Below, in pieces: positions 1 through 64,000 of a stretch of DNA of 64,000 nucleotides. The DNA lies in NCBI RefSeq assembly GCF_001592045.1, contig NZ_BCWB01000037.1, positions 62,001-126,000 of the forward strand, written 5' to 3'. Both the position numbers and the translations under genes were made by a program. The notes beneath the pieces were generated by a model. The model made no database searches. It was not told where the DNA came from and saw only the letters and a list, made by a program, of their open reading frames with translations. This DNA is from Thermobifida fusca NBRC 14071 = JCM 3263. Its GTDB lineage: Bacteria > Actinomycetota > Actinomycetes > Streptosporangiales > Streptosporangiaceae. Numbering within the stretch: the stretch's first letter is position 1; every line of letters starts with the position of its first letter.

Positions 1-540
1 TTCCTGCCGTACCTGCGCGACCCGGAAACCTTGGCCCGTCCCTGGGCTGTGCCGGGCACGCCGGGCTTGGAGCACCGGGTCGGCGGTATCGAGAAGAGCG
101 ACCGCACCGGTGAGATCTCGTACGCTCCGGCCAACCACGACCTGATGGTGCGCACCCGCCAGGCCAAGATCGACGGGATTGCGCGCGACATCGAACCGCT
201 CGAGGTGGACGACCCCACGGGTGACGCCACCGTGCTCGCGCTTGGCTGGGGCGGCACCTATGGGTCGATCGCGACTGCGGTGCGCCAGGTCCGCCGGACC
301 GGGGCCAAAATCGCCCACGCCCACCTGCGCCACCTCAACCCCTTCCCCGCCAACCTGGGCGAGGTGCTGAAGCGCTACGAGCGGGTGGTGGTGCCTGAAA
401 TCAACATGGGCCAGTTGGCTCTGCTGCTGCGCGGCCGGTTCCTGGTCGACGTCATCAGCTACACCAAGGTGCGTGGTCTGCCGTTCAAGTCCGACGAACT
501 GGCGGGCGTGTTCCAGGAGGTCATCGACCGTGCCGAGTGA
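1..540 (+). CDS. korA: 2-oxoacid:ferredoxin oxidoreductase alpha subunit, C-terminal part (partial)
   Basis: The reading frame is open from the first base of the window, so the 5' part of the gene lies outside; about 179 C-terminal residues are present. The stretch beginning FLPYLRDPETLARPWAVPG, followed by GTPGLEHRVGGIEK, is typical of the alpha subunit of actinobacterial 2-oxoglutarate (KorA-type) ferredoxin oxidoreductases. The C-terminal region has the Rossmann-like domain II fold (LALGWGGTYGSIATAVRQVR and NPFPANLGEVL). With the beta subunit it would oxidatively decarboxylate 2-oxoglutarate or a related 2-oxoacid to the acyl-CoA and reduce ferredoxin in the cytoplasm. It overlaps korB by 11 bases, consistent with translational coupling. 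Substrate preference (2-oxoglutarate rather than pyruvate) is inferred from family resemblance. Confidence 0.88.
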   Translation, partial: FLPYLRDPETLARPWAVPGTPGLEHRVGGIEKSDRTGEISYAPANHDLMVRTRQAKIDGIARDIEPLEVDDPTGDATVLALGWGGTYGSIATAVRQVRRTGAKIAHAHLRHLNPFPANLGEVLKRYERVVVPEINMGQLALLLRGRFLVDVISYTKVRGLPFKSDELAGVFQEVIDRAE

Positions 541-1588
541 GAAGAACGGAGCCGTGTTCCGCGGTCTCAAGCTGGTGCCGCGCAGCGACACCACCTACAA
601 GATGAAGGACTTCAAGTCCGACCAGGAGGTGCGCTGGTGCCCCGGGTGCGGTGACTACGCCATCCTCTCGGCCTTCCAGGGCTTCCTGCCCGAGCTGGGA
701 GTGCCGCGGGAGAACATCGTGGTCATCTCCGGTATCGGCTGCTCGTCCCGGTTCCCCTACTACCTGTCCACCTACGGGATGCACTCGATCCACGGGCGCG
801 CCCCGGCCATCGCTACCGGGCTGGCGGCTTCCCGATCGGATCTGAGCGTGTGGGTGGTCACCGGTGACGGCGACGCCCTGTCGATCGGCGGCAACCACCT
901 CATCCACGCGATGCGCCGCAACGTCAACCTCAACATCCTGATGTTCAACAACCGGATCTACGGGTTGACGAAGGGCCAGTACTCGCCCACCTCTGAGGCG
1001 GGCAAGATCACCAAGTCGTCGCCGATGGGGTCGCTGGACAACCCGTTCAACCCGGTGGCGTTGGCGCTGGGTGCCGGGGCGACGTTCGTGGCGCGCACCG
1101 TGGACTCGGACCGCAAGCACCTGACCGAGGTGCTGCGCGCCGCCGCGGACCACCCGGGGACCTCCTTCGTGGAGATCTACCAGAACTGCCCGATCTTCAA
1201 CGACGACGCGTTCGCCCTCGTGAAGGAGCCTGGCGAGCGAGACAACCGGGTGCTGCGCCTGGAGCACGGCCAGCCGTTGAAGATCGGCGAGGACCGGGGC
1301 GTGGTCTTCGGGGAGTACGGCCGGTTGACCGTGGTCGACCTTGCTGACGTGAGCGAGGACCAGCTCGTGGTGCACGACGCCCACCGGGCTGACCCCTCCT
1401 ACGCGTTCGCTCTGGCCCAACTGGACGAACCCGCGTTCGAACACGTGCCGATCGGCGTGTTCCGTGACGTGGAGGCCCCCACCTACGAGGAGGCCATGGC
1501 CGAGCAGATCGAGCAGGCCCGGGCCACGCAGGGTGAGGGTGACCTGATGGAGCTCCTCGCGGGAAGCGACACCTGGACCATCAAGTAG
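530..1588 (+). CDS. korB: 2-oxoacid:ferredoxin oxidoreductase beta subunit
   Basis: A 352-residue ThDP-binding subunit. The GTG start at 530 is chosen because AGGAGG at 515-520 sits nine bases upstream; an upstream in-frame start at 473 would lie deep inside korA. The sequence shows the N-terminal cluster-ligand segment WCPGCGDYAIL, the IGCSSRFPYY segment, and the ThDP/Mg motif GDGDALSIGGNHLIHAMRRN followed by NNRIYGLTKGQ. The enzyme would work as an alpha-beta heterodimer with KorA, passing electrons from 2-oxoglutarate oxidation to ferredoxin. The length is normal for the family. A GC-rich hairpin follows the stop codon. Confidence 0.93.
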   Translation: MPSEKNGAVFRGLKLVPRSDTTYKMKDFKSDQEVRWCPGCGDYAILSAFQGFLPELGVPRENIVVISGIGCSSRFPYYLSTYGMHSIHGRAPAIATGLAASRSDLSVWVVTGDGDALSIGGNHLIHAMRRNVNLNILMFNNRIYGLTKGQYSPTSEAGKITKSSPMGSLDNPFNPVALALGAGATFVARTVDSDRKHLTEVLRAAADHPGTSFVEIYQNCPIFNDDAFALVKEPGERDNRVLRLEHGQPLKIGEDRGVVFGEYGRLTVVDLADVSEDQLVVHDAHRADPSYAFALAQLDEPAFEHVPIGVFRDVEAPTYEEAMAEQIEQARATQGEGDLMELLAGSDTWTIK

Positions 1589-1603
1589 TCGCGGTTTCCC
1601 GTG

Positions 1604-1636
1604 TGTGGGCGCGCATCCGTGCGGTGCGCGCCCACA
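1604..1636. terminator. Hairpin after korB
   Basis: A perfect 11-bp inverted repeat (TGTGGGCGCGC at 1604-1614 and its complement at 1626-1636) with an 11-nt loop starts 15 bases after the korB stop. There is no T-run, so it may be a high-GC actinobacterial terminator or a transcript-stabilising hairpin. Confidence 0.6.
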
Positions 1637-1714
1637 GGCGTTTAGAGGGCCGTGCCCGCCTGCTGTGCCGGGGATGCCGTCGAGTGCGCCATGCCGCGTA
1701 CTAGCCTTTCGGTC

Positions 1715-2380
1715 ATGCGTATTGTCATCGCTGGAGGACACGGCAAGATCGCCCTGCGGTTGGCACGGCTGCTGGCCCAGCGCGGCGACACCCCGGTGGG
1801 CCTTATCCGTAACCCTGACCATGCCGACGATGTGCGGGCGGCCGGCGCGGAACCGGTCGTCATCGACTTGGAGGCGACCACCGTCACCCAGGTGGCGGAG
1901 AAGATGATGGGTGCGGACGCGGTCGTGTTCGCTGCCGGGGCTGGCCCGGGCAGCGGGGCCGCGCGCAAGGACACGGTGGACCGGGCTGCCGCGATTCTGA
2001 CGGCTGACGCGGCGTCTCTGGTGGGGGCCCGTCGTTTCCTCATGATCTCCGCGATGGGCGTGGACGAGGGGCCTGCTCCGGATGCGGACCCGGTGTGGGC
2101 AGCCTACCTGCGGGCGAAGAAAGCCGCCGACGACGATCTGCGCGGGCGAAGCGAGCAGTTGGACTGGACGATTCTGCGTCCGGGGCGGTTGACGGACGAC
2201 CCGGGCACGGGGAAGGTCCGGCTGGCTCCTAGCGGAGTGGGGCGGAGCACGATCTCGCGGGACGACGTGGCTGCGGTCCTCGTGGCGCTCTTGGACGCGC
2301 CCGGCACCATCGGCAAAGTGCTGGAAGTGGTTGGCGGGGAAACGCCGATCAGCGAAGCGGTCGCTGCGGTGAGCCGGTAG
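1715..2380 (+). CDS. NAD(P)-binding SDR-like / NmrA-type reductase
   Basis: A 221-residue atypical short-chain dehydrogenase-like protein. It begins MRIVIAGGHGKIALRLARLL, a glycine-rich Rossmann dinucleotide-binding motif. It continues with VVFAAGAGPGSG, the segment RRFLMISAMGVDEG and WTILRPGRLTDDPGTG, all characteristic of the NAD(P)H-binding (PF13460-type) family. The ATG at 1715 places the nucleotide-binding motif at the N-terminus; upstream in-frame starts give an implausible leader. No catalytic YxxxK is evident, although an AYLRAKKAAD segment occupies the usual place. The substrate is unknown. It stands alone between korAB and an unrelated small gene. Confidence 0.78.
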   Translation: MRIVIAGGHGKIALRLARLLAQRGDTPVGLIRNPDHADDVRAAGAEPVVIDLEATTVTQVAEKMMGADAVVFAAGAGPGSGAARKDTVDRAAAILTADAASLVGARRFLMISAMGVDEGPAPDADPVWAAYLRAKKAADDDLRGRSEQLDWTILRPGRLTDDPGTGKVRLAPSGVGRSTISRDDVAAVLVALLDAPGTIGKVLEVVGGETPISEAVAAVSR

Positions 2381-2525
2381 CAAGCGGGTGCGGTAATTGC
2401 TGCGAACTCTCGGGCTCTCTGGTGGCTCTCAAAAGGCAGAAAAGGCATCATGGTGAGGTAGTCCGCGTTCTCCGCACTCAGAGCGGGGAGGGTGACGGAC
2501 GTGGAGCACCGCCCGTCAAGGGCAG

Positions 2526-3044
2526 ATGGGGACGGTAGAGATGGGCGTCACACAGGTTGTGAGGGACAGCACTGTCGTCGAGCACGCCAAGGTGGCGGCG
2601 CAGCAGAAGCGGCGCATGTTCGTCGTGCAACTGCGCGTCAACGCCTACGACGAGCCTTCCAGCAGCGTCCGCCCCGGGTTGACCCGCATCCTTGAGGGGA
2701 TCGAGGAAGCCGGATGGCGGTTGGACCAGATCTCCTACAGCCAGGACAGCAACGGGGACCCCGCCCAGTTGTGCATCTTCCGTCCCGCTGAGGAAGCTAA
2801 GCCGCAAGCCGAGCAGGAGCAGGCTGCCGCGGAGCAGGCCTCGCAACCGCACACGGGCCAGCAGCAGCCGCACACCGGGCAGCAGCAGCCTTACCAGCAG
2901 GACCCGTACGCCAATTACCCGTACCCGCACGGGCAGCAGGGCTACGGCCAGCAGCCGTACCCGGGCTACGGGCAGCAGGGCTACGGCCAGCAGCCCTACC
3001 CGTATGGCCAGCAGTACCCCGGATACGGCCAGCAGCAGTGGTGA
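2526..3044 (+). CDS. Small globular domain with a Y/G/Q/P-rich disordered tail
   Basis: About 172 residues (167 if translation begins at the second ATG, 2541). Residues 30-90 look like a compact alpha/beta domain (MFVVQLRVNAYDEP, LTRILEGIEEAGWRLDQISY, LCIFRP), faintly reminiscent of DUF4177-like small proteins, but I do not recognise it firmly. From about residue 92 the sequence becomes low-complexity: an A/E/Q stretch, two PHTGQQQ repeats, then repeated QGYGQQPYP units to the C-terminus, which ends QQQW. Such aromatic and glutamine-rich tails are intrinsically disordered. There is no signal peptide or membrane segment, so it is probably cytoplasmic. A clear terminator hairpin follows, so it is a single-gene unit. 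Function unknown. Confidence 0.72.
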   Translation: MGTVEMGVTQVVRDSTVVEHAKVAAQQKRRMFVVQLRVNAYDEPSSSVRPGLTRILEGIEEAGWRLDQISYSQDSNGDPAQLCIFRPAEEAKPQAEQEQAAAEQASQPHTGQQQPHTGQQQPYQQDPYANYPYPHGQQGYGQQPYPGYGQQGYGQQPYPYGQQYPGYGQQQW

Positions 3045-3053
3045 GCTGCGGAG

Positions 3054-3081
3054 GGGACAGGGTCTGACCCGGCCCTGTCCC
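3054..3081. terminator. Hairpin after the YGQ-tail gene
   Basis: A perfect 9-bp stem (GGGACAGGG at 3054-3062, CCCTGTCCC at 3073-3081) with a 10-nt loop begins nine bases after the stop codon at 3044. There is no U-tract, as is common in high-GC genomes. Confidence 0.6.
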
Positions 3082-3352
3082 GCCGCGGCGGACAGGCCTG
3101 CCACGGGCCCCGCCTGTCGTCCAGGCCAGGTATCAGGCGCTTCCCGCCCCCTGCGCCGCGGGTTTCGCGGCGTTGCGAGCGCGGCGACAGCCCGCCCATG
3201 CCCGCCGTGTCACATCGGCGTTCCCTGATGCGTCCTTCCCCCTGTGGGCGCTGGCATCTTCGAAGCGTGCCTCGCCTGCGCCGCTGCACCGTGTCCGGGT
3301 GAGGTCCCTGGTGTGCCGGGTGTGCTGCGTGAGGCGCTCGACCCTGCGGGCC
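3082..3352. other. Intergenic region between convergent genes, nothing recognised
   Basis: About 270 bases separate the plus-strand YGQ gene from the minus-strand msrA. All reading frames here are short or have implausible composition. No RNA gene or repeat was recognised. Confidence 0.5.
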
Positions 3353-4021
3353 TCACCCGCTGGTGCGGGCCACACCGACCGGGCAGGTAGCGCCGGTCCC
3401 GCTCACCCCGCAGTAGCCGTGGGGGTTCTTCGCCTCTGACAGGTACTGCTGGTGGTAGGGCTCGGCAAAGTAGAACGGGGTGGCTGGAACGATCTCGGTG
3501 GTGATAGGCCCGTATCCCATTCGGGTCAGCACCGGCTGGAAGGCGTCCCGGCTGGCTTCCGCGGCGGCCCGCTGCTCCTCGTTGTGGTAGAGGATGATCG
3601 ACCGGTACTGGGTGCCCACGTCGTTGCCTTGGCGCATGCCCTGGGTGGGGTCGTGGTTCTCCCAGAACACCTTGAGCAGGTCGGTGTAGGAGATGCGTTC
3701 GGGGTCGAACACGACCCGCACTACTTCGGCGTGCCCGGTGCGGCCGGTGCAGACCTCTTCGTAGGTGGGGTTCGGGGTGTAGCCGCCCGCATACCCGGCG
3801 GCCGTGGTGATGATGCCGTTCTCGGCTCCCAGCCGCCAGAAGATGCGTTCCACCCCCCAGAAGCAGCCCATGCCGAAATCGGCGAGCTGCGCGTGTTCCG
3901 GGTAGGGCGGAGCAAGCGGGGTGCCCAGCACTTCGTGGCGTTCCGGGACCGGCATCGGCGTGTCGCGGCCGGGCAACGCCTTGGCCGGGTCGACCATGTC
4001 TGTCTTCACAAAACCGAACAT
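3353..4021 (-). CDS. msrA: Peptide-methionine (S)-S-oxide reductase MsrA
   Basis: A 222-residue protein with the MsrA catalytic motif GCFWG at residues 52-56 (catalytic Cys53). Other family signatures are the segment [26 protein letters not shown], the EYHQQY-like segment [18 protein letters not shown], and two C-terminal cysteines ([12 protein letters not shown]) suited to act as resolving cysteines. It repairs methionine-S-sulfoxide in oxidised proteins using thioredoxin. The length and the N-terminal extension of about 40 residues match the longer actinobacterial/enterobacterial MsrA type. It is transcribed divergently from rarD; the 74-bp gap 4022-4095 must hold both promoters. Confidence 0.95.
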
Positions 4022-4095
4022 AGTTTCAGGCTATCTGCGCTGGATGGCGGTCGTTCGGATACAACGCGGCGAATCTTTCTCGTAATCTGACCCCT

Positions 4096-5034
4096 ATGTC
4101 TGATTTCCGCAAGGGTGTGCTCTATGGCGCCAGTTCGTACTTCATGTGGGGCTTTCTGCCGCTCTACTGGCCGCTGCTGACCCCGCCTGCCACGGCCTTT
4201 GAGGTCCTCTTACATAGGATGATCTGGTCATTGGTTGTCACGCTCGTGGTGCTGCTGGTGCAGCGGAACTGGCAGTGGATCCGCGGCGTGCTGCGGAGCC
4301 CGCGGCGCCTGCTGCTGCTCCTCGCCTCGGCCGCACTCATCTCCCTGAACTGGGGCGCTTTCATCACCGCCGTGACGACCGGGCACACCCTGCAATCGGC
4401 ACTCGCCTACTTCATCAACCCGCTGGTGAGCGTGGCGCTAGGGCTGCTGGTGTTCAAAGAGCGGCTGCGCCCAGGCCAGTGGGCCGCACTGCTGCTCGGC
4501 GTCCTCGCCGTAGCCGTGCTGACCGTCGACTACGGCTCCCTGCCTTGGTTGGCGCTGGCCATGGCGTTCTCCTTCGCCGTCTACGGCGCGCTGAAGAAGT
4601 TCGTGGGCTTGGACGGGGTGGAGAGCCTCAGCGCGGAGACCGCGGTCCTGTTCCTGCCTGCGCTGGGCGGCGCGGTCTACCTGGAAGTGACCGGTACCGG
4701 CACCTTCACCTCGGTCTCCCCCCTCCACGCGTTGCTGCTGGTGGGCGCCGGAGTGGTGACCGCGGCGCCGCTCATGCTGTTCGGCGCGGCAGCGCACCGC
4801 ATCCCGCTGACCCTGGTCGGGCTGCTGCAGTTCATGGTTCCGGTGATGCACTTCCTCATCGCCTGGCTGGTCTTCGGGGAGGACCTGTCACTTGGCCGGT
4901 GGATCGGGTTCGCCGTGGTGTGGACCGCGCTCGTGGTGTTCGTCGTCGACATGCTCCGCCACGCACGCCACACCCCCCGCCCTGCCCCGTCAGCCCCTGT
5001 CGCTGAGGAAGCCGAGGAAACTGCGGCTAGTTGA
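4096..5034 (+). CDS. rarD: RarD-type EamA (DMT) family permease
   Basis: A 312-residue integral membrane protein with about ten hydrophobic helices and the RarD signature at the N-terminus: KGVLYGASSYFMWGFLPLYW, followed by EVLLHRMIWSLV. RarD proteins belong to the drug/metabolite transporter superfamily; the substrate is not established (chloramphenicol-sensitivity protein in some genomes). The C-terminus ends in a short hydrophilic tail rich in Pro, Ala and Glu. It is a single gene, divergent from msrA, and ends against a hairpin shared with the convergent PRC-barrel gene. Confidence 0.9.
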   Translation: MSDFRKGVLYGASSYFMWGFLPLYWPLLTPPATAFEVLLHRMIWSLVVTLVVLLVQRNWQWIRGVLRSPRRLLLLLASAALISLNWGAFITAVTTGHTLQSALAYFINPLVSVALGLLVFKERLRPGQWAALLLGVLAVAVLTVDYGSLPWLALAMAFSFAVYGALKKFVGLDGVESLSAETAVLFLPALGGAVYLEVTGTGTFTSVSPLHALLLVGAGVVTAAPLMLFGAAAHRIPLTLVGLLQFMVPVMHFLIAWLVFGEDLSLGRWIGFAVVWTALVVFVVDMLRHARHTPRPAPSAPVAEEAEETAAS

Positions 5035-5043
5035 GACGGGAAA

Positions 5044-5071
5044 GGCGGCTGCCTTTGAGGCGGCAGCCGCC
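5044..5071. terminator. Bidirectional hairpin between rarD and the PRC-barrel gene
   Basis: A perfect 10-bp stem (GGCGGCTGCC at 5044-5053, complement at 5062-5071) with an 8-nt loop lies between convergent genes, nine bases after the rarD stop. Confidence 0.65.
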
Positions 5072-5103
5072 CGTCCGCGGCGTCCCCTTTCACAGGGGGA
5101 CGC

Positions 5104-5850
5104 TCACGGTCCTTCCTCTTCCTCCTCTTCGACTTCGAGGTGCTCCTTGCGGAGTTCGCCCTTCACCCGTTCCGTGTCGGTGACTTCTTCCTTGGAGATG
5201 CGCACCCTCTCCACGGGGACTTCTTCTTTACCGACCACCGCACGCTCTTCGTGCAGGGTGATCTCCTGATCCTGCTCGCCGATCCGGTCCGTCGCGGCGG
5301 CCTGCTCTTCACCGGTCACGGGTTCCCGCTCGATGCGGAGCTCCTCCCGGCGCACCGGGACGTCCTGTTCGAACTCTTCGCGCTCCACGGTCTTGTGGAC
5401 GCGGGCGTGACCGCTCTCGGTCCGTTCCACACCGATCCGGGCGCGCTCCTCGGAGACCGTCATGGACGTCTCCTCTTTCTGCTGGGCGCGCTCCTGCTCG
5501 GCAACCCCCTCGACGTCGCCGCGCGGGCCCGGGACCTTAGGCCGCACCCCGTAGTGCTCGTAGAGCTGGGCTTCCTGCTCCGGAGAGAGGTGGCCGCCGG
5601 TCTCGAACCGGGGCGAGTCCTTGATCATCTTCTTGGAGAAGGGGACACGCAAGTCCTGTTCGGTAACCTCGGCTCCAACCAGCGGAACGAAGCTTTCCTG
5701 GTGGCCGAACATCCCGGTATGGACCGTCACCCACGTCGGTTCTTGGGTCTGGTCGTCGCGGTAGACCTGTCCGATCTTGCCGACACTGTGGCCGTCCTGG
5801 TCGATCAGCTTGTGTCCGATCAGTTCCTGGATTCCAAGCCGGGGTGCCAT
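5104..5850 (-). CDS. PRC-barrel / DUF2382 (YsnF-AvaK-type) stress protein
   Basis: A 248-residue protein in two parts. Residues 1-95 form a PRC-barrel-like domain (IQELIGHKLIDQDGHSVGKI, then VYRDDQTQEPTWVTVHTGMF, FVPLVGAEV, VPFSKKMIKDSP). After a charged linker, residues 135-245 are a DUF2382 domain, with the repeated charged pattern VSEERARIGVERTESGHARV, PVRREELRIEREPV, LHEERAVVGKEEVPVERVRI, and a very acidic end. Start 5850 (ATG) is chosen because AAGGGAG lies upstream and the barrel begins there. Proteins of this design are often general-stress induced in Gram-positives, but the molecular function is unknown. No signal or membrane segment is visible. Confidence 0.85.
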   Translation of the reverse strand: MAPRLGIQELIGHKLIDQDGHSVGKIGQVYRDDQTQEPTWVTVHTGMFGHQESFVPLVGAEVTEQDLRVPFSKKMIKDSPRFETGGHLSPEQEAQLYEHYGVRPKVPGPRGDVEGVAEQERAQQKEETSMTVSEERARIGVERTESGHARVHKTVEREEFEQDVPVRREELRIEREPVTGEEQAAATDRIGEQDQEITLHEERAVVGKEEVPVERVRISKEEVTDTERVKGELRKEHLEVEEEEEEGP

Positions 5851-6018
5851 GCGAATCAACTCCCTTGTTGCCGGCGCCGTAGGCGACCGTTCACCGCGCT
5901 GCCGCACCGGCAGGACAGCGGTTAGGGATCGGCTACCCGGCTCCCCCGGAGTGATCCGCGATATTGCCCGACATATACCTAGAAAAGGGCATAAAGTGAC
6001 CGACTGGACGGCTCCGGA

Positions 6019-7035
6019 TCAGCCCTTCCGGTTGACCACATAGTCGCAGATGGCCAGGAAAGCGGTCTTGGCCGGGCATTCCGGCAGGGTGGCCAGCTCC
6101 GCTTGGGCCCGCTCCCCCCAGGCTGCCAAGTCCGCCCGCGCCTCGTCCATCGCCGGGTGGGCGCGCAGCAAAGCCAAGGCCTCCGCGGCCTCCTCGTCGT
6201 TCAACGGACGGCCCAGCAGAGACCGCAGACGCGCATGCTCGGGCTCGGTGCCCTGCAGCGCGTACAGCATCGGCAGGGTCAGCACACCCTCCCGCAGGTC
6301 GGTGCCGGGCGTCTTCCCGGACTCCTCGGTCTCGCTCGCCACGTCCAGGATGTCGTCCGACAGTTGGAAGGCCATCCCCAGCGCGTCCCCAGCCCGGGTG
6401 AGTGTCTCCACCACCTCGGGGTCGGCGTTGCCGACCATCGCACCGAACCGGGCCGACGAAGCGATCAGCGACGCGGTCTTGTCCGCGATCACGTCGAGAT
6501 AGTGCTTCATCGGGTCGACGCCGGGGCGGGGCCCCGCGGTCTCCAGGATCTGGCCGCGCACCAGACGGCCGAAGGTCTGCGCCTGCAGCCGGACCGCCTC
6601 GGTGCCCAGATCAGCGAGGATCTCGGAGGCGCGCGCGAACACGTAGTCGCCGGTGAGGATCGCGATCGTGTTCCCCCAGCGCCGGTTGGCGCTGGGACTC
6701 CCCCGCCGCAGCTCGGCCTCGTCCATGACGTCGTCGTGGTACAAGGTGGCCACGTGGGTCAGCTCAACCACGGCCGCGGCCGAGACGAGGTCGGGGTTGG
6801 TTGCGTCGCCGAAGCGGGCAGACAGCAGGACCAGGATGGCGCGGAAGCGCTTACCCCCGGCTTCCAGCAGATGCGAGGCTGCTTCCCTGAGCAGCGGGTC
6901 GCTCTCGGCCACCGCGTCGCGGAGCACCTTCTCGACCTGCTCCAGCTCTGCCTGGATCTCCCGGGCGAGCGTTTCGTCAATACTCGGCAGCGTCAAAAAC
7001 CCGCTCGGGACAGCACCGCTCACCTGAAGCTCCAC
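6019..7035 (-). CDS. Polyprenyl diphosphate synthase (menaquinone side-chain type)
   Basis: A 338-residue trans-isoprenyl diphosphate synthase with both aspartate-rich motifs: DDVMD at residues 101-105 (in HVATLYHDDVMDEAELRRG) and DDILD at 227-231 (in FQLSDDILDVASE). GGKRFRAILVLLSARFG precedes the first motif. It condenses isopentenyl diphosphate units onto an allylic primer. The absence of a bulky aromatic pair just before the first motif and the location after nuoN point to a long-chain product for the menaquinone tail (heptaprenyl-like), but chain length cannot be read with certainty. The start may be GTG 7035 or GTG 7023, the latter preceded by GGAG. It lies downstream of nuoN with a hairpin between them. 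Confidence 0.88.
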   Translation of the reverse strand: MELQVSGAVPSGFLTLPSIDETLAREIQAELEQVEKVLRDAVAESDPLLREAASHLLEAGGKRFRAILVLLSARFGDATNPDLVSAAAVVELTHVATLYHDDVMDEAELRRGSPSANRRWGNTIAILTGDYVFARASEILADLGTEAVRLQAQTFGRLVRGQILETAGPRPGVDPMKHYLDVIADKTASLIASSARFGAMVGNADPEVVETLTRAGDALGMAFQLSDDILDVASETEESGKTPGTDLREGVLTLPMLYALQGTEPEHARLRSLLGRPLNDEEAAEALALLRAHPAMDEARADLAAWGERAQAELATLPECPAKTAFLAICDYVVNRKG

Positions 7036-7046
7036 CTGTCAGCAGG

Positions 7047-7082
7047 GCGCGCGATACTTCACGAAAGCGAAGTACCGCGCGC
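7047..7082. other. Hairpin between nuoN and the prenyl synthase
   Basis: An imperfect inverted repeat with 14-nt arms and one mismatch (7047-7060 and 7069-7082), 8-nt loop. It lies on the transcript after the nuoN stop and just upstream of the ribosome-binding site of the prenyl synthase, so it could be a terminator, an attenuator or an RNA processing site. Confidence 0.5.
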
Positions 7083-7160
7083 TCCCGAAACGAACACAAA
7101 CCGATTCAGAAGTTATCCGACACCGCATCCATGGCCAAAGCCGGTGTCAGGCTTTCCTGC

Positions 7161-8810
7161 TCACCGAGCAAAGAGACTATCTGCAGCGGTGTGCTCCGCG
7201 GCAACCGCCTCGCTCGTCTCCGCGGCCGGCTGCGGGATCACATGCTCCAGCACCGGTCCGGGCAGGATACCCAGGAGCAGGGTGGCCGCAACCCCGAGCC
7301 CCACGGTAGTGCCGGTGAGGATCCCCGGCTTCAGGACGCGGGGGGCGTTCTCCGCGGGTTCCGCGAAGAACATCAGCACGATGATGCGCACGTAGAAGAA
7401 CGCGGTCACCGCGCTGCTGAGCACACCCACAACCACCAGCGGGGTCGCTCCAGCCGCCACCGCCGCCTCGAACACCGCGAACTTGCCGATGAAGCCGCTG
7501 GTCAAGGGGATACCGGCGAAGGCGAGCAGGAACAGGCCCAGGGAGGCGGCCAGGAACGGCGAGGTGCGTCCCAGCCCAGCCCACTGGGTCAGGTCGCCAG
7601 CCTCGGCCCCGTTGTCGGGGTTGCGCACCAAGGTGACGATGGCGAAGGCGCCCACGGTGGTGAAACCGTACGCGGCCAAGTAGAACATGGCCCCGGTCAG
7701 GCCGTCGGCGTTGGCCGCCACGACCGCGGTGAGGATGAAGCCCGCGTGCACCACCGAGGAGTAGGCCAGAAGCCGCTTGATGTCACGCTGGGTCACCGCG
7801 ATGACCGCGGCAACCACCATGGTGAGAATTGCCACGACCCACAGCATGGGCCGCCACTGCGCCACCGTGGTGCCGAAGGCGACGTAGAACACCCGGAGCA
7901 TGGCGCCGAACGCGGCGACCAGGGTGCCGGAGGCCATGAGCGCGGTGATCGGGGTGGGAGCGCCCTGGTAGACGTCGGGCTTCCAGTTGTGGAAGGGCAC
8001 CGTTCCCACCTTGAACAGCATGCCGACGCCGATCATCGCGATACCGATGAGCAGCAGTGGCTCGCCGCCGTCGATCAGCCCGCCGGAGCTTCCCGCCGCG
8101 CGGACGGCGGCGAACTCCACCGCGCCCGCGTAGCCGTACACCATGGCGATGCCGAACAGGAAGAACGCCGAGGAGAACGCGCCCAGCAGGAAGTACTTGA
8201 GCGCGGCTTCCTGGGAGAACAGGCGGCGACGCCGAGCCAGCCCGCACAGCAGGTACAGCGGGAGGCTCATCACCTCCAAGGCGATGAACATGGTGAGGAA
8301 GTCGTTCGCGGCCGTGAACAACTGCATGCCCAGCACCGCGAACATCACCAGCGGGTAGACCTCGGTGTGCTGGCTGCCGGCGAGCACGTGCGCCCGCTCT
8401 TCCTCACTGCCCGGTACCGCGGCGGCCTGCCCGGTGAACGCGCTCTCCCCGTCCCGCCGCTCGGCGATCAGCAGCAGGCTGGCCAGTGCCAGCGCCAGGA
8501 TGACGCCTTGGAAGAACAGGGAAGGCCGGTCCACCACCACGGTGGCGAAGGCCAGGGTGAGGCCCGCGCTGTCGGCGGGCAGCGCACCCACTTGAACGAG
8601 GGTGAGCACGAAGGCGACACCGACCGCGACCATGGCGAGCGCCGTCTGGATGCTGTAGCGGCGCTGTGCCGGCACGAACGCTTCGACGATGACGCCGATT
8701 ACGCCGGCCGCGAAGACCACGAGCAGTGGCGACAGCAGCCAGTAGTCGAGGTCGGGCGCCTGGGTGGTGACTGTCGGAAGTGTGGTCTCCGACAGGCTCA
8801 GCGGAATCAT
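7161..8810 (-). CDS. nuoN: NADH-quinone oxidoreductase subunit N
   Basis: A 549-residue polytopic membrane protein with about fourteen helices, an antiporter-like proton-pumping subunit of complex I. Diagnostic segments include EVMSLPLYLLCGLARRR, SQEAALKYFLLGAFSSAFFL, GTVPFHNWKPDVYQGAPTPI and KRLLAYSSVVHAGFILTAVV, carrying the conserved Glu of helix 5 and the Lys of helix 7. It is the last of the fourteen nuo genes; its ATG overlaps the nuoM stop by four bases. Confidence 0.96.
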   Translation of the reverse strand: MIPLSLSETTLPTVTTQAPDLDYWLLSPLLVVFAAGVIGVIVEAFVPAQRRYSIQTALAMVAVGVAFVLTLVQVGALPADSAGLTLAFATVVVDRPSLFFQGVILALALASLLLIAERRDGESAFTGQAAAVPGSEEERAHVLAGSQHTEVYPLVMFAVLGMQLFTAANDFLTMFIALEVMSLPLYLLCGLARRRRLFSQEAALKYFLLGAFSSAFFLFGIAMVYGYAGAVEFAAVRAAGSSGGLIDGGEPLLLIGIAMIGVGMLFKVGTVPFHNWKPDVYQGAPTPITALMASGTLVAAFGAMLRVFYVAFGTTVAQWRPMLWVVAILTMVVAAVIAVTQRDIKRLLAYSSVVHAGFILTAVVAANADGLTGAMFYLAAYGFTTVGAFAIVTLVRNPDNGAEAGDLTQWAGLGRTSPFLAASLGLFLLAFAGIPLTSGFIGKFAVFEAAVAAGATPLVVVGVLSSAVTAFFYVRIIVLMFFAEPAENAPRVLKPGILTGTTVGLGVAATLLLGILPGPVLEHVIPQPAAETSEAVAAEHTAADSLFAR

Positions 8811-10372
8811 TCGTCTGCTCCTTCCTGGCCGCTGGCCTGGTCAACACCCACCGCCGGAGCGGGGTCGCTGACATCGACCTGCTGCATGGTGTGCTCCACC
8901 GCGGGGTTGATCACGTTCAGCAGCGGCTGCGGGAAGACCCCGAAGAGGATGATGACGGCGACGAGTGGGGCCACGGCCCACAGTTCGCGACCGGAAAGGT
9001 CCTTCACCCCTGCCAGCTTCTCCCGGAGCGGTCCGGTCATCGTGCGCTGGTACAGCCACAGGATGTAGAGGGCGGCCAGGACCACGCCGATGGTGGCGAT
9101 GATCGCAGGCACCGGAAGGACCGTGAAGGTACCGACGAACACCAGGAACTCGCTGACGAACGGGGAGAGTCCTGGGAGCGCCAGGCTGGACAGGCCGACC
9201 ACGAGGAAGGTTCCGGCGAGCACCGGGGCCGCCTTCTGCAGGCCGCCGTAGTCGGCGATCTGCGCGGAACCGTTGTTGCGGGCGATGAGGAAGCCCGCGA
9301 GGAGGAACAGCGCGCCGGTGGAGAAGCCGTGGTTGACCATGTACAGCGCGGCACCCGACTGGCCCTGCGAGGTCATCGCGAAGATGCCCAGCGTGATGAA
9401 GCCGAAGTGGGACACCGAGGTGTAGGCGATGAGGCGGAGCATGTCGCTCTGCCCGATCGCCACGATCGCGCCGTAGATGATGCTGACCAGGCTGAGGACG
9501 ACCACCGGCCAGACGAACCACTTGGCGGCGCCGGGGAACAGTTCCAGGCAGTACCGCAGCATGCCGTAGGTGCCGACCTTGTCGAGCACGCCCACGAGCA
9601 GCACCGCGGTGCCCGGGCGGGCGCTGCCGGCCGCGGTGGGCAGCCACGTGTGCACCGGCCACATCGGGGCCTTGATGGCGAACGCCACGAAGAACCCGAG
9701 GAACAGCCAGCGGGCTGCGCCAGTGTCAACACCGGCGAGCAGCCCCTCCGGTCCGGCCAGTTCGCTCCACAGGAAGGTGCCGTTGCCGGCCTGCGCGCTG
9801 TAGGCGTACACGCCGATCACCGAGACCAGCATGAGGAGCCCGCCCGCCAGGCTGTAGAGCAGGAACTTCATCGCGGCGTAGCGGCGGTCCTCGCCCCGGC
9901 CGTACCGTCCGATCATGAAGTAGACCGGGATCAGCATGGCCTCGAACAGCACGTAGAAGAGGAAGACGTCGATCGCGGCGAAGACCCCGATCATCATCGC
10001 TTCGAGCAGCAGGATGAGGGCGAAGTAGCCCTTGCCGCGGTCTGCGGCTTCCTCCTGCTCCTTCCAGGCTGCGAGCACCACGAGCGGCACCAGCAGCGCG
10101 GACAGGACGATCAGGGTGAGCGCGATGCCGTCGACGCCCACCGCGTAGTGCACGCCGAAGCGCGCGATCCACGGGTGGACCTCGGTGAACTGCAGGCGGT
10201 CACCGCTCGGGTCGAAGTTCAGCGCCATCGCGCCGACAATGGCGAGCACGACCAGCGTGCAGGCCAGGGTGACCCGTTTGGCGAGTTCCACCCGCTCGCG
10301 TGGAATGAGTGCCACGATCAGCGATCCCAGCGCGGGAAGCGCGATCGCGAGTGTCAGCCAGGGGATGGTCAT
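8807..10372 (-). CDS. nuoM: NADH-quinone oxidoreductase subunit M
   Basis: A 521-residue antiporter-like membrane subunit of complex I. It carries FYVLFEAMLIPVYFMIGRYG with the key helix-5 glutamate, KFLLYSLAGGLLML, the helix-7 lysine region (FAIKAPMWPVHTWLPTA) and LIAYTSVSHFGFITLG. Length and motif order match NuoM. Its start is 50 bases after the nuoL stop, and it is translationally coupled to nuoN by an ATGA overlap. Confidence 0.96.
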   Translation of the reverse strand: MTIPWLTLAIALPALGSLIVALIPRERVELAKRVTLACTLVVLAIVGAMALNFDPSGDRLQFTEVHPWIARFGVHYAVGVDGIALTLIVLSALLVPLVVLAAWKEQEEAADRGKGYFALILLLEAMMIGVFAAIDVFLFYVLFEAMLIPVYFMIGRYGRGEDRRYAAMKFLLYSLAGGLLMLVSVIGVYAYSAQAGNGTFLWSELAGPEGLLAGVDTGAARWLFLGFFVAFAIKAPMWPVHTWLPTAAGSARPGTAVLLVGVLDKVGTYGMLRYCLELFPGAAKWFVWPVVVLSLVSIIYGAIVAIGQSDMLRLIAYTSVSHFGFITLGIFAMTSQGQSGAALYMVNHGFSTGALFLLAGFLIARNNGSAQIADYGGLQKAAPVLAGTFLVVGLSSLALPGLSPFVSEFLVFVGTFTVLPVPAIIATIGVVLAALYILWLYQRTMTGPLREKLAGVKDLSGRELWAVAPLVAVIILFGVFPQPLLNVINPAVEHTMQQVDVSDPAPAVGVDQASGQEGADE

Positions 10373-10422
10373 TGGTTCAGATCCTCACCTGCTGGTCTGG
10401 TGTGCGGCGGGAGTCGGGGTGT

Positions 10423-12369
10423 CTACGCAAGGTTCACCCCCAACGTGGTGACCACGACGACGGCCGCGCCGAAGAGCATGGTCAGCGCGTAGCTGCGGGC
10501 GAACCCGGTCTGGGTGAGCCGCAGGTTCTCCGAGGCTGCGCGGACCGAACGGGCGATCCCGGTGACGACACCGTCGACACCGTGGTCGTCGAAGGCGACG
10601 GTGGCCCTGGTGAGCTGCTGGCCGGGCCGCATGAACAGGCCTTCGTTGATGGCGTTGCCGTACAGCTCCTCCCGGGCGGCGACCGTGATGAAGTTGCCCT
10701 TGGGTGCCGTGACCGGGACCTTGTCGTTGGCGTAGCGCACCCATGCGTACGCCACACCCACGATCATGAGCACCAGCGCGGCCAGCGAGTACGGGCTGGT
10801 CAGCATGTGGACCAGGTCGAACTCGTGCGCGGGGGCACCCACCACGGGCGCGAGGAAGTTCGCGAGGGTGTAGTTGACCACCAGCACCGCGCCGAGTGCC
10901 GCCGAGCCGATGGCCAGGATGATCATCGGGACCGTCATGACAGCCGGGGACTCGTGCGGATTCGCGTCCTTAGCCCAGCGCTTCGTACCGAAGAAGGTGA
11001 GGAACATGATCCGCGACATGTAGAAGGCGGTGAGCCCGGCGCCGAGCACGGTGACCCAGCCCAGGATCTGGCCGGTGAGGCCGCCGGAGTCGAACGCCGC
11101 CTGGATGATGCCTTCCTTCGTCCACCAGCCGGACAGGAACGGCACGCCGATGATGGCGAGGTAGCCGACGCCGAAGGTGGCGAAGGTGACCGGCATGACG
11201 GTGCGCAGGCCGCCGTAGCGGCGCATGTCGACTTCGTCGTTCATGGCGTGCATGACCGACCCGGCGCCGAGGAACAGCCCGGCCTTGAAGAAGCCGTGCG
11301 TGACCAGGTGGGCGATGGCGGCGGCGTAGCCGATCGGTCCCAGGCCGGCGGCCAGGGTCATGTAGCCGATCTGGCTCATGGTGGAACCGGCCAGCGCCTT
11401 CTTGATGTCGTCCTTGGCACACCCGATGATCGCACCGGCGAGCAGGGTGGCCGCACCGACGATCGTGACCACCAGTTGCGCAGTGGGCGCGGCTTCGAAG
11501 ATCGGTCCGGACCGCACGATGAGGTAGACACCGGCGGTGACCATGGTGGCGGCGTGGATGAGCGCCGACACCGGGGTGGGGCCCTCCATCGCGTCGAGCA
11601 GCCACGCCTGGAGCGGAAGCTGCGCCGACTTACCGCAGGCGCCCAGCAGCAACAGCAGTCCCACCGCGGTCATGAGCCCGCGGCCGGCGCCGTCCACCGA
11701 CTCGAACACGGGGTGGAAGGTGACCGTGCCGAAGGTGGTGAACAGCAGCATGATCGAGACGAGGAGGCCGATGTCGCCGACCCGGTTGATGAGGAACGCC
11801 TTCTTGGCGGCGACTGCTGCTGCCGGCTTGTGCTGCCAGAACCCGATCAGCAGGTAGGAAGCGAGGCCGACACCTTCCCAGCCGAGGAACAGCACCGCGT
11901 AGTTGTCGGCGAGGACCAGCACCAGCATGGCTGCGACGAACAGGTTGAGGTAGGCGAAGAAGCGCCTCCGGTTCTCGTCGTGCGCCATGTAGCCCACCGA
12001 GTAGATGTGGATGAGCGATCCCACACCGGTGATGAGCAGTGCGAACGTCATCGACAGCGGGTCGATGAGCAGGCTCAGGTCGATGTCGAAGGTGCCGACC
12101 TTGATCCACTGGTAGACGTGGACTGTGACACTGCGCTCTTCCGGAGCGCGTCCCAAAAGCTGTCCGAGGCTCAGGACCGCCCAGACGAAGCTGGAGAGCG
12201 CTGCCGCGATGGCAAGCCAGTGCCCCCAGGCGTTGGTGCGCTTGCCGCCCAGCAGCAGGACGGCCGCGCCCAGCAGAGGCAGGGCGATCATGAGCCAGGC
12301 GTAGGAGAGTACCCCGCCGTCGGCCGCGGTCGTGGCCGCGTACCCGCCGGCGGCCAGCGTGGACGTCAT
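10423..12369 (-). CDS. nuoL: NADH-quinone oxidoreductase subunit L
   Basis: A 648-residue membrane subunit, the distal antiporter-like pump of complex I with the long lateral helix at its C-terminus. Recognisable segments are [20 protein letters not shown] (Glu of helix 5), [34 protein letters not shown] (helix-7 Lys) and [16 protein letters not shown]. The N-terminus extends about 20 residues beyond the usual start of helix 1. It lies 18 bases downstream of nuoK. Confidence 0.97.
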
Positions 12370-12387
12370 CGTCGTCGTGCCCCCGCC

Positions 12388-12687
12388 CTAGTTCTTGAGC
12401 AGGTTGGCGTCGTCGATCGACGCGGACCTGCGGGTTCGGAAGATCTGCATGATGATGGCCAGTCCCACCACGACCTCGGCCGCAGCGACCACCATCACGA
12501 AGAACGCGATCACTTGGCCTTCGATGCCTCCGTGCATCCGCGCGAAGGCGACAAAAGCGAGGTTGCAGGCGTTGAGCATCAGCTCCACGCACATGAACAC
12601 GATGATCGCGTTGCGCCGCACCAGGACGCCCACGGCGCCGATGGTGAACACGATCGCCGCGAGCACGATGTAGTTCATCGGGTCCAC
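12388..12687 (-). CDS. nuoK: NADH-quinone oxidoreductase subunit K
   Basis: A 99-residue, three-helix membrane subunit of complex I. It shows [20 protein letters not shown] with the conserved Glu in helix 2, and [19 protein letters not shown] with the second conserved Glu in helix 3. Both glutamates belong to the proton-translocation axis. The size is standard. The ATG overlaps the end of nuoJ by 13 bases. Confidence 0.96.
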
Positions 12688-13535
12688 GAGCTCTCGTCCT
12701 CCCGTTGCTCGTCGCCGTTGGAGGCCTGTGCGTCCGGTCGACCACCCGATTCGGGGATCGCGCCGATCGAGTACCTCATGTCTTCAGGGACCCCGTGCTG
12801 GTCCTCGGGGTTGCGCGCGGCCAGCACCGGGTTGATCGAGAGTTCCGAGACCGACCCGTCAGGCAGCAGCGCGGGCATGTCGATGGCGTTGTGCCGGGCG
12901 TAGGTGCCCGGTCCGGGCAGCGGAGTGGGGTGGCCGCTGCGGATCCGGTCCATCGACATCTGCTTCTGGGTGCGCTTCTTCTTGGTGCGGACGGCGTGGG
13001 CCAGCACCAGGGCGCCGAGGACCGCGGTGATGAGGAGGGCCCCGGTCGCTTCGAAGGCGATGACGTAGCGGTAGATGATCTCGCTGGCGAGCCACGGGAT
13101 GCTGCCGCCCGCGGCGGCGACCCCGGCGCTCAACCCGACGGGCTCACCCGCCACGATGCTGCTCAGCCCGCTGACGAGCGGGACGAGGAAGCACAGGGCG
13201 ATCACCGCGGTCAGGAGCCGGTGCCCGCGGATCGTCTCTACGAGGGAGTCGGAGGAGCTGACGCCCACCAGCATGAGGACGAACAGGAAGAGCATCAGCA
13301 CGGCGCCGGTGTAGACGACGATCTGCACGACCATCAGGAACGGCGCCTCGTTGATCCCGTAGAAGACGGCGAGGCCGATCATCACCACGGCCATCATGAG
13401 CGCGGAGTAGACAGCCCGGCGGCTGAACACTACTCCGAGCGCGGCGAGCACCACGATGGAGCCCAGGATGTAGAAGGTCGCGGTCTCACCGCCGCCAATG
13501 GCGGCGGCCGTTGTTTGAAGCGGAACGATGTTCAC
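12675..13535 (-). CDS. nuoJ: NADH-quinone oxidoreductase subunit J
   Basis: A 286-residue membrane subunit with five helices in the first 190 residues, including [20 protein letters not shown], the helix-3 region with the pi-bulge that connects quinone chemistry to pumping. It has a long hydrophilic C-terminal tail of about 90 residues, rich in Arg, Pro and Glu, as in actinobacterial NuoJ and absent from the E. coli form. It overlaps nuoI by four bases. Confidence 0.95.
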
Positions 13536-14083
13536 TGAACAGCCTCGCTGTTCTGCTCGTCGGCACGGGCCGCCGCGTTGTCGTCACGTCCGAGCCGGTA
13601 GTAGTCCTTCTCGGTCTCGCCGAGCCGCATGGGGTGCGGCGGCGCCTCCATTCCTTGCTGCAGGGGAGCGAGGAGTTGCTCCTTGGTGTAGATGAGGCTT
13701 TCGCGGCTGTCGTCGGCGAGCTCGTACTCGTTGGTCATGGTGAGCGCTCGGGTGGGGCACGCCTCGACGCACAGCCCGCACAGAATGCAGCGCAGGTAGT
13801 TGATCTGGTAGACGCGCCCGTAGCGCTCACCCGGGGAGTACCGCTCTTCTTCGGTGTTGTCCCCCGCTTCGACGTAGATGGCGTCGGCGGGGCAGGCCCA
13901 AGCACACAGTTCGCAGCCGATGCACTTCTCTAGGCCGTCCGGCCAGCGGTTGAGCTGGTGGCGGCCGTGGAAGCGGGGCATCGTGGGTGCCTTGACCTCG
14001 GGGTATTCAACGGTCGGCACCTTCTTGAACATGGTGTGGAAGGTGACGCCGAACCCCTTGACGGGATTGAGCCACTCAAGCAC
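13532..14083 (-). CDS. nuoI: NADH-quinone oxidoreductase subunit I (2x 4Fe-4S)
   Basis: A 183-residue peripheral-arm subunit with two 4Fe-4S ferredoxin motifs: [12 protein letters not shown] and [12 protein letters not shown] (clusters N6a and N6b), which carry electrons to NuoB. GTG 14083 is taken as the start because AGGAGG lies just upstream and the protein then begins [15 protein letters not shown], the usual NuoI N-terminus. This start overlaps the end of nuoH by eight bases; an upstream start at 14140 would extend further into nuoH. Confidence 0.95.
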
Positions 14084-15434
14084 CGGAAACCTCCTCACGC
14101 TTGGGGGCTGAGGCCGGCTGGTAACGGGGTTCCTCCGCAAGCACGCTGGTGCCGTAGTGCGGAGCGATCATGGGGGGCACGGGGAATCCGCCGTACATCG
14201 GGTTCTCCCGGCGTGCCCGCAGCTCGGCCTCGTGTTCGGCGGCCTCCTGCGCCTTGGCCTTCGCCGCGGCACGGCTCCACGCCCACAGTCCGAGGAAGAC
14301 CAGCAGACCGAACACGCCGATGACGATCGCCGTCACATAGCCCGGGTACTCCTGGTTGTTAAGCACCCGGATGACAGCGACCGCAGTGATCCAGACCAGC
14401 TGGATGGGGATGAGGATCTTCCATCCCAGTTTCATGAGCTGGTCGTAGCGGACCCGGGGCAGGGAGCCGCGGACCCAGACGAACAGGAACATCACGCAGA
14501 CGAACTTGATGAGCCACCACAGCGCAGGCCACCAGCCTTCGTTGGCGCCCGGCCAGAAGGTGGTGATCGGCGGCGGCGCAAGGTACCCGCCGAGGAACAG
14601 GGTGACGCTCATCGCCGAGACGGTGACCATGTTGACGTACTCGGCGAGGAAGAACATGGTGAACTTCATCGACGAGTACTCGGTCATGAAGCCGCCGACG
14701 AGCTCGCCCTCACCCTCCGGCAGGTCGAAGGGCAGCCGGTTCGTCTCCCCGATCATGGTGATCAGGTAGATCACGAACGACGGGAAGAGGATGACGGCGA
14801 ACCAGATGTTCTGCTGCGCTTCGACGATTCCCGACGTGCTGAGCGTGCCCGCGTAGATGAACACCGCGATGAAGGAGAGCCCCATCGCGATCTCGTAGCT
14901 GATGACCTGGGCGGACGCCCGCAGGCCTCCGAGGAGGGGGTAGGGCGACCGCGAGGCCCACCCGGCGAGCACGATGCCGTAGACGCCGAGGGAGGCGGTG
15001 GCCAGGACCAGCAGGACTGCCACGGGCAGGTCGGTCAGTTGCAGCCGGGTCTCCACCCCGAACATGGTGACTTCGGGGCCCACCGGGATCACCGAGAAGG
15101 CGAAGAACGCCGGGATCGCGGCGATCATCGGGGCGGCGATGTAGATGACCTTGTCGACGGTGCGGGGGATGAGGTCTTCCTTCAGGGACAGCTTCACACC
15201 GTCAGCCAAGGACTGCAGCAGCCCCCACGGACCGAACCGGTTAGGGCCGTGGCGCTGCTGCATGCGGCCCATGACCTTGCGGTCGGCCATGATCATCATC
15301 AGCACGCACAGCATGAGGAAGACGAACACGGCCAGGGCCTTGATCAGGATGATCCACCAGGGATCATTGCCGAAGGCGTCCAGCCCCGGTTCGGCGTCCA
15401 GAGCTGCCGCACTGACGACAGTCGTCGGTGTCAC
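14076..15434 (-). CDS. nuoH: NADH-quinone oxidoreductase subunit H
   Basis: A 452-residue membrane subunit forming the quinone pocket at the interface with the peripheral arm. It carries the conserved loops [55 protein letters not shown] and [23 protein letters not shown]. The C-terminus is about 60 residues longer than in E. coli and is hydrophilic, as in other actinobacteria. It overlaps both nuoG (4 bases) and nuoI (8 bases). Confidence 0.96.
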
Positions 15435-17914
15435 TTCTCACTCCCAGCACTCGTCGCGGTCTCGACGGGTGTGCCGTTGTCCACGGCCAGGGACACCACG
15501 GTCCCCGTGCTCGCGCCGAGGTCGCGCCGGACGGCACAGCCTGCGGCGTTGGTCGGCAGCCACACCACACGGTCCGGCATCTCGGTGATGACGGCCGGGA
15601 GGCGCACTGCTCCGGCCGGTCCCTCGACCCGCAGTGTCTGGCCGTCGGCGAGGCCGATCTCGGCGGCGGTGGCAGCCGAGAGGCGGGCGACGGCGGGCCG
15701 GGCGGTTCCCGCCAGGTGCGGTTCGCCGTCCTGCATCCGTCCTTGGCCGAGCAACTGGTCCCAGGTGGCCAGGACCGCCTGGCCGGGTTGCGGGATAGCG
15801 ACGTCGGCGGGGCGGACCACCGGGGTGGGCAGCGGGGTGCCCTTCCAGGCGCCGAGTTCGGCGAGTTCCCGCCGGGCAGCGGCCGGGTCCGGAAGGCCCA
15901 GGTGGACGTCCATTTCGTCGGCGATCGCGGCCAGCACCCGCAAGTCGGACATTGCTCCGGGCACTTGCAGCGCGGTGCCGAACGGGCGGCCGCGGCCTTC
16001 CCAGTTGACGAACGTGCCGGACTTCTCGGCGACGGCGGCGACCGGGAAGACGACGTCGGCGCGGTCGGTGACGTTGCTGGCCCGCAGTTCCAGGCTGACG
16101 ATGAACGGCACCTTCGCCAGAGCGGCTCGGGCTGCCTCCGGGTCGGGCAGGTCGTCCAGGTCGACGCCTGCGATGACCAGGGCGTCGAGCTCTCCGGCTG
16201 CTGCGGCGGCGAGGATGCCCGCGGTGTCGCGGCCCTCGGTAGCCGGCAGGTCGGAGACCGCCCAAACGCGGGCGACTTCGGCCCGGGCGACCGCGTCCGT
16301 GACGGGACGGCCGACCGGCAGCAGGTTGGGCAGCGCACCGGCTTCGATGGCTCCCCGGTCACCGGCGCGGCGGGGCACCCAGGCCAGGCGGGCACCGGTG
16401 GTGTCGGCGAGGCGGGCCACCGCGGACAGTGCCCCGGGCACTTCAGCAAGCCGCTCCCCGGCCAGGATGACGGCGCCCGGAGAGTGCAGGGCTTCCAGCG
16501 CTTCGGGGGCCACCGTGCCCAGGGAGGTCATGGCGCTGGCCTCACCGCCGGGAACCGTGGGAATCAGGGTTCCGTTGGTCTTGGTCAGGCCGCGGCTGGC
16601 GTAGGGCGCGATCGAGAACACTCGGGTGCCGTTCTTGCGGGCCGCCTTGCGCAGCCGCAGGAAGACGATGGGCGACTCGTCTTCGGGTTCGAAGCCGACG
16701 AGGAGGACGGCGGGCGCCTTCTCCAGGTCGGTGTAGGTGACTTCGATGCCGTGCCCGGCGACCCGGGCGGCGAGGAATTCGGCTTCCTCAGCCGAGTGGG
16801 GGCGGGCCCGGAAGTCGATGTCGTTGGTGTGCAGCGCGACCCGGGCGAACTTGGCGTAAGCGTAGGCGTCTTCCAGGGTGAGCCGTCCGCCGGTGAGCAC
16901 ACCCACCCGGCCGCGGGCGGCGGCCAGGCCGCGGGCGGCCACCTGGAGGGCCTCCGGCCAGGACGCGGCTTCCAGGGCGCGGCTGTCCTCGTCCCGCACC
17001 AGCGGGTGCTTGAGCCGGTCGGGCTGGGTGGCGTAGGTGAACGCCCACCGGCCCTTGTCGCAGTTCCACTCTTCGTTGACCTGGGGGTCGTCCCCGGCCA
17101 GGCGCCGGGTGACCTTGCCGCGCCGGTGGTCGGTGCGCTGGGCGCAGCCGGACGCGCAGTGTTCGCAGACGCTGGGCGTGGACACCAGGTCGAACGGGCG
17201 GGCGCGGAACCGGTAGGCGGCTCCGGTGAGGGCGCCGACCGGACAGATCTGCACGGTGTTGCCGGAGAAGTAGGACTGAAAGGGCTGTCCTTCGGCGATG
17301 CCCACCTGCTCCTTGGCGCCGCGTTCCATCAGGTCGATGAACGGGTCACCGGCGATCTGCGCGGAGAAGCGGGTGCAGCGGGCGCACTGGATGCAGCGCT
17401 CCCGGTCCAGCAGGATCTGCGTGGACAGCGGGATCGGCTTGGGGAAGGTCCGCTTGACGTCGACGAACCGGCTCTCGCCCTGCCCGTGGGACAGCGCCTG
17501 GTTCTGCAGCGGGCATTCACCGCCCTTGTCGCAGATCGGGCAGTCCAGCGGGTGGTTGATGAGCAGGAACTCCATGACACCGCGCTGAGCTTTCTCCGCC
17601 ACCGGAGAGGTCAGCTGGGTCTTGACGACCATGCCGTCCGTGACGGTGATGGTGCAGGAGGCCTGCGGTTTGGGCATGCCGCGCCCGTTGCCCATGTCGG
17701 TGATCTCCACCAGGCACTGGCGGCAGGCACCGACCGGGTCGAGCAGCGGGTGGTCGCAGAACCGCGGGATCTGGATGCCGAGCAGTTCGGCCGCCCGGAT
17801 CAGCAGGGTGCCCTTGGGAACCTGGATTTCGAAACCGTCGATGGTAACGGTGACGAGGTCCTCTGGCGGCACTGCGGGGGATCCGCCCGCGGAGGTGTTG
17901 GTCGTGACTGTCAT
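15431..17914 (-). CDS. nuoG: NADH-quinone oxidoreductase subunit G
   Basis: An 827-residue iron-sulfur subunit. The N-terminal ferredoxin-like domain holds a 2Fe-2S set ([19 protein letters not shown]) and further cluster ligands follow ([15 protein letters not shown], then [17 protein letters not shown]). A second 4Fe-4S site occurs at [11 protein letters not shown]. The remainder resembles molybdopterin oxidoreductases ([13 protein letters not shown]) but serves a structural role in complex I. The start overlaps the nuoF stop by one base. Confidence 0.96.
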
Positions 17915-19230
17915 CAGGCGTCCTCTTCCACGGACTCATTCGCCCAGCGAGTGGTGCGCTGGTACGGGAACAGCTCCCACGCGGGAGTGTGGGTTCCCGC
18001 GATGAACTCCTCCCGGAAGTACTTGATCGCCGAGGTCACCGAGCTGGTCGCACCGTCCCCGAGCGCGCAGAAGGAGCGCCCGAGCAGGTTGTCGCAGATG
18101 TCGAGCAGCGTGTCGATGTCCTCTTGGGTCCCCTTGCCTGCTTCGATACGGCGCAGGACTTGGACCATCCAGTAGTTGCCTTCGCGGCACGGAGTGCACT
18201 TGCCGCAGGACTCGTGCGCGTAGAACTCGATCCAGCCGCGCACGACCCGGACGACCGAGGTGGTTTCGTCGAAGATCTGCAGCGCGCGGGTGCCGAGCAT
18301 GGAGCCCGCTCCGCCGACCGACTCGAAGTCCAGGGGGATGTCGATGTGCTCCTCGGTGAAGATCGGGGTGGAGGAGCCACCGGGGGTCCAGAACTTGAGC
18401 CGGTGCCCGTCGCGGATACCGCCGGCCATCTCGAGCAGTTCGCGCAAGGTCACGCCGAGCGGGGCCTCGTACTGGCCGGGCCGCTTGACGTGGCCGGACA
18501 GGGAGAAGAAGCCGAAGCCGGCGGACTTCTCCGTGCCCATGGACTTGAACCACTCGGCGCCGTTGGCGACGATGCTCGGCACGGTGGCGATGGATTCGAC
18601 GTTGTTCACCACGGTGGGTGAGGCGTACAGACCTGCGACGGCGGGGAACGGCGGCTTGAGGCGAGGCTGGCCGCGGTAGCCCTCGAGCGAGTCCAGCAGG
18701 GCGGTCTCCTCACCGCAGATGTAGGCGCCCGCCCCGGCGTGGACGACGACGTCGAGGTCGAAGCCGCTGCCGAGGATGTCCTTACCGAGCAGCCCGGCCT
18801 CGTAGGCTTCGGCGACGGCGTGCCGCAGCCGCCGGATGACGTGCAGGACCTCCCCGCGGACGTAGATGAAGGCCTGGTGGCTGTTGATCGCGTAGGCGGA
18901 GATGATGACGCCTTCGATGAGCGCGTGCGGGTTGGCCATCATCAGCGGGATGTCTTTGCAGGTGCCGGGCTCAGACTCGTCGGCGTTGACGACGAGGTAG
19001 CGCGGCTTGGGGTTGTCCTTGGGGAGGAAACCCCACTTCATCCCGGTGGGGAAGCCGGCACCGCCGCGGCCGCGCAGGCCGGAGGCCTTGACCATCTCGA
19101 CGATGGCGTCGGGCTCCATGGTCAGGGCCTTGCGCAGCGCCTCGTAGCCACCGTTCTCCCGGTAGGCGTCGAGGGTGTAGGAGTCCGGGCGGTCCCAGTT
19201 GCGGGACAGCACGGGGGTCAGCGTCGTCAC
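17914..19230 (-). CDS. nuoF: NADH-quinone oxidoreductase subunit F (NADH, FMN, 4Fe-4S)
   Basis: A 438-residue NADH-oxidising subunit. It contains the nucleotide/FMN site [18 protein letters not shown], the segment [20 protein letters not shown], a glycine-rich [16 protein letters not shown] segment, and the N3 cluster ligands [12 protein letters not shown] with a later Cys. It takes hydride from NADH to FMN at the tip of the peripheral arm and works with NuoE and NuoG. It overlaps nuoE by four bases. Confidence 0.97.
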
Positions 19231-19946
19231 TTGGTCCCCTCCTCATCGGCCGCGGCAGCCGTGTCTGCCGGGTCGGGTGCCTGCCAGCCGCGTTCCTTGG
19301 CCAGCCGGAGCCCGGCCAGGGAGGGTTCTCCGGCCTGCGGGCCCTCGGTGGCGCGGCCGTCGTCGAACCCTGCCAGGACCCGGGAGGCCTGCTTCCAGGT
19401 GCACAGGCGGTTGGGGCCGCGGGTCGGCTTGACGTCCTTGCCCAGGCGCAGGTCGTCGACGATCTTCTTCATCGACTCGGGGGTCTGGTTGTCGAAGAAC
19501 TCCCAGTTGATCATGACCACGGGAGCGAAGTCGCAGGCGGCGTTGCACTCCACGTGCTCCAGGGAGATCTTTCCGTCCTCGGTGACCCCGTCGTTCTCTA
19601 CACCCAGGTGCTCCTTGAGCGCGGAGTAGATCTCATCGCCGCCCATGACCGCGCACAGCGGGTTGGTGCACACGCCCACGTGGTATTCACCGACTGGGCG
19701 GCGCTTGTACATGGTGTAGAACGTGGCGACCGCGGTGACCTCTGCGGTGGTGAGGCCGAGCTGTTCGGCGCAGAAGGCGATGCCGTCGTTGCTCACGTAG
19801 CCCTCTTCCGACTGCACGAGGTGCAGCAGCGGAAGCAGTGCCGAGCGCGCCTTGGGGTAACGGGAGATGATCTCCTTGGCGTCGAGTTCCAGGCGGGCAC
19901 GGTTCTCCCCGCTGAAGATCGGATTGGGCTTGGGGGGAGTACTCAT
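19227..19946 (-). CDS. nuoE: NADH-quinone oxidoreductase subunit E (2Fe-2S)
   Basis: A 239-residue thioredoxin-like 2Fe-2S subunit. The ligands are in [13 protein letters not shown] and [17 protein letters not shown], giving the Cx4C...Cx3C arrangement of cluster N1a. ATG 19946 overlaps the nuoD stop (ATGA), consistent with coupling; the open frame continues much further upstream only because it runs antiphase through nuoD. The C-terminal 60 residues form an actinobacterial-type hydrophilic extension. Confidence 0.95.
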
Positions 19947-21247
19947 CGGTCCACGCCTCCCATCACGGGGTCGATGCTGGCTACAGCGGCGATGACGTCG
20001 GCGACGGTACCGCCTTCGCACATGGCCGCCACAGCTTGGAGATTGGTGAACGAGGGGTCCCGGAAGTGCACCCGGTAGGGGCGGGGACCGCCGTCGCTGA
20101 CCGCGAAGCAGCCGAGTTCGCCCTTGGGGCTTTCCACCGCTGCGTAGGCCTGGCCCGGGGGCACCCGGAAGCCTTCGGTGACGAGCTTGAAGTGGTGGAT
20201 GAGGGCTTCCATGGAGCCGCCCTTGCCCATGATGTGGGCGATGTGGGACGGCGCGTTGCCCATGCCGTCGGGGCCGAGGGCGAGCTGGGCGGGCCAGCCG
20301 ATCTTGGGGTCTTCGATCATCACCGGGCCCGGCTTGAGCTTGTCCAGGCACTGCTCGATGATCTTGAGACTCTGCTCGATCTCGGCCATTCGCACCCGGT
20401 AGCGGGCGTAGACGTCGGCACCGTCCGAGACCGGGATGTCGAACTCGTAGTTCTCGTAGCCGCAGTAGGGCTTGGCCTTGCGCAGGTCCCAGGGCAGGCC
20501 CGCGGCGCGCAGGATCGGGCCGGTGACGCCCAGCGCGAGGCATCCGGTGACGTCCAGGTAGGCCACGTCCCGGGTGCGGGCCAGGTAGATGGGGTTGGCG
20601 TCGAGAAGCTTGCGCATGTCCTTCAGCCGCTTGGGCATCTCGGTGAGGAGTTCGCGCACCTTCCCGACCGTGCCGGGCGGAAGGTCCTGGGCCACGCCGC
20701 CGGGGCGGATGTACGCGTGGTTCATGCGCAGCCCGGTGACCATCTCGAAGATGTCCAGGACCATTTCCCGTTCCCGGAACCCGTTGGTCATGACGGTGGT
20801 GGCGCCCAGCTCCATGCCGAACGTCGCCATCGCCACGAAGTGGGAGGAGATCCGGTTCAGCTCCATCATCATCACGCGGATGACGTTGGCGCGTTCCGGG
20901 ACCTGGTCGGTGATGCCCAGCAGCTTCTCCACTGCCAGGCAGTAGGCCGTCTCGTTGAACAGCGGCGTGAGGTAGTCCATGCGAGTCACGAACGTGGTGC
21001 CTTGGGTCCACGTCCGGTACTCCATGTTCTTTTCGATACCGGTGTGCAGGTAGCCGATGCCGACTCGGGCCTCGGTGACGGTCTCGCCGTCCAAGGTGAG
21101 GATGAGCCGGAGCACGCCGTGGGTGGAGGGGTGCTGGGGCCCCATGTTGATGACGAGACGGTCGGTCTGGCTCCGCTGGGCCGCGGCGACCACCTCGTCC
21201 CAGTCGCCTCCGGAGGCATCGACGTAGGTCTCGGTTGGAGTGGTCAT
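19943..21247 (-). CDS. nuoD: NADH-quinone oxidoreductase subunit D
   Basis: A 434-residue 49-kDa-type subunit that forms the quinone site with NuoB. Recognisable segments are [38 protein letters not shown] (the conserved His), and the C-terminal DPVMGGVDR. It is homologous to the large subunit of NiFe hydrogenases but lacks the metal-binding cysteines, as expected. It couples by four-base overlaps to nuoC and nuoE. Confidence 0.97.
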
Positions 21248-22002
21248 GCGTACGACCTCCGCTGGTCCGGCGGGGGAACCTTGGCCCCGCGGTACTCGAC
21301 CGGAATTCCGCCCAGCGGGTAGTCCTTGCGCTGGGGATGGCCGTGCCAGTCGTCGGGCATGTGGATACGGGTGAGGGCGGGGTGGCCGTCGAAGATGATC
21401 CCGAAGAAGTCCCAGGCCTCTCGTTCGTGCCAGTCGTTGGTGGGGTAGACGCTCACGATCGAGGGGATGTGCGGGTCCGAGTCGGGGCAGCTCACTTCGA
21501 GCCGGATCTCGTAGTTGTGCGTGATGGAGCGCAACGCGTAGACGGCGTGCAGTTCGTTGCCCTCATCCTCGGGGTAGTGGACCCCGGTGACCCCCAGGCA
21601 CAGTTCGAAACGGAGCGCCGGATCGTCGCGCAGCCGGGTGGCCACGTCCAGCAGGTGTTCGCGCTGCACGTGGAAGGTGATCTCGCCGCGGTCCACCACG
21701 ACCCGGCTGATCGCGGTGTCGTAGGGTGTCCCGATCTCTTTCAGGGAGCGTTCGAGCGCGTCGGCGACTTCGTCGAAGTAGGCCGTGCGCGGGTCGCTGG
21801 GGTCGCTGTAGGGACGCTGGGCGGCGGCGGGCACGTGCCGGTAGACGCGCAGCCGTCCGTAGCCGGACGTGTCGCCGGTGGTTTTGGCACCGAACATGCC
21901 CATGCGGGCGATCGGCGAATTGATGCGCTGCGTCCCCAGCTCTCTGGGAAGGTTGTCCTTTTCTGGTAGGTTAGGCTTGCCTTGCTGCCCGTTGGAGGTC
22001 AT
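21244..22002 (-). CDS. nuoC: NADH-quinone oxidoreductase subunit C
   Basis: A 252-residue 30-kDa-type subunit of the peripheral arm. The C-terminal half has the family signature [26 protein letters not shown], followed by [20 protein letters not shown]. The first 75 residues are a less conserved hydrophilic extension. It is a separate polypeptide from NuoD, unlike the fused NuoCD of enterobacteria. Confidence 0.96.
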
Positions 22003-22556
22003 CGGGTGGCTTCCTCCGTCTGCTGGATCAGCGGCAGCGCCCGCAGGCGTCGCTGCTCCAGTTCCTCGATCTCACGTTCGCGGTGCACGCCGAGCTTGGT
22101 GTTCTGGACCTTGTCGTGCAGCTTGAGGATGGCGTCCAACAGCATCTCAGGGCGCGGCGGACAACCTGGGAGGTAGATATCCACCGGCACGATGTGGTCG
22201 ACGCCCTGCACGATGGCGTAGTTGTTGAACATGCCGCCGCTCGAGGCGCATACGCCCATGGCGATGACCCACTTGGGCTCCGCCATCTGGTCGTAGATGG
22301 TGCGCAGCACCGGGGCCATCTTCTGGCTCACTCGGCCGGCCACGATCATCAGGTCCGCTTGGCGAGGCGTGGCGGAGAAGCGCTCCATACCGAAGCGCGC
22401 GATGTCGAAGCGCGGGCCGCCGACCGCCATCATCTCGATGGCGCAGCAGGCAAGGCCGAAGGTCGCGGGCCACATGGAGGTCTTGCGGACGAAACCGACG
22501 ATCTGTTCGACCGTGGTGAGCAGGACTCCACTGGGCAGCTTCTCTTCGAGGCCCAT
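21999..22556 (-). CDS. nuoB: NADH-quinone oxidoreductase subunit B (4Fe-4S N2)
   Basis: A 185-residue subunit that holds the terminal cluster N2. The tandem cysteines in [12 protein letters not shown] and the later ligands in MGVCASSGG and [16 protein letters not shown] give the expected four-cysteine set. It passes electrons to the quinone. It lies 73 bases downstream of nuoA. Confidence 0.97.
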
Positions 22557-22629
22557 CAGTCGAACCCCCTTTCCGGTTCTGCAGTCTCAGTGGGACGACT
22601 GGGGATCAGGTGCGGGCTGGTCATGCGGA

Positions 22630-22989
22630 TCAGTTCCATTCGAGGCCGCCGCGGCGCCATTCGTAGGCGTAGGCGATCGAGACGTTGACGAGGAACAGGA
22701 TCATCACGACCAGGCCGAAGATCCCGAGCGCGTCGAGGTGCACCGCCCAGGGCACTAGGAAGATGACCTCGATGTCGAAGACGATGAACAACATCGCCGT
22801 CAGGTAGTACTTGATCGTGAACCGACCGCCGCCCACGGGCTGGGGAGTGGGTTCGATCCCGCACTCGTAGGCCTGGAGTTTGGTGCGGTTGTAGCGTTTA
22901 GGCCCGGCGATCGCTCCGACGATCATCGAGACGATCACGAAGGCAGCGCCGATACCGCCGAGTACGAAGATGGGGGTGTACAGCTCCAT
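22630..22989 (-). CDS. nuoA: NADH-quinone oxidoreductase subunit A
   Basis: A 119-residue, three-helix membrane subunit. It carries the loop segment KLQAYECGIEPTPQPVGGGRF, containing the conserved Cys of the quinone-entry loop, and FIVFDIEVIFLVPWAV, the conserved acidic helix 2. AAGGGAG precedes the ATG. It is the first of the nuo genes and follows menJ by 80 bases on the same strand. Confidence 0.96.
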   Translation of the reverse strand: MELYTPIFVLGGIGAAFVIVSMIVGAIAGPKRYNRTKLQAYECGIEPTPQPVGGGRFTIKYYLTAMLFIVFDIEVIFLVPWAVHLDALGIFGLVVMILFLVNVSIAYAYEWRRGGLEWN

Positions 22990-23069
22990 CGGCTAGCCGC
23001 TCCCTTGGTGTTGTGCACGGAAGAGGTTCATGTCCTGCCGTTCTCGCGGGATGGGTCTCCTGAGTTGTC

Positions 23070-24377
23070 TCACGAGGCGGGCGCGATCTTGGACAGGCCG
23101 TTGATGAGCCGGTCCAGCGCGTCGCCGTGGCTGGGTTCCGTGAGGTTCGCCAGCATCTTGAGGGTGAAGCGCATCAGGAGGGGCCGCGGGAGACCATACT
23201 TGGTGGCGTACTTCATGAAGTAGGGGTTGCCGATCAGCTTCACGAAGTAGCGCCCCAGCGTGTAATAGCCGCCGTAGGTATCCCGCAGGATCTCCGGGTA
23301 GCGCAGCAGGGTGCGTTCGCGGTCCCGCGGTGTGGGACGGCTCAGCGCCTGGACCGCCACGTCAGCGGCGATCCGACCTGCTTCCATCGCGTAGGCGATG
23401 CCCTCGCCGTTAAAGGGGTTGACCATGCCTCCTGCGTCACCGACCAGCATCATGCCACGGGCGTAGTGCGGTGTCCGGTTGAAGCCCATGGGCAGGGCGG
23501 CGCCGCGGATGGGTCCTTTCTGGTTCTCCTCGGTGAACCCCCACTCTTCAGGCATGCTCTGCGTCCAGCGGCGCAGCAGTTTGCGGTAGTCGATCTTCTG
23601 GAAGGCGGGGGTGGAGTTGAGGATCCCCAGGCCTACGTTGCTGGTGCCGTCGCCGACTCCGAAGATCCAGCCGTAGCCGGGGAGCAGCACCTGCTTGCCG
23701 TCGGTGGTGTCCCAGAGTTCCAGCCAGGACTCCAGGTAGTCGTCGTTGTGCCGGGGGGTGGTGAAGTAGGTGCGGACGGCCACGCCCATGGGGCGGTCGT
23801 CGCGTCTGCGGATGCCCAGGGCGATCGCCAGGCGCGAGGAGTTGCCGTCGGCGGCGAGGACGAGGGGTGCGCGGAAGGAGCGGATGCGGCCTTCGGCGTC
23901 TTTGGCTTGGACTCCGACGACGCGGTTGCTGCGCTCGTCGATGATGGGCGCGGTGACGTTGGTGCGTTCCAGGAGCCGCACACCGGTTTTCACGGCGTGG
24001 CGGGCGAGGATCTGGTCGAAGTCGTAGCGGGTGCGTACCAGACCGAATCCGGGGTATTCCGAAAGTTCAGGCCAGGGAAGCTCGAGTCGGGTTCCGCCGC
24101 CGATGATGCGGAGGCCGCGGTTGCGGATCCAGCCGTCTTCTTCGTTGATGGGGATCCCCATAGCGACGAGCTGTTTGACTGCACGGGGGGTGAGGCCGTC
24201 TCCGCAGACCTTCTCCCGCGGGAAAGCAGTCTTCTCCAGCAGCAGGACGTCGAGGCCCGCGGTGGCCAGGTAGTGGGCTGCCGTGCTCCCTGCCGGGCCT
24301 GCTCCGACGACGATGACGTCGGCTTCCTCGTGGGGAACCGTGGTGTCTGTGACTGGGGTCGGTGCTGTCTGGCTCAC
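23070..24377 (-). CDS. Geranylgeranyl reductase family flavoprotein (menaquinone reductase, MenJ-like)
   Basis: A 435-residue FAD-dependent oxidoreductase. The dinucleotide motif GAGPAG is at residues 25-30 (in ADVIVVGAGPAGSTAAHYLA), followed by the family segment KTAFPREKVCGDGLTPRAV and, later, LVGDAGGMVNPFNGEGIAYAMEAG, the second FAD motif. In mycobacteria the corresponding enzyme (MenJ) partially saturates the menaquinone isoprenoid tail; Streptomyces and other actinobacteria use the same protein beside nuo genes. The position directly before nuoA supports a role in quinone maturation. The Rex-type operator lies 83-100 bases upstream of its start, so it probably leads the complex I transcript. 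Confidence 0.9.
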   Translation of the reverse strand: MSQTAPTPVTDTTVPHEEADVIVVGAGPAGSTAAHYLATAGLDVLLLEKTAFPREKVCGDGLTPRAVKQLVAMGIPINEEDGWIRNRGLRIIGGGTRLELPWPELSEYPGFGLVRTRYDFDQILARHAVKTGVRLLERTNVTAPIIDERSNRVVGVQAKDAEGRIRSFRAPLVLAADGNSSRLAIALGIRRRDDRPMGVAVRTYFTTPRHNDDYLESWLELWDTTDGKQVLLPGYGWIFGVGDGTSNVGLGILNSTPAFQKIDYRKLLRRWTQSMPEEWGFTEENQKGPIRGAALPMGFNRTPHYARGMMLVGDAGGMVNPFNGEGIAYAMEAGRIAADVAVQALSRPTPRDRERTLLRYPEILRDTYGGYYTLGRYFVKLIGNPYFMKYATKYGLPRPLLMRFTLKMLANLTEPSHGDALDRLINGLSKIAPAS

Positions 24378-24459
24378 GGATGGTCCTGACTGCTCGGCGC
24401 GGTTTCACACTGGGGTTCGAGCTTGTGGCTGTCCCAGAAAGGGGAATAAACTCGCCCCC

Positions 24460-24477
24460 TTGTGAAGTGCTTCACAA
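24460..24477. promoter_or_regulatory. Rex (redox-sensing repressor) operator
   Basis: The 18-mer TTGTGAAGTGCTTCACAA fits the established Rex consensus TTGTGAA-N4-TTCACAA at every defined position. It is embedded in a longer 22-bp palindrome (24458-24479). It lies about 83 bases upstream of the menJ start, and hence upstream of nuoA-N. Rex senses the NADH/NAD+ ratio and is known to control respiratory genes, including nuo, in Streptomyces. I could not assign -35/-10 boxes confidently. Confidence 0.88.
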
Positions 24478-24479
24478 GG

Positions 24480-24733
24480 TCTTCAATGCGAAGTCTAGAC
24501 CTTCCCAGCCACACGAGCGACCCCAGGTCCCTGTTGGTGAGGTTTCGGTCGCGCTGCCCTGACCTAGGGGTTTAAAAACCAGGTAACAGCGCGGCGGTTC
24601 ACTTTTGACCGGTGTGCCGGTTACAGGACACAGTCTCGGCAAAGTTCACAAAAAGCTCAAATTGGGATCTTTTTAACAAAACCGAAGACTCATGGTGATA
24701 CTACCATTACCATGAGTAGTGATTTGCGCCACA
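24480..24733. other. AT-richer intergenic region between menG and menJ, with inverted repeats
   Basis: This stretch is notably less GC-rich than its surroundings, especially 24560-24720. It contains a 14-bp dyad (24608-24621, ACCGGTGTGCCGGT) and a longer spaced repeat (24688-24717, annotated separately). No convincing coding frame is seen. It may hold additional promoter or regulator-binding sites for the menJ-nuo operon. Confidence 0.5.
24688..24717. repeat. Spaced inverted repeat upstream of menJ-nuo
   Basis: Perfect 9-bp arms ACTCATGGT (24688-24696) and ACCATGAGT (24709-24717) separated by 12 bases. The symmetry and AT-rich setting fit a dimeric regulator site; a hairpin with a long loop is the alternative. 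Which regulator would bind is unknown. Confidence 0.55.
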
Positions 24734-24734
24734 G

Positions 24735-24764
24735 AAAAACCTCCTTGTCCGGGGACGCGGAGGT
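24735..24764 (-). terminator. Rho-independent terminator of menG
   Basis: On the minus strand, ACCTCC (24764-24759) pairs with GGAGGT (24744-24739) and is followed directly by a run of Ts (24738-24735), 25 bases after the menG stop. The loop also contains a GC-rich segment that may extend the stem. Confidence 0.6.
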
Positions 24765-24788
24765 GAGCAGAGACACACGTACGGCGCC

Positions 24789-25499
24789 TCAGCGCTCGCG
24801 GTAGGCGCGGTGCAGCGCCACCACCCCGAACGTGAGATTGCGCCAGGCGACCCGCGACCAGCCGGCCGCGCTGATCTTCCGGGCGAGCCCAGCCTGGTCC
24901 GGCCAGGCCGCGATCGACTCCGACAGGTAGGCGTAAGCGTCCGGGTTGTCGCTGAACTGGCGCGCCACCCACGGCAGGCCGATCTTCATCCCCCAGCCCA
25001 GCATCCGGTCGAGCGGCTGCACCGGAAGGTGGCTGAATTCACAGATCACCAGTCGGCCGCCGACTTTGGTGACCCGCAGCAGCTCGGCCAGCGCCCGGTC
25101 CACGTCGTGGACGTTGCGCAGCCCGAACGAGATCGTGACAGCGTCGAACGTCTGATCCGCAAACGGCAAGTGCAGCGCGTCCCCGGCCACCACGGTGACC
25201 CCCTTGCGGGACGCACCGCCGCGGCGTTCAGCGCCGACCCGGAGCATGCCGAACGAGAAGTCGCAGGCGATGACCCGCGCACCCCGGCGGGTGAAGGATT
25301 CCGACGAGGTTCCCGTCCCGGCCGCAAGGTCGAGCACCAGCTCGCCGCTGTAGGCGTCCACCGCAGCCACAGTGGCCTGCCGCCAGTAGCGTTCCCGCCC
25401 CAGGGAGAGCACCCGGTTGAGCAGGTCGTAGCGGTCCGCGATGCTGTCGAACATCGCGGCGACGTCTCGGGGGTCCTTGTCCAGTTCGGCACGGATCAT
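24789..25499 (-). CDS. menG: Demethylmenaquinone methyltransferase
   Basis: A 236-residue class I SAM-dependent methyltransferase of the UbiE/MenG family. It has [20 protein letters not shown] at the N-terminus (UbiE signature 1), the SAM-binding motif [11 protein letters not shown] at residues 56-66, and [27 protein letters not shown] (UbiE signature 2). It catalyses the last step of menaquinone synthesis, C-methylation of demethylmenaquinone. ATG 25499 is chosen as it gives the standard N-terminus; the longer open frame upstream has unlike composition. It lies near, but probably in a separate transcript from, the menJ-nuo operon. Confidence 0.93.
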
Positions 25500-25548
25500 G
25501 GTGCACAGCCTAGAGGGTGCTGCGTTCCGGTCCTGCGGCCCGTCCTCC

Positions 25549-25890
25549 CTACGGTGTCTCCCCCGGAGCAGAACGCTGCTCCGCCTGGCCCGGCTCCACC
25601 GCGGTACTGCCGGACGCACTCCCGGGTGACGGGGCCTGCTGCAAGTGGTCTTCCCTGCTGGCCCCGGCATCGAGCCGCTCACCCACGCTCCGCATCCGTT
25701 CCATCCCCCGCACCAGTGAGGCGGAGAGCGCGTCGCGCTGCGGGGAGAGCAGCACGAAACTCAGCAGGCCGCTGATCACCAGAGCGAGGATGACCGCGAG
25801 CAGCTCGCGGGCGCCCAGGAGATACACCACGCCGAAAGCGATCGCGAAGAGCAGCACCCGGGCCGCGGTATAAGCAATGAAGTTACGCAT
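25549..25890 (-). CDS. DUF4229 small membrane protein
   Basis: A 113-residue protein with two closely spaced hydrophobic helices in residues 1-50 ([22 protein letters not shown] and [19 protein letters not shown]), then [17 protein letters not shown], a motif common to DUF4229 actinobacterial proteins. The hydrophilic tail of about 45 residues is rich in Ser, Gly, Pro and Glu. It starts [14 protein letters not shown], as expected for the family. It lies 49 bases upstream of menG on the same strand and may be co-transcribed. Function unknown. Confidence 0.8.
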
Positions 25891-26274
25891 GAAACTGCCT
25901 CACAACGGGCGGTTCACAGAAAAGTCCCGGTGAAGACCCGGCACGCCCCTGGGGCAGCGGTTCACGGCTGTGCCCTCCGCCCCTCCAGCAGGTCCTGCCC
26001 AGTCCTCGACCGTGCATCGTCCCTCTCCACCCCAGCCTAAAGGGCGGTTTTTCCTGCGGACACGGACCCCTGTCCCAGATAAGGCGGTGTTCATCTTCTG
26101 TGCCGAGATTGAGAAAGAAGACACCCCTGAGGGGGATATCACGTTACGATCACATCTGCCCGCCCTCGCCCACGTTGCCTCCCATCTTTCCGAAAACTAA
26201 GGAGGAAACAGCCCGACTCATGCACACTAGGGGACTAAACGCCCGTACCACATCCGGGATGGGAGTAAAGGGGG
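25891..26274. other. Divergent intergenic region upstream of bldC
   Basis: 384 bases separate the divergent DUF4229 gene and bldC. It is less GC-rich around 26090-26220 and must hold promoters for both. I see no coding frame with plausible composition and could not assign promoter boxes with confidence. A long leader is usual for developmental regulators such as bldC. Confidence 0.45.
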
Positions 26275-26478
26275 ATGGCGAAGGTGGAAAGAACAACGGA
26301 ACGCTTGCTGACCCCGGGAGAGGTCGCTTCCCTCTTCCGCGTCGACCCTAAGACCGTGACCCGGTGGGCCGCCTCCGGCCGGATCAGCAGTATCCGCACC
26401 CCCGGCGGGCACCGCCGCTTCCGGGAGTCCGAAGTCCGCGCACTGCTCCACGGGGAGACTCCTGAATCCTCGCACTGA
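26275..26478 (+). CDS. bldC: BldC-like MerR-family developmental regulator
   Basis: A 67-residue single-domain winged-helix protein. The core LLTPGEVASLFRVDPKTVTRW followed by SGRISSIRTPGGHRRFRESEVRALL is nearly identical to Streptomyces BldC in motif order and length. BldC binds head-to-tail on direct repeats and delays the switch to reproductive development. The ATG at 26275 abuts a GGGGG stretch with almost no spacer, so GTG 26284 (three codons in) is an alternative start with a better-placed Shine-Dalgarno-like GGGGGA. It is transcribed alone. Confidence 0.92.
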   Translation: MAKVERTTERLLTPGEVASLFRVDPKTVTRWAASGRISSIRTPGGHRRFRESEVRALLHGETPESSH

Positions 26479-26576
26479 CCAGCGAAGACTCTGGGCTCTC
26501 GTCCCGATGGCACCGGCCCCGCTCCGTGGTGGTCCGCACCCGCACATCCAGGTCACACCCGGATAGGCTGGAAGAC

Positions 26577-26924
26577 ATGGTTTGGCTCGGTGGCCTCATT
26601 ACGCTGCTCACGATCGTGCTCTGGGTGTACGCGTTCTTCGACGCGCTCACCTGTCCCGCTGAGGAAGTCCGCAACCTGCCCAAGGTGATCTGGCTACTCG
26701 TCATCGTGCTATTTGCGGTGATCGGTCCGCTCCTGTGGCTCTTCCTCGGACGTCCCATCACGCATCCCGGCACAGCGGTCTCCTCCTCGGTGCCTGTCTC
26801 CTCCGCCGACCATCTGGACCCCTCGGATTTCCACCGGCCGTCCGGGCGCAACCGTCCACTGGGCCCAGACGACGACCCCGAGTTCCTGCGGCGACTCGAC
26901 AAACGCATCAACCCGGAGGATTGA
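26577..26924 (+). CDS. PLDc_N-domain small membrane protein
   Basis: A 115-residue protein with two transmembrane helices (GGLITLLTIVLWVYAFFDAL and KVIWLLVIVLFAVIGPLLWLFLG) separated by TCPAEEVRNLPK. This is the phospholipase D N-terminal (PF13396-like) transmembrane module found in many actinobacterial small proteins; no catalytic PLD domain follows. The cytoplasmic tail is hydrophilic and ends DDDPEFLRRLDKRINPED, a pattern repeatedly seen in actinobacterial homologues. ATG 26577 puts the first helix at the N-terminus. Function unknown. Confidence 0.82.
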   Translation: MVWLGGLITLLTIVLWVYAFFDALTCPAEEVRNLPKVIWLLVIVLFAVIGPLLWLFLGRPITHPGTAVSSSVPVSSADHLDPSDFHRPSGRNRPLGPDDDPEFLRRLDKRINPED

Positions 26925-26938
26925 GCACGCACGGCATG

Positions 26939-26978
26939 GTGAAGGCCCGCCCTGAGTGAGCCGAGGGCGGGCCTTCAC
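26939..26978. terminator. Bidirectional terminator between the PLDc_N gene and ccsB
   Basis: A perfect stem of about 15 bp (core GAAGGCCCGCCCT at 26941-26953 and its complement at 26964-26976) with a 10-nt loop, placed between convergent genes. Confidence 0.75.
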
Positions 26979-27030
26979 TCTGCCGACGCTCTACCGTGGG
27001 CGCCCCGGCACCCCAGGGCCCCGCTCCCGG

Positions 27031-28020
27031 TCAGGCGTAGCTGTGCAATCCGCTGAACAGGTAGTTCACCCCAAAGAAGTTGAACAGCAGACAGCCAAAG
27101 CCGATGAGGCTGATCCACGCGGCTTTCGGGCCCTGCCAGCCCGCTGTGGCACGCGCGTGGAGGTAGGCGGCGTACACGATCCAGGTGATGAAGGACCACA
27201 CTTCCTTGGGGTCCCAGCCCCAGTAGCGGCCCCACGCCTCGTCCGCCCAGATCGCCCCGGCGATCACCCCGAACGTCCACAGCGGGAAGGCCAGCACGAT
27301 CATGCGGTGCGCGATCCGGTCCAGCAGTTCCGCGCTGGGCAGCTTGGCGGCGATCGCGCTCACCTGCTGGCCGAGCGCCTGCTTGACTTCGGTGCGTCGC
27401 GCCAGCAGATAGGTGATCGTCGCGGACCCGGACACCATGAACGCCCCGGTCGCCAGGATGAGCGCGGAAACGTGGATAGCGATCCAGTAGGAGTCCAGCG
27501 CCGGGACCACGGGGCCGCTCTCCGAGTACAGCCAACGCACCGCGATACCGAGCAGCAGCAGGACGGGGACCAGCACAAACGCACCGAGGTAATGGGCCCG
27601 GTAACGCATCGCGGCAAAGAGGAACGCCGCCACCCCGCACAGGCAGATCGCGATGACGAACTCGAACATGTTGCCCCACGGCCAGCGTCCCACTGCCAGG
27701 CCGCGGGTGACGATCTGGGCCAGGTTGAGCAGCAGGCCCACCGCGGTCATGGCCATGCCGATCTTGCCGACCACGTGGCGGGACGCTTTGGCCTCGGGCT
27801 CCTGTTCCCGCAGGCTCACTTTCAGGTCGCTGTTCTCCGCTTCCGAGGCGCCGACGGCGACCAGGCGGGTGCCGGTCAGCGACTGGCGGCGTCCGTAGGC
27901 TGCCTCGAACACGAAGAGGAACAGGGCGACCGCATAGACCAGGATCATCCCGAGGACAAGGTTGTCGCTGAGATTCGACAGCGCGGGGTCGACCGCGCTG
28001 CCTGCCGCGAGAACGTGCAC
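27031..28020 (-). CDS. ccsB: Cytochrome c biogenesis protein CcsB (CcsA/ResC family)
   Basis: A 329-residue polytopic membrane protein of the heme-handling CcsA/ResC family. The tryptophan-rich signature appears as WGWDPKEVWSFITWIVYAAYLHAR, preceded by WADEAWGRYW, and conserved histidines occur in the flanking helices (for example HVSALILATGAF). With ResB it moves heme across the membrane and attaches it to apocytochrome c (system II). Its start is three bases after the resB stop. It is the last gene of the resA-ccdA-resB-ccsB operon. Confidence 0.95.
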   Translation of the reverse strand: MHVLAAGSAVDPALSNLSDNLVLGMILVYAVALFLFVFEAAYGRRQSLTGTRLVAVGASEAENSDLKVSLREQEPEAKASRHVVGKIGMAMTAVGLLLNLAQIVTRGLAVGRWPWGNMFEFVIAICLCGVAAFLFAAMRYRAHYLGAFVLVPVLLLLGIAVRWLYSESGPVVPALDSYWIAIHVSALILATGAFMVSGSATITYLLARRTEVKQALGQQVSAIAAKLPSAELLDRIAHRMIVLAFPLWTFGVIAGAIWADEAWGRYWGWDPKEVWSFITWIVYAAYLHARATAGWQGPKAAWISLIGFGCLLFNFFGVNYLFSGLHSYA

Positions 28021-28023
28021 CGC

Positions 28024-29607
28024 TTACTCCTTCTCCATGTCTGCTTGGCAGTCGGAACGCCGCAGCCGTTGGTTCAACTGGGTGGCCAGTTCGTGGAACC
28101 GGCGCAGCGGCGCGGCCCCCTCGGTCTTGGCAAGCCCGCCGATCTCGACCACGGTACGCCCGTCTGCTCCGCGGCGGGCACGGACCCATACCCGTCGCGG
28201 CTGGACGAACAGGGTGCACAGCAGCCCCAGTACCGCCGCCACCGCGCTGGCCAGCGCATACGGTCGGGCAGGGTCGCTGGCGACCAGCAGAGTGACGTAG
28301 TCGCGGTACCCGGTGAACTCGATCGTGGCGCCACCGGGCAGCTCCCAGCGGTCGCCTACAGCCAACGGAGCAGAGTCGCCGATCTCCTCCATGCGCTTGG
28401 TGTACAACTGGTACACCGACTGGGGGTTGCCGCTGTCCAATCCGAGGTCGCCGACAAAGCCCTTGAGCACCACCATGGGGTTGCGCGCGTCCGGGAACTC
28501 CGAGACGAGGTCGCCGTTGTCGTCGGTGGCCGCTGAGGGAAGGAACACCCCGGTGAAGCCCAGCTGCTCCGGGGCGATGTCGGGGACTTTCACCACCCCG
28601 TCGGAGGTGAAGTTGCCGTCTCCGCGGTCCAGGAACGGCACCGCCTGGTCGAAGACCACGTGCCCGTCGGCGTCGGTGACCCGGAACGTAGGGGCGTAGC
28701 CGTGGCCGAGCAGGTAGACCTGGGCGCCGTCGACGCGGAGCGGGTGGTTGACCTCCAGGATGTGGGACTCTTCGGGGGCGTCCGGGTGCTCCCGGTAGGT
28801 GAGGTCGGCGCGGTAGCTCGCGGCTTGGCCGGCCATCCCGCCCTCCTCCACGAAGGAGGCTTCGAATTCGTCGAGCCGGATCCAGAACGGCTGGATCTTG
28901 GCCGAGTCCACCGCGATTCCCGGGTAGAAGGCGTCGTAGGAGGTCAGCGTGTTGGCGAACGCGTCCTCTTCGATGAGGAGGACGTTGCCCCGGTAGCCGA
29001 AGAACGCGGTGCACGCCACCGACACGAGCAGGCCCACCAGTGACAGGTGGAAGACCACGTTGCCGGTCTCGCGCAGGTAGCCGGTCTCGGCGGATAGCGA
29101 GTCGCCGTAGTCGGCGATCCGATGCCCGCGCAGCAGACCTCGTGCTTCGGCGAACACCTGCTCTGGGGTGGCGTCGGTCTCGAACGTCGCCGAATAGGGC
29201 ATCCGGTCAAGGCGGCGCGGGGTCTTCGGCGGCCGGGCCCGCAGCAGCCGGTAGTGCGCTCCCGCACGGGGCAGTACGCACCCCACGAGCGAGACGACCA
29301 GCAGCAGGTAGATCGCCGCATACCAGGGCGAGGAGTAGACGTCGAACAGGAAGAACCGGTCGAGCACCGGGGCGAGGTCGGGGTGCTCTAGGAAGTAGTT
29401 CTGGACCTCTTCGACGCTGACGCCTCGCTGGGGCAGGAGTGAACCCGGGATCGCGCCCAGGGCGAGCAGGAAGAGCAGGATGAGCGCGGTGCGCATCGAG
29501 GTCAGCACCCGCCACGCCCAGCGCGCCCACCCCAGGGGGGACAGCGCGGGTGCGGCGGGCGGCGCCTGCTGCGGTTCGGTCACCGTGCTCGATTGGCTTG
29601 GGGTCAC
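28024..29607 (-). CDS. resB: Cytochrome c biogenesis protein ResB
   Basis: A 527-residue ResB-family protein. It has three N-terminal membrane helices (WRVLTSMRTALILLFLLALGAIPGSLLPQ and others), a large extracytoplasmic domain containing DFEASFVEEGG-like and HPLRVDGAQVYLLGHGYAP segments, and a last helix (ALASAVAAVLGLLCTLFVQPRRVWV). GTG 29607 is chosen because it lies two bases after the ccdA stop; the extended frame upstream overlaps ccdA. ResB forms the heme-lyase complex with CcsB in system II cytochrome c maturation. Confidence 0.93.
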   Translation of the reverse strand: MTPSQSSTVTEPQQAPPAAPALSPLGWARWAWRVLTSMRTALILLFLLALGAIPGSLLPQRGVSVEEVQNYFLEHPDLAPVLDRFFLFDVYSSPWYAAIYLLLVVSLVGCVLPRAGAHYRLLRARPPKTPRRLDRMPYSATFETDATPEQVFAEARGLLRGHRIADYGDSLSAETGYLRETGNVVFHLSLVGLLVSVACTAFFGYRGNVLLIEEDAFANTLTSYDAFYPGIAVDSAKIQPFWIRLDEFEASFVEEGGMAGQAASYRADLTYREHPDAPEESHILEVNHPLRVDGAQVYLLGHGYAPTFRVTDADGHVVFDQAVPFLDRGDGNFTSDGVVKVPDIAPEQLGFTGVFLPSAATDDNGDLVSEFPDARNPMVVLKGFVGDLGLDSGNPQSVYQLYTKRMEEIGDSAPLAVGDRWELPGGATIEFTGYRDYVTLLVASDPARPYALASAVAAVLGLLCTLFVQPRRVWVRARRGADGRTVVEIGGLAKTEGAAPLRRFHELATQLNQRLRRSDCQADMEKE

Positions 29608-29609
29608 TG

Positions 29610-30422
29610 CTAGATCACCGTGGTGAAGTTCGCGGTCCAGCCCTGCATGACGGCGGTGATGTCGGTCCACAGGCCCGTGACGAGCAGCAGGCCCACCACG
29701 ACCAGCATCGCGCCGCCCACGCTGGTGACGAGACGGTAGTGGCGTTTGACCCAGTCGAAAGCTCCCAGCGCTCTACGGTAGACCAGGGCCGCGGCCACGA
29801 ACGGCAGGCCCAGGCCGAGGCAGTAGCTCAGCGACAGCAGCGCTCCCCGGCCCACGCTCCCTTCGATGAAGACGAGGGACTGTACCGCGGCCAGGGTGGG
29901 GCCGATGCACGGGGTCCAGCCCAGGCCGAACAGGATGCCCAGCAGCGGGGCCCCGGCCAGACCGGCCCCGGGAAGCCGGTGGACGCGGAACTCGCGGTTG
30001 AACCCGGGGATGAGGCCCATGAACGCCAGCCCTAGAACGATGGTCAGCGCCCCGAGCACGCGGGTGATGACCGCGGAGTAGTCGAGGAGCAGCCCGCCGA
30101 TCCCGCCGACGAACACGCCGACGGCCACGAAAACCGCGGTGAAGCCGGCGATGAAAAGCAGGCTGCCGGCGAGCATGGTCCACCGGCGAGAGGCCATGAG
30201 GTCGTCCACTGTGGCGACTCTGCGCTGGCCGTCGGCTGTGGTGGTGTGCACTTCTCCTCGCCGGTGCGCCGCGATGTCGGCCCCGGTCAGCCCGGTCACG
30301 TACGAGAGGTATCCGGGAACGAGCGGCAGCACGCACGGGGAAAGGAAGGAGACCAGTCCGGCGGCTGCGGCCAGCGGAATGGCGAGGAAGAGGGATCCGG
30401 AGAGGACAGTCTCAGCAATCAC
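29610..30422 (-). CDS. ccdA: Thiol-disulfide transporter CcdA
   Basis: A 270-residue membrane protein of the CcdA/DsbD-transmembrane family. The two reactive cysteines are in LVSFLSPCVLPLVPGYLSYV and GLGWTPCIGPTLAAVQ, the paired P-C-x-P-type motifs. It shuttles reducing equivalents from cytoplasmic thioredoxin to the extracytoplasmic thioredoxin-like ResA, keeping apocytochrome cysteines reduced. It overlaps the resA-like gene by four bases. Confidence 0.95.
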   Translation of the reverse strand: MIAETVLSGSLFLAIPLAAAAGLVSFLSPCVLPLVPGYLSYVTGLTGADIAAHRRGEVHTTTADGQRRVATVDDLMASRRWTMLAGSLLFIAGFTAVFVAVGVFVGGIGGLLLDYSAVITRVLGALTIVLGLAFMGLIPGFNREFRVHRLPGAGLAGAPLLGILFGLGWTPCIGPTLAAVQSLVFIEGSVGRGALLSLSYCLGLGLPFVAAALVYRRALGAFDWVKRHYRLVTSVGGAMLVVVGLLLVTGLWTDITAVMQGWTANFTTVI

Positions 30423-31036
30423 TGGACATCAGCGTCCTCGGCGGCGACGGTGCTGACCAGTTCCGTCAGCTCCTTGTAGTTGGTAGCGCCGATCACCCGG
30501 GCTGCGATCCTCCCTTGCCGGTCGATGACCAGGGTGCTGGGGATCGCCTGCGGGGGGACCGTGTCGCGGAAGGCTTGCGGGATTTCGCCTGACTGGTCGT
30601 AGAGGCTCGGGTAGGAGACGTCCTGGTTGCGTTCGAACGCCTGCGCAGCGGTGCGGTTGTCCTTGATGTTGACGCCGAGGAAGCTCACCCCTTGGTCGGC
30701 GTGCTCGGCGTTGACTTCGTTGAGGACGGGCGTCTCCGCGCGGCAGGGGGCGCACCAACTGGCCCAGAAGTTCATGACGACGACGTCCCCGGAGTAGTCG
30801 GCGAGGCTCACCGGATCCCCGTCGAGGGTTTCTCCTTCGACTGCGGGCGCTTGTTCGCGGTCTTCGGAGGGGAACAGCGTGCTGGAGCCGTCCCCGGAGA
30901 TGTAGCGGTCATCTTCGGTCGCCGCCCCGGTGTCGATTTCCTCGGCGCAACCGGCCAGGGCAGCCAGCACCGCCACGGCGGCAAGACCGCGGAGCGCGGC
31001 AGCGCGCACTCGGGGGCCTGGTCTGGTGAAGGGCAT
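30419..31036 (-). CDS. resA: Thioredoxin-like lipoprotein (ResA/TlpA family)
   Basis: A 205-residue precursor with a positively charged N-terminus, a hydrophobic segment and a lipobox LAGC (Cys30), so it is probably an exported lipoprotein. After a linker, residues 60-200 form a TlpA/ResA thioredoxin fold with the active site WCAPC (Cys95, Cys98) in VVVMNFWASWCAPCRAETP and the cis-proline segment QAIPSTLVID. It reduces the CxxCH cysteines of apocytochrome c before heme attachment. A GAGG lies upstream of the ATG. First gene of the cytochrome c maturation operon. Confidence 0.92.
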   Translation of the reverse strand: MPFTRPGPRVRAAALRGLAAVAVLAALAGCAEEIDTGAATEDDRYISGDGSSTLFPSEDREQAPAVEGETLDGDPVSLADYSGDVVVMNFWASWCAPCRAETPVLNEVNAEHADQGVSFLGVNIKDNRTAAQAFERNQDVSYPSLYDQSGEIPQAFRDTVPPQAIPSTLVIDRQGRIAARVIGATNYKELTELVSTVAAEDADVQ

Positions 31037-31144
31037 CGCGGAAGAACCTCGTCAGCGGGATGCGGCAGACAATGCATCAACAACGACGAAGTGTAGTAGA
31101 CGCCCTGGTGACCGCTGCGCGGGCCCGTGGCTAGCCGCTCGGAC

Positions 31145-31185
31145 ACTATGTGGGGGCGGCGCAGACTGCGCCGCCCCCACATAGT
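31145..31185. terminator. Near-perfect 41-bp palindrome terminator
   Basis: Two 20-base arms (31145-31164 and 31166-31185) are exact reverse complements around a single central A. It follows the stop of the minus-strand HTH gene by eight bases and precedes resA on the same strand, so it probably separates the two transcripts. The practical loop will be a few bases larger. Confidence 0.75.
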
Positions 31186-31192
31186 TCGCGTC

Positions 31193-31396
31193 TCAGCCCG
31201 CGTGGACGAACGCCTCGCGGAGGTAGTTGTCCACGTCACGCTTGGGCACCCGGTAGGAACGCCCCACCCGGATAGCCGGCAGCGTTCCGGAGTGCACCAT
31301 GCGGTAGACCGTCATTTTGGAGACGCGCATGATCGCGGCCACCTCGGCCACCGTCAAGAACCGTACTTCGCCCAGTGATCCCTTGCTCCCGCTCAT
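31193..31396 (-). CDS. Excisionase-type helix-turn-helix protein
   Basis: A 67-residue single-domain DNA-binding protein: FLTVAEVAAIMRVSKMTVYR (helix-turn-helix) then MVHSGTLPAIRVGRSYRVPKRDVDNYL (wing), the HTH_17/excisionase pattern related to BldC and MerR. There is no recombinase, integrase or phage gene near, so it is more likely a conserved actinobacterial housekeeping regulator than an excisionase. In Mycobacterium an equivalent small gene sits beside proC and the bS22 gene; both of those also occur in this window. ATG 31396 is preceded by AAAGAGAG. Confidence 0.85.
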   Translation of the reverse strand: MSGSKGSLGEVRFLTVAEVAAIMRVSKMTVYRMVHSGTLPAIRVGRSYRVPKRDVDNYLREAFVHAG

Positions 31397-31695
31397 GTCC
31401 CGACGCTCTCTTTCCCGGACGTGCACCCGCGTTGTCACCTGAACGCGACCGTCCTCCCGTTTTCGTCCGGTCGCGCTCACGTGTCACCCAGCAACTTTCG
31501 ATCCGTCCGTTCTCAGAGTAAATCTCGGGTCACGTCATTAGAAGGGTGTTTTTCGCTCTCGGTCACTATCGCTGCCCCAGGCCGGAGGGCGAGGTTTGGC
31601 CTGTGGGTACACCATGAGACGCACCGCGAAAACTCATGGGATGATCTGCTCTTTTCCCGGTCTTTTTTGCGGTGGGAAAGCGTGGGGAACGATTT
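31397..31695. other. Intergenic region between the phosphatase-like gene and the HTH gene
   Basis: About 300 bases. It should hold the HTH gene promoter and the 3' end of the phosphatase-like gene. I see no convincing coding frame and no strong terminator. Confidence 0.4.
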
Positions 31696-32493
31696 TCAGG
31701 CCAGCCCGGCGCGGTAAATAACGTAGTCCGAAAGCGGGCGGTACTCGTCGGGAACATAACCGTCGTCGAGCGGCACCGTGACATGAAGTTTTCCTTCATG
31801 TTCGCCCAGGAAGAGCGCAGGATCGTTGCTGTCGGCGAACCCGATCGTCGGCACTCCAGCCTCACCTGCCGCGCCAGCAAAACCGTGATCGGCGATGACC
31901 AACTGCGGCCATGGCCCACCCGTTTCAGACAGTTGGGCCAGTACCGCCCGCATCGCAAAAGGGTGGTGACTGTGCTGGGGTTCTGTGCCGTCCGTCACCA
32001 TACCCACGTCGTCGCGCCAGACCAGGGTGCGGCGGGTCGGCGGGGGTCCACCAGGAGCGTCATACGAGTAGCCGGCCGCGGCCGTGACCACCGTGCACCC
32101 GTGGTCGACGAGCACATCTTTCCACGCCCGGTAGAGCTCGGCCAGATTGTTGGGGTGCCCGGTGGCCACCATGATGCGTTCGCGGTCGCGTGCGGCTTGC
32201 GCGAGCCGCTCCGCGACCACCTCGAGGGCGTCGACCGTGCGGTCCGGGTCGATGGTGTCGATTCCCTGCACGTAGTCTTCGTCCGCGACCACGCCGCAGC
32301 GCTGCGCCATGAGCGCCAGCACGTCCGAGAACGTCCACTTCCGCTGGAAGGTCAGGCCGAACTGGTGGTAGGGGTCTCCTTCGACAAGCCGCCGGTAGTG
32401 CTTGAGGTTGTTCTGCCGCGGAGTGGCGACCTGACCGGCGATACCGGTCGTCACCAAATAGTCGATGAGTTCCGCACGGGAGGGCGGCTTCAA
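31696..32493 (-). CDS. Conserved actinobacterial phosphatase-like protein
   Basis: A 265-residue cytoplasmic protein found widely in actinobacteria, where it is usually labelled a phosphatase; I recognise the family by its overall sequence rather than by a textbook catalytic motif. It begins PSRAELIDYLVTTGIAGQVATPRQNNL and includes FQRKWTFSDVLALMAQRCGV, IMVATGHPNNL, HSHHPFAMRAVLAQL and VIADHGFAGAAGEAGVPTIGFADSNDPAL. The conserved His and Asp residues could bind metal. It lies upstream of the HTH gene on the same strand and downstream of the deacetylase and proC genes. Substrate unknown. Confidence 0.65.
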   Translation of the reverse strand: MKPPSRAELIDYLVTTGIAGQVATPRQNNLKHYRRLVEGDPYHQFGLTFQRKWTFSDVLALMAQRCGVVADEDYVQGIDTIDPDRTVDALEVVAERLAQAARDRERIMVATGHPNNLAELYRAWKDVLVDHGCTVVTAAAGYSYDAPGGPPPTRRTLVWRDDVGMVTDGTEPQHSHHPFAMRAVLAQLSETGGPWPQLVIADHGFAGAAGEAGVPTIGFADSNDPALFLGEHEGKLHVTVPLDDGYVPDEYRPLSDYVIYRAGLA

Positions 32494-32651
32494 GACAGAC
32501 CCCCTTTATTTCTTTTTCCGGTCAAGCCAGCACTGATCGGCCTTTGTCGGACCATTGTCGATGATTCCGCCGCCCGTTGCACCGTTTTCCGGTGCGGCTG
32601 GAACGCCTCCCCTGCGCTGGCCGGCCCGCCTCGGGGTGCAGGCGGGCCGCC

Positions 32652-33830
32652 TCACATCATCGGGTCGATGCCGTGGCACGGGAACACCGCGGCCCGGGTC
32701 GCCCGGATCGCGCGGTCCACCGCGTCCGCCGGGTCGAAGCCCGCTTCGAACGGGACGTAGTCGGCTTTCCGCCCGTCCGTCATGTGCAGGGGCGGGACCT
32801 CGCCGGTGCGTTCCTTGACGAACTCGTGCCACTCATCAGGGGTGCGGGTCTCCGGGTCGATCGGGGTGCCCGCGGCTTCGGCCAGCAGGTGGGTCCACGC
32901 ACGCGGCACCACCTGCACCAGCTCGTATCCGCCGCCGCCGAGCAGCACCCAGCGCCCTGCGGCGGTCTCCTTGGCCAGCTCGTGGAGGGCCTCGTAGGTC
33001 CGGCGCTGCCCGTCGATACTGAGCGTCAGGTTGGCCAGTGGGTCGAGGGTGTGGGTGTCGCAGCCCTGCTGGGTGACGAGCACCTCCGGCTGGAACTCGC
33101 GCAGCAGCGGCGGGACGATGGCGTGGAACGCGCGGAGCCACATGGCGTCGTTCGTCCCCGCGGGCAGGGCCACGTTGACCGCATAGCCTTCCGCGTCCGG
33201 GCCGCCGATCTCCTCGGGGTACCCGGTGCCGGGGAAGAGGGTCAGGGGGGACTCGTGCAGGCTGATGGTGAGCACCCGGGGGTCGTTGTAGAACATCTCC
33301 TGCACCCCGTCACCGTGGTGGACGTCCACGTCCACGTAGGCGACCCGTTTGGCGCCCTGCTCCAGCAGCCAGGCGATGGCGACCGCGGCGTCGTTATAGA
33401 CGCAGAATCCCCAGGCCTTGTTGGGCATGGCGTGGTGCAGGCCGCCCGCGATGTTCGCGCCGTGCTCCGCCTCCCCCTGCCACACGGCGCGCGCCGCCGC
33501 CACGGACGCGCCTGCAACCAGGGCGGACGCTTCGTGCATGTCGGGGAAGACCGGGTTGTCGCTGGTGCCCAGCGCGTACTTCATGTTGGGTTCCAGGGTT
33601 TTCCCTGCCTGCTTGACGGCAGCGATGTAGTCGCGGCTGTGGACAAGCTCCAGCAGGGCGTCGTCAGCAGGCTCGACCGGTGCGAAGGAGACACCGGGCG
33701 CATCGAACACGCCGAGGCGGCGGCAGAGCTCCATGGTCAGCTCGACCCGGACGGGCGCAAGTGGATGCTGCGGGCCGAAGTTGTAGCTGGTCAGCCCGTC
33801 ATTCCATGCGATGCGCAGTGAACAAGCCAT
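32652..33830 (-). CDS. acuC: AcuC-like acetoin utilisation / class II histone-deacetylase-fold protein
   Basis: A 392-residue zinc-dependent deacetylase. The metal site is in VAYVDVDVHHGDGVQEMFY, with the catalytic His pair in AGGLHHAMPNKAWGFCVYNDAAVA and the transition-state residues in LLGGGGYELVQVVPRAW. ATG 33830 is chosen for the strong GGGAGG upstream; a longer frame extends only into noncoding sequence. In Bacillus, AcuC deacetylates acetyl-CoA synthetase; here the target is not known. It is next to proC and the phosphatase-like gene on the same strand. Confidence 0.9.
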   Translation of the reverse strand: MACSLRIAWNDGLTSYNFGPQHPLAPVRVELTMELCRRLGVFDAPGVSFAPVEPADDALLELVHSRDYIAAVKQAGKTLEPNMKYALGTSDNPVFPDMHEASALVAGASVAAARAVWQGEAEHGANIAGGLHHAMPNKAWGFCVYNDAAVAIAWLLEQGAKRVAYVDVDVHHGDGVQEMFYNDPRVLTISLHESPLTLFPGTGYPEEIGGPDAEGYAVNVALPAGTNDAMWLRAFHAIVPPLLREFQPEVLVTQQGCDTHTLDPLANLTLSIDGQRRTYEALHELAKETAAGRWVLLGGGGYELVQVVPRAWTHLLAEAAGTPIDPETRTPDEWHEFVKERTGEVPPLHMTDGRKADYVPFEAGFDPADAVDRAIRATRAAVFPCHGIDPMM

Positions 33831-33922
33831 GCGCCCTCCCCCTCGGTGACAGTGTTCTTCACCACAGTAGTTGACCGGGCCTGCGTGGCAGCGCAGGGGA
33901 CCCCGCAATCCGCCTGCTGGCC

Positions 33923-34717
33923 TCAGCCTTCAGCGAGTTCCGCGCTCCGCCGGCACGCGGCTTCCACCGCGTCAGCGAACGCGCTGCGCAGGCCGTGGCG
34001 TTCGAGTTCCCGCAGGGCAGCGGCGGTCGTTCCCCCGGGCGAGGTCACTGCTTCCCGCAACAGGGTCGGATGGTCCCCGGAGTCGCGCAGCATTGCCGCG
34101 GAGCCCACCGCGGTCTGGGTGACGAGCCGCTCGGCGGTCGGCCGCGGCAGCCCCAGGAGCACTCCGGCTTCGATCATCGCTTCCGCGACGAGGTAGAAGT
34201 AGGCAGGGCCGCTTCCGGAGAGGGCGGTGACCGCGTCCAGGTGCTTCTCCGGTACGCGCACGACCTCGCCCACCGATCGGAGCAGGGTCTCCGCGCGGTC
34301 GAGGTGCTCCTCAAGGGTGTGGGTTCCGGCTGCGATGGCGGTCATCCCCTGGCCGACCAGGGCAGGGGTGTTGGGCATGGCTCGGACCACGGCGGTCTCC
34401 GCGGGAAGGTGCTTTTCCAGCACGGCTGTGGTGATTCCGGCGGCTACGGAGATCACCAGGCGCCCGGGGGGCAGTGCCGGGGCAATCTCGTTCAACGCCG
34501 CGACCATGTCCTGCGGTTTGACTGCGAGCAGCAGCGTGTCTGCGCGGGCGGCGGCTTCGGCCGGGGAGGCGGCGGCGACCCCGTAGCGCTGGCAGAGTTC
34601 TGCGGCGCGGTCTTCGCGCGCTTCGCTGATGAGCACCTCCGCGGCGTCCCGCCCGGTGTGGAGGATTCCGGCGAGCAGGGCTTCACCCATCCGCCCTGCC
34701 CCAATGATCGCGATCAT
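33923..34717 (-). CDS. proC: Pyrroline-5-carboxylate reductase
   Basis: A 264-residue NAD(P)H-dependent enzyme of proline synthesis. It opens MIAIIGAGRMGEALLAGIL (Rossmann glycines at residues 6-11), continues with ADTLLLAVKPQDM and LVISVAAGITTAVLEKHLP and RAMPNTPALVGQGMTAIAAG, and has the P5CR C-terminal signature VTALSGSGPAYFYLVAEAMIEAGVLLGLPR and VTSPGGTTAAALRELE. It reduces pyrroline-5-carboxylate to proline. Length and motifs are normal. Confidence 0.97.
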   Translation of the reverse strand: MIAIIGAGRMGEALLAGILHTGRDAAEVLISEAREDRAAELCQRYGVAAASPAEAAARADTLLLAVKPQDMVAALNEIAPALPPGRLVISVAAGITTAVLEKHLPAETAVVRAMPNTPALVGQGMTAIAAGTHTLEEHLDRAETLLRSVGEVVRVPEKHLDAVTALSGSGPAYFYLVAEAMIEAGVLLGLPRPTAERLVTQTAVGSAAMLRDSGDHPTLLREAVTSPGGTTAAALRELERHGLRSAFADAVEAACRRSAELAEG

Positions 34718-34970
34718 GGAGTCACACCCTTCTCACGTTGCCCAGTAGTGGGCGGTGGACCGGTCAGGGCGGGGGTTGTCGGCATCCGTCCCGTGCCGTG
34801 GCTGTCCCGGCCCCACCGCTCACCGCGGTGGCGGCCCGGTGTCGGCGCGCCCCGCCGGTCGTCCAGTGCGAGGATATTGCGGGCGGAGCGGCGGCACGGT
34901 TACAAATCCGCGGCAGCCCCGTGCCGAAGGCCGCATGCGGGAGAGGGGCGCGATCTGGTACCGGTGCCGG

Positions 34971-35900
34971 TCAATCGGTGCTGACGGTGCCGTCGCTGTG
35001 GACCGAGAACACACGCAGGGCGGGAGCAGGCACCGAGCGCACCACGATCTGTTCGCGTTCCGGCTGTTCGCTGCGGGGCTCTGGCGGCACGCTCCGCGCG
35101 AAGTGGAGGCGGGTGAACGCGAGGGCTTCGGCGAGTTCGGTGAGCCGGGTCTCCCGGTCGGACTTGCGGGTGTTGACTTCCAGGACGATCTGGCCGCGGT
35201 AGTCGTTGTTGGCGAGGTGTTCCAGGAGTTCCGCGCACGGCTGGTTGCCGCGGCCGGGGATCAGGTGCTCGTCGAAGTTCTGTCCGCCGACGCCGTCAGC
35301 GAGGTGCACGTGGGAGAGGCGGTCGCCGAGCTGCCGCGCCATGTCCATGGCGTCCGACTGCGACATGGCGGTGTGGGAGAGGTCCAGGGTGACGTTAGGG
35401 TAGTCGCGGTCCAAGGGGTTCCAGCTCGGCGCGTAGGGGACGACTTCTTTGCCCCGCATGCGCACCTGGTACATGTTTTCGACCGCGAAGATCACGTCGG
35501 TCTCGTCCCGCATCTTCAGGATGCCGGACTCGAATTCCCGGGCGTATTCGCGCTGCCATTTGAACGCCGGATGCACCACAACGGTCGTTGCGCCCAGCGC
35601 TTCCGCCATCTCTTTCGATTTGATGAGTTTGATCCAGGGGTCCCGCCCCCACACCCGCTGGGTGAAGATCAGGCACGGGGCGTGAATCGCGGTGATGGGA
35701 ATCTGGTGGTACTCCGACAGCCGACGGAGCATGTCGATGTCCTGGCTGACCGGGTCTGCGGTGACCATGACTTCGATGCCGTCATAGCCGAGTTCAGCGG
35801 CGATTTCGAAGGCCGCTGGAGTTTTCTCCGGGTACACCGACGCCGTCGAAAGGACGACGGGGGCGTCTGGAACCTGGATAGCGTTCACTTGAACCACCAT
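34971..35900 (-). CDS. Xylose-isomerase-like TIM-barrel protein
   Basis: A 309-residue protein of the sugar-phosphate isomerase/epimerase (AP-endonuclease 2) superfamily. Residues typical of the metal-binding barrel are in [59 protein letters not shown] and [10 protein letters not shown]. The Glu, Asp, His and His ligands are present. The Mycobacterium homologue also lies in the proC neighbourhood. Substrate unknown. Confidence 0.85.
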
Positions 35901-36679
35901 ACGTGCTGTCGTCGTGAAATTCCCTGCCGCACCAGTGGCCCGTGGGGCGGCGCGCTGCGCTGCCAGGCCGCTGCGGACATCCCCGCGTCGTCGTAAGGGT
36001 CATCCAGGGGAACAACGCGTGCCGCGAAGCGATTCCCTTCCTTCCCCAGTGAAGCGGAGCACCGTCCCGCCGTTCCTGGGAGACGGGTCGGCGGAGCAGG
36101 CGGACCATGGGTGTGGGGCGGGGGTTCGTGTGCTGGTTGTGGGATGCGGCACTGGGATGCTGCCGCAACGCTCCGCGGTGGGGGCGCGGGGGCTGGTCGG
36201 GGGAAAACCGCGCCGGTGACGTGCCGAAGCGGCGTGGGCGTGTGTGCGGACTCTGCCCTATGCCACGGTACACGCCCCAGCCTCGCACACCCGGAGCATA
36301 CTTCTCGCCCCCTGCCGGCAGGTGGGGACGGACCGGCGAGGCGGAAAGCCGCGGCTGTCCGCGGCACTGCTGTCCCCGGGCCGTGCCGGCGCGCCCTGTC
36401 CCGCCCGCGGTGGGGCAGGGCAGCCCAGGCACGCAAGCGTCCCGCGCTGCAGCCCGGGGCGGTCCCGGAGCGAGCTGCCGGGACCGCGGTGCGGAAACCT
36501 GGGGAGCGGGGGCCATGGACGTTGTCCTCCGATGCGGCGCCCGGTTGATTCGGGCGTACTTGTCTGACGGTGCACAGCGCCGTCTGGTTCGATTCCCGGC
36601 CGACTCTGCGGGGACCGGGTTCTCCCCAGGCCGGCCCGGTGTGTTCCAGCCGGTGCCAGACAGGCGATAGCGTGCGGGT
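35901..36679. other. 779-bp intergenic region upstream of radA
   Basis: This divergent region between the TIM-barrel gene and radA is GC-rich and contains several short dyads (for example around 36313-36332 and 36349-36367). Open frames occur in several phases but have the composition of random high-GC sequence, with many Cys, Trp, Arg and Pro residues and no recognisable motif. I see no RNA gene; a T-arm-like string near 36584 does not form a tRNA. Confidence 0.5.
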
Positions 36680-38044
36680 ATGGCACGGGCAGCGAAACGG
36701 ACGTTCCGGTGTACCGAGTGCGGGTGGACCGCTCCGAAGTGGGTGGGCCGGTGTGGAGGCTGCCAGGCGTGGGGCACGGTGGAGGAGGCTGCCGGCTCTG
36801 CGGCGAGCGGGGTGGCTCCGATCCGGGCGGGGACGCCCGCGCGGCCTATCGCTGAGATCGATGTGGAAGCGGCCCAGGCCACACCCACAGGACTGGCGGA
36901 ACTCGACCGGGTCCTCGGGGGCGGGATGGTTCCCGGCGGGGTGCTGCTGCTCGCCGGTGAGCCGGGAGTGGGCAAGTCCACCCTCCTGTTGGAGGTGGCG
37001 GCACGCTATGCCGCGCTGGGCCCGGTGCTGTATGTGACGGGCGAGGAGTCGGCGGGGCAGGTGCGGCTGCGCGCCGAACGGGTAGGCGCGCTGGCGCCCA
37101 AGCTCTACCTGGCTGCGGAGACAGAGCTTCCTGCGGTTGCCGGGCACGTGGACGAGGTGATGCCTCGCCTGCTCATCGTGGACTCGGTGCAGACCATGAG
37201 TGTCCCCGAGGCGCCGGGAACCCCGGGCGGGGTGACCCAGGTCCGCGAGGTGGCTGCGGGACTGATCCGGTTGGCGAAAGAACGCGACATCGCCACAGTC
37301 CTGGTGGGTCACGTCACCAAGGACGGTTCGATTGCGGGCCCGCGGGTGCTGGAGCACCTGGTGGACGTGGTGCTGCAGTTCGAGGGGGACCGGCATTCGC
37401 AGCTGCGTATCCTGCGCGCGGTCAAGAACCGCTACGGCCCCACCGATGAGATCGGCTGCTTCGAGCTCACCGACTCGGGGATCGTGGGGCTGCCAGATCC
37501 GAGCGGCCTGTTCCTCACCCGGCGTACCGAGCCGGTTCCCGGGACCTGTGTCACGGTCACCGTGGAAGGGCGGCGCCCGTTGATTGCCGAGGTGCAGGCG
37601 CTGGTGGCGCCCACGGCCCTGCCGCAGCCGCGCCGCGCCACCTCGGGGTTGGATGCCGCGCGGGTGGCGATGGTGCTGGCGGTGCTGGAGAAGCGGGTGA
37701 ACCTGCGCATGGGTGCGGCCGACGTCTACACCTCCACGGTGGGCGGGGTGCGTCTCGTGGAGCCGTCGGTGGACTTGGCGCTGGCGCTCGCATTGGCCGG
37801 GTCGCACACCGATATGGCGCTGCCGCCCGGCATGGTCGCTATCGGCGAGGTGGGGCTGGCCGGTGACGTGCGCGTGGTCAGCAGCCTGCCGCGACGGCTC
37901 CAGGAGGCGCGGCGGTTGGGGTTCACGACCGCGATCGTGCCGGCCGGGGCCGACGATGCGGTCCACGAGGAAGGGCTCACCGTCGTGGAGGTCACCGACC
38001 TGGGGCAGGCGCTGCGCACCGCGTTCCCTGAGCTGCGGCGCTGA
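36680..38044 (+). CDS. radA: DNA repair protein RadA (Sms)
   Basis: A 454-residue RecA-like recombination mediator. The order is a four-cysteine zinc ribbon (Cys11, 14, 25, 28 in CTECGWTAPKWVGRCGGC), Walker A GEPGVGKS (residues 93-100), Walker B region LLIVDSVQTM, the RadA-specific KNRYG motif (residues 249-253), and a C-terminal Lon-protease-like domain (VGGVRLVEPSVDLALALAL, AIGEVGLAGDVRVVSSLPRRL). It promotes branch migration during recombination. In many actinobacteria disA follows radA; here a secreted cellulase follows. Confidence 0.96.
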   Translation: MARAAKRTFRCTECGWTAPKWVGRCGGCQAWGTVEEAAGSAASGVAPIRAGTPARPIAEIDVEAAQATPTGLAELDRVLGGGMVPGGVLLLAGEPGVGKSTLLLEVAARYAALGPVLYVTGEESAGQVRLRAERVGALAPKLYLAAETELPAVAGHVDEVMPRLLIVDSVQTMSVPEAPGTPGGVTQVREVAAGLIRLAKERDIATVLVGHVTKDGSIAGPRVLEHLVDVVLQFEGDRHSQLRILRAVKNRYGPTDEIGCFELTDSGIVGLPDPSGLFLTRRTEPVPGTCVTVTVEGRRPLIAEVQALVAPTALPQPRRATSGLDAARVAMVLAVLEKRVNLRMGAADVYTSTVGGVRLVEPSVDLALALALAGSHTDMALPPGMVAIGEVGLAGDVRVVSSLPRRLQEARRLGFTTAIVPAGADDAVHEEGLTVVEVTDLGQALRTAFPELRR

Positions 38045-38161
38045 GCTGTCGGAAGGGGCGGTGGCAGGCCGTGCGCAGCGTGCGCGGTTCTCGCCCGGAC
38101 ACGTCGCAGGCGGGGATGTCTGTTCTCTTTCGGGTCGTCGCCGGGGGACATCCCAGGGGTT

Positions 38162-38176
38162 GTTACTTGCGGTAAC
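38162..38176. repeat. Short inverted repeat upstream of cel5B
   Basis: GTTAC at 38162-38166 and GTAAC at 38172-38176 with a 5-bp spacer, immediately upstream of the candidate -35 box. It could be an additional operator; alone it is weak. Confidence 0.3.
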
Positions 38177-38182
38177 GGTACA

Positions 38183-38210
38183 TTGACTTCTCTCCACCCC
38201 CTGCTTTATG
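38183..38210 (+). promoter_or_regulatory. Candidate sigma-70-type promoter of cel5B
   Basis: TTGACT (38183-38188) and TTTATG (38205-38210) with a 16-bp spacer lie 158 bases upstream of the cel5B start. This would give a leader of about 150 bases that includes the CelR-like box. Confidence 0.45.
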
Positions 38211-38295
38211 GTGATCCGCGCCACAAAAGTGGCGAACGGTGAATGAACTCTTCCTGAATCTTCTCCTGGCTCCACTGAAGTTTTCTCCTTCCATT

Positions 38296-38309
38296 CGGGA
38301 GCGCACCCT
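38296..38309. promoter_or_regulatory. CelR-like cellulase operator
   Basis: CGGGAGCGCACCCT matches 11 of 14 positions of the established T. fusca CelR operator TGGGAGCGCTCCCA, including the entire GGGAGCGC core and the CCC arm. CelR is a LacI-family repressor released by cellobiose. The box is 59 bases upstream of the chosen start codon and downstream of the candidate promoter, as expected for a roadblock-type operator. Confidence 0.7.
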
Positions 38310-38367
38310 GCGCTTTTCGTCCCCCCACGCCTCTGCGGAGGCGTGTTCCCCGAAAGGACTACCGGCA

Positions 38368-40227
38368 GTGGGCAGAATGACCCCCCTGACGCGACGACTG
38401 CGTGCCGGAGCAGCCGCGATCGCGATCGGAGCGTCTGCTCTTATCCCCCTGACTTCCTCCCCCGCAGCCGCCTCAGGCACCGCTGACTGGCTGCACACGG
38501 ACGGCAACCGGATCGTGGACTCCGCGGGCAACGAGGTGTGGCTCACCGGAGCCAACTGGTTCGGCTTCAACACCAGCGAACGGATGTTCCACGGGCTGTG
38601 GGCCGCCAACATCGAGGACATCACCAGTGCGATGGCCGAGCGCGGCATCAACATCGTGCGTGTCCCCATCAGCACCCAACTGCTGTTGGAGTGGAAGAAC
38701 GGCCAGGCCGGACCGAGTGGAGTCAACGAGTACGTCAACCCCGAACTGGCGGGGATGAACACCCTCGAAGTGTTCGACTACTGGCTGCAACTGTGCGAAG
38801 AGTACGGCCTCAAAGTCATGCTTGACGTGCACAGCGCGGAGGCCGACAACTCCGGGCACTACTACCCGGTCTGGTACAAGGGCGATATCACCACCGAGGA
38901 CTTCTACACGGCCTGGGAGTGGGTCACCGAGCGGTACAAGAACAACGACACCATCGTCGCCGCAGACATCAAGAACGAGCCCCACGGCAAAGCCAACGAG
39001 ACCCCGCGCGCCAAGTGGGACGGCTCCACGGACATCGACAACTTCAAGCACGTCTGCGAGACCGCCGGTAAGCGCATCCTCGCGATCAACCCGAACATGC
39101 TCATCCTGTGCGAGGGGATCGAGATCTACCCCAAGGATGGGCAGGACTGGTCCTCGACCGATGGGCGGGACTACTACTCCACCTGGTGGGGCGGCAACCT
39201 GCGCGGCGTCGCCGACCACCCCGTCGACCTGGGCGCCCACCAGGACCAGTTGGTCTACTCGCCGCACGACTACGGTCCCAGCGTGTTCGAGCAGCCCTGG
39301 TTCGAAGGCGAGTGGAACCGGCAGACCCTGACCGAGGACGTGTGGCGTCCCAACTGGCTCTACATCCACGAAGACGACATCGCTCCGCTGCTCATCGGCG
39401 AGTGGGGCGGCTTCCTGGATGGGGGCGACAACGAGAAGTGGATGACGGCGCTGCGCTCGCTCATCATCGACGAGAAGCTGCACCACACCTTCTGGGCGCT
39501 GAACCCGAACTCGGGTGACACCGGCGGCCTGCTCAACTACGACTGGACAACCTGGGACGAGGCCAAGTACGCGTTCCTCAAGCCTGCGCTGTGGCAGGAC
39601 GCCAACGGCAAGTTCGTCGGCCTGGACCACGATGTGCCGCTGGGCGGGGTGGGCTCCACCACCGGTGTGTCGCTGAACCAGTACTACGGCGGGGGCGGAC
39701 CGAGCCAGCCGCCCACGGAACCCACGGAGCCGCCGACGGAGCCCACGGAGCCGCCGACGGAGCCGACGGAGCCGCCCGCCAACCCCACGGGTGCGCTCGA
39801 GGTCTACTACCGCAACAACAGTCTTGCGGCCGACGACAGCCAGATCGCGCCGGGGCTGCGTCTGGTCAACACCGGAAGCAGCACGGTCGACCTGGCTGAC
39901 GTGGAAATCCACTACTACTTCACCAACGAGCCCGGCGGTACCCTCCAGTTCACCTGCGACTGGGCTCAAGTGGGCTGCGCCAACGTCAACGCGTCCTTCA
40001 CGTCGCTGTCGGCTCCGGGCGCCGACACCTCCCTGGTGCTCACCCTCAGCGGCAGCCTCGCTCCCGGGGCGAGCACCGAGCTCCAAGGCCGGATCCACAC
40101 CGCGAACTGGGCGAACTTCGACGAAAGCGACGACTACAGCCGCGGCACCAACACTGACTGGGAGCTCAGCGAGGTGATCACCGCATACCTCGGCGGCACC
40201 CTGGTCTGGGGTATGCCTCCCGCCTAA
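38368..40227 (+). CDS. cel5B: Secreted endoglucanase Cel5B (GH5 with C-terminal CBM3)
   Basis: A 619-residue secreted cellulase from GTG 38368, which has AAAGGA nine bases upstream and gives a proper signal peptide (RR near the N-terminus, hydrophobic core [15 protein letters not shown], cleavage near Ala35). An upstream in-frame start at 38239 would add an implausible leader. Residues 40-430 are a GH5 (beta/alpha)8 barrel with the acid/base in IKNEPHG (Glu204) and the nucleophile in LLIGEWGG (Glu345). Residues 445-473 are a Pro-Thr-Glu linker of repeated EPTEPP units. Residues 475-619 are a family 3 carbohydrate-binding module ([32 protein letters not shown]). It cuts internal beta-1,4 bonds of cellulose outside the cell. 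It matches my memory of T. fusca Cel5B. Confidence 0.96.
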
Positions 40228-40254
40228 ACCCCTGGTGTACCGAGAGGAAACACG

Positions 40255-40283
40255 AAGGACCGTGCCGCTGCGGCACGGTCCTT
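40255..40283. terminator. Rho-independent terminator after cel5B
   Basis: A 12-bp perfect stem (AAGGACCGTGCC at 40255-40266; complement 40272-40283) with a 5-nt loop and a following TTC-rich tail. It is 28 bases after the cel5B stop and also faces the end of convergent gatD (stop at 40297), so it probably serves both. Confidence 0.8.
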
Positions 40284-40296
40284 TCTCGTTGCCCGC

Positions 40297-41007
40297 CTAG
40301 AGCGCGGCGGCCAGCCGCTCCTCGTGGAGCCGCTCGCCCCAGGACGGCGGGAGCGGCGGAATCTCGCCGACCCGCCAGCGCAGCAGCAGGTCGGCAAGGG
40401 CCGGGTTGCGGGGCAGCGCCGGTCCGTGCAGGTAGGTGCCGATCACGGTGCCCTGGTAGGCGCCTTCGGTGGTGCCGTCGTTGCCGACCCCACGCACCGT
40501 GGTCGACAGGGGCCGGGCCGCGGGCCCGATCGCGGTGCGGCCCTGGTGGTTTTCGAAGCCGGTGATCCGCCCCACGCCGAGCGCCGGGTCGACGTCGGCG
40601 ACGATCTCCCCCACCGCCCGCGTGTCTCCGCGGCCGCTGCGCACGTCGAGGATGCCCACGCCGGGCAGCGGGTTGTTCTGGTCGTCACCGTAGGTTTCGC
40701 CGATGATCTGGTATCCGGCGCAGACCGCGAAGACGACGGCTCCCCGCTCCGCGGCCCGCTTCAAGCCGCCGTCGGCGCGCAGCCGCTGCGCGGCGAGGAT
40801 CTGCGGCCGGTCTTCCCCGCCGCCGAGCAGGTAGACGTCCCCTTCTTCCGGGACCGGGTCGCTGGAGTGGACCCGCACGACCTCGGTGGGGATGCCGCGC
40901 AGTTCGGCGCGCCTCCGGAGAATCAGCACGTTGCCCCGGTCGCCGTACGTGCTGAGGAGGTCGGGGTAAATCCACACGATCCGCAGGGTGCTGCTGGTGT
41001 CGCTCAT
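40297..41007 (-). CDS. gatD: Lipid II isoglutaminyl synthase, glutaminase subunit GatD
   Basis: A 236-residue class I glutamine amidotransferase-like protein. The nucleophile is Cys96 in VVFAVCAGYQIIGETYG and the catalytic His is His194 in GTYLHGPALPRNP; RITGFENHQGRT is typical of GatD/CobQ-like proteins. ATG 41007 with AAGGGGAG upstream gives the normal N-terminus (IVWIYPDLLSTYGDRGNVLIL). With MurT it amidates the D-Glu of lipid II to D-isoglutamine, needed for peptidoglycan cross-linking. It lies 11 bases after murT on the same strand. Confidence 0.95.
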   Translation of the reverse strand: MSDTSSTLRIVWIYPDLLSTYGDRGNVLILRRRAELRGIPTEVVRVHSSDPVPEEGDVYLLGGGEDRPQILAAQRLRADGGLKRAAERGAVVFAVCAGYQIIGETYGDDQNNPLPGVGILDVRSGRGDTRAVGEIVADVDPALGVGRITGFENHQGRTAIGPAARPLSTTVRGVGNDGTTEGAYQGTVIGTYLHGPALPRNPALADLLLRWRVGEIPPLPPSWGERLHEERLAAAL

Positions 41008-41018
41008 GGGCTCCCCTT

Positions 41019-42275
41019 CTACTGGACTCGTCCGTAGGCCGTGCGGATCTGCTGGAACGCGGTGTAGTTGGCGATCACATCGACCTTGGTGATGTCGGGC
41101 TGCTCGGTTTTGAGGCGGGTGAGCGCCTGGTCGACGCTGTCCGCGATCTCGAAGGGCACTTCGTCGGTCTCCAACCGCAGGGCGAGGTCGGTGCGGCGCT
41201 CCCCCATCACGAAGACACGGCGCCCGCGGAGCACGGTGTAGTCCACGTCCCACAGCCACGAGGTGTCGCGGCCGTCGGCGACCTGGGCGTTGACGGAGAG
41301 GATGACCGGCACCCGGGGCGGGTCCAGGATCGCGAACGACTCCAGCCATCCAGCGGGGTTCTTCGCCAGCAGGAGCCGGACTTCGACCCCTTTGGTGACG
41401 ATGGAGGTGTAGCGCCCGGCCACCGACTCGATCTCCCGCATCCGAGGGAGTGCCTGTTCGGGGCGGAGCCCGTAGGCGGCGGCAGTGGCCAGCGCGATCA
41501 CCGCGTTGGAACGGTTGGCGTCACCCGGCAGCCGCAGTTGGAGCCGGTGCGTCTTCCCTTCCGGGTCGGTGACGGTGTCGGTGGCGTTGTCCAGCGACCA
41601 GGTGGTGTACGGCCGGCTGAGGCCGCATTCGGGGCACTCCCAGTGCGGGTCGGGGTCGCGTTTGAGGTGCCCCCCGCATTCGGGGCAGCACCACGAGTCT
41701 TCTTTCCACCGCTGCCCGGCCGCCACCCAGGTGGCGTGGGGCGCGGCAAGCCCTGCCCAGGCGACCAGCGGGTCGTCGGCGTTGGCGACGACGTGCGCCT
41801 GGCTGGCTGCTAGTGCTTCCCGCCATTTCTTGGCCAGCAGGTTGATTTCGGAGGCGCGGTCCATCTGGTCGCGGCTCAGGTTCATCAGCACGACCACGAC
41901 CGCGTTGGTTTCCCGGAGCACCTGCGGCAAGTATTTTTCGTCGGTTTCGAGAACGCCGATCAGGGCTTTGGGGTTGTTGGCCAGCGCGGTGATGTGACCG
42001 GTCGGCATGTTCGCGCCGTGCTCGTTGGTGGCGATCTCACCGATCTCGCGCAGCGCTGCAGCGATCAGTCTGGTCGTGGTGGTTTTTCCGTTGGTGGCAC
42101 TGATCAGGGCGATCCGACGTCCACGGGCGAGTTCGGCAAGCAGGTTCGGTTCGACCTTGAGCGCGATTCGCCCCCCGATGACCGAGCCGTCGCCGCGTCC
42201 GGTAGCCCGGGACAACGAGGCCGCACCCCTACCCAGCGCGGCAGCAAGCTGGGCACGCAAGGGAAGTTCGCTCAT
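41019..42275 (-). CDS. murT: Lipid II isoglutaminyl synthase, ligase subunit MurT
   Basis: A 418-residue Mur-ligase-like protein. The ATP-binding loop is SATNGKTTTTRLIAAAL. The distinguishing MurT insertion is a four-cysteine zinc ribbon (CCPECGG and CPECGLS). The C-terminal DUF1727 part contains NVQ-like ILSVNAQVADGRDTSWLWDVDY. Start 42275 is preceded by TGGGGATC. It activates the gamma-carboxylate of D-Glu in lipid II, which is amidated using ammonia from GatD. It forms a two-gene operon with gatD. Confidence 0.95.
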   Translation of the reverse strand: MSELPLRAQLAAALGRGAASLSRATGRGDGSVIGGRIALKVEPNLLAELARGRRIALISATNGKTTTTRLIAAALREIGEIATNEHGANMPTGHITALANNPKALIGVLETDEKYLPQVLRETNAVVVVLMNLSRDQMDRASEINLLAKKWREALAASQAHVVANADDPLVAWAGLAAPHATWVAAGQRWKEDSWCCPECGGHLKRDPDPHWECPECGLSRPYTTWSLDNATDTVTDPEGKTHRLQLRLPGDANRSNAVIALATAAAYGLRPEQALPRMREIESVAGRYTSIVTKGVEVRLLLAKNPAGWLESFAILDPPRVPVILSVNAQVADGRDTSWLWDVDYTVLRGRRVFVMGERRTDLALRLETDEVPFEIADSVDQALTRLKTEQPDITKVDVIANYTAFQQIRTAYGRVQ

Positions 42276-42500
42276 TGATCCCCACAACGTTCGATAGAAG
42301 AAATGCACAACGCCTTCGCTACAGGCGGCAGCTCAAGCCTATTGCCCTGGCGGGGAGACAAACCGTCATCACACCTCGGGTCGCTCTTAATTTCATATGT
42401 CCGAAACACTGCGGGAACACACTCTTGCACGGTTCTGAGGCGGGAAATATCCGGTTGTGCCGCGCTGTCGGGTTTCCTGGCCGCGGCGTAGTGCGCGCCC

Positions 42501-44435
42501 TCACCCTGCGGACCGCCGCCAGTCGAGCCGCTCCGGGGGCGGGCCGATGTGGGCCACGACCTCGTCTGCGCCCACGTCGGCGAGGGCCTGTTCGGTGAGG
42601 GCGGTGGCGTCCGCCACGGTTTGCAGGGTGGCGGTGGGCAGGGTGAGGATGCCCGGGTTGGCGTCGACGATGATCGGCGCGTCTCCCCGCTCGGGGATGA
42701 TCATGGCGGTGGGCGGCAGGTGCTGCAGCCCGTAGACGTCGAACTTCTGGGTGGTCATCCGGTCGGTGTCCGACTCGGCGGACAGGGTGTCGTGTTCGGC
42801 GGCTTGCCCGGTGGCGTTCCCCCAGGCGGTGGCGGAGCGGATGTGCCGGGCCAGGGTCAGCGGAGCAATGGACTTCGCGGCGTAGCGGACCGGTGCGGCC
42901 GCGGTGACCTGGTAGGAGGCATCGGTGGTGTACCCGTCGGCAGTGGCGCCGTCCAGAGCAGTGCCGACGATCTCGGTGAGGCGGTGGATCCGCCCCGCGT
43001 GGTCTGCGCCGAGGAAGGCTGCGGCGGCCGCGGCTGCTGCAGCGTCCGGTTGGCGCATGACCACGGGGAGGGTTCCGTCGGCGCGCAGTTGGGCCAGGGC
43101 GTTCTCGCTGGCTCGCCGGTAGAGCAGCACCACTCCGGTGGCGAGTCGCGCTGCCGCGTCGCTCAGGCGCCGCACCGCCCACTCGGGGAGTGCATCAGCG
43201 CCGCACAGGATGATCATGCGCGCCCACGGCCGTCCCGGTTTGCCGCGGGCCGCCCGCAGGTCCAGTAGGGTGCTCAGCGCTTCGACGGTGTAGGTTCCGT
43301 AGGCGCGTTCCGCGAACTCTCCGACGCTGCGGTCGGTGGCGATGATCTTCACCTGGGCATAGGGCTCGCGTTCCGCCTTGATCCCCAGTCCTTCGAAGGG
43401 GAGCAGGGCGCGGTGCAGCGCGGCAGCGCGGACTGCCACGTCAGGCTCGTCGGCGAACGCGGCGCGGAGTTTTTCGCGTTCTTCCCGGGTGAGCAGGAGG
43501 TGGGCCGGATCGTCGGCGGTGTCGCCGTCGTCGGGGAGGGCGAGCAGTCCCAGGGCGGCAACGACGTGGACGATTTCTGCGTCCTTGCCCAGGACAGCGA
43601 AGATCCGTTCCAGGATGCTGCGGCGGGCAGCGATTTCGTCCCCGGGCTCCACGGCCTGGGCGGTGGCGGCGAGGATGGCGGCACGGCGCCGGGCGCTGAG
43701 GTGAGCGCCGATCTTGACCCGGGGCAGGTCGGCGGGCAGCACCCAGATCCGGGGGATGAGGCCGCAGCGCTGGGTGAGGGACACGAACTGTTCGGCGACC
43801 GCGCGCCCCGACAGGTCCACGACGGTGAGGTCGCCGCCTTCTTTGATCAGTGCGGCTCCGAGCGTGGTGAGCAGCGCGGACCATCCCGCCTCGGCTCCTC
43901 CCACGGCGGCTACCCGCTGGGTGCCTTCGGGGATTTCCACGGCATACCAGCGGGGCTGGGCCTCATAGACGCGTTTGCGGTGCTGCCATTCGGTGTATCG
44001 GGCGGCGTGTTCTTCCTGGCGCTCCCAGAGCTCTCGTTCTCGGCGTTCCTGTTCCGCGCGTCTTTTCGCTCGCTCCCGGGATAACAGTTCCCCCATGTCG
44101 CTGCGGCTCTGAATGAGCATGAGCAGGACGGGAAAGGCCACGGCCAGGCAGGCGAGACAGCCGACGAGGGAGAGCAGGAGCGGCATGACCCCGACGATGG
44201 TCAGCAGGAGCAGCACGGTGCCGATGAGGACGAGCAGGCACAGTCCGAACAGGAGCGGCCGGTTGGTCTCGGCTTCCGCGCGGAGCCTGGCCTTCTCCCA
44301 ATCAAGGTCGTAGTCGACCCGCTCCGGGGGCGTGGGGCGGCGCGGCGGCGGCCCTGGCGGGGGGACCAGGGTCTGGTAGCGCCAACCGAGAAAAGGCCTG
44401 CCCGGCCGTTTCCGCTCCGCTCGGTCGTCGGGCAC
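42501..44435 (-). CDS. Membrane-anchored FtsK/VirD4-like protein with a degenerate P-loop
   Basis: A 644-residue protein I do not recognise by name. Two close transmembrane helices (residues about 61-84 and 85-108) are preceded by a Pro/Arg-rich cytoplasmic N-terminus and followed by a charged coiled-coil segment (RERAKRRAEQERRERELWERQEEHAARYTEWQ region, 120-155). This is the usual opening of actinobacterial FtsK/EccC-like ATPases. Where the Walker A should come, at about residue 179, the sequence is GGAEAGWSALLTTLGAAL: the invariant Lys-Ser/Thr is replaced by Trp-Ser. A Walker-B-like hydrophobic strand (ARMIILCGADALPEW) lacks the Asp-Glu pair. It is therefore probably a pseudo-ATPase. A later A-rich segment (near residue 464) is unusual. 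It sits downstream of the sigma-factor gene on the same strand. Confidence 0.7.
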   Translation of the reverse strand: MPDDRAERKRPGRPFLGWRYQTLVPPPGPPPRRPTPPERVDYDLDWEKARLRAEAETNRPLLFGLCLLVLIGTVLLLLTIVGVMPLLLSLVGCLACLAVAFPVLLMLIQSRSDMGELLSRERAKRRAEQERRERELWERQEEHAARYTEWQHRKRVYEAQPRWYAVEIPEGTQRVAAVGGAEAGWSALLTTLGAALIKEGGDLTVVDLSGRAVAEQFVSLTQRCGLIPRIWVLPADLPRVKIGAHLSARRRAAILAATAQAVEPGDEIAARRSILERIFAVLGKDAEIVHVVAALGLLALPDDGDTADDPAHLLLTREEREKLRAAFADEPDVAVRAAALHRALLPFEGLGIKAEREPYAQVKIIATDRSVGEFAERAYGTYTVEALSTLLDLRAARGKPGRPWARMIILCGADALPEWAVRRLSDAAARLATGVVLLYRRASENALAQLRADGTLPVVMRQPDAAAAAAAAAFLGADHAGRIHRLTEIVGTALDGATADGYTTDASYQVTAAAPVRYAAKSIAPLTLARHIRSATAWGNATGQAAEHDTLSAESDTDRMTTQKFDVYGLQHLPPTAMIIPERGDAPIIVDANPGILTLPTATLQTVADATALTEQALADVGADEVVAHIGPPPERLDWRRSAG

Positions 44436-44612
44436 CGCTCACAACCTCCCACCCGGCTACGAGGGGACAAACTAGCGAGTCCTCAGGCGATAGACACGAT
44501 CGTGGCCAATTCGTAGCCATGGTGTCACAGGTTTGTGGAAAGCACCCCCACGCTCCCCGCTTCTGCGCTGCGGCCTTGGGCGGCCGACTGCTGCGGGGCA
44601 GCGCCGGGCGGG

Positions 44613-45647
44613 TCAACTGTGCGGGGAGGAGGCAGGGCTGGGCGGCTCGGCGGGTTCGAGTGAGACGACGGGGATTGCTTCCACGCCGGTGCTTCCGGTC
44701 ACCACAGCGGTGAGGAGGGGGAGCGCGGCCCAGCCGATGAGCACGAGGAACAGGAGGGCGGCGGCCAGGGTCAGGACGGCGGGCAGCCGAGTGCACGGCA
44801 GGGCGGTCTCCTCGGCAGGGCCGCCGGTGGCGGGGAAGCCGTCGTTCCGGTACGGGCCGGCTTGGGCGGCGAACTCGGCGTGGTGGGCGGCGAGGCCGGG
44901 GTCGAAAGCGTTGGTCAACAGCTGGTCGTGGAGGAACGCGGGCGGCGCGGTGAGGGGGAAGGCGTCCCGCAGTGCGTCGGGGGCGGGGAGGGCCGCTCGG
45001 GTGCGGTCGCAGTCCGGGCACGTCCTCAGGTGGCGGGTGATGCGTTTGCGCCACGCCGGAGTGAGGTGCCCGCCGTCCCACGGCTGGAGGAGGGTGCGCA
45101 GCGCCGGGCAGTGCGCTTCTGTGCGCCGGACGGCGAGGAGGACGCCGACCGCGTCGGTAAAACTCGCGTGCGCTGCAGCGGCTCTCGCGTCGGCGCGCCT
45201 GCGGCTGGTCCCGAGAATTGCGGCCAGTTCTGGTCCTGCGAGCTGGTGTCGCACGGTCAGGTGGAGGATTTCGCGTTCGTGCGGGGGAAGACCGCAGAGG
45301 GCTTCGTGGAGGAGGAGTCGGGGATCGTCGGGGGACAGGGTGGCGTGGGAGGGGTGCCCGTCCAGCAGGTCGGGAGGTGGATGGCCGTCGCGGAGACGCA
45401 ATGCCCGGTGGCATTGGGCACGGGTGAGCGCATAGAGCCAGGGGCGGAGTGCGTGGGTGTCCCGCAAGCGGGCGATCTGTTCGCGTGCGATGAGGAAGAC
45501 GTCGTGCACCGTGTCAGCGGCGGCTTCAGCGTCGTCAAGCGTGACCAGACTGTAGTCGTAGAGGCGGTCGGCGTAGGCCCGGTACGCCGCGCTCAGCCCG
45601 TCCCGCTCGTCCTTCGCGATCGCGTGCACGATGTCTGCGTCACGCAT
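44613..45647 (-). CDS. ECF sigma factor fused to a zinc-finger/transmembrane anti-sigma-like tail
   Basis: A 344-residue protein. Residues 1-85 form sigma region 2 (ADIVHAIAKDERDGLSAAYR, ADTVHDVFLIAREQI, LRPWLYALTRAQCHRALR), and residues 105-165 region 4 (LHEALCGLPPHEREILHLTV, LAGPELAAILGTSRRRADAR). The continuation is not standard for a sigma factor: residues 180-220 carry HLRTCPDCDR, an H-x3-C-x2-C zinc anti-sigma-like motif. Residues 288-316 are a single transmembrane helix, and the C-terminal end is outside. ATG 45647 is chosen over TTG 45653. Such fusions resemble ECF groups with built-in anti-sigma domains, so the protein may be membrane-tethered until released. Confidence 0.85.
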   Translation of the reverse strand: MRDADIVHAIAKDERDGLSAAYRAYADRLYDYSLVTLDDAEAAADTVHDVFLIAREQIARLRDTHALRPWLYALTRAQCHRALRLRDGHPPPDLLDGHPSHATLSPDDPRLLLHEALCGLPPHEREILHLTVRHQLAGPELAAILGTSRRRADARAAAAHASFTDAVGVLLAVRRTEAHCPALRTLLQPWDGGHLTPAWRKRITRHLRTCPDCDRTRAALPAPDALRDAFPLTAPPAFLHDQLLTNAFDPGLAAHHAEFAAQAGPYRNDGFPATGGPAEETALPCTRLPAVLTLAAALLFLVLIGWAALPLLTAVVTGSTGVEAIPVVSLEPAEPPSPASSPHS

Positions 45648-46022
45648 GGCCAAGAGCCTAGCTTCACTCCTGTTGTCGGCATAGTCCCCTCATTGCTCCC
45701 CTTTGGGTAAGGATGCGCCCTTGGCGGTGCGGCCAAATACGGGGACGGCTCTGGGGCTACCCGGGGGCGAGCGGCGAGGACAACGCTGGTCAGAACGTGG
45801 TCTGCGCGCTGCGCGGGTGCGCGCTGGGGTCCCTTCGGCTGGGGCATACAGCCCCGGTGGCAGTGCGGTCGTGCCGCTCGGGGCGGGGCAGCAGGAGCAC
45901 CGCACGCCCCGTCCGGTTCATGAGGACAGAACGCGGCACTTTCGCGGGCGGCAACGGCGGGACCGCGCACAGCCCCGGCTCTGCGGATACTGGCTTTCCG
46001 CGGTACTGCCGCAGAAGAACGT
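45648..46022. other. Intergenic region upstream of the sigma-factor gene
   Basis: About 375 bases between the sigma gene (which reads away) and the DUF1416 terminator. It should contain the sigma-factor promoter. No convincing coding frame is seen. Confidence 0.45.
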
Positions 46023-46061
46023 CACCGGTGGCGGCAGGGGACCCGCCTGCCGCCACCGGTG
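46023..46061. terminator. Terminator of the rhodanese-DUF1416 pair
   Basis: A perfect 16-bp stem (46023-46038 and 46046-46061) with a 7-nt loop, starting 27 bases after the DUF1416 stop on the minus strand. There is no strong T-run. Confidence 0.7.
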
Positions 46062-46088
46062 GAGGAAAGGTCAACGAGAACGGGCTGG

Positions 46089-46391
46089 CTAGGCCTGAAC
46101 GCTGAGTTCGACGGCCTTGCCGACCTCGGCAGTCACCGTGTATTCAGCGGTGAAACCGCCGGAGGCCAGCACCCGCACCTTCCATTCGCCGTCCGCGGCG
46201 AAGAAGCGGAAGGTGCCCTCCTCGTTGGTCACAACCTCGCCGACGAAGTCGCCGGAGGAGTTGAGCAGACGTACGTAGGCGCTGGCAAGCGGCTGGCCGT
46301 CCCGGGTCACCCGGCCCTGGATGACTGCCTGGTTCCCCACGTTGACGTCTGCGAGTGCCACCCCTCCAGCAGGGGCTCCGCAAGTGCTCAC
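46089..46391 (-). CDS. DUF1416 protein
   Basis: A 100-residue protein. The GTG start at 46391 overlaps the rhodanese stop (GTGA), so it is translationally coupled. It begins STCGAPAGGV, then shows a carboxypeptidase-regulatory/transthyretin-like beta sandwich (QAVIQGRVTRDGQPLASAYVRLLNSSGDFVGEVVTNEEGTFRFF region). The conserved N-terminal Cys may take part in sulfur chemistry. In actinobacteria this family sits regularly behind the thiosulfate sulfurtransferase gene, as here. Its function is unknown. Confidence 0.88.
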   Translation of the reverse strand: MSTCGAPAGGVALADVNVGNQAVIQGRVTRDGQPLASAYVRLLNSSGDFVGEVVTNEEGTFRFFAADGEWKVRVLASGGFTAEYTVTAEVGKAVELSVQA

Positions 46392-47227
46392 TTGGCTTCT
46401 CCCAGTTCCACCGGAACACCGACCAGAGATCCGTACTCGGTCCAGGATCCGTCGTAGTTCTTCACGTTCGGCAGGCCGAGGAGCTCGTGGAGCGCGAACC
46501 ACGCGATAGAGGAGCGCTCACCGATCCGGCAGTAGGCGATGATCTCCTTGTCCAGGTCGACCCCGGCCTCTTCGTACAGCTTCCGGAGCTCCTCGTCGGA
46601 CTTGAAGGTACCGTCCTCGTTCACGACCTTGGCCCACGGGACGTTGCGGGCGGTGGGGATGTGGCCGGGAACCTGGGAGACCTCTTGGGGCAGGTGCGCG
46701 GGGGCCAGAAGCTTGCCAACGAACTCGTCGGGGGAACGGACGTCGACGAGGGCCTTCTTGCCGATCGCGTCGACGACCTCGTCGCGGAAGGCGCGAATGG
46801 AGGTGTCCTGCTCCTTGGCGACGTAGTTGGTCTTCGGGCGCTCCGGCACCTCGGTGACCAGCTCGCGGGAGTCCAGCTCCCACTTCTTGCGGCCGCCGTC
46901 GAGCAGGCGCACCTTCTCGTGGCCGTAGAGCTTGAAGTACCAGTAGGCGTAGGCGGCGAACCAGTTGTTGTTGCCGCCGTAGAGCACCACGGTGTGGTCG
47001 TTGGCGATACCGCGCTCGGACATCAGTGCCTCGAACCCGGCCTTGTCGACGAAGTCGCGGCGGACCGGGTCCTGGAGGTCCTTCCTCCAGTCGAGCTTGA
47101 TCGCGTTGCGGATGTGGCCCTTGTCGTAGGCCGAGGTGTCCTCGTCGACCTCGACGATCACGACGTTCGGGTCGTCCAGGTGAGCCTCCACCCAGTCGGC
47201 GTCCACAAGGACGTCGGCGCGGCTCAT
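46388..47227 (-). CDS. Thiosulfate sulfurtransferase (tandem rhodanese, CysA-like)
   Basis: A 279-residue protein with two rhodanese domains. The first (residues 5-125) is inactive and structural. The second has the catalytic Cys233 in IIAYCRIGERSSIAW. Segments such as GHIRNAIKLDWRKDLQDPVRRDF and NVKNYDGSWTEYGSLVGVPVE are typical of actinobacterial thiosulfate sulfurtransferases. ATG 47227 is preceded by AAGGAGG. It transfers the sulfane sulfur of thiosulfate to a thiophilic acceptor, classically cyanide; the physiological acceptor is unknown. It is coupled to the DUF1416 gene. Confidence 0.95.
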   Translation of the reverse strand: MSRADVLVDADWVEAHLDDPNVVIVEVDEDTSAYDKGHIRNAIKLDWRKDLQDPVRRDFVDKAGFEALMSERGIANDHTVVLYGGNNNWFAAYAYWYFKLYGHEKVRLLDGGRKKWELDSRELVTEVPERPKTNYVAKEQDTSIRAFRDEVVDAIGKKALVDVRSPDEFVGKLLAPAHLPQEVSQVPGHIPTARNVPWAKVVNEDGTFKSDEELRKLYEEAGVDLDKEIIAYCRIGERSSIAWFALHELLGLPNVKNYDGSWTEYGSLVGVPVELGEAK

Positions 47228-47620
47228 GGGGAACCTCCTTAGTGTGCGTTCTACCGCTCTGAGACGGTGTGCATACTTGCCGGCACGGAATGCTGGTGAT
47301 CTGGGAAGTCTGCTGCGGCCAGCGGTTGTCTGCGGATCGGATCGGACGTAGTGCTCAGCGCAGCCGGCGCTTGCCCGCGTCAGGGCAGTCGGCTCGGTGC
47401 GCAACGGTGGGGGAAACGGAGAGGGGCGGCGGAAAACAGCCGCGCGGCCGTGAGCGATTGCGCTCTAACGGGCAAGGGGACAGAGCGCCGTGGCGACACG
47501 GCAGAAGTCGATAGCGCGTCGCTTCGTCAAAAGCGCATCTGTCAGAAGAGTCACGCAGACGATGGTACGTGCTTAAGCGGGGAATGTCACGGGTGGGTTG
47601 TTTCACAGGGGAAACGCAGC
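47228..47620. other. Intergenic region upstream of the rhodanese gene
   Basis: About 390 bases. It should hold the rhodanese promoter and perhaps a long leader. Open frames here are short with random composition. No riboswitch was recognised. Confidence 0.4.
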
Positions 47621-47645
47621 AGGGCCGCCCTGCGTGAGCGGCCCT
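47621..47645. terminator. Hairpin after the DUF2993 gene
   Basis: An 8-bp perfect stem (AGGGCCGC 47621-47628, GCGGCCCT 47638-47645) with a 9-nt loop, 20 bases after the stop of the minus-strand DUF2993 gene. Confidence 0.6.
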
Positions 47646-47665
47646 GACACAGACGTTGCTGCGGG

Positions 47666-48355
47666 CTATTCCTGCGGTGTGCTGCCGACGATCGGCACGT
47701 TGCTCCCCACGGCGGTCGCCTGGATACCGTTGGGCAGCAGCTCGACCCCGGTCACTTCGAGGTCGAAGGGGAGCCGGGGCAGTTTCATGGTGAGCGTGAG
47801 CATGCTCTCCACGGTGCTCACCGGCACGAATTCCTCGCCCAATTCGATGTTGTCCGGGGTGACGGTGAGTTCGTCGCCGTTCACCTCGATGCGGAATTCG
47901 CTGGAGAGCGAGACGCTGAACCCTTGGTAGGCGAGGTCGCCGGACATGCGCGGCGTTCCGTTAGCGGTCTCGATCACGATGCCTTGGGGCAGTCGCTTCT
48001 GCAGTTCGCTGTAGGGGAGCAGCACGGTGCCTTCGACTCCCCCGGCGACCACCCTGGGTTCCGTCAACAGGTCAGCGAAAGGCGCCTGGACGTCGGTCAG
48101 TGTCACATCGACCCGGTCGACCTGCACCTCCTCGACCGTCATCGCGCCGGTGACCACGTGGATCTCCTGATAGTTCCCGCCGATGGCCTGGGTGAGGAAC
48201 GGGAAGCCGCCGATGGTGACCTCGGGTTTGGCCGCCATCTCGTACTGGTAGGAAATCCGCTTGGCGATTTCGCTCTCTGCCGCGTAGTGCGCCCCCCTGT
48301 CGGCGACTGCTAGCAGCACCAGCAGGAAAATCAGGAGGACGAGGAACTTTCTCAT
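47666..48355 (-). CDS. LmeA-like (DUF2993) exported lipid-binding protein
   Basis: A 229-residue protein with an N-terminal hydrophobic segment (RKFLVLLIFLLVLLAVADRGAHY) acting as a signal peptide or anchor, then a DUF2993 domain. Family signatures include AESEIAKRI, PEVTIGGFPFLTQAIGGNYQEIHV and the hydrophobic beta-rich remainder ending ELLPNGIQATAVGSNVPI. In mycobacteria the related LmeA binds phospholipid and supports lipomannan elongation. Whether the same holds here is inference. It is a single gene with its own terminator. Confidence 0.85.
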   Translation of the reverse strand: MRKFLVLLIFLLVLLAVADRGAHYAAESEIAKRISYQYEMAAKPEVTIGGFPFLTQAIGGNYQEIHVVTGAMTVEEVQVDRVDVTLTDVQAPFADLLTEPRVVAGGVEGTVLLPYSELQKRLPQGIVIETANGTPRMSGDLAYQGFSVSLSSEFRIEVNGDELTVTPDNIELGEEFVPVSTVESMLTLTMKLPRLPFDLEVTGVELLPNGIQATAVGSNVPIVGSTPQE

Positions 48356-48540
48356 CGGGTTTCCAGAACACTCCGTCGATTCGGCGAGCCGCGCTGCGCT
48401 TATAACGCACCGGACGCGGGTATCGGTAGGAGATTACTGCACTCGTCCTGTTGGCCTGGTTTTGCACCGGAGTATCCCAGCGAACTTTGAGGAAACGCAC
48501 AGGATGACCTTGTCTCCGGCACTGCTCGGCTCCCTCGCTT

Positions 48541-49788
48541 CTACTCCGGCATGAGCATGTCGAGCAGCCGCTCGCCCGCCACCGCACCGGACAGGGAGAG
48601 CTCGATGACGTTGGTGGCGACCACGTACCTGGCGGAACGCCGCGCGAAGTCGATGACGTGCGGCTGCTGTTCGTGTTCTTCGTAGGCGAGCCGGTCGCGG
48701 TAGATGGCGTAGACGATGCGCTGCTGGGGGGAGCTGGCCACTGTGTGGCAGGCGTACAGGAGGGTGTCGGGTTCCTGGCGGGCGACTTCGTCAACGACGT
48801 CGGCGACGCAGGCGTCGAAGAGGTCTTCGTGGCCTTCCCGGAGCGTGTAGATGGTGATGATGCCTTGCAGTCGGGAGACCTGGGAACGCGGTGCGGGCTC
48901 CCCGTCTTCCTCGTAGTCGTCGTATTCGCTTCTCCTCCGCCGACCCCGGGCGGGAGTTTCGTCGTCCTCGTCGTAGTCGGCCCTGCGCCGTCTGCGCCGC
49001 ACTGGCTCTTCCTCCTCGTCCTCGTCGTCAATCTCGTCGTCGAAGAAGTCGTCCTCGTCGTGGTCGCGGACCCGGCGCCGTCCTCCGCGCCGGGCGGGGG
49101 CGCTGGCCCGGTGCACCGCAGCCCACAGGGCGGATACTGCACCGAGCATCATGAGCTGGCCGAGGATGCCGAGACCGAACCGGCTGACGAGGATCTCCAG
49201 AAGCGCTGCCAGCGCGATCAGCCCCACCACGCCCAGTTCGCGCTGTCCTCGTTCGGGGTCCCGGGAGAGGCGCACTCCAGCAAGGGCCGCCCCGGTGATG
49301 AGCGCCACGAGGACGAAGAGATGGACGAGGGTGAGGACGAACATCGGGATGACGTCGTAGTGGTCGGCCGCCGCCGGGTAGCTGGTGTCGTAGCGTCCAC
49401 GCAACCGGTCCATGGTGAGGATCACCAGCGGGACGATGGTGAGCGTGGTGACGACGAGACGGGTGCCGAACCGTCCGCGGGGCGACTCCACCGTGTATTC
49501 GATGGCGCCCCAGCCCAGGAAGAGCGGGCCGATGAGCCCGATCCCGATGTGCAGGAGCCGGAAGGTGGCGTTGGAGAAGTCCAGCAGCGCCGCGGGGAAC
49601 GCCGCGCTCAGCGCGATCGCGGTGGCCGTCGCGGAGACCGCCCAGGCGATGGTGGCGATGTCCGGGTACCGGTATGCGCGCACACCGAGTGACGCGGTGG
49701 CGCTCCACGCCACCAGGGCGCAAACGAATGCAAGTCCTACCTCGACCATCCCGACAATGATGCTGCACTTTCCGGGCGGAACGAGCAT
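48541..49788 (-). CDS. Polytopic membrane protein fused to an ABM domain through a charged linker
   Basis: A 415-residue protein. Residues 15-226 contain about seven hydrophobic helices (for example GLAFVCALVAWSATASLGV, LHIGIGLIGPLFLGWGAIEY, FVLTLVHLFVLVALITGAAL). Residues 232-303 form a linker of alternating acidic runs (DEDDFFDDEIDDEDEEEE) and arginine clusters (RRRRRR). Residues 305-397 form a ferredoxin-like ABM (antibiotic biosynthesis monooxygenase) domain: GIITIYTLREGHEDLFDACV, LLYACHTVASSPQQRIVYAIYRDRLAYEEHEQQPHVIDFA. ABM proteins often oxidise small aromatics or degrade heme, but many are only structural. The start might also be ATG 49749. Function unknown. Confidence 0.8.
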   Translation of the reverse strand: MLVPPGKCSIIVGMVEVGLAFVCALVAWSATASLGVRAYRYPDIATIAWAVSATATAIALSAAFPAALLDFSNATFRLLHIGIGLIGPLFLGWGAIEYTVESPRGRFGTRLVVTTLTIVPLVILTMDRLRGRYDTSYPAAADHYDVIPMFVLTLVHLFVLVALITGAALAGVRLSRDPERGQRELGVVGLIALAALLEILVSRFGLGILGQLMMLGAVSALWAAVHRASAPARRGGRRRVRDHDEDDFFDDEIDDEDEEEEPVRRRRRRADYDEDDETPARGRRRRSEYDDYEEDGEPAPRSQVSRLQGIITIYTLREGHEDLFDACVADVVDEVARQEPDTLLYACHTVASSPQQRIVYAIYRDRLAYEEHEQQPHVIDFARRSARYVVATNVIELSLSGAVAGERLLDMLMPE

Positions 49789-49893
49789 TCGTTCCCGGAA
49801 CGGACCACCAAAAGAGCGGGATCATTCTCGCATAACGGTCACACCTAACAGGTATCTGTGACTTACCTCACTCATCATAGGTGGGGATCTGCT

Positions 49894-50811
49894 ATGACGG
49901 ACTCATCCGGCATCTCGGGCCGTAGGCTCAGTTCCATGTGGAGCCGTCTCCGAGACCGTGGCCCCAGCCGTACCGCATTCACCGGAGCGGCCTCCGTCAC
50001 GGCGTCGACCCGACTCTCCTCTCCGGTACCGCGCTCGCCCAGTTTCGACCGCACCGCCGCCTTCTTCGACGTGGACAACACGCTGATGCGCGGCGCCTCG
50101 CTCTACTACTTCGCCCGCGGACTGGCAGCACGGAAGCTCTTCACCACCCGCGACCTGATCCGCTTCGGCTGGGGGCAGCTCGTTTTCCGCTTCAGCGGGG
50201 CGGAGCAGCGGCATCACATCAACGAGGCATGCGAAACGGCGCTCGCGTTCGTCGCCGGGCGCAAGGTCTCCGACCTCGTCGCCTTGTGCGAGGAGATCTA
50301 CGACGAGACCGTGGCCGACCGCATCTGGGAAGGGGCCCGGCGGCTGGTCTACCGGCACCTCAATGCCGGACAGCGGGTCTGGCTGGTCACCGCGACCCCG
50401 GTCGAACTCGCCGACATCATCAAACGCCGCCTCGGGCTGACCGGAGCGCTGGGCACGGTCGCCGAATCAGTGAACGGGGTGTACACGGGGCGTCTCGTGG
50501 GGGACCTGTTACACGGGGCTGCCAAAGCCGAAGCGGTCCGCAAGCTCGCGAAGCTCGAAGGACTCGACCTCGCGCAGTGCACCGCCTACAGCGACTCCTA
50601 CAACGACCTTCCGCTGCTGTCCCTGGTAGGCCACCCCAACGCGGTCAACCCGGACGACGCTCTGCATCGGCACGCCCAAGCGCACGGCTGGCCGGTGCAC
50701 GACTTCCGCAGGCACCGCACCGCCCTCACCGTCGGCCTGCCGTCCGCCATGGCAGGCGCCCTGGCCGGAGGAGCCCTCGTCGGGCTGCTCCGGAATCGTC
50801 GACGCGGTTGA
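49894..50811 (+). CDS. HAD-IB family hydrolase (SerB1-like)
   Basis: A 305-residue HAD-superfamily phosphatase. Motif I is in AAFFDVDNTLMRGASLYYFA (nucleophile Asp59 and Asp61). Motif II is LVTATPVELADI, motif III the Lys near AAKAEAVRKLAKLEG, and motif IV AYSDSYNDLPLLSLVG. The C-terminal segment after residue 280 contains a short hydrophobic stretch (LPSAMAGALAGGALVGLL), possibly membrane-associated. The family includes phosphoserine phosphatase-like enzymes; the true substrate is unproven. The N-terminal 50 residues are low-complexity, and ATG 49936 is an alternative start. It is divergent from the ABM membrane gene. Confidence 0.9.
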   Translation: MTDSSGISGRRLSSMWSRLRDRGPSRTAFTGAASVTASTRLSSPVPRSPSFDRTAAFFDVDNTLMRGASLYYFARGLAARKLFTTRDLIRFGWGQLVFRFSGAEQRHHINEACETALAFVAGRKVSDLVALCEEIYDETVADRIWEGARRLVYRHLNAGQRVWLVTATPVELADIIKRRLGLTGALGTVAESVNGVYTGRLVGDLLHGAAKAEAVRKLAKLEGLDLAQCTAYSDSYNDLPLLSLVGHPNAVNPDDALHRHAQAHGWPVHDFRRHRTALTVGLPSAMAGALAGGALVGLLRNRRRG

Positions 50812-50852
50812 GAACGCGGGGAGAGAAAGCCCGTACCGGGCCGCTACGCCGC

Positions 50853-51860
50853 TCAGGTGCTGCGTGCCGGGCGACGCCGGCGCACGGAAAGCACACGCGA
50901 GGTCGCCGCCCAGGCAGCCACGTAACTGTCGAAGGCCTCCTGAGAGGTGTAGGTCGGAGACCAGTTGAGGACCCGCTGGACCTCAGTGCAGTCCAGCATC
51001 CGGGGCGTGCCCAAGCGCCGCAGTTGCTCCGGTGAGTAGGCCAACCGGTCGCGGCCTGCCAGACTGCTCAGCACGCGCAGTCCAGGGGCAGGCATCGGCA
51101 GCTTCATGGACCGCCCGGTCCGGCGCAGGCATTGTGACAAGGGGATCGTCCCCGGAGCGGCCACGTCGAACACGCCTTCCCGATCGACGAGCGCCATCCG
51201 TCGGATCACTTCCACCCCGTCGTCCTCGTGGAGGAACTGCATCCGGGGGTCGTGGCCGGGGAGCACCGGCACCCAGCGCCGCCCCAGGTAGCGCGTGAGC
51301 GGAGAGTCCACCGACGGGCCCATGAGATCGGCAAAGCGCAGCACCGCGATCGACAGGTCGGGACGGCGGCGGGCCAGGCCGCGGACGTAGCGTTCCGCTT
51401 TGGCGGCTTCCATGGCCTCGTGGAGGCGGGCCCGTGCCGCCTTGCGTGCCCGGGCCTTCGTCGCTTCTGGAACCGACTGCCCTGGCTCGGACAGACAATC
51501 GTAGACCGCGACCGTCGAACGCACCACAAGCCTGCGCACGGTCGTAGACCGCTGGCAGGCCGCCAGCAGTTGCATCGTGCCCAGGACCCCGTTGCCTGTC
51601 CTGTCTTCCCGCCCGTTGTGCGACGGTGCGAGAGCCAGCCGGAGGTGCAGCACCGTGTCTGCACCGGAATCCTGGACGGCCTCGGCAAGGCTGCCGTCGT
51701 GCAGTTCAGCCCGGATGAACTCCGCCCGCCCCAGCGGGTGCTCGGGTTCCACCGAGTCCACCCCGACCACCCGGGCTACTTCGGGATGGTCTTGGAGCGC
51801 GGTAGCCACCCTGGCCCCCAGATAGTCGGAGACCCCGGTAACGAGCACGACGCGGGCCAT
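50853..51860 (-). CDS. NAD-dependent epimerase/dehydratase
   Basis: A 335-residue extended SDR. It opens ARVVLVTGVSDYLGARVATAL, a TGxxxxxG cofactor motif, with VVGVDSVEP as the second strand. A catalytic YxxxK is not clearly present, since the RYVRGLARRRPDL segment replaces it, so the chemistry is uncertain. The length matches the GalE2-like actinobacterial epimerase that in Mycobacterium adjoins the bS22 gene. The same arrangement is seen here: bS22 lies just upstream on the same strand. Confidence 0.82.
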   Translation of the reverse strand: MARVVLVTGVSDYLGARVATALQDHPEVARVVGVDSVEPEHPLGRAEFIRAELHDGSLAEAVQDSGADTVLHLRLALAPSHNGREDRTGNGVLGTMQLLAACQRSTTVRRLVVRSTVAVYDCLSEPGQSVPEATKARARKAARARLHEAMEAAKAERYVRGLARRRPDLSIAVLRFADLMGPSVDSPLTRYLGRRWVPVLPGHDPRMQFLHEDDGVEVIRRMALVDREGVFDVAAPGTIPLSQCLRRTGRSMKLPMPAPGLRVLSSLAGRDRLAYSPEQLRRLGTPRMLDCTEVQRVLNWSPTYTSQEAFDSYVAAWAATSRVLSVRRRRPARST

Positions 51861-51982
51861 ATCGAGACTCCTTCGACTGGCTGGCGGCAGTAGCGAGGTT
51901 CTTCTCCGCGTCGCCCGGCCGCCGTGCCGTTGGGGGCCGGCAGGGGGTCGGCGCCGTCAGGCGTCCGCGGAGACAGAAAAGC

Positions 51983-52081
51983 CTACTTCTTGTTGCGGCG
52001 TGCGATGCGGGTCTTCTTCAGAAGCTTGCGGTGCTTCTTCTTCGCCATGCGCTTGCGACGCTTTTTAACAACTGACCCCAT
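51983..52081 (-). CDS. Small ribosomal protein bS22-like (AURKAIP1/COX24 domain)
   Basis: A 32-residue strongly basic peptide starting [19 protein letters not shown]. It matches the actinobacterial AURKAIP1/COX24-domain mini-protein known as bS22, which binds the small ribosomal subunit in mycobacteria. A GAGG-type site lies upstream of ATG 52081. It is next to the epimerase gene, as in Mycobacterium. It is easily missed because it is so short. Confidence 0.9.
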
Positions 52082-52287
52082 GGGATCACCACCTCGGTTT
52101 GACACGGACAGAGACATGACACGACGGGCGACTTTGGACAGGGGACCGGCCCGCCGTCTCGAAGGCGCCGGACGCCCCGCCGGGGCGCGGCACCGGGCGA
52201 GCCGCCCCAACCGAGGCGGTTGCCCAAAGGGCTAGCGTACCCGCTTCCGCCGCTGGCCGAACGCGGCTAGGGCAGAAAGCCTCGTGC

Positions 52288-52923
52288 TCAGGCACCCGGA
52301 ACCGAGGAGCTGCCCGGGTAGAGGGAAGCCGCCGGTTCCGCGTAGGAGACGCCGACCAGCCGTTCCTCTTCGAAGGTCAGCGAGGTGACGCTCGCCAGGT
52401 TGCACTGGCGCCGGTCCGGCCGATGCCACAGGCGCCGCTGTTCTGCTGCCCGCCGGGTCACCCAGATGGGCAACTGGTGGCTGACGCACACCGCTTCCCG
52501 GCCCCACGCTTCTTTGCGTACCTGGCCGATCACCTCGTTCATCCGCTGCACGATTTTGCGGTACGGCTCCCCCCACGAGGGCAGGAAGGGGTTGTACAGC
52601 CTGCGCCAGGTGCGCGGGTTGGCGATCGAACGCGAGGTGAAGGCCATGCCCTGGAAATGGTTGGCCGCCTCCACCAGCCGCTCGTCCACGGTGATCGGCA
52701 GGCCGAACGCGGCAGAGATGGGTTCCGCAGTCTCCCGGGCCCGTTCCAGCGGCGAAGAGTACAGCACCGCGATATCGCGCCCGGTGAACCACTTCGCCGC
52801 GAGTTCGGCCATCTGCCGCCCTCGCTCGCTCAAGTGGAAGTTGGGCAGTCTGCCGTAGAGGATTCCCTCGGGGTTGTGGACTTCACCGTGCCGGAGCAGG
52901 TGGATGACGGTGGTCGTGGACAT
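52288..52923 (-). CDS. Histidine phosphatase family protein (phosphoglycerate mutase-like)
   Basis: A 211-residue protein. The catalytic His12 is in VIHLLRHGEVHNPEGILYGRLPN. LYSSPLERARETAEPISAAFG supplies the second Arg, and AVCVSHQLPIWVTRRAAE the second His. ATG 52923 is preceded by AGAAGGAAAA. The members dephosphorylate small metabolites or act as mutases; the substrate is unknown. In Streptomyces a similar gene lies beside hemL, as here. Confidence 0.9.
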   Translation of the reverse strand: MSTTTVIHLLRHGEVHNPEGILYGRLPNFHLSERGRQMAELAAKWFTGRDIAVLYSSPLERARETAEPISAAFGLPITVDERLVEAANHFQGMAFTSRSIANPRTWRRLYNPFLPSWGEPYRKIVQRMNEVIGQVRKEAWGREAVCVSHQLPIWVTRRAAEQRRLWHRPDRRQCNLASVTSLTFEEERLVGVSYAEPAASLYPGSSSVPGA

Positions 52924-53091
52924 ATGCCGGACTGTTTTCCTTCTGGTTCGTTCCTGACCCGTTTCCCACTGTGGCACAACTCGGGCGGAAGTGGACTGAC
53001 CACGGCCCTTCGCCGTACCGTCCACAGCCCGCGGCACCCCGTCCGCGCTGCTGCCCGGGCAGCGCCCGTGCCTTTCCTCCGGCACAGGGAA

Positions 53092-53134
53092 ACAGCACCC
53101 CCGGCCCCGGAGCGGCGGGGCCGAGGGGTGCTGT
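53092..53134. terminator. Terminator of hemL
   Basis: A stem with outer perfect 10-bp arms (ACAGCACCCC 53092-53101, complement 53125-53134) and an inner CGGCCCC/GGGGCCG arm, beginning about 16 bases after the hemL stop on the minus strand. Confidence 0.7.
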
Positions 53135-53149
53135 CGGTGTGGCGTGCCG

Positions 53150-54442
53150 CTAGGCGACCTGGGCGGCTGCTTTCGCCGCGGCAGGAAGCGCGGAGACGAC
53201 CCGGTCCAGGGCAGCGTCGTCATGCGCGGCGGAGAAGAACCACGCTTCGAATGCGGCGGGCGGCAGGTACACGCCCTGCTCCAGCATCGCCTGGAAGAAC
53301 GCCGCGTACCGCGCGGTGTTCTGCGCGCGGGCGCCGTCGAAGTCGACGACTTCTGTGTCGGTGAAGAACACCGTGAACAGGTTGCCGCCGTGTTGGATGC
53401 GGTGCGGCACCCCTTCAGCGGTCAGCGCCTCGCTCACCGCGGCGGAGACCCGCGCCGCGGCAGCGTCGATGTGCGCGTAGACCTCGGGTGTGGCGTTCCG
53501 CAGGGTGGCAAGGCCGGCGGCGGTGGCCAGCGGGTTGCCTGACAGGGTGCCCGCCTGGTAGACGGAGCCCTCCGGGCTGAGCTGGTCCATCAGGTCGGCG
53601 CGTCCACCGAACGCGGCAGCGGGCAGTCCACCGCCCATGACCTTGCCGAAGGTCATGAGGTCCGGGGCGACTCCTTCAAGGCCGTACCATCCCGACGGGC
53701 TGACGCGGAACCCGGTGAGCACCTCGTCGAGGATGAGCAGTGCCCCGTGGCGGGCGGTGATCTCCCGCAGTTTGGCGTTGAAACCGTCGCGGGGCGGGAC
53801 CACACCCATGTTGGCGGGGCAGGCTTCGGCGATGACGCAGGCGATCTCGTCGCCGGCTTCGGCGAAGGCCGCTTCGACCGCAGCGATGTCGTTGTAGGGC
53901 AGCACGATGGTGTCTGCTGCGCTGGCCCCGGTCACGCCCGGCGAGTCGGGGAGGGCGAAGGTGGCCACCCCTGATCCGGCAGCGGCCAGCAGCGCGTCCA
54001 CGTGGCCGTGGTAGTTTCCGGCGAATTTGACCACTTTGGCGCGCCCGGTGGCCCCGCGGGCCAGGCGGATCGCGGACATCGTGGCCTCGGTGCCCGAGTT
54101 GACCAGCCGCACTTTCTCAACCGGGGTGCGCGACACGATCTCTTCTGCCAGCTCCACCTCGGCTTCGGTCGGCGCCCCGTAGGACGTCCCCTGGGCGGCT
54201 GCTTTCGCCAGTGCCTCAACGACTGCGGGGTGGGCGTGGCCGAGGATCAGCGGCCCCCACGAGCAGATGAGGTCCACATAGGTGTTCCCGTCGGCGTCGG
54301 TGAGGTACGGGCCCTTACCGGAGACCATGAACGGAGGCGTGCCGCCCACCGCTTTGAACGCCCGGACCGGGGAGTTCACCCCGCCGGGGATGACGGATCG
54401 GGCACGGTTGAACAGCTCATGCGATTTCAGATGAGTAGCCAC
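53150..54442 (-). CDS. hemL: Glutamate-1-semialdehyde 2,1-aminomutase
   Basis: A 430-residue PLP enzyme of the C5 heme pathway. It contains [20 protein letters not shown] at the N-terminus (a hallmark of HemL), [31 protein letters not shown], the Asp of [13 protein letters not shown] and the PLP lysine Lys267 in [18 protein letters not shown]. It converts glutamate-1-semialdehyde to 5-aminolevulinate. Start is GTG 54442. It is separated from hemB/hemD/hemC by rraA, pglX and the prim-pol-like gene. Confidence 0.97.
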
Positions 54443-55153
54443 GCTTTCAGTCTGTCAGCCCTCGGCCTGGAACCGTCACCGGGACATTCGACGGGTGGCG
54501 GCGTGCCTTCCGCCTTGTCCCGCGGCTCTCCAGGGCCGCGGAACTCGCGAGGGGGTTCCGCAAGCTTCACGCCCCCGAACGGGCCTGCTGTGGCGAGGCA
54601 GCTGGTCCCCAAGCTGCACCCGGTTTCGGTGGAGAACTGAGCAGACAGCAATAACAGACGACCATATTTCGGCCAATGGAAGACCGGAATAGGGGTGTTG
54701 TGGTCGGTAGCCTGCCGATGCGGGTGTCCTCGGGCCCGTTCTGATCGGGGGCGTTCCGCCGTCTAGGCCCCGCGATGCGGGATGACCTGCCCCTCTTTGC
54801 TGTGGAAAAGCCGCGGCGCATGGTTTCTCGGGCGGCCCTGAGGTGGATCCGGCCGTGTCGCGGATCAGGCGCGCCGCTTGCCGATCGGGTGAACGACTTA
54901 CTCGGAAGGCCCGCTTCCTGGCCGGTGGGAGGAGAACCGCTCCTGAGCCCGCCGGGCCCGCGCTCCGGCCCGCCGACTGCGCGGCGGCTCCCCCTCGGGG
55001 AACGGCGTGCCGCCGTGCTGCCTCGGGCCGGGACGGTCGCGGCGACCCGGCCGCAAGGACGCAGTAAACCGGAGGGTAACTTAAGACGCGTCCACGCTTC
55101 CGGGGCTTCCCGCACCGATTCCGGCCCCGCTATCGACAACCGCGGAGGACGCG
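54443..55153. other. 711-bp intergenic region between hemL and rraA
   Basis: Divergent promoters must lie here. I saw no frame with plausible codon use and motifs; fragments that look coding (for instance minus-strand 54427-54651) have random composition. Several short inverted repeats occur, as expected in GC-rich DNA. No RNA gene was identified. Confidence 0.45.
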
Positions 55154-55645
55154 ATGTCCACACCCTTCGCCACTGCCGACCTCATCGACGCCTACGGTGA
55201 CGAACTCGCCAGTTGCGAGCTCCAGTTCCGCCAGTTCGGCGGGGTACGGGCCTTCTTCGGCCCCATCCAGACCATCAAGTGCCATGAAGACAATGCCCTC
55301 GTCAAAGAAGTCCTCAACCAGCCCGGGGACGGCCGGGTGCTCGTCGTCGACGGGGGCAGCTCCCTGCGGTCTGCGCTGATGGGCGACATGATCGCCCGGG
55401 CTGCCGAACGCAACGGCTGGGCAGGAGTGGTGATCAACGGCGCGGTCCGCGACGTCGCCGAACTGGCCACGCTGTCCCTCGGCATCAAGGCGCTGGGCTC
55501 CAACCCCCGCAAGTCCGCTAAGGCAGGCGCGGGCCAAGTAGGCGTGAATGTTGCCTTCGGTCAAGTAGTATTCACTCCGGGTGCATGGCTGTACAGCGAC
55601 GAAGACGGAATCGTCGTCAGCGCCAAAGAGCTGTCTTTGCCCTGA
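55154..55645 (+). CDS. rraA: RraA-family protein (HMG/OAA aldolase-type)
   Basis: A 163-residue protein of the RraA family. It contains [16 protein letters not shown], the [17 protein letters not shown] loop and [21 protein letters not shown], in which the conserved Arg-Asp pair binds metal and substrate. RraA in E. coli inhibits RNase E; related proteins are 4-hydroxy-4-methyl-2-oxoglutarate/oxaloacetate aldolases, and actinobacterial members are more likely aldolases. CGGAGGA upstream of ATG 55154 is a good ribosome-binding site. Confidence 0.92.
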
Positions 55646-55675
55646 CCTGGCAGCCAGCCCCGTGCCGGTGAGGGA

Positions 55676-55703
55676 ACCGGTGACCACCACGGTGGCCACC
55701 GGT
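55676..55703. terminator. Near-palindrome after rraA
   Basis: A 28-bp near-palindrome with outer arms ACCGGTG and CACCGGT starts 30 bases after the rraA stop. It could fold as a terminator hairpin. Confidence 0.5.
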
Positions 55704-55753
55704 GGGAGACATCCGTCAACCCTGCCCTCACGGGTAACGACGGTGTTGGTAGA

Positions 55754-55813
55754 GGTCGTGTCCCGACGTGCCCCCCTTTTTTCCATCTCCCCCTGGTACG
55801 CCGGGACACGACC
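55754..55813. repeat. Spaced 12-bp inverted repeat upstream of pglX
   Basis: GGTCGTGTCCCG (55754-55765) and its exact complement CGGGACACGACC (55802-55813) flank a 36-base pyrimidine-rich spacer containing a run of six Ts. It could be a regulator site pair or a hairpin with a large loop. It lies about 420 bases upstream of pglX. Confidence 0.5.
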
Positions 55814-56231
55814 CGTCTGCGGCGGGTGGACGGGACATGCCGGGGATGCCCGCCCACCCGAGTTCAGGCGCGTTCATCCAGGCGCCGCAGCCGTGGGAAA
55901 CGGCTGTCACCACTCCCCAGCGCCTTGCGACTCCACTGTCCACACGGCCCCGCACACACCGAGTTGCAACGCTCGGTGAATGCTCTGCTTCAGAATGTTA
56001 CCCCTCCACGTTGGCCACGTGGGTCGATTCGCGATTTTCCCTGCACCAACCTCTTCCGCCCCGAAACCCGGTCGCATCCCGCCCGGATTCGGCATAAATG
56101 CCCCGCCCTGGTAGGCAGCAGCCTCACCTGGGGCTGAATCTCGTATTCCACCCCTGCTCATAGGCCTGCACCTGGCAGGATGAAAAGCGCGTGTGCCTGG
56201 AGAGCCGAAGCGAATCATCGAGGGAGGCGCG

Positions 56232-59200
56232 GTGGCCGACCACAAAGACCGAGGTGAGCTACTCACGGAACTACGTCACCAGGTCACGCTTCTGGAAGAA
56301 GACCTCCACTCCCGCAGCGAAGAAGACGAGTACGCGGCCGTTCTAGAGACGGAGTACCGCGCAGCCCGGCAGGCACAACGCACCGCAGCCCCCTACACCG
56401 ACTGGCGGAACGAGCGCATCACCCAAGTGGCAGCAGCCTGGGTGCTCGGCACGCTGTTCGTCCGGTTCTGCGAAGACAACGGGCTCGTCGAACAGCCCTG
56501 GATCGCCGGCCCAGGCGACCGGCTGGCTGCCGCCCAAGCCCGCCAGCGGGCGTTCTTCGCCACCACCCCCAACCTCAACGACCGCGACTGGCTGATCTCT
56601 GCTTTCGTCCACCTCGCCAAATGCCACCGCACCACTGAAGGGCTGTTCAGCCGCTCCTACAACCCGCTGTGGCAGCTCACCCCTGGGGTGGAAGCGATCG
56701 GCTCCCTGCTCGAGTTCTGGCGCCGCCGCGGCCCCGACGGCACCCTCATCCACGACTTCACCGACCCTGACCTGGACACGCGGTTCCTCGCCGAGCTGTA
56801 CCAAGAGCTCAGCGAGTCGGCGCGCGCCGCCGACGACCTGCTGCCCACGCCGGACTTCGTCGTGGACTTCCTGCTCGACCTCACCCTGGAACCGGCGATC
56901 GACGAATTCGGCCTGGACCCCGAACTCGACGTGCACGACAGCTCCGGCGCCCCCGTTTGGCGGCACCGCGGGCTGCGGACCGTGGACCCGGCCTGCGGCA
57001 GCGGCGAGTTCCTCCTCGGACTGTTCACCCGCATCCTGGCCCGGAACCGCGCGGCCGCAGGCCCCGGCGCGGACCGGTGGGAGCTCGTCCGCAAAGCCCT
57101 GAACTCGGTCCACGGCTGCGACAAGAACCCGTTCGCGGCCAACATCGCCCGGTTCCGCCTGCTCATTGCCGTGCTCCGGGAGACCGGGGCACGCCGCCTC
57201 GACCAAGCCCCGGACTTTCCCGTCCACATCGCGGTGGGCGATGCGCTACTGCATGGCCGGAACGCCGCACCCCCCGACCACAGCCTGGACGCCGACGGGG
57301 TGTTCACCTACACCACTGAAGACATCGGGGACTTGGTGCGGCGCGTCGACCTGCTTGGCCGCAACAGCTACCACGTGGTGGTGACGAGTCCGCCCGCCGT
57401 CCCGGTACGCGACCCGCAGGACAACGTCGCCTACCGTTCCCGCTACGACGTATGCTCAGGGACGTATCCGCTGGTCATCCCGTTTGCGCAGCGGATCTTC
57501 CAGTTGGCGAGCCGAGAACGCGCGGGTTTCGCGGCACAGTTCGCTCCCAGTGCGTTTCTCAGACGCGAGTTCGGCCGGCGGCTCGTTGAAGACTTCTACG
57601 GCCGCACCGTGAAACTCACCCACGTCGTCGACACCTCCGGCGCGGTCATCCCCGGCCGCACCGCTCCGACCGCCATCGTCGTCGGCCGCAACACCGACCG
57701 CGGCTGGGCTGACCCAATCCGCGAAGTCCTCGGCGTACGCAGGGAACCCGTCCCGCCGGAGAACCCCGCCCAGGGCATGGTGTGGCGCTCCATCGTGGAG
57801 AACATCCAGCGTCCCGGGATCGAAACCTCCTGGGTGCGGGTCCGTAACAGCGACCGCGACCTGCGGATCGCCCACCCGTGGTCGCTCAACGGTGACGGCG
57901 CCGACGAACTGCGGCGGCAGTTGGACACCGCCCCCGGGCGCCTCGGCGACCGAGTCGCAGAGATCGGGACCATGGCGCGGCTCCGCGACGACTGCTGTGC
58001 CATGGTCGGCGAAGACGTCCTCCGCCGGGCCGGGATCAGCCCTGCCTACCGGCGGCCCGTAGCCGACGGCGACGCCATCCGAGACTTCCACATCAGTGAC
58101 CCGGTCGTCTCCCTGTGGCCGTACGTGGCAGCAACACTCGCCCCGGAGCTCTCCCCCGAAGCGGAACGCTTCCTCTGGCCCTACCGGACCCTGCTGCGCA
58201 GCCGGGCCGACCAGAGCAGCACCCCCGACCAGCACAGCCCGCTGTGGTACGCGTACCCGGCCTTCCACACCGGCCGGTACCGTGCCCCTCTGCTGCTCGC
58301 CTACGCGGAGACCGCCACCCACCCCCACGTCGCGCTGGTCCGCGGCGGCATGGTGCTCCGGCACACCGCCCCCGTCCTGCAACTCCCCGAGGGCGCCACC
58401 GAAGACGACTACCTGCGGCTGCTGGGAGTGCTCAACTCCTCCGCGGTGTGCTTCTGGCTCAAACAGGACCCTGAGCGGGACCCCCGCGGGGCCTGGCGCG
58501 ACCCGCAGGAAGAATCCTGGGAGGAACGCCACCGGTTCACTGCGGCCCGGATGCGGAACCTTCCGCTCCCCGCCCACCTGCCCGTCGAGCCCGGGCGGAG
58601 CCTGGACACGCTCGCACGGCAAGCCGCCGCCTGGGACCCGGTCGCCCTCGCGGACCGCGAAGTACCCACTCGGCAGCGGTTCGCTGAAGCCCGCCGCGCC
58701 TCCGAAACCGTCCGGCACCGGATGGTCGCGCTCCACGAAGAACTGGACTGGCAGGTCTACGGACTCTACGGGCTGCTCTCCGAAAGCGAGGCTGCCGCCG
58801 TGCTCGCCCCCGACCCTGCCCGGATTCCCGAGATCGCTCCCGGAGAACGGGCCTTCGAAATCGTCCTCGCCCGCCAGATCGCGGTAGGGGACTCCGCCAC
58901 CACCTGGTTCGCCCGCAACGCCATCACCCCGGTCACCGAGCTCCCCCAACACTGGCCGGAAGAGTACCGCCGGGTGGTGGAAGCCCGCATCGACCTCATC
59001 GAAAAACGCCGCGACCTGGCGCTCGTGGAAAGCCCCGACTACAAGCGCCGCTGGCACTGCCCGCCATGGCAGGAGCGGCAAGGAGCTGCGCTGCGGCACT
59101 GGCTGCTGTCCCGGTGCGAACAGCGCGACCTGTGGTTCGACGCTCAGGACGGCCGGGAAGTACCGCGGCCCCGGTCGCTTGCTGACCTGGCTGAGCGCCT

Positions 59201-59819
59201 GCTGCGCGCCCCCGACCGGGACGCGGTCGCCGCGGTCGCCGAGTGGTACGCCGACGAATACCTGGGGCAGCCCGAGGCCCGCCTGGCCGACGTGCTCGCG
59301 GAACTCGTCGCCGACCAGCACGTCCCCTTCCTGGCCGCCTACCGGTACCGGGCAGCGGGCCTGCACAAGTACGCGCGTTGGCAGGAGGTGTGGGCGGCCC
59401 AGCAGGAAGAGGACAGCACCGGGCAGCGGGCAGCCGTTCCACCGCCCCCCACGTATGCGGCAGCGGACTTCCGGGCACGGTCCTATTGGGCCAACCGGGG
59501 CAGGCTCGACCTTCCCCGGGAACGGTTCGTGTCCTATCCGGGAGTGGTGTTCGCCGACGATCCCACGATGGTGGTGGGCTGGGCTGGCTGGGACGATGCA
59601 CAGCGGGCCGAAGTCCTCATCTGGCTCGTGGACTCCCGGGCCGGGCACTGGTCGCGGGAGCAGGTCATTCCCCTGCTTGCCGGAGTGTACGAGTTGTTGC
59701 CGTGGCTGCGCCGGTGGCATGGCGGCCCGCTCGCCGCACGGGTCGCGCGGTGGCTCACCGCCCAGCAGGAGCAGTACGGGCTCAGCGACGACCATCTCAC
59801 CACGTGGCGCCCTGCTTGA
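56232..59819 (+). CDS. pglX: Orphan BREX-2-type PglX methyltransferase homologue with altered motif IV
   Basis: About 1195 residues, the normal length of BREX-2 (Pgl) PglX. GTG 56232 is preceded by AGGGAGG and gives the family N-terminus (GELLTELRHQVTLLEEDLHSR); GTG 56193 is an alternative. Family signatures are ERITQVAAAWVLGTLFVRFCEDNGL (about 62-85), SAM motif I DPACGSGEFLL (252-262), HGCDKNPFAANIARFRLL, CSGTYPLVIPFAQRIFQLA, KLTHVVDTSGAVIPGRTAPT, and C-terminal YRAAGLHKYARWQEVW, YWANRGRLDLPRERF and VVGWAGWDDAQRAE. Motif IV, normally N-P-P-Y, reads T-S-P-P-A (Ser386-Ala389, 57387-57398). The protein is uninterrupted, but no pglW, pglY, pglZ, brxL or other BREX gene is nearby. PglX normally methylates host DNA; catalysis here is doubtful. 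Confidence 0.9.
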   Translation: MADHKDRGELLTELRHQVTLLEEDLHSRSEEDEYAAVLETEYRAARQAQRTAAPYTDWRNERITQVAAAWVLGTLFVRFCEDNGLVEQPWIAGPGDRLAAAQARQRAFFATTPNLNDRDWLISAFVHLAKCHRTTEGLFSRSYNPLWQLTPGVEAIGSLLEFWRRRGPDGTLIHDFTDPDLDTRFLAELYQELSESARAADDLLPTPDFVVDFLLDLTLEPAIDEFGLDPELDVHDSSGAPVWRHRGLRTVDPACGSGEFLLGLFTRILARNRAAAGPGADRWELVRKALNSVHGCDKNPFAANIARFRLLIAVLRETGARRLDQAPDFPVHIAVGDALLHGRNAAPPDHSLDADGVFTYTTEDIGDLVRRVDLLGRNSYHVVVTSPPAVPVRDPQDNVAYRSRYDVCSGTYPLVIPFAQRIFQLASRERAGFAAQFAPSAFLRREFGRRLVEDFYGRTVKLTHVVDTSGAVIPGRTAPTAIVVGRNTDRGWADPIREVLGVRREPVPPENPAQGMVWRSIVENIQRPGIETSWVRVRNSDRDLRIAHPWSLNGDGADELRRQLDTAPGRLGDRVAEIGTMARLRDDCCAMVGEDVLRRAGISPAYRRPVADGDAIRDFHISDPVVSLWPYVAATLAPELSPEAERFLWPYRTLLRSRADQSSTPDQHSPLWYAYPAFHTGRYRAPLLLAYAETATHPHVALVRGGMVLRHTAPVLQLPEGATEDDYLRLLGVLNSSAVCFWLKQDPERDPRGAWRDPQEESWEERHRFTAARMRNLPLPAHLPVEPGRSLDTLARQAAAWDPVALADREVPTRQRFAEARRASETVRHRMVALHEELDWQVYGLYGLLSESEAAAVLAPDPARIPEIAPGERAFEIVLARQIAVGDSATTWFARNAITPVTELPQHWPEEYRRVVEARIDLIEKRRDLALVESPDYKRRWHCPPWQERQGAALRHWLLSRCEQRDLWFDAQDGREVPRPRSLADLAERLLRAPDRDAVAAVAEWYADEYLGQPEARLADVLAELVADQHVPFLAAYRYRAAGLHKYARWQEVWAAQQEEDSTGQRAAVPPPPTYAAADFRARSYWANRGRLDLPRERFVSYPGVVFADDPTMVVGWAGWDDAQRAEVLIWLVDSRAGHWSREQVIPLLAGVYELLPWLRRWHGGPLAARVARWLTAQQEQYGLSDDHLTTWRPA

Positions 59820-59885
59820 CCATCGCCACGGGTCCCCTGCTCCTTTCCGCTGCGTCTCGGCGCGGTGGGACGCGGGGAGGGACGG

Positions 59886-60548
59886 CTACGACGTGGGGCC
59901 GCACACGTCGGCGAGGATGTCCAGCATCGCGATCGGGTCGGGCAGGTGCACGGGGGTGGACCGTCCGTAGGGGGAGCGGATCCATTCGACGGTCCGTCCG
60001 GAAGGCAGCAGCGACGGGGGCGCGGGAATGTAGCTGTCGCGGCAGTGCCAGCGCAGCCCCGGCATGTCCTCGACTGTCTCGGGGAAGCAGTCCAGGCGGC
60101 ACGACCACCATTCGTCTTCGTCGATCGGCGACCGGGTGGCGACGAAGAACAGATACCGTTCGGAGTCCAGGACCGCGACCGGGCCGAGGGTGAGCCCTGC
60201 ACGGTCCATCTGGGCCATGGCCATCACCCCGGCACTGGTGGGCACGTCGAGGACGTCGAAGACCCGTCCGGTGGGCAGGATGATGTTCGCCTCAGGGGTG
60301 GCGGACCACCAGCGCCGGATCGTGTCGGGGTCGGTACTGGCCTCCATCGCCCACGCGGCACTGATCGGGTGGACTCCCGGAGCCGGACAGCCCAGCCGGT
60401 CGCAGGTACAGGACCGCGGCCCCTCCCGGTTGGGTTGGGCACCCCGGCATACCGGCCATCCCAGGGCCGCGTACTCCAACGCGGCATCGACCATGGCAGC
60501 CCGTTTCTGGCGACGGCGCCTGAGTCTGCCGCCCAATACACCGACCAT
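59886..60548 (-). CDS. Prim-pol-like (bifunctional DNA primase/polymerase N-terminal domain) protein
   Basis: A 220-residue single-domain protein of the archaeo-eukaryotic primase-like group. It shows ALEYAALGWPVCRGAQPN at the N-terminus, a small zinc-like CTCDRLGC motif (residues 48-54), PISAAWAMEASTDPDTIRRWW (the DATTDPxxIxxWW-like region), and the NIILPTGRVFDVLDVP strand where the metal-binding D-x-D usually occurs. Here the second acid of that pair is replaced by Pro (DVLDVP, residues 98-103), so polymerase activity is doubtful. ATG 60548 is preferred; a longer frame starts at 60584. It is convergent with pglX, with a 66-base gap. No helicase or polymerase gene is near. Confidence 0.75.
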   Translation of the reverse strand: MVGVLGGRLRRRRQKRAAMVDAALEYAALGWPVCRGAQPNREGPRSCTCDRLGCPAPGVHPISAAWAMEASTDPDTIRRWWSATPEANIILPTGRVFDVLDVPTSAGVMAMAQMDRAGLTLGPVAVLDSERYLFFVATRSPIDEDEWWSCRLDCFPETVEDMPGLRWHCRDSYIPAPPSLLPSGRTVEWIRSPYGRSTPVHLPDPIAMLDILADVCGPTS

Positions 60549-60683
60549 GAATCCCCCATCACCTCTCGTGCCGGCCACCGACATCCGGCGCGGGAATCCG
60601 TACGGTCGGGCCCGCGGGTGTCGGGGCTGATTCCGGCTTCCTCAGCACCCGTGTGAGCCGCCGGGGAGTGGTCCGTGGTCCGG

Positions 60684-61667
60684 TCACCGCAAGAGCCGCG
60701 CTGCTTCGGTAGCCCAGTAGGTGAGGATCTGTCCGGCTCCCGCCCTCCGGTAGGAGGTGAGGATTTCCACGATCACTCGCTCCCGGTCCAGCCAGCCGTT
60801 GCGGGCTGCTGCCTCGACCATCGCGTACTCGCCGCTGACCTGGTAGGCGGAGACCGGCACGGTGACGGCTTCGGCGACCTTGGCCACGATGTCCAGGTAG
60901 GCCAGCCCCGGTTTGACCATCACCATGTCCGCTCCTTCGGCCAGGTCCAGCTCGACCTCGCGCAGCGCCTCCTTAGCGTTGGCCGGGTCCTGCTGGTAGC
61001 TGGAACGGTCACCGAACTGCGGTGCACACTCGGCGGCGTCTCGGAACGGTCCGTAGAACGCCGAAGCGTACTTGGCAGCGTAGGAGAGGATCGCGACGCC
61101 GGTGTACCCGGCCCCGTCCAATGCGGCGCGGATCGCCCCGACCTGGCCGTCCATCATGCCGCTGGGGGCGACCACATCCGTGCCGGCCTCGGCCTGGGCC
61201 ACCGCGATGGAGGCGTACCGCTCCAGGGTGGCGTCGTTGTCGACCTCGTTCCCTTCGGTGAGCACTCCGCAATGTCCGTGCGAAGTGTACTCGTCCAAAC
61301 ACAGATCGGTCATCACGACGACCGCATTGCCCAGGTCTGCGGTGAGTTTCCGCAACGCCACCTGGACGATCCCGTCGGGGTCGTCGGCTGCTGACCCGCG
61401 TTCGTCCTTGACGGCGGGAACCCCGAACAGCATGATCCCGCCGACCCCGGCCTCGACCGCTTCTTCCGCGCTCTTCCGCAGGCTGTCCAGGGTGTGCTGG
61501 TAGACGCCCGGCATGGAGCTGATCTCCTGCGGCGCGTCGATGCCCTCCTTGACGAACATCGGCAGGATGAGCTCTTCGGGCCGGACGCGGGTCTCCGCGA
61601 CCAGCCGCCGCATCGCGGCTGTGGTGCGCAACCGCCGCGGTCGCGCCAGCGGGAAACGGGCCGTCAT
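60684..61667 (-). CDS. hemB: Delta-aminolevulinic acid dehydratase (porphobilinogen synthase)
   Basis: A 327-residue enzyme condensing two 5-aminolevulinates to porphobilinogen. The Schiff-base lysines are Lys199 (SYAAKYASAFYGPFRDA) and Lys252 (MVMVKPGLAYLD). The metal loop is DLCLDEYTSHGHCG, with Cys123 and Cys133 but Asp125 in the middle, between the all-cysteine zinc type and the aspartate-rich magnesium type. The gene follows cobA/hemD on the same strand by 22 bases. Confidence 0.96.
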   Translation of the reverse strand: MTARFPLARPRRLRTTAAMRRLVAETRVRPEELILPMFVKEGIDAPQEISSMPGVYQHTLDSLRKSAEEAVEAGVGGIMLFGVPAVKDERGSAADDPDGIVQVALRKLTADLGNAVVVMTDLCLDEYTSHGHCGVLTEGNEVDNDATLERYASIAVAQAEAGTDVVAPSGMMDGQVGAIRAALDGAGYTGVAILSYAAKYASAFYGPFRDAAECAPQFGDRSSYQQDPANAKEALREVELDLAEGADMVMVKPGLAYLDIVAKVAEAVTVPVSAYQVSGEYAMVEAAARNGWLDRERVIVEILTSYRRAGAGQILTYWATEAARLLR

Positions 61668-61689
61668 ACGGGTTCTCTCCTGTCCTGAA

Positions 61690-63381
61690 TCAGATCATGA
61701 GGTTCTTACGGCGACGCCCCCGGCGCTTCTGGCTGGGCCGCAGCACGGGCTTGCCCGCTTCGATCGCCGCCTGCCGCTGGGCGGCACCGAACTCTGCGAG
61801 CGCTTCGGCCAGCGCTGCCACCGACGCCTTCGGCGCGCGGACGTCGACACGCAGGCCGAACTCTTCCGCGGTTTTCGCGGTCTCCGGCCCGATCACGGCG
61901 ATCACGGTGGTGGCGTGCGGCTTGCCCGCGATCCCGACGAGGTTGCGGACCGTGGAGGACGAGGTGAACATCACCGCGTCGAACCCGCCGCCCTTGATGG
62001 CTTCGCGGATAGGTGCGGGCGGGGGTGCGGCCCGCACCGTCCGGTAGGCGGTGACGTCGTCGACCTCCCAGCCGAGGTTCACCAAGCCTTCGGAGAGGAC
62101 CTCGGTGGCGATGTCGGCGCGGGGCAGCAGGACCCGCTCGATCGGGTCGATATCCGGGTCGTAGGGCGGCCACACTTCAACGAGCCCGGCCGCGGACTGC
62201 TTGTCCTCCGGCGGCTGCAGGTCCGGGTGGATGCCGAAGGCGCGGAGCGCGGCCGCGGTCTGCTCCCCGACCGCGGCGACTTTCACCCCGGCGAAAGCCC
62301 GCGCATCCAAACCGTAGTCTTCGATACGCTCCCGGATGGCTTTGACCGCGTTCACCGAGGTGAACGCCACCCACTGGTAGCGTCCGGTGACCAGGCCGCG
62401 GACCGCCCGCTCCATCTGCTGCGGTGTGCGCGGCGGCTCCACCGAGATCGTCGGCACCTCCTCGGGTACCGCGCCGTAGCTGCGCAACTGCTCGGAGAGG
62501 GCCGGGGCCTGCTGGCGGGTGCGCGGCACCAGGACCCGCCAGCCGAACAAGGGCTTGGTTTCGAACCAGGACAGCTTCTTCTGGCGCTGCGCCACCCCTT
62601 CCCCGACGATGAGCAGCGACGGACGGGGGATGGTGTGCCCCTTGGCGTCGGCGGCTTTCAGATCGGCCGCCAGCCGGGCCAGGGTTGAGGTGATAGTGGT
62701 CTGGTAGGTGGTCGTCCCCATCCGGGTCACCGTGACCGGTGTGGTGTCGGGCCGACCGCCGGCGATCAAGGTCTTGCAGATCCGGTCGAGGCCGGGGCCT
62801 TTCGCGTCCGGATCGTCCTCGGTGGGCGCATCCGGGTGGAGCACGACCAGGGTCGCCTTGCTCTGCGCAGCGTTGACCCAGTCCACGTCAGTGTCGGCAG
62901 CGTCGAGGATCCGCACCTCGTTGGTGCCGTGCGGCAGCAGCTCGGTTCCCGCGTAGGCAGGGACGGCGGTAATCGAGGAGAGCCCCGGCACGATCTCGAA
63001 CTCGATCCCCGCGTCGCTGGCAGCCTCGGCAAGAGCCGCGCCCTGGCCGCTCAGCAGCGGGTCGCCCGGGTAGAGGCGGACGACACGCAGTCCTTGCGCA
63101 GCCTTGGAGAGCGCGAACGCGTCACCGCTGTCCCCGTACTCGTCCGGGTCGACGATGACCGTGTCAGGGCGGCAGTGGCTCAGCAGCCCTTTCCGGTGCC
63201 GGGCAAGATGCGGCGGTTCACGGAACGTGAGGACGACGTCGGCCTGACCCAGCAGCGCGGCGCCCCGCAGTGTCAGCAGCTCGGCGTCGCCCGGTCCAGC
63301 ACCCACCAGCGCGATGTGACCGGCGGCGGGCTTGGCGGCGTGCTCGGCCCCGGTAGCCGGGGTCTCAGTCTGCGGGTTCAC
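61690..63381 (-). CDS. Fused uroporphyrinogen-III C-methyltransferase / uroporphyrinogen-III synthase
   Basis: A 563-residue bifunctional protein. Residues 20-265 are a SUMT/CobA-type methyltransferase domain (IALVGAGPGDAELLTLRGAALL, RLYPGDPLLSGQG, VPGLSSITAVPAYAG, and LLIVGEGVAQR at its end). Residues 280-545 are a HemD domain (WRVLVPRTRQQAPALSEQLR, WVAFTSVNAVKAI, VAAVGEQTAAALRAFG, FDAVMFTSSSTVRNLV, IAVIGPETAKTAEEFGL). It closes hydroxymethylbilane to uroporphyrinogen III and could methylate it to precorrin-2 for siroheme or cobalamin. This fusion is common in actinobacteria. The basic tail RRGRRRK is unusual but not unique. It lies between hemC and hemB. Confidence 0.94.
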   Translation of the reverse strand: MNPQTETPATGAEHAAKPAAGHIALVGAGPGDAELLTLRGAALLGQADVVLTFREPPHLARHRKGLLSHCRPDTVIVDPDEYGDSGDAFALSKAAQGLRVVRLYPGDPLLSGQGAALAEAASDAGIEFEIVPGLSSITAVPAYAGTELLPHGTNEVRILDAADTDVDWVNAAQSKATLVVLHPDAPTEDDPDAKGPGLDRICKTLIAGGRPDTTPVTVTRMGTTTYQTTITSTLARLAADLKAADAKGHTIPRPSLLIVGEGVAQRQKKLSWFETKPLFGWRVLVPRTRQQAPALSEQLRSYGAVPEEVPTISVEPPRTPQQMERAVRGLVTGRYQWVAFTSVNAVKAIRERIEDYGLDARAFAGVKVAAVGEQTAAALRAFGIHPDLQPPEDKQSAAGLVEVWPPYDPDIDPIERVLLPRADIATEVLSEGLVNLGWEVDDVTAYRTVRAAPPPAPIREAIKGGGFDAVMFTSSSTVRNLVGIAGKPHATTVIAVIGPETAKTAEEFGLRVDVRAPKASVAALAEALAEFGAAQRQAAIEAGKPVLRPSQKRRGRRRKNLMI

Positions 63382-63431
63382 TTCGCTCCTCTTCTCACCT
63401 GTCCGCGTCCCTGGCTTCGGCGGGACTCGTG

Positions 63432-64000
63432 TCAGCTCTCTCCTCTTCCCGCCGCGGCGTCGGCCACGATCTGATCGGCCCCCTGCTCGATCATGTCGTG
63501 GGCGAGCTGGCGGCCGAGTGCGGTGGCCGCCTGGACCGCGTCGGGGAATTCGGTGACGGTGACGGTCTGCTCGGCGCGCACAGCCTGACTGCCGTCCGTG
63601 GCGACGACCGCGGCGCGCAGGCGGAGGCGATCCTCAGCCACGAACTCGGCGTAGGCGCCCACCGGGGCGGCGCATCCGGCTTCTAGTTCCGCCAGGATGA
63701 CACGTTCCGCGGTGACCGCGGCCCGGGTGGGGAGATGGTCGACCGCGGTGAGATAGCGCAACGGTCCGGTGAAGTCGGCGGTGCGGCATTCGACGGCGAG
63801 CGCGCCCTGGCCGGGGGCAGGCAGGACCTGGTCCACGTCGAAGACGTCGGTAACGTCGTCGAGGCGGCCCACCCGGTGCAGTCCGGCGTAGGCGAGTACG
63901 ACCGCGTCGAGTTCTCCAGAAGCGACTTTGCCCAGCCGGGTCTCTGCGTTGCCGCGGATCGGCACGTAGCGCAGGTCGGGGCGGAGCGCGGCGAGCTGCG
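63432..64000 (-). CDS. hemC: Porphobilinogen deaminase (hydroxymethylbilane synthase), partial
   Basis: The 3' part of hemC; the coding frame continues past the end of the window, so the N-terminal half is missing. About 189 C-terminal residues are visible. Diagnostic segments are QLAALRPDLRYVPIRGNAETRL, AVVLAYAGLHRVGR and LPAPGQGALAVECR. LEAGCAAPVGAYAEF carries the cysteine that binds the dipyrromethane cofactor. It polymerises four porphobilinogens. It is the first visible gene of the hemC-cobA/hemD-hemB run on the minus strand, 50 bases before hemD. Confidence 0.95.
   Translation of the reverse strand, partial: QLAALRPDLRYVPIRGNAETRLGKVASGELDAVVLAYAGLHRVGRLDDVTDVFDVDQVLPAPGQGALAVECRTADFTGPLRYLTAVDHLPTRAAVTAERVILAELEAGCAAPVGAYAEFVAEDRLRLRAAVVATDGSQAVRAEQTVTVTEFPDAVQAATALGRQLAHDMIEQGADQIVADAAAGRGES

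What the first reader, a model, noticed from the sequence alone, without database searches (positions are those of the whole stretch)
56232..59819. Orphan BREX-2-type PglX with a changed methyltransferase motif IV (S-P-P-A)
The protein is colinear with BREX-2/Pgl PglX along its whole 1195 residues and has no frameshift. Its catalytic motif IV is altered from N-P-P-Y to T-S-P-P-A at 57387-57398, and the motif I histidine that I expect in PglX (GSGHF) is Glu (GSGEF). PglX normally works with PglW, PglY and PglZ, none of which is nearby. Established: N/D/S-P-P-aromatic is needed for amino methylation, and S-P-P-Y/F/W is typical of m4C enzymes. Inference: this copy has lost or changed methylation yet is kept intact, so it may be a DNA-binding decoy, an anti-phage sensor, or part of a new single-gene system. 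The Ser could arise from Asn by one base change, the Ala from Tyr by two.
Basis: partly seen in the sequence, partly recalled or inferred. Interest (0 to 1): 0.85.

Follow-up and report, generated by a model that had tools for sequence, protein, structure and literature searches.

The report
Catalytically dead BREX methylase paralogue
In the heat-loving soil bacterium Thermobifida, a second copy of a phage-defence DNA methylase has lost its catalytic residues, yet all four species examined keep it intact in the same place, which suggests a non-enzymatic job beside the normal defence system.

Summary
Window 56232-59819 encodes an intact 1195-residue BREX-2 PglX (NCBIfam NF033451, 1591 bits; cut-off 400). 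Motif IV is S-P-P-A and motif I is GSGEF.

It is a clade trait. All 4 held Thermobifida genomes carry an orthologue (68-73% identity) at the same site between an RraA-like and a Prim-Pol gene. Their motif IVs are TSPPA, TSPPH, TEPPH and ADPPY; 125 of 125 other distinct PglX surveyed have NPPY.

Frames are intact in 4 of 4 and pairwise dN/dS is 0.09-0.17, so it is no ordinary pseudogene, though a branch model shows relaxed constraint. Published Y-to-A mutants of this motif abolish or nearly abolish PglX activity.

The genome also holds pglW, pglY-pglZ-brxD-brxHI and a PglX with NPPY on three other contigs.

Best reading: a pseudo-methyltransferase kept as a non-catalytic partner or regulator of BREX-2. 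Catalytic loss is well supported; the regulatory role is inferred. A structured, Thermobifida-only RNA-like element lies upstream in all four species (55740-55866).

The parts
56232..59819 (+). Orphan BREX-2-type PglX paralogue (pseudo-methyltransferase), 1195 aa
   Evidence: Open frame; NF033451 1591 bits; PADLOC PglX; orthologue in 4/4 held Thermobifida genomes
56232..56900 (+). N-terminal helical domain (about residues 1-223)
   Evidence: AF2 model helices; homologous BrxX NTD proposed as an interaction interface (PMC12839542 section 17)
56901..57710 (+). Rossmann methyltransferase domain (about residues 224-493)
   Evidence: Pfam Eco57I 291-452; fold matches CamA, M.BseCI and BrxX
56997..57011 (+). 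Motif I GSGEF; His259 of canonical PglX is Glu here (Gln in the G003 orthologue)
57387..57398 (+). Motif IV S-P-P-A in place of N-P-P-Y
57894..58511 (+). Target-recognition region (about residues 555-760), fastest-evolving part
58722..59813 (+). C-terminal DUF7008 domain (residues 831-1194), lowest within-clade omega of the three regions in the branch model
   Evidence: Pfam PF22654, 428 bits; omega
55740..55866 (+). Conserved two-hairpin RNA-like element upstream of pglX, full-length only in Thermobifida; strand and link to the gene inferred
   Evidence: no Rfam family over its cut-off
55960..56059 (.). Second conserved intergenic block between the hairpin element and pglX, nature unknown
   Evidence: 0.40-0.72 invariant columns in 25-column bins
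55154..55645 (+). RraA-like gene, left flank of the insertion
   Evidence: Pfam PF03737; conserved neighbour
59886..60584 (-). Prim-Pol-domain gene, right flank of the insertion
   Evidence: Pfam PF09250; conserved neighbour
60684..61667 (-). hemB (delta-aminolevulinic acid dehydratase), synteny anchor
   Evidence: Pfam PF00490
53150..54442 (-). hemL-type class III aminotransferase, synteny anchor
   Evidence: Pfam PF00202; the name hemL is my reading from family and hem context

Best explanation
The gene is a vertically inherited pseudo-methyltransferase. In the ancestor of the four Thermobifida a BREX-2 pglX related to the in-locus type was placed between the RraA-like and Prim-Pol genes. 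It first lost the motif IV Asn and the motif I His, then, in the sub-clade that includes this genome, the Tyr that holds the flipped adenine. It no longer methylates DNA [well supported by inference]. The SAM-pocket motifs, the N-terminal domain and the C-terminal DUF7008 domain are largely kept, so I think it still folds, probably binds SAM [inferred], and acts through protein contacts with the BREX-2 machinery encoded elsewhere in the same genome. It would be a non-catalytic partner that tunes or buffers PglZ/PglY/PglW or competes with the active PglX [inferred, not shown]. Steps shown: intact, orthologous, catalytic motif lost, under purifying selection, surplus to a BREX-2 gene set in each genome.
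For: Orthologue in 4/4 held Thermobifida at 68-73% identity; in 345 genomes of the order nothing else exceeds 54%. Same site in 4/4; in 11 of 28 hemB loci from outside the genus RraA and Prim-Pol are seen as neighbours with no pglX between, and none of the 28 shows a pglX match. Motif IV lost in 4/4 against NPPY in 125/125 others. One clade (SH-aLRT 100), sister (96) to the in-locus BREX-2 PglX of G002/G003. Pairwise omega 0.09-0.17, omega=1 rejected by 2dlnL 221-620; the in-locus PglX pair gives 0.136. SAM motifs I-III: 0-2 of 17 near-invariant sites changed per orphan. PglX/PglZ/PglW counts are 2/1/1, 2/1/1, 2/1/1 and 3/2/2, so this gene is the surplus PglX each time. Experimental equivalents: S. 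[quoted passage not shown] E. coli BrxX Y511A abolished methylation and defence (PMC11842806, passages).
Against: No direct evidence of any contact with BREX-2 proteins; all four genomes have BREX-2 genes, so dependence cannot be tested by co-occurrence. In a branch model, omega within the clade is higher than background (0.206 against 0.085; target-recognition region 0.47 against 0.12), which also fits slow decay; the stem branch itself shows low omega (0.038), so relaxation is not seen where the first motif changes fell, though that long branch may be saturated. The basal orthologue (G003) has ADPPY, which could still be active. Near-invariant sites outside the catalytic loops have changed too (20 of 200 in this protein). 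The Y-to-A data come from other PglX proteins, and BrxX Y511A caused no cell toxicity, so an inhibitory effect of a dead PglX is not documented. No expression data were looked at. Only four genomes.
Confidence: 0.42

Rival explanations
1. A relic in slow decay: once an active second PglX, no longer needed, whose catalytic and target-recognition parts drift while the frame has not yet broken.
For: Within-clade omega about 2.4 times background overall and about 4 times in the methyltransferase and target-recognition regions. Motif IV differs in every species. Stepwise loss: basal ADPPY, derived SPPH/EPPH/SPPA. AF2 confidence is lower than for a canonical control at the same alignment depth, pLDDT 75.0 against 81.8.
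Against: No stop or frameshift in any of 4 species despite pairwise dS estimates of 0.6-2.0. Omega far below 1 in all four regions for all six pairs and in the target-recognition region proper for the four of six pairs tested (LR 19-64). Start site and upstream blocks conserved.
Confidence: 0.2
2. A protein with a role unrelated to BREX-2: a SAM- and/or DNA-binding regulator or sensor, including the reader's DNA-binding decoy or single-gene anti-phage idea.
For: Unlinked to BREX-2 genes; SAM motifs kept; target-recognition region still recognisably of a widespread type (best matches outside the clade L008, L023, L022); own conserved intergenic blocks.
Against: [quoted passage not shown] The target-recognition region is its least constrained part. 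No nuclease or effector domain in Pfam at E 0.001. The pattern scan of viral contigs found no relative, and no plasmid match reaches 60% identity.
Confidence: 0.25
3. A still active methyltransferase with changed chemistry or target (m4C, or weak m6A), helped by another subunit.
For: Pro-Pro and motif I glycines kept; S/N/D-P-P is compatible with amino methylation (recalled); G003 retains DPPY. BrxX alone was inactive and needed partners even with NPPY (PMC11842806, passages).
Against: Three sister species have SPPA, SPPH and EPPH, with no shared new motif and no aromatic residue. The Y-to-A mutants of two PglX proteins are inactive or nearly so.
Confidence: 0.1

Closest known systems
BREX-2 / Pgl PglX (NF033451; S. 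coelicolor SCO6627)
   Same: Same length, domain order, DUF7008 and SAM motifs; scores far above the equivalog cut-off
   Different: Motif IV NPPY and motif I His lost; not linked to pglW/pglY/pglZ; surplus to another PglX with NPPY
BREX-1 PglX/BrxX (PDB 8C45, 9EWZ)
   Same: Same overall fold class (VIA Z 22.4, rmsd 5.1 over 689 residues for 9ewz_C)
   Different: Those are NPPY enzymes of BREX-1 systems; sequence identity about 13% in that alignment
Solitary adenine methyltransferase CamA and M.BseCI-type enzymes
   Same: Methyltransferase plus target-recognition fold (CamA Z 24.0, rmsd 4.2, 522 residues)
   Different: Active enzymes; matched only over about residues 180-850 of this protein, so without the PglX C-terminal domain
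Pseudo-methyltransferase partners such as METTL14 (recalled, no call)
   Same: Catalytic motif degenerate, fold kept, serves as a non-catalytic partner
   Different: Unrelated lineage and substrate (RNA); used only as an analogy

Membership tests
BREX-2 PglX | Full-length match to the curated equivalog model | tested here: met
   NF033451 1591.3 bits, cut-off 400, profile 1-1181/1185
BREX-2 PglX | Motif I of the SAM pocket (DPACGSG) | tested here: met
   His after GSG replaced
BREX-2 PglX | Adenine methyltransferase motif IV NPPY | tested here: not met
   SPPA here; 0/4 in the clade against 125/125 elsewhere
BREX-2 PglX | C-terminal DUF7008 | tested here: met
   PF22654 428 bits
BREX-2 PglX | DNA adenine methylation activity | not testable with these tools
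   Needs an assay or methylome
BREX-2 system locus | pglW, pglY, pglZ (with brxD, brxHI) at the same locus | tested here: not met
   They lie on contigs C63 and C17, the gene on C37
m4C amino methyltransferase | Motif IV S/D/N-P-P-aromatic (recalled definition) | tested here: not met
   SPPA, SPPH and EPPH have no aromatic residue; only G003 has DPPY
Pseudogene | Broken frame or omega near 1 | tested here: not met
   Intact in 4/4; omega 0.09-0.17
6C RNA (RF01066), for the upstream element | Score over the Rfam gathering cut-off of 47 bits | tested here: not met
   22.1 bits, E 1.4; each of the 4 genomes has a 6C over the cut-off elsewhere

The most novel reading that the evidence does not exclude
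Thermobifida domesticated a dead PglX, with its own structured RNA leader, as a trans-acting regulator (antitoxin-like buffer or competitor) of BREX-2. This would be the first pseudo-methyltransferase regulator of a BREX system that I found any trace of, with a surviving intermediate (ADPPY) that shows how the active site was dismantled.
Probability: 0.25. Interest if true: 0.72.

Novelty: new variant of a known kind. Interest (0 to 1): 0.45.

Why it matters
The NCBIfam model used for automatic naming calls this protein a BREX-2 adenine-specific DNA-methyltransferase, an activity it very probably lacks. PglX is reported to be toxic without PglZ in Streptomyces (PMC4365076). A natural, conserved, catalytically dead PglX offers a way to separate the enzyme's methylation from any scaffolding role, and the four species give a graded series from DPPY to SPPA.

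Tried and rejected
Chance or sequencing error as the cause of SPPA: rejected, because the three sister genomes also lack NPPY. Mobile or phage origin of this clade: the pattern scan of viral contigs found no relative; 37 plasmid records match, all under 60% identity. Upstream element as 6C RNA: sub-threshold (22.1 bits, cut-off 47), and a 6C over the cut-off lies elsewhere in each genome. Type IIG restriction enzyme: a PADLOC IIG model also matches (869 bits) but below the PglX model (1315 bits), and no nuclease domain appears in Pfam. Sigma-70 promoter scan: none found; terminator-like sites 3 found against 2.1 expected. Solo-PglX pairwise dN/dS: two of three estimates diverged through saturation and are not used. 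Phase-variable homopolymer tracts: no run of 7 or more in this gene or its upstream region; one G7 in the G003 orthologue stretch.

Weak points: the 'pocket loop' windows were chosen, so their p-values are descriptive. Residue numbers are 7 higher than P0001 numbering. The first codon print used the shifted numbers and was redone. The first RNA alignment (A3) had one row on the wrong strand and was redone (A4). The AF2 model is moderate (pLDDT 75, pTM 0.54) and low in the catalytic loops, so no pocket geometry is claimed. The survey of PglX was gathered by similarity to this protein and is mostly actinobacterial.

Rows dropped: one search kept 94 of 104 matching frames (those spanning over 900 residues). 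One search added 40 further family hits that I picked as near full length; several near full-length ones were left out (for example G068:C23, G145:C37, G199:C3 and the second G141 hit). One search used 38 relatives of the 66 loci. One search covered 67 of the loci held. Rfam was run on window 50000-64000 and 55640-56240 only.
Full report
WHAT IS THERE. The frame at 56232-59819 (+) is open over 1195 codons. It matches the BREX-2 PglX equivalog NF033451 at 1591 bits against a cut-off of 400, from residue 9 to the end, the PADLOC PglX model at 1315 bits, and Pfam DUF7008 over residues 831-1194. Motif IV is S386-P-P-A389 at 57387-57398 and motif I is GSGEF.

WHICH ORGANISM. The genome is G000, 3.64 Mb in 82 contigs, with the window on contig C37. 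A held relative of the same genus, G002, has a contig of 1,471,109 bases; the record Thermobifida cellulosilytica TB100 scaffold1 has the same length, and the two PglX proteins are identical in the tree. The genus is therefore Thermobifida.

A CLADE, NOT A ONE-OFF. All 4 held genomes of the genus carry an orthologue at 68-73% identity. Among 345 genomes of the order the next best match is 54%. The four form one clade (SH-aLRT 100), sister (96) to the PglX that sits inside BREX-2 loci of G002 and G003 (quick tree of 94 rows). Motif IV reads TSPPA (G000), TSPPH (G001), TEPPH (G002) and ADPPY (G003); motif I reads GSGEF in the first three and GSGQF in G003. Among 125 distinct other PglX proteins, 125 have NPPY; 121 have GSGHF and 4 have GSGGF. 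The codons fit a stepwise path: G003 keeps Tyr and has Asp in place of Asn, while the other three have lost the aromatic residue.

SAME SITE. In all four the gene lies between an RraA-like gene and a Prim-Pol gene, with hemL and hemB outside. The hemB search (61 genomes) gave 28 loci from outside the genus, each with about 1.5 kb of flank. In 11 of the 28 RraA and Prim-Pol are both seen, 35-547 bases apart between match ends, with no pglX between; in 6 Prim-Pol lies next to hemL instead; in the other 11 one of the two genes is out of range or absent. None of the 28 has a pglX match. One insertion in the ancestor of the four Thermobifida explains this.

SELECTION. Pairwise omega is 0.09-0.17 for the six pairs, and omega=1 is rejected each time (2dlnL 221-620); the in-locus PglX pair gives 0.136. 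By region omega stays below 1 in every pair; in the target-recognition region proper it is 0.15-0.28 for the four of six pairs tested, against 0.19 for the in-locus pair. A branch model on nine sequences tells the other side. Omega within the clade is 0.206 against a background of 0.085 (2dlnL about 108 against the stem-only model), 0.21 against 0.053 in the methyltransferase domain, 0.47 against 0.12 in the target-recognition region and 0.14 against 0.054 in DUF7008; the stem branch gives 0.038, below background. Long background and stem branches are near saturation, so these values are rough. The gene is thus constrained, but in this model less so than an active PglX. Of 237 near-invariant sites this protein has changed 32, the G001 and G002 orthologues 27 each and the G003 orthologue 11, against 0-3 in five canonical Thermobifida PglX. 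SAM motifs I-III have 0-2 changes of 17; the loops around motif IV and two later loops have 4-10 of 20 (these windows were chosen after the fact).

CATALYSIS. Two published mutants mimic part of the change. In S. coelicolor PglX, Y381A of NPPY did not restore phage resistance and methyltransferase activity was almost undetectable (PMC4365076, passages and section 6 read). In E. [quoted passage not shown] This gene carries the same Tyr-to-Ala change plus loss of the Asn. That three sister species have three different non-aromatic motifs argues against a new chemistry.

BREX-2 ELSEWHERE. The own genome has pglY-pglZ-brxD-brxHI on C17, pglW on C63 and a second PglX with NPPY on C16. In the genus there are two arrangements. 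One is pglW, one or two HTH genes, pglX, pglY, pglZ, brxD in G002 and G003. The other is pglY-pglZ-brxD-brxHI without a linked pglX in G000, G001 and G003, the same three genomes that hold a solitary NPPY PglX; pglW is directly upstream in G003, about 14 kb upstream in G001 and on another contig in G000. Counts of PglX/PglZ/PglW are 2/1/1, 2/1/1, 2/1/1 and 3/2/2 for G000-G003. The dead copy is the surplus PglX in each.

STRUCTURE. An AF2 model (39 sequences, pLDDT 75.0, pTM 0.54) matches CamA (Z 24.0, 522 residues) and BrxX 9ewz (Z 22.4, 689 residues). A canonical control folded with the same sequences gave pLDDT 81.8, with higher values in the methyltransferase region. The fold appears retained; the lower confidence fits an eroded active site but is weak evidence. 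A 2026 survey describes the BrxX N-terminal domain as a possible interaction surface for other BREX proteins (PMC12839542, passages and section 17 read), which fits a role through contacts.

UPSTREAM ELEMENT. About 370 bases before the gene lies a block that is 87-92% identical to the other three species. Its core (55763-55862) has 0.68-0.96 invariant columns per bin, against 0.54-0.64 for third codon positions of Prim-Pol and hemL. It folds into two hairpins (z -3.2 on the plus strand, -2.5 on the minus strand). In 4 sequences 3 pairs change on both sides and 98.7% of cells pair, against 33-44% when partners are slid; 12 of 500 shuffles reach these values, and the structure was taken from one of the four sequences. 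Rfam gives no family over its cut-off. A covariance model finds only the four Thermobifida copies with E below 1e-20 in 67 loci that include RraA/Prim-Pol junctions of relatives; the next hit is the antisense of one copy at E 0.026. A DNA search found it in 4 of 150 family genomes, plus short weak matches (30-41 bases) in 4 others. Whether it is the leader of pglX or a separate RNA is unknown.

MECHANISM. Shown: orthology, site, loss of motif IV, intactness, purifying selection, surplus to a BREX-2 gene set. Inferred: no methylation, SAM binding kept, action through protein contacts on BREX-2. The relic reading, a role outside BREX and residual activity remain open, at about 0.2, 0.25 and 0.1.

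PRINT. Searches for PglX with Thermobifida (none), orphan PglX and NPPY (10 papers listed), orphan, solitary or inactive PglX (20 of 23 papers listed, none of the listed ones holding a PglX term), inactive paralogues (2 papers, listing only) and type 2 BREX (15 of 27 listed) showed no report of this gene or of a dead PglX clade. The 2026 BREX survey has no occurrence of 'orphan', 'solo', 'Thermobifida' or 'NPPY' in its main text; its supplements were not seen. PMC11341690 was seen in passages only. The library holds open-licence papers only.

Noticed in passing
window 55740-55866: Two-hairpin RNA-like element with a C-rich loop, conserved in four Thermobifida species and not found full length elsewhere in what was searched; resembles 6C RNA only below the cut-off.
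   Followed up: partly
L118, L119, L120 (G000, G001, G003): BREX-2 clusters pglY-pglZ-brxD-brxHI with no linked pglX; the same three genomes carry a solitary NPPY PglX elsewhere, so PglX may work in trans.
   Followed up: partly
L011:3-1565 (own genome C16): The solitary NPPY pglX has third-position GC of 0.67 in its second half, against 0.79-0.92 in called genes of the window's last 18 kb, which suggests later acquisition.
   Followed up: no
window 57456-59795, minus strand: A 779-aa open frame antisense to pglX; probably a by-product of GC-rich codons.
   Followed up: no
window 55960-56059: A second conserved intergenic block with a terminator-like match at 56018-56033; such matches are at chance level in this region.
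   Followed up: no
L082 (Streptomyces violaceusniger) and G294:C25: pglX homologues with broken frames (21 stops in the frame read for L082; 2 TGA and 1 TAG in G294), showing that pglX can decay in other hosts.
   Followed up: no
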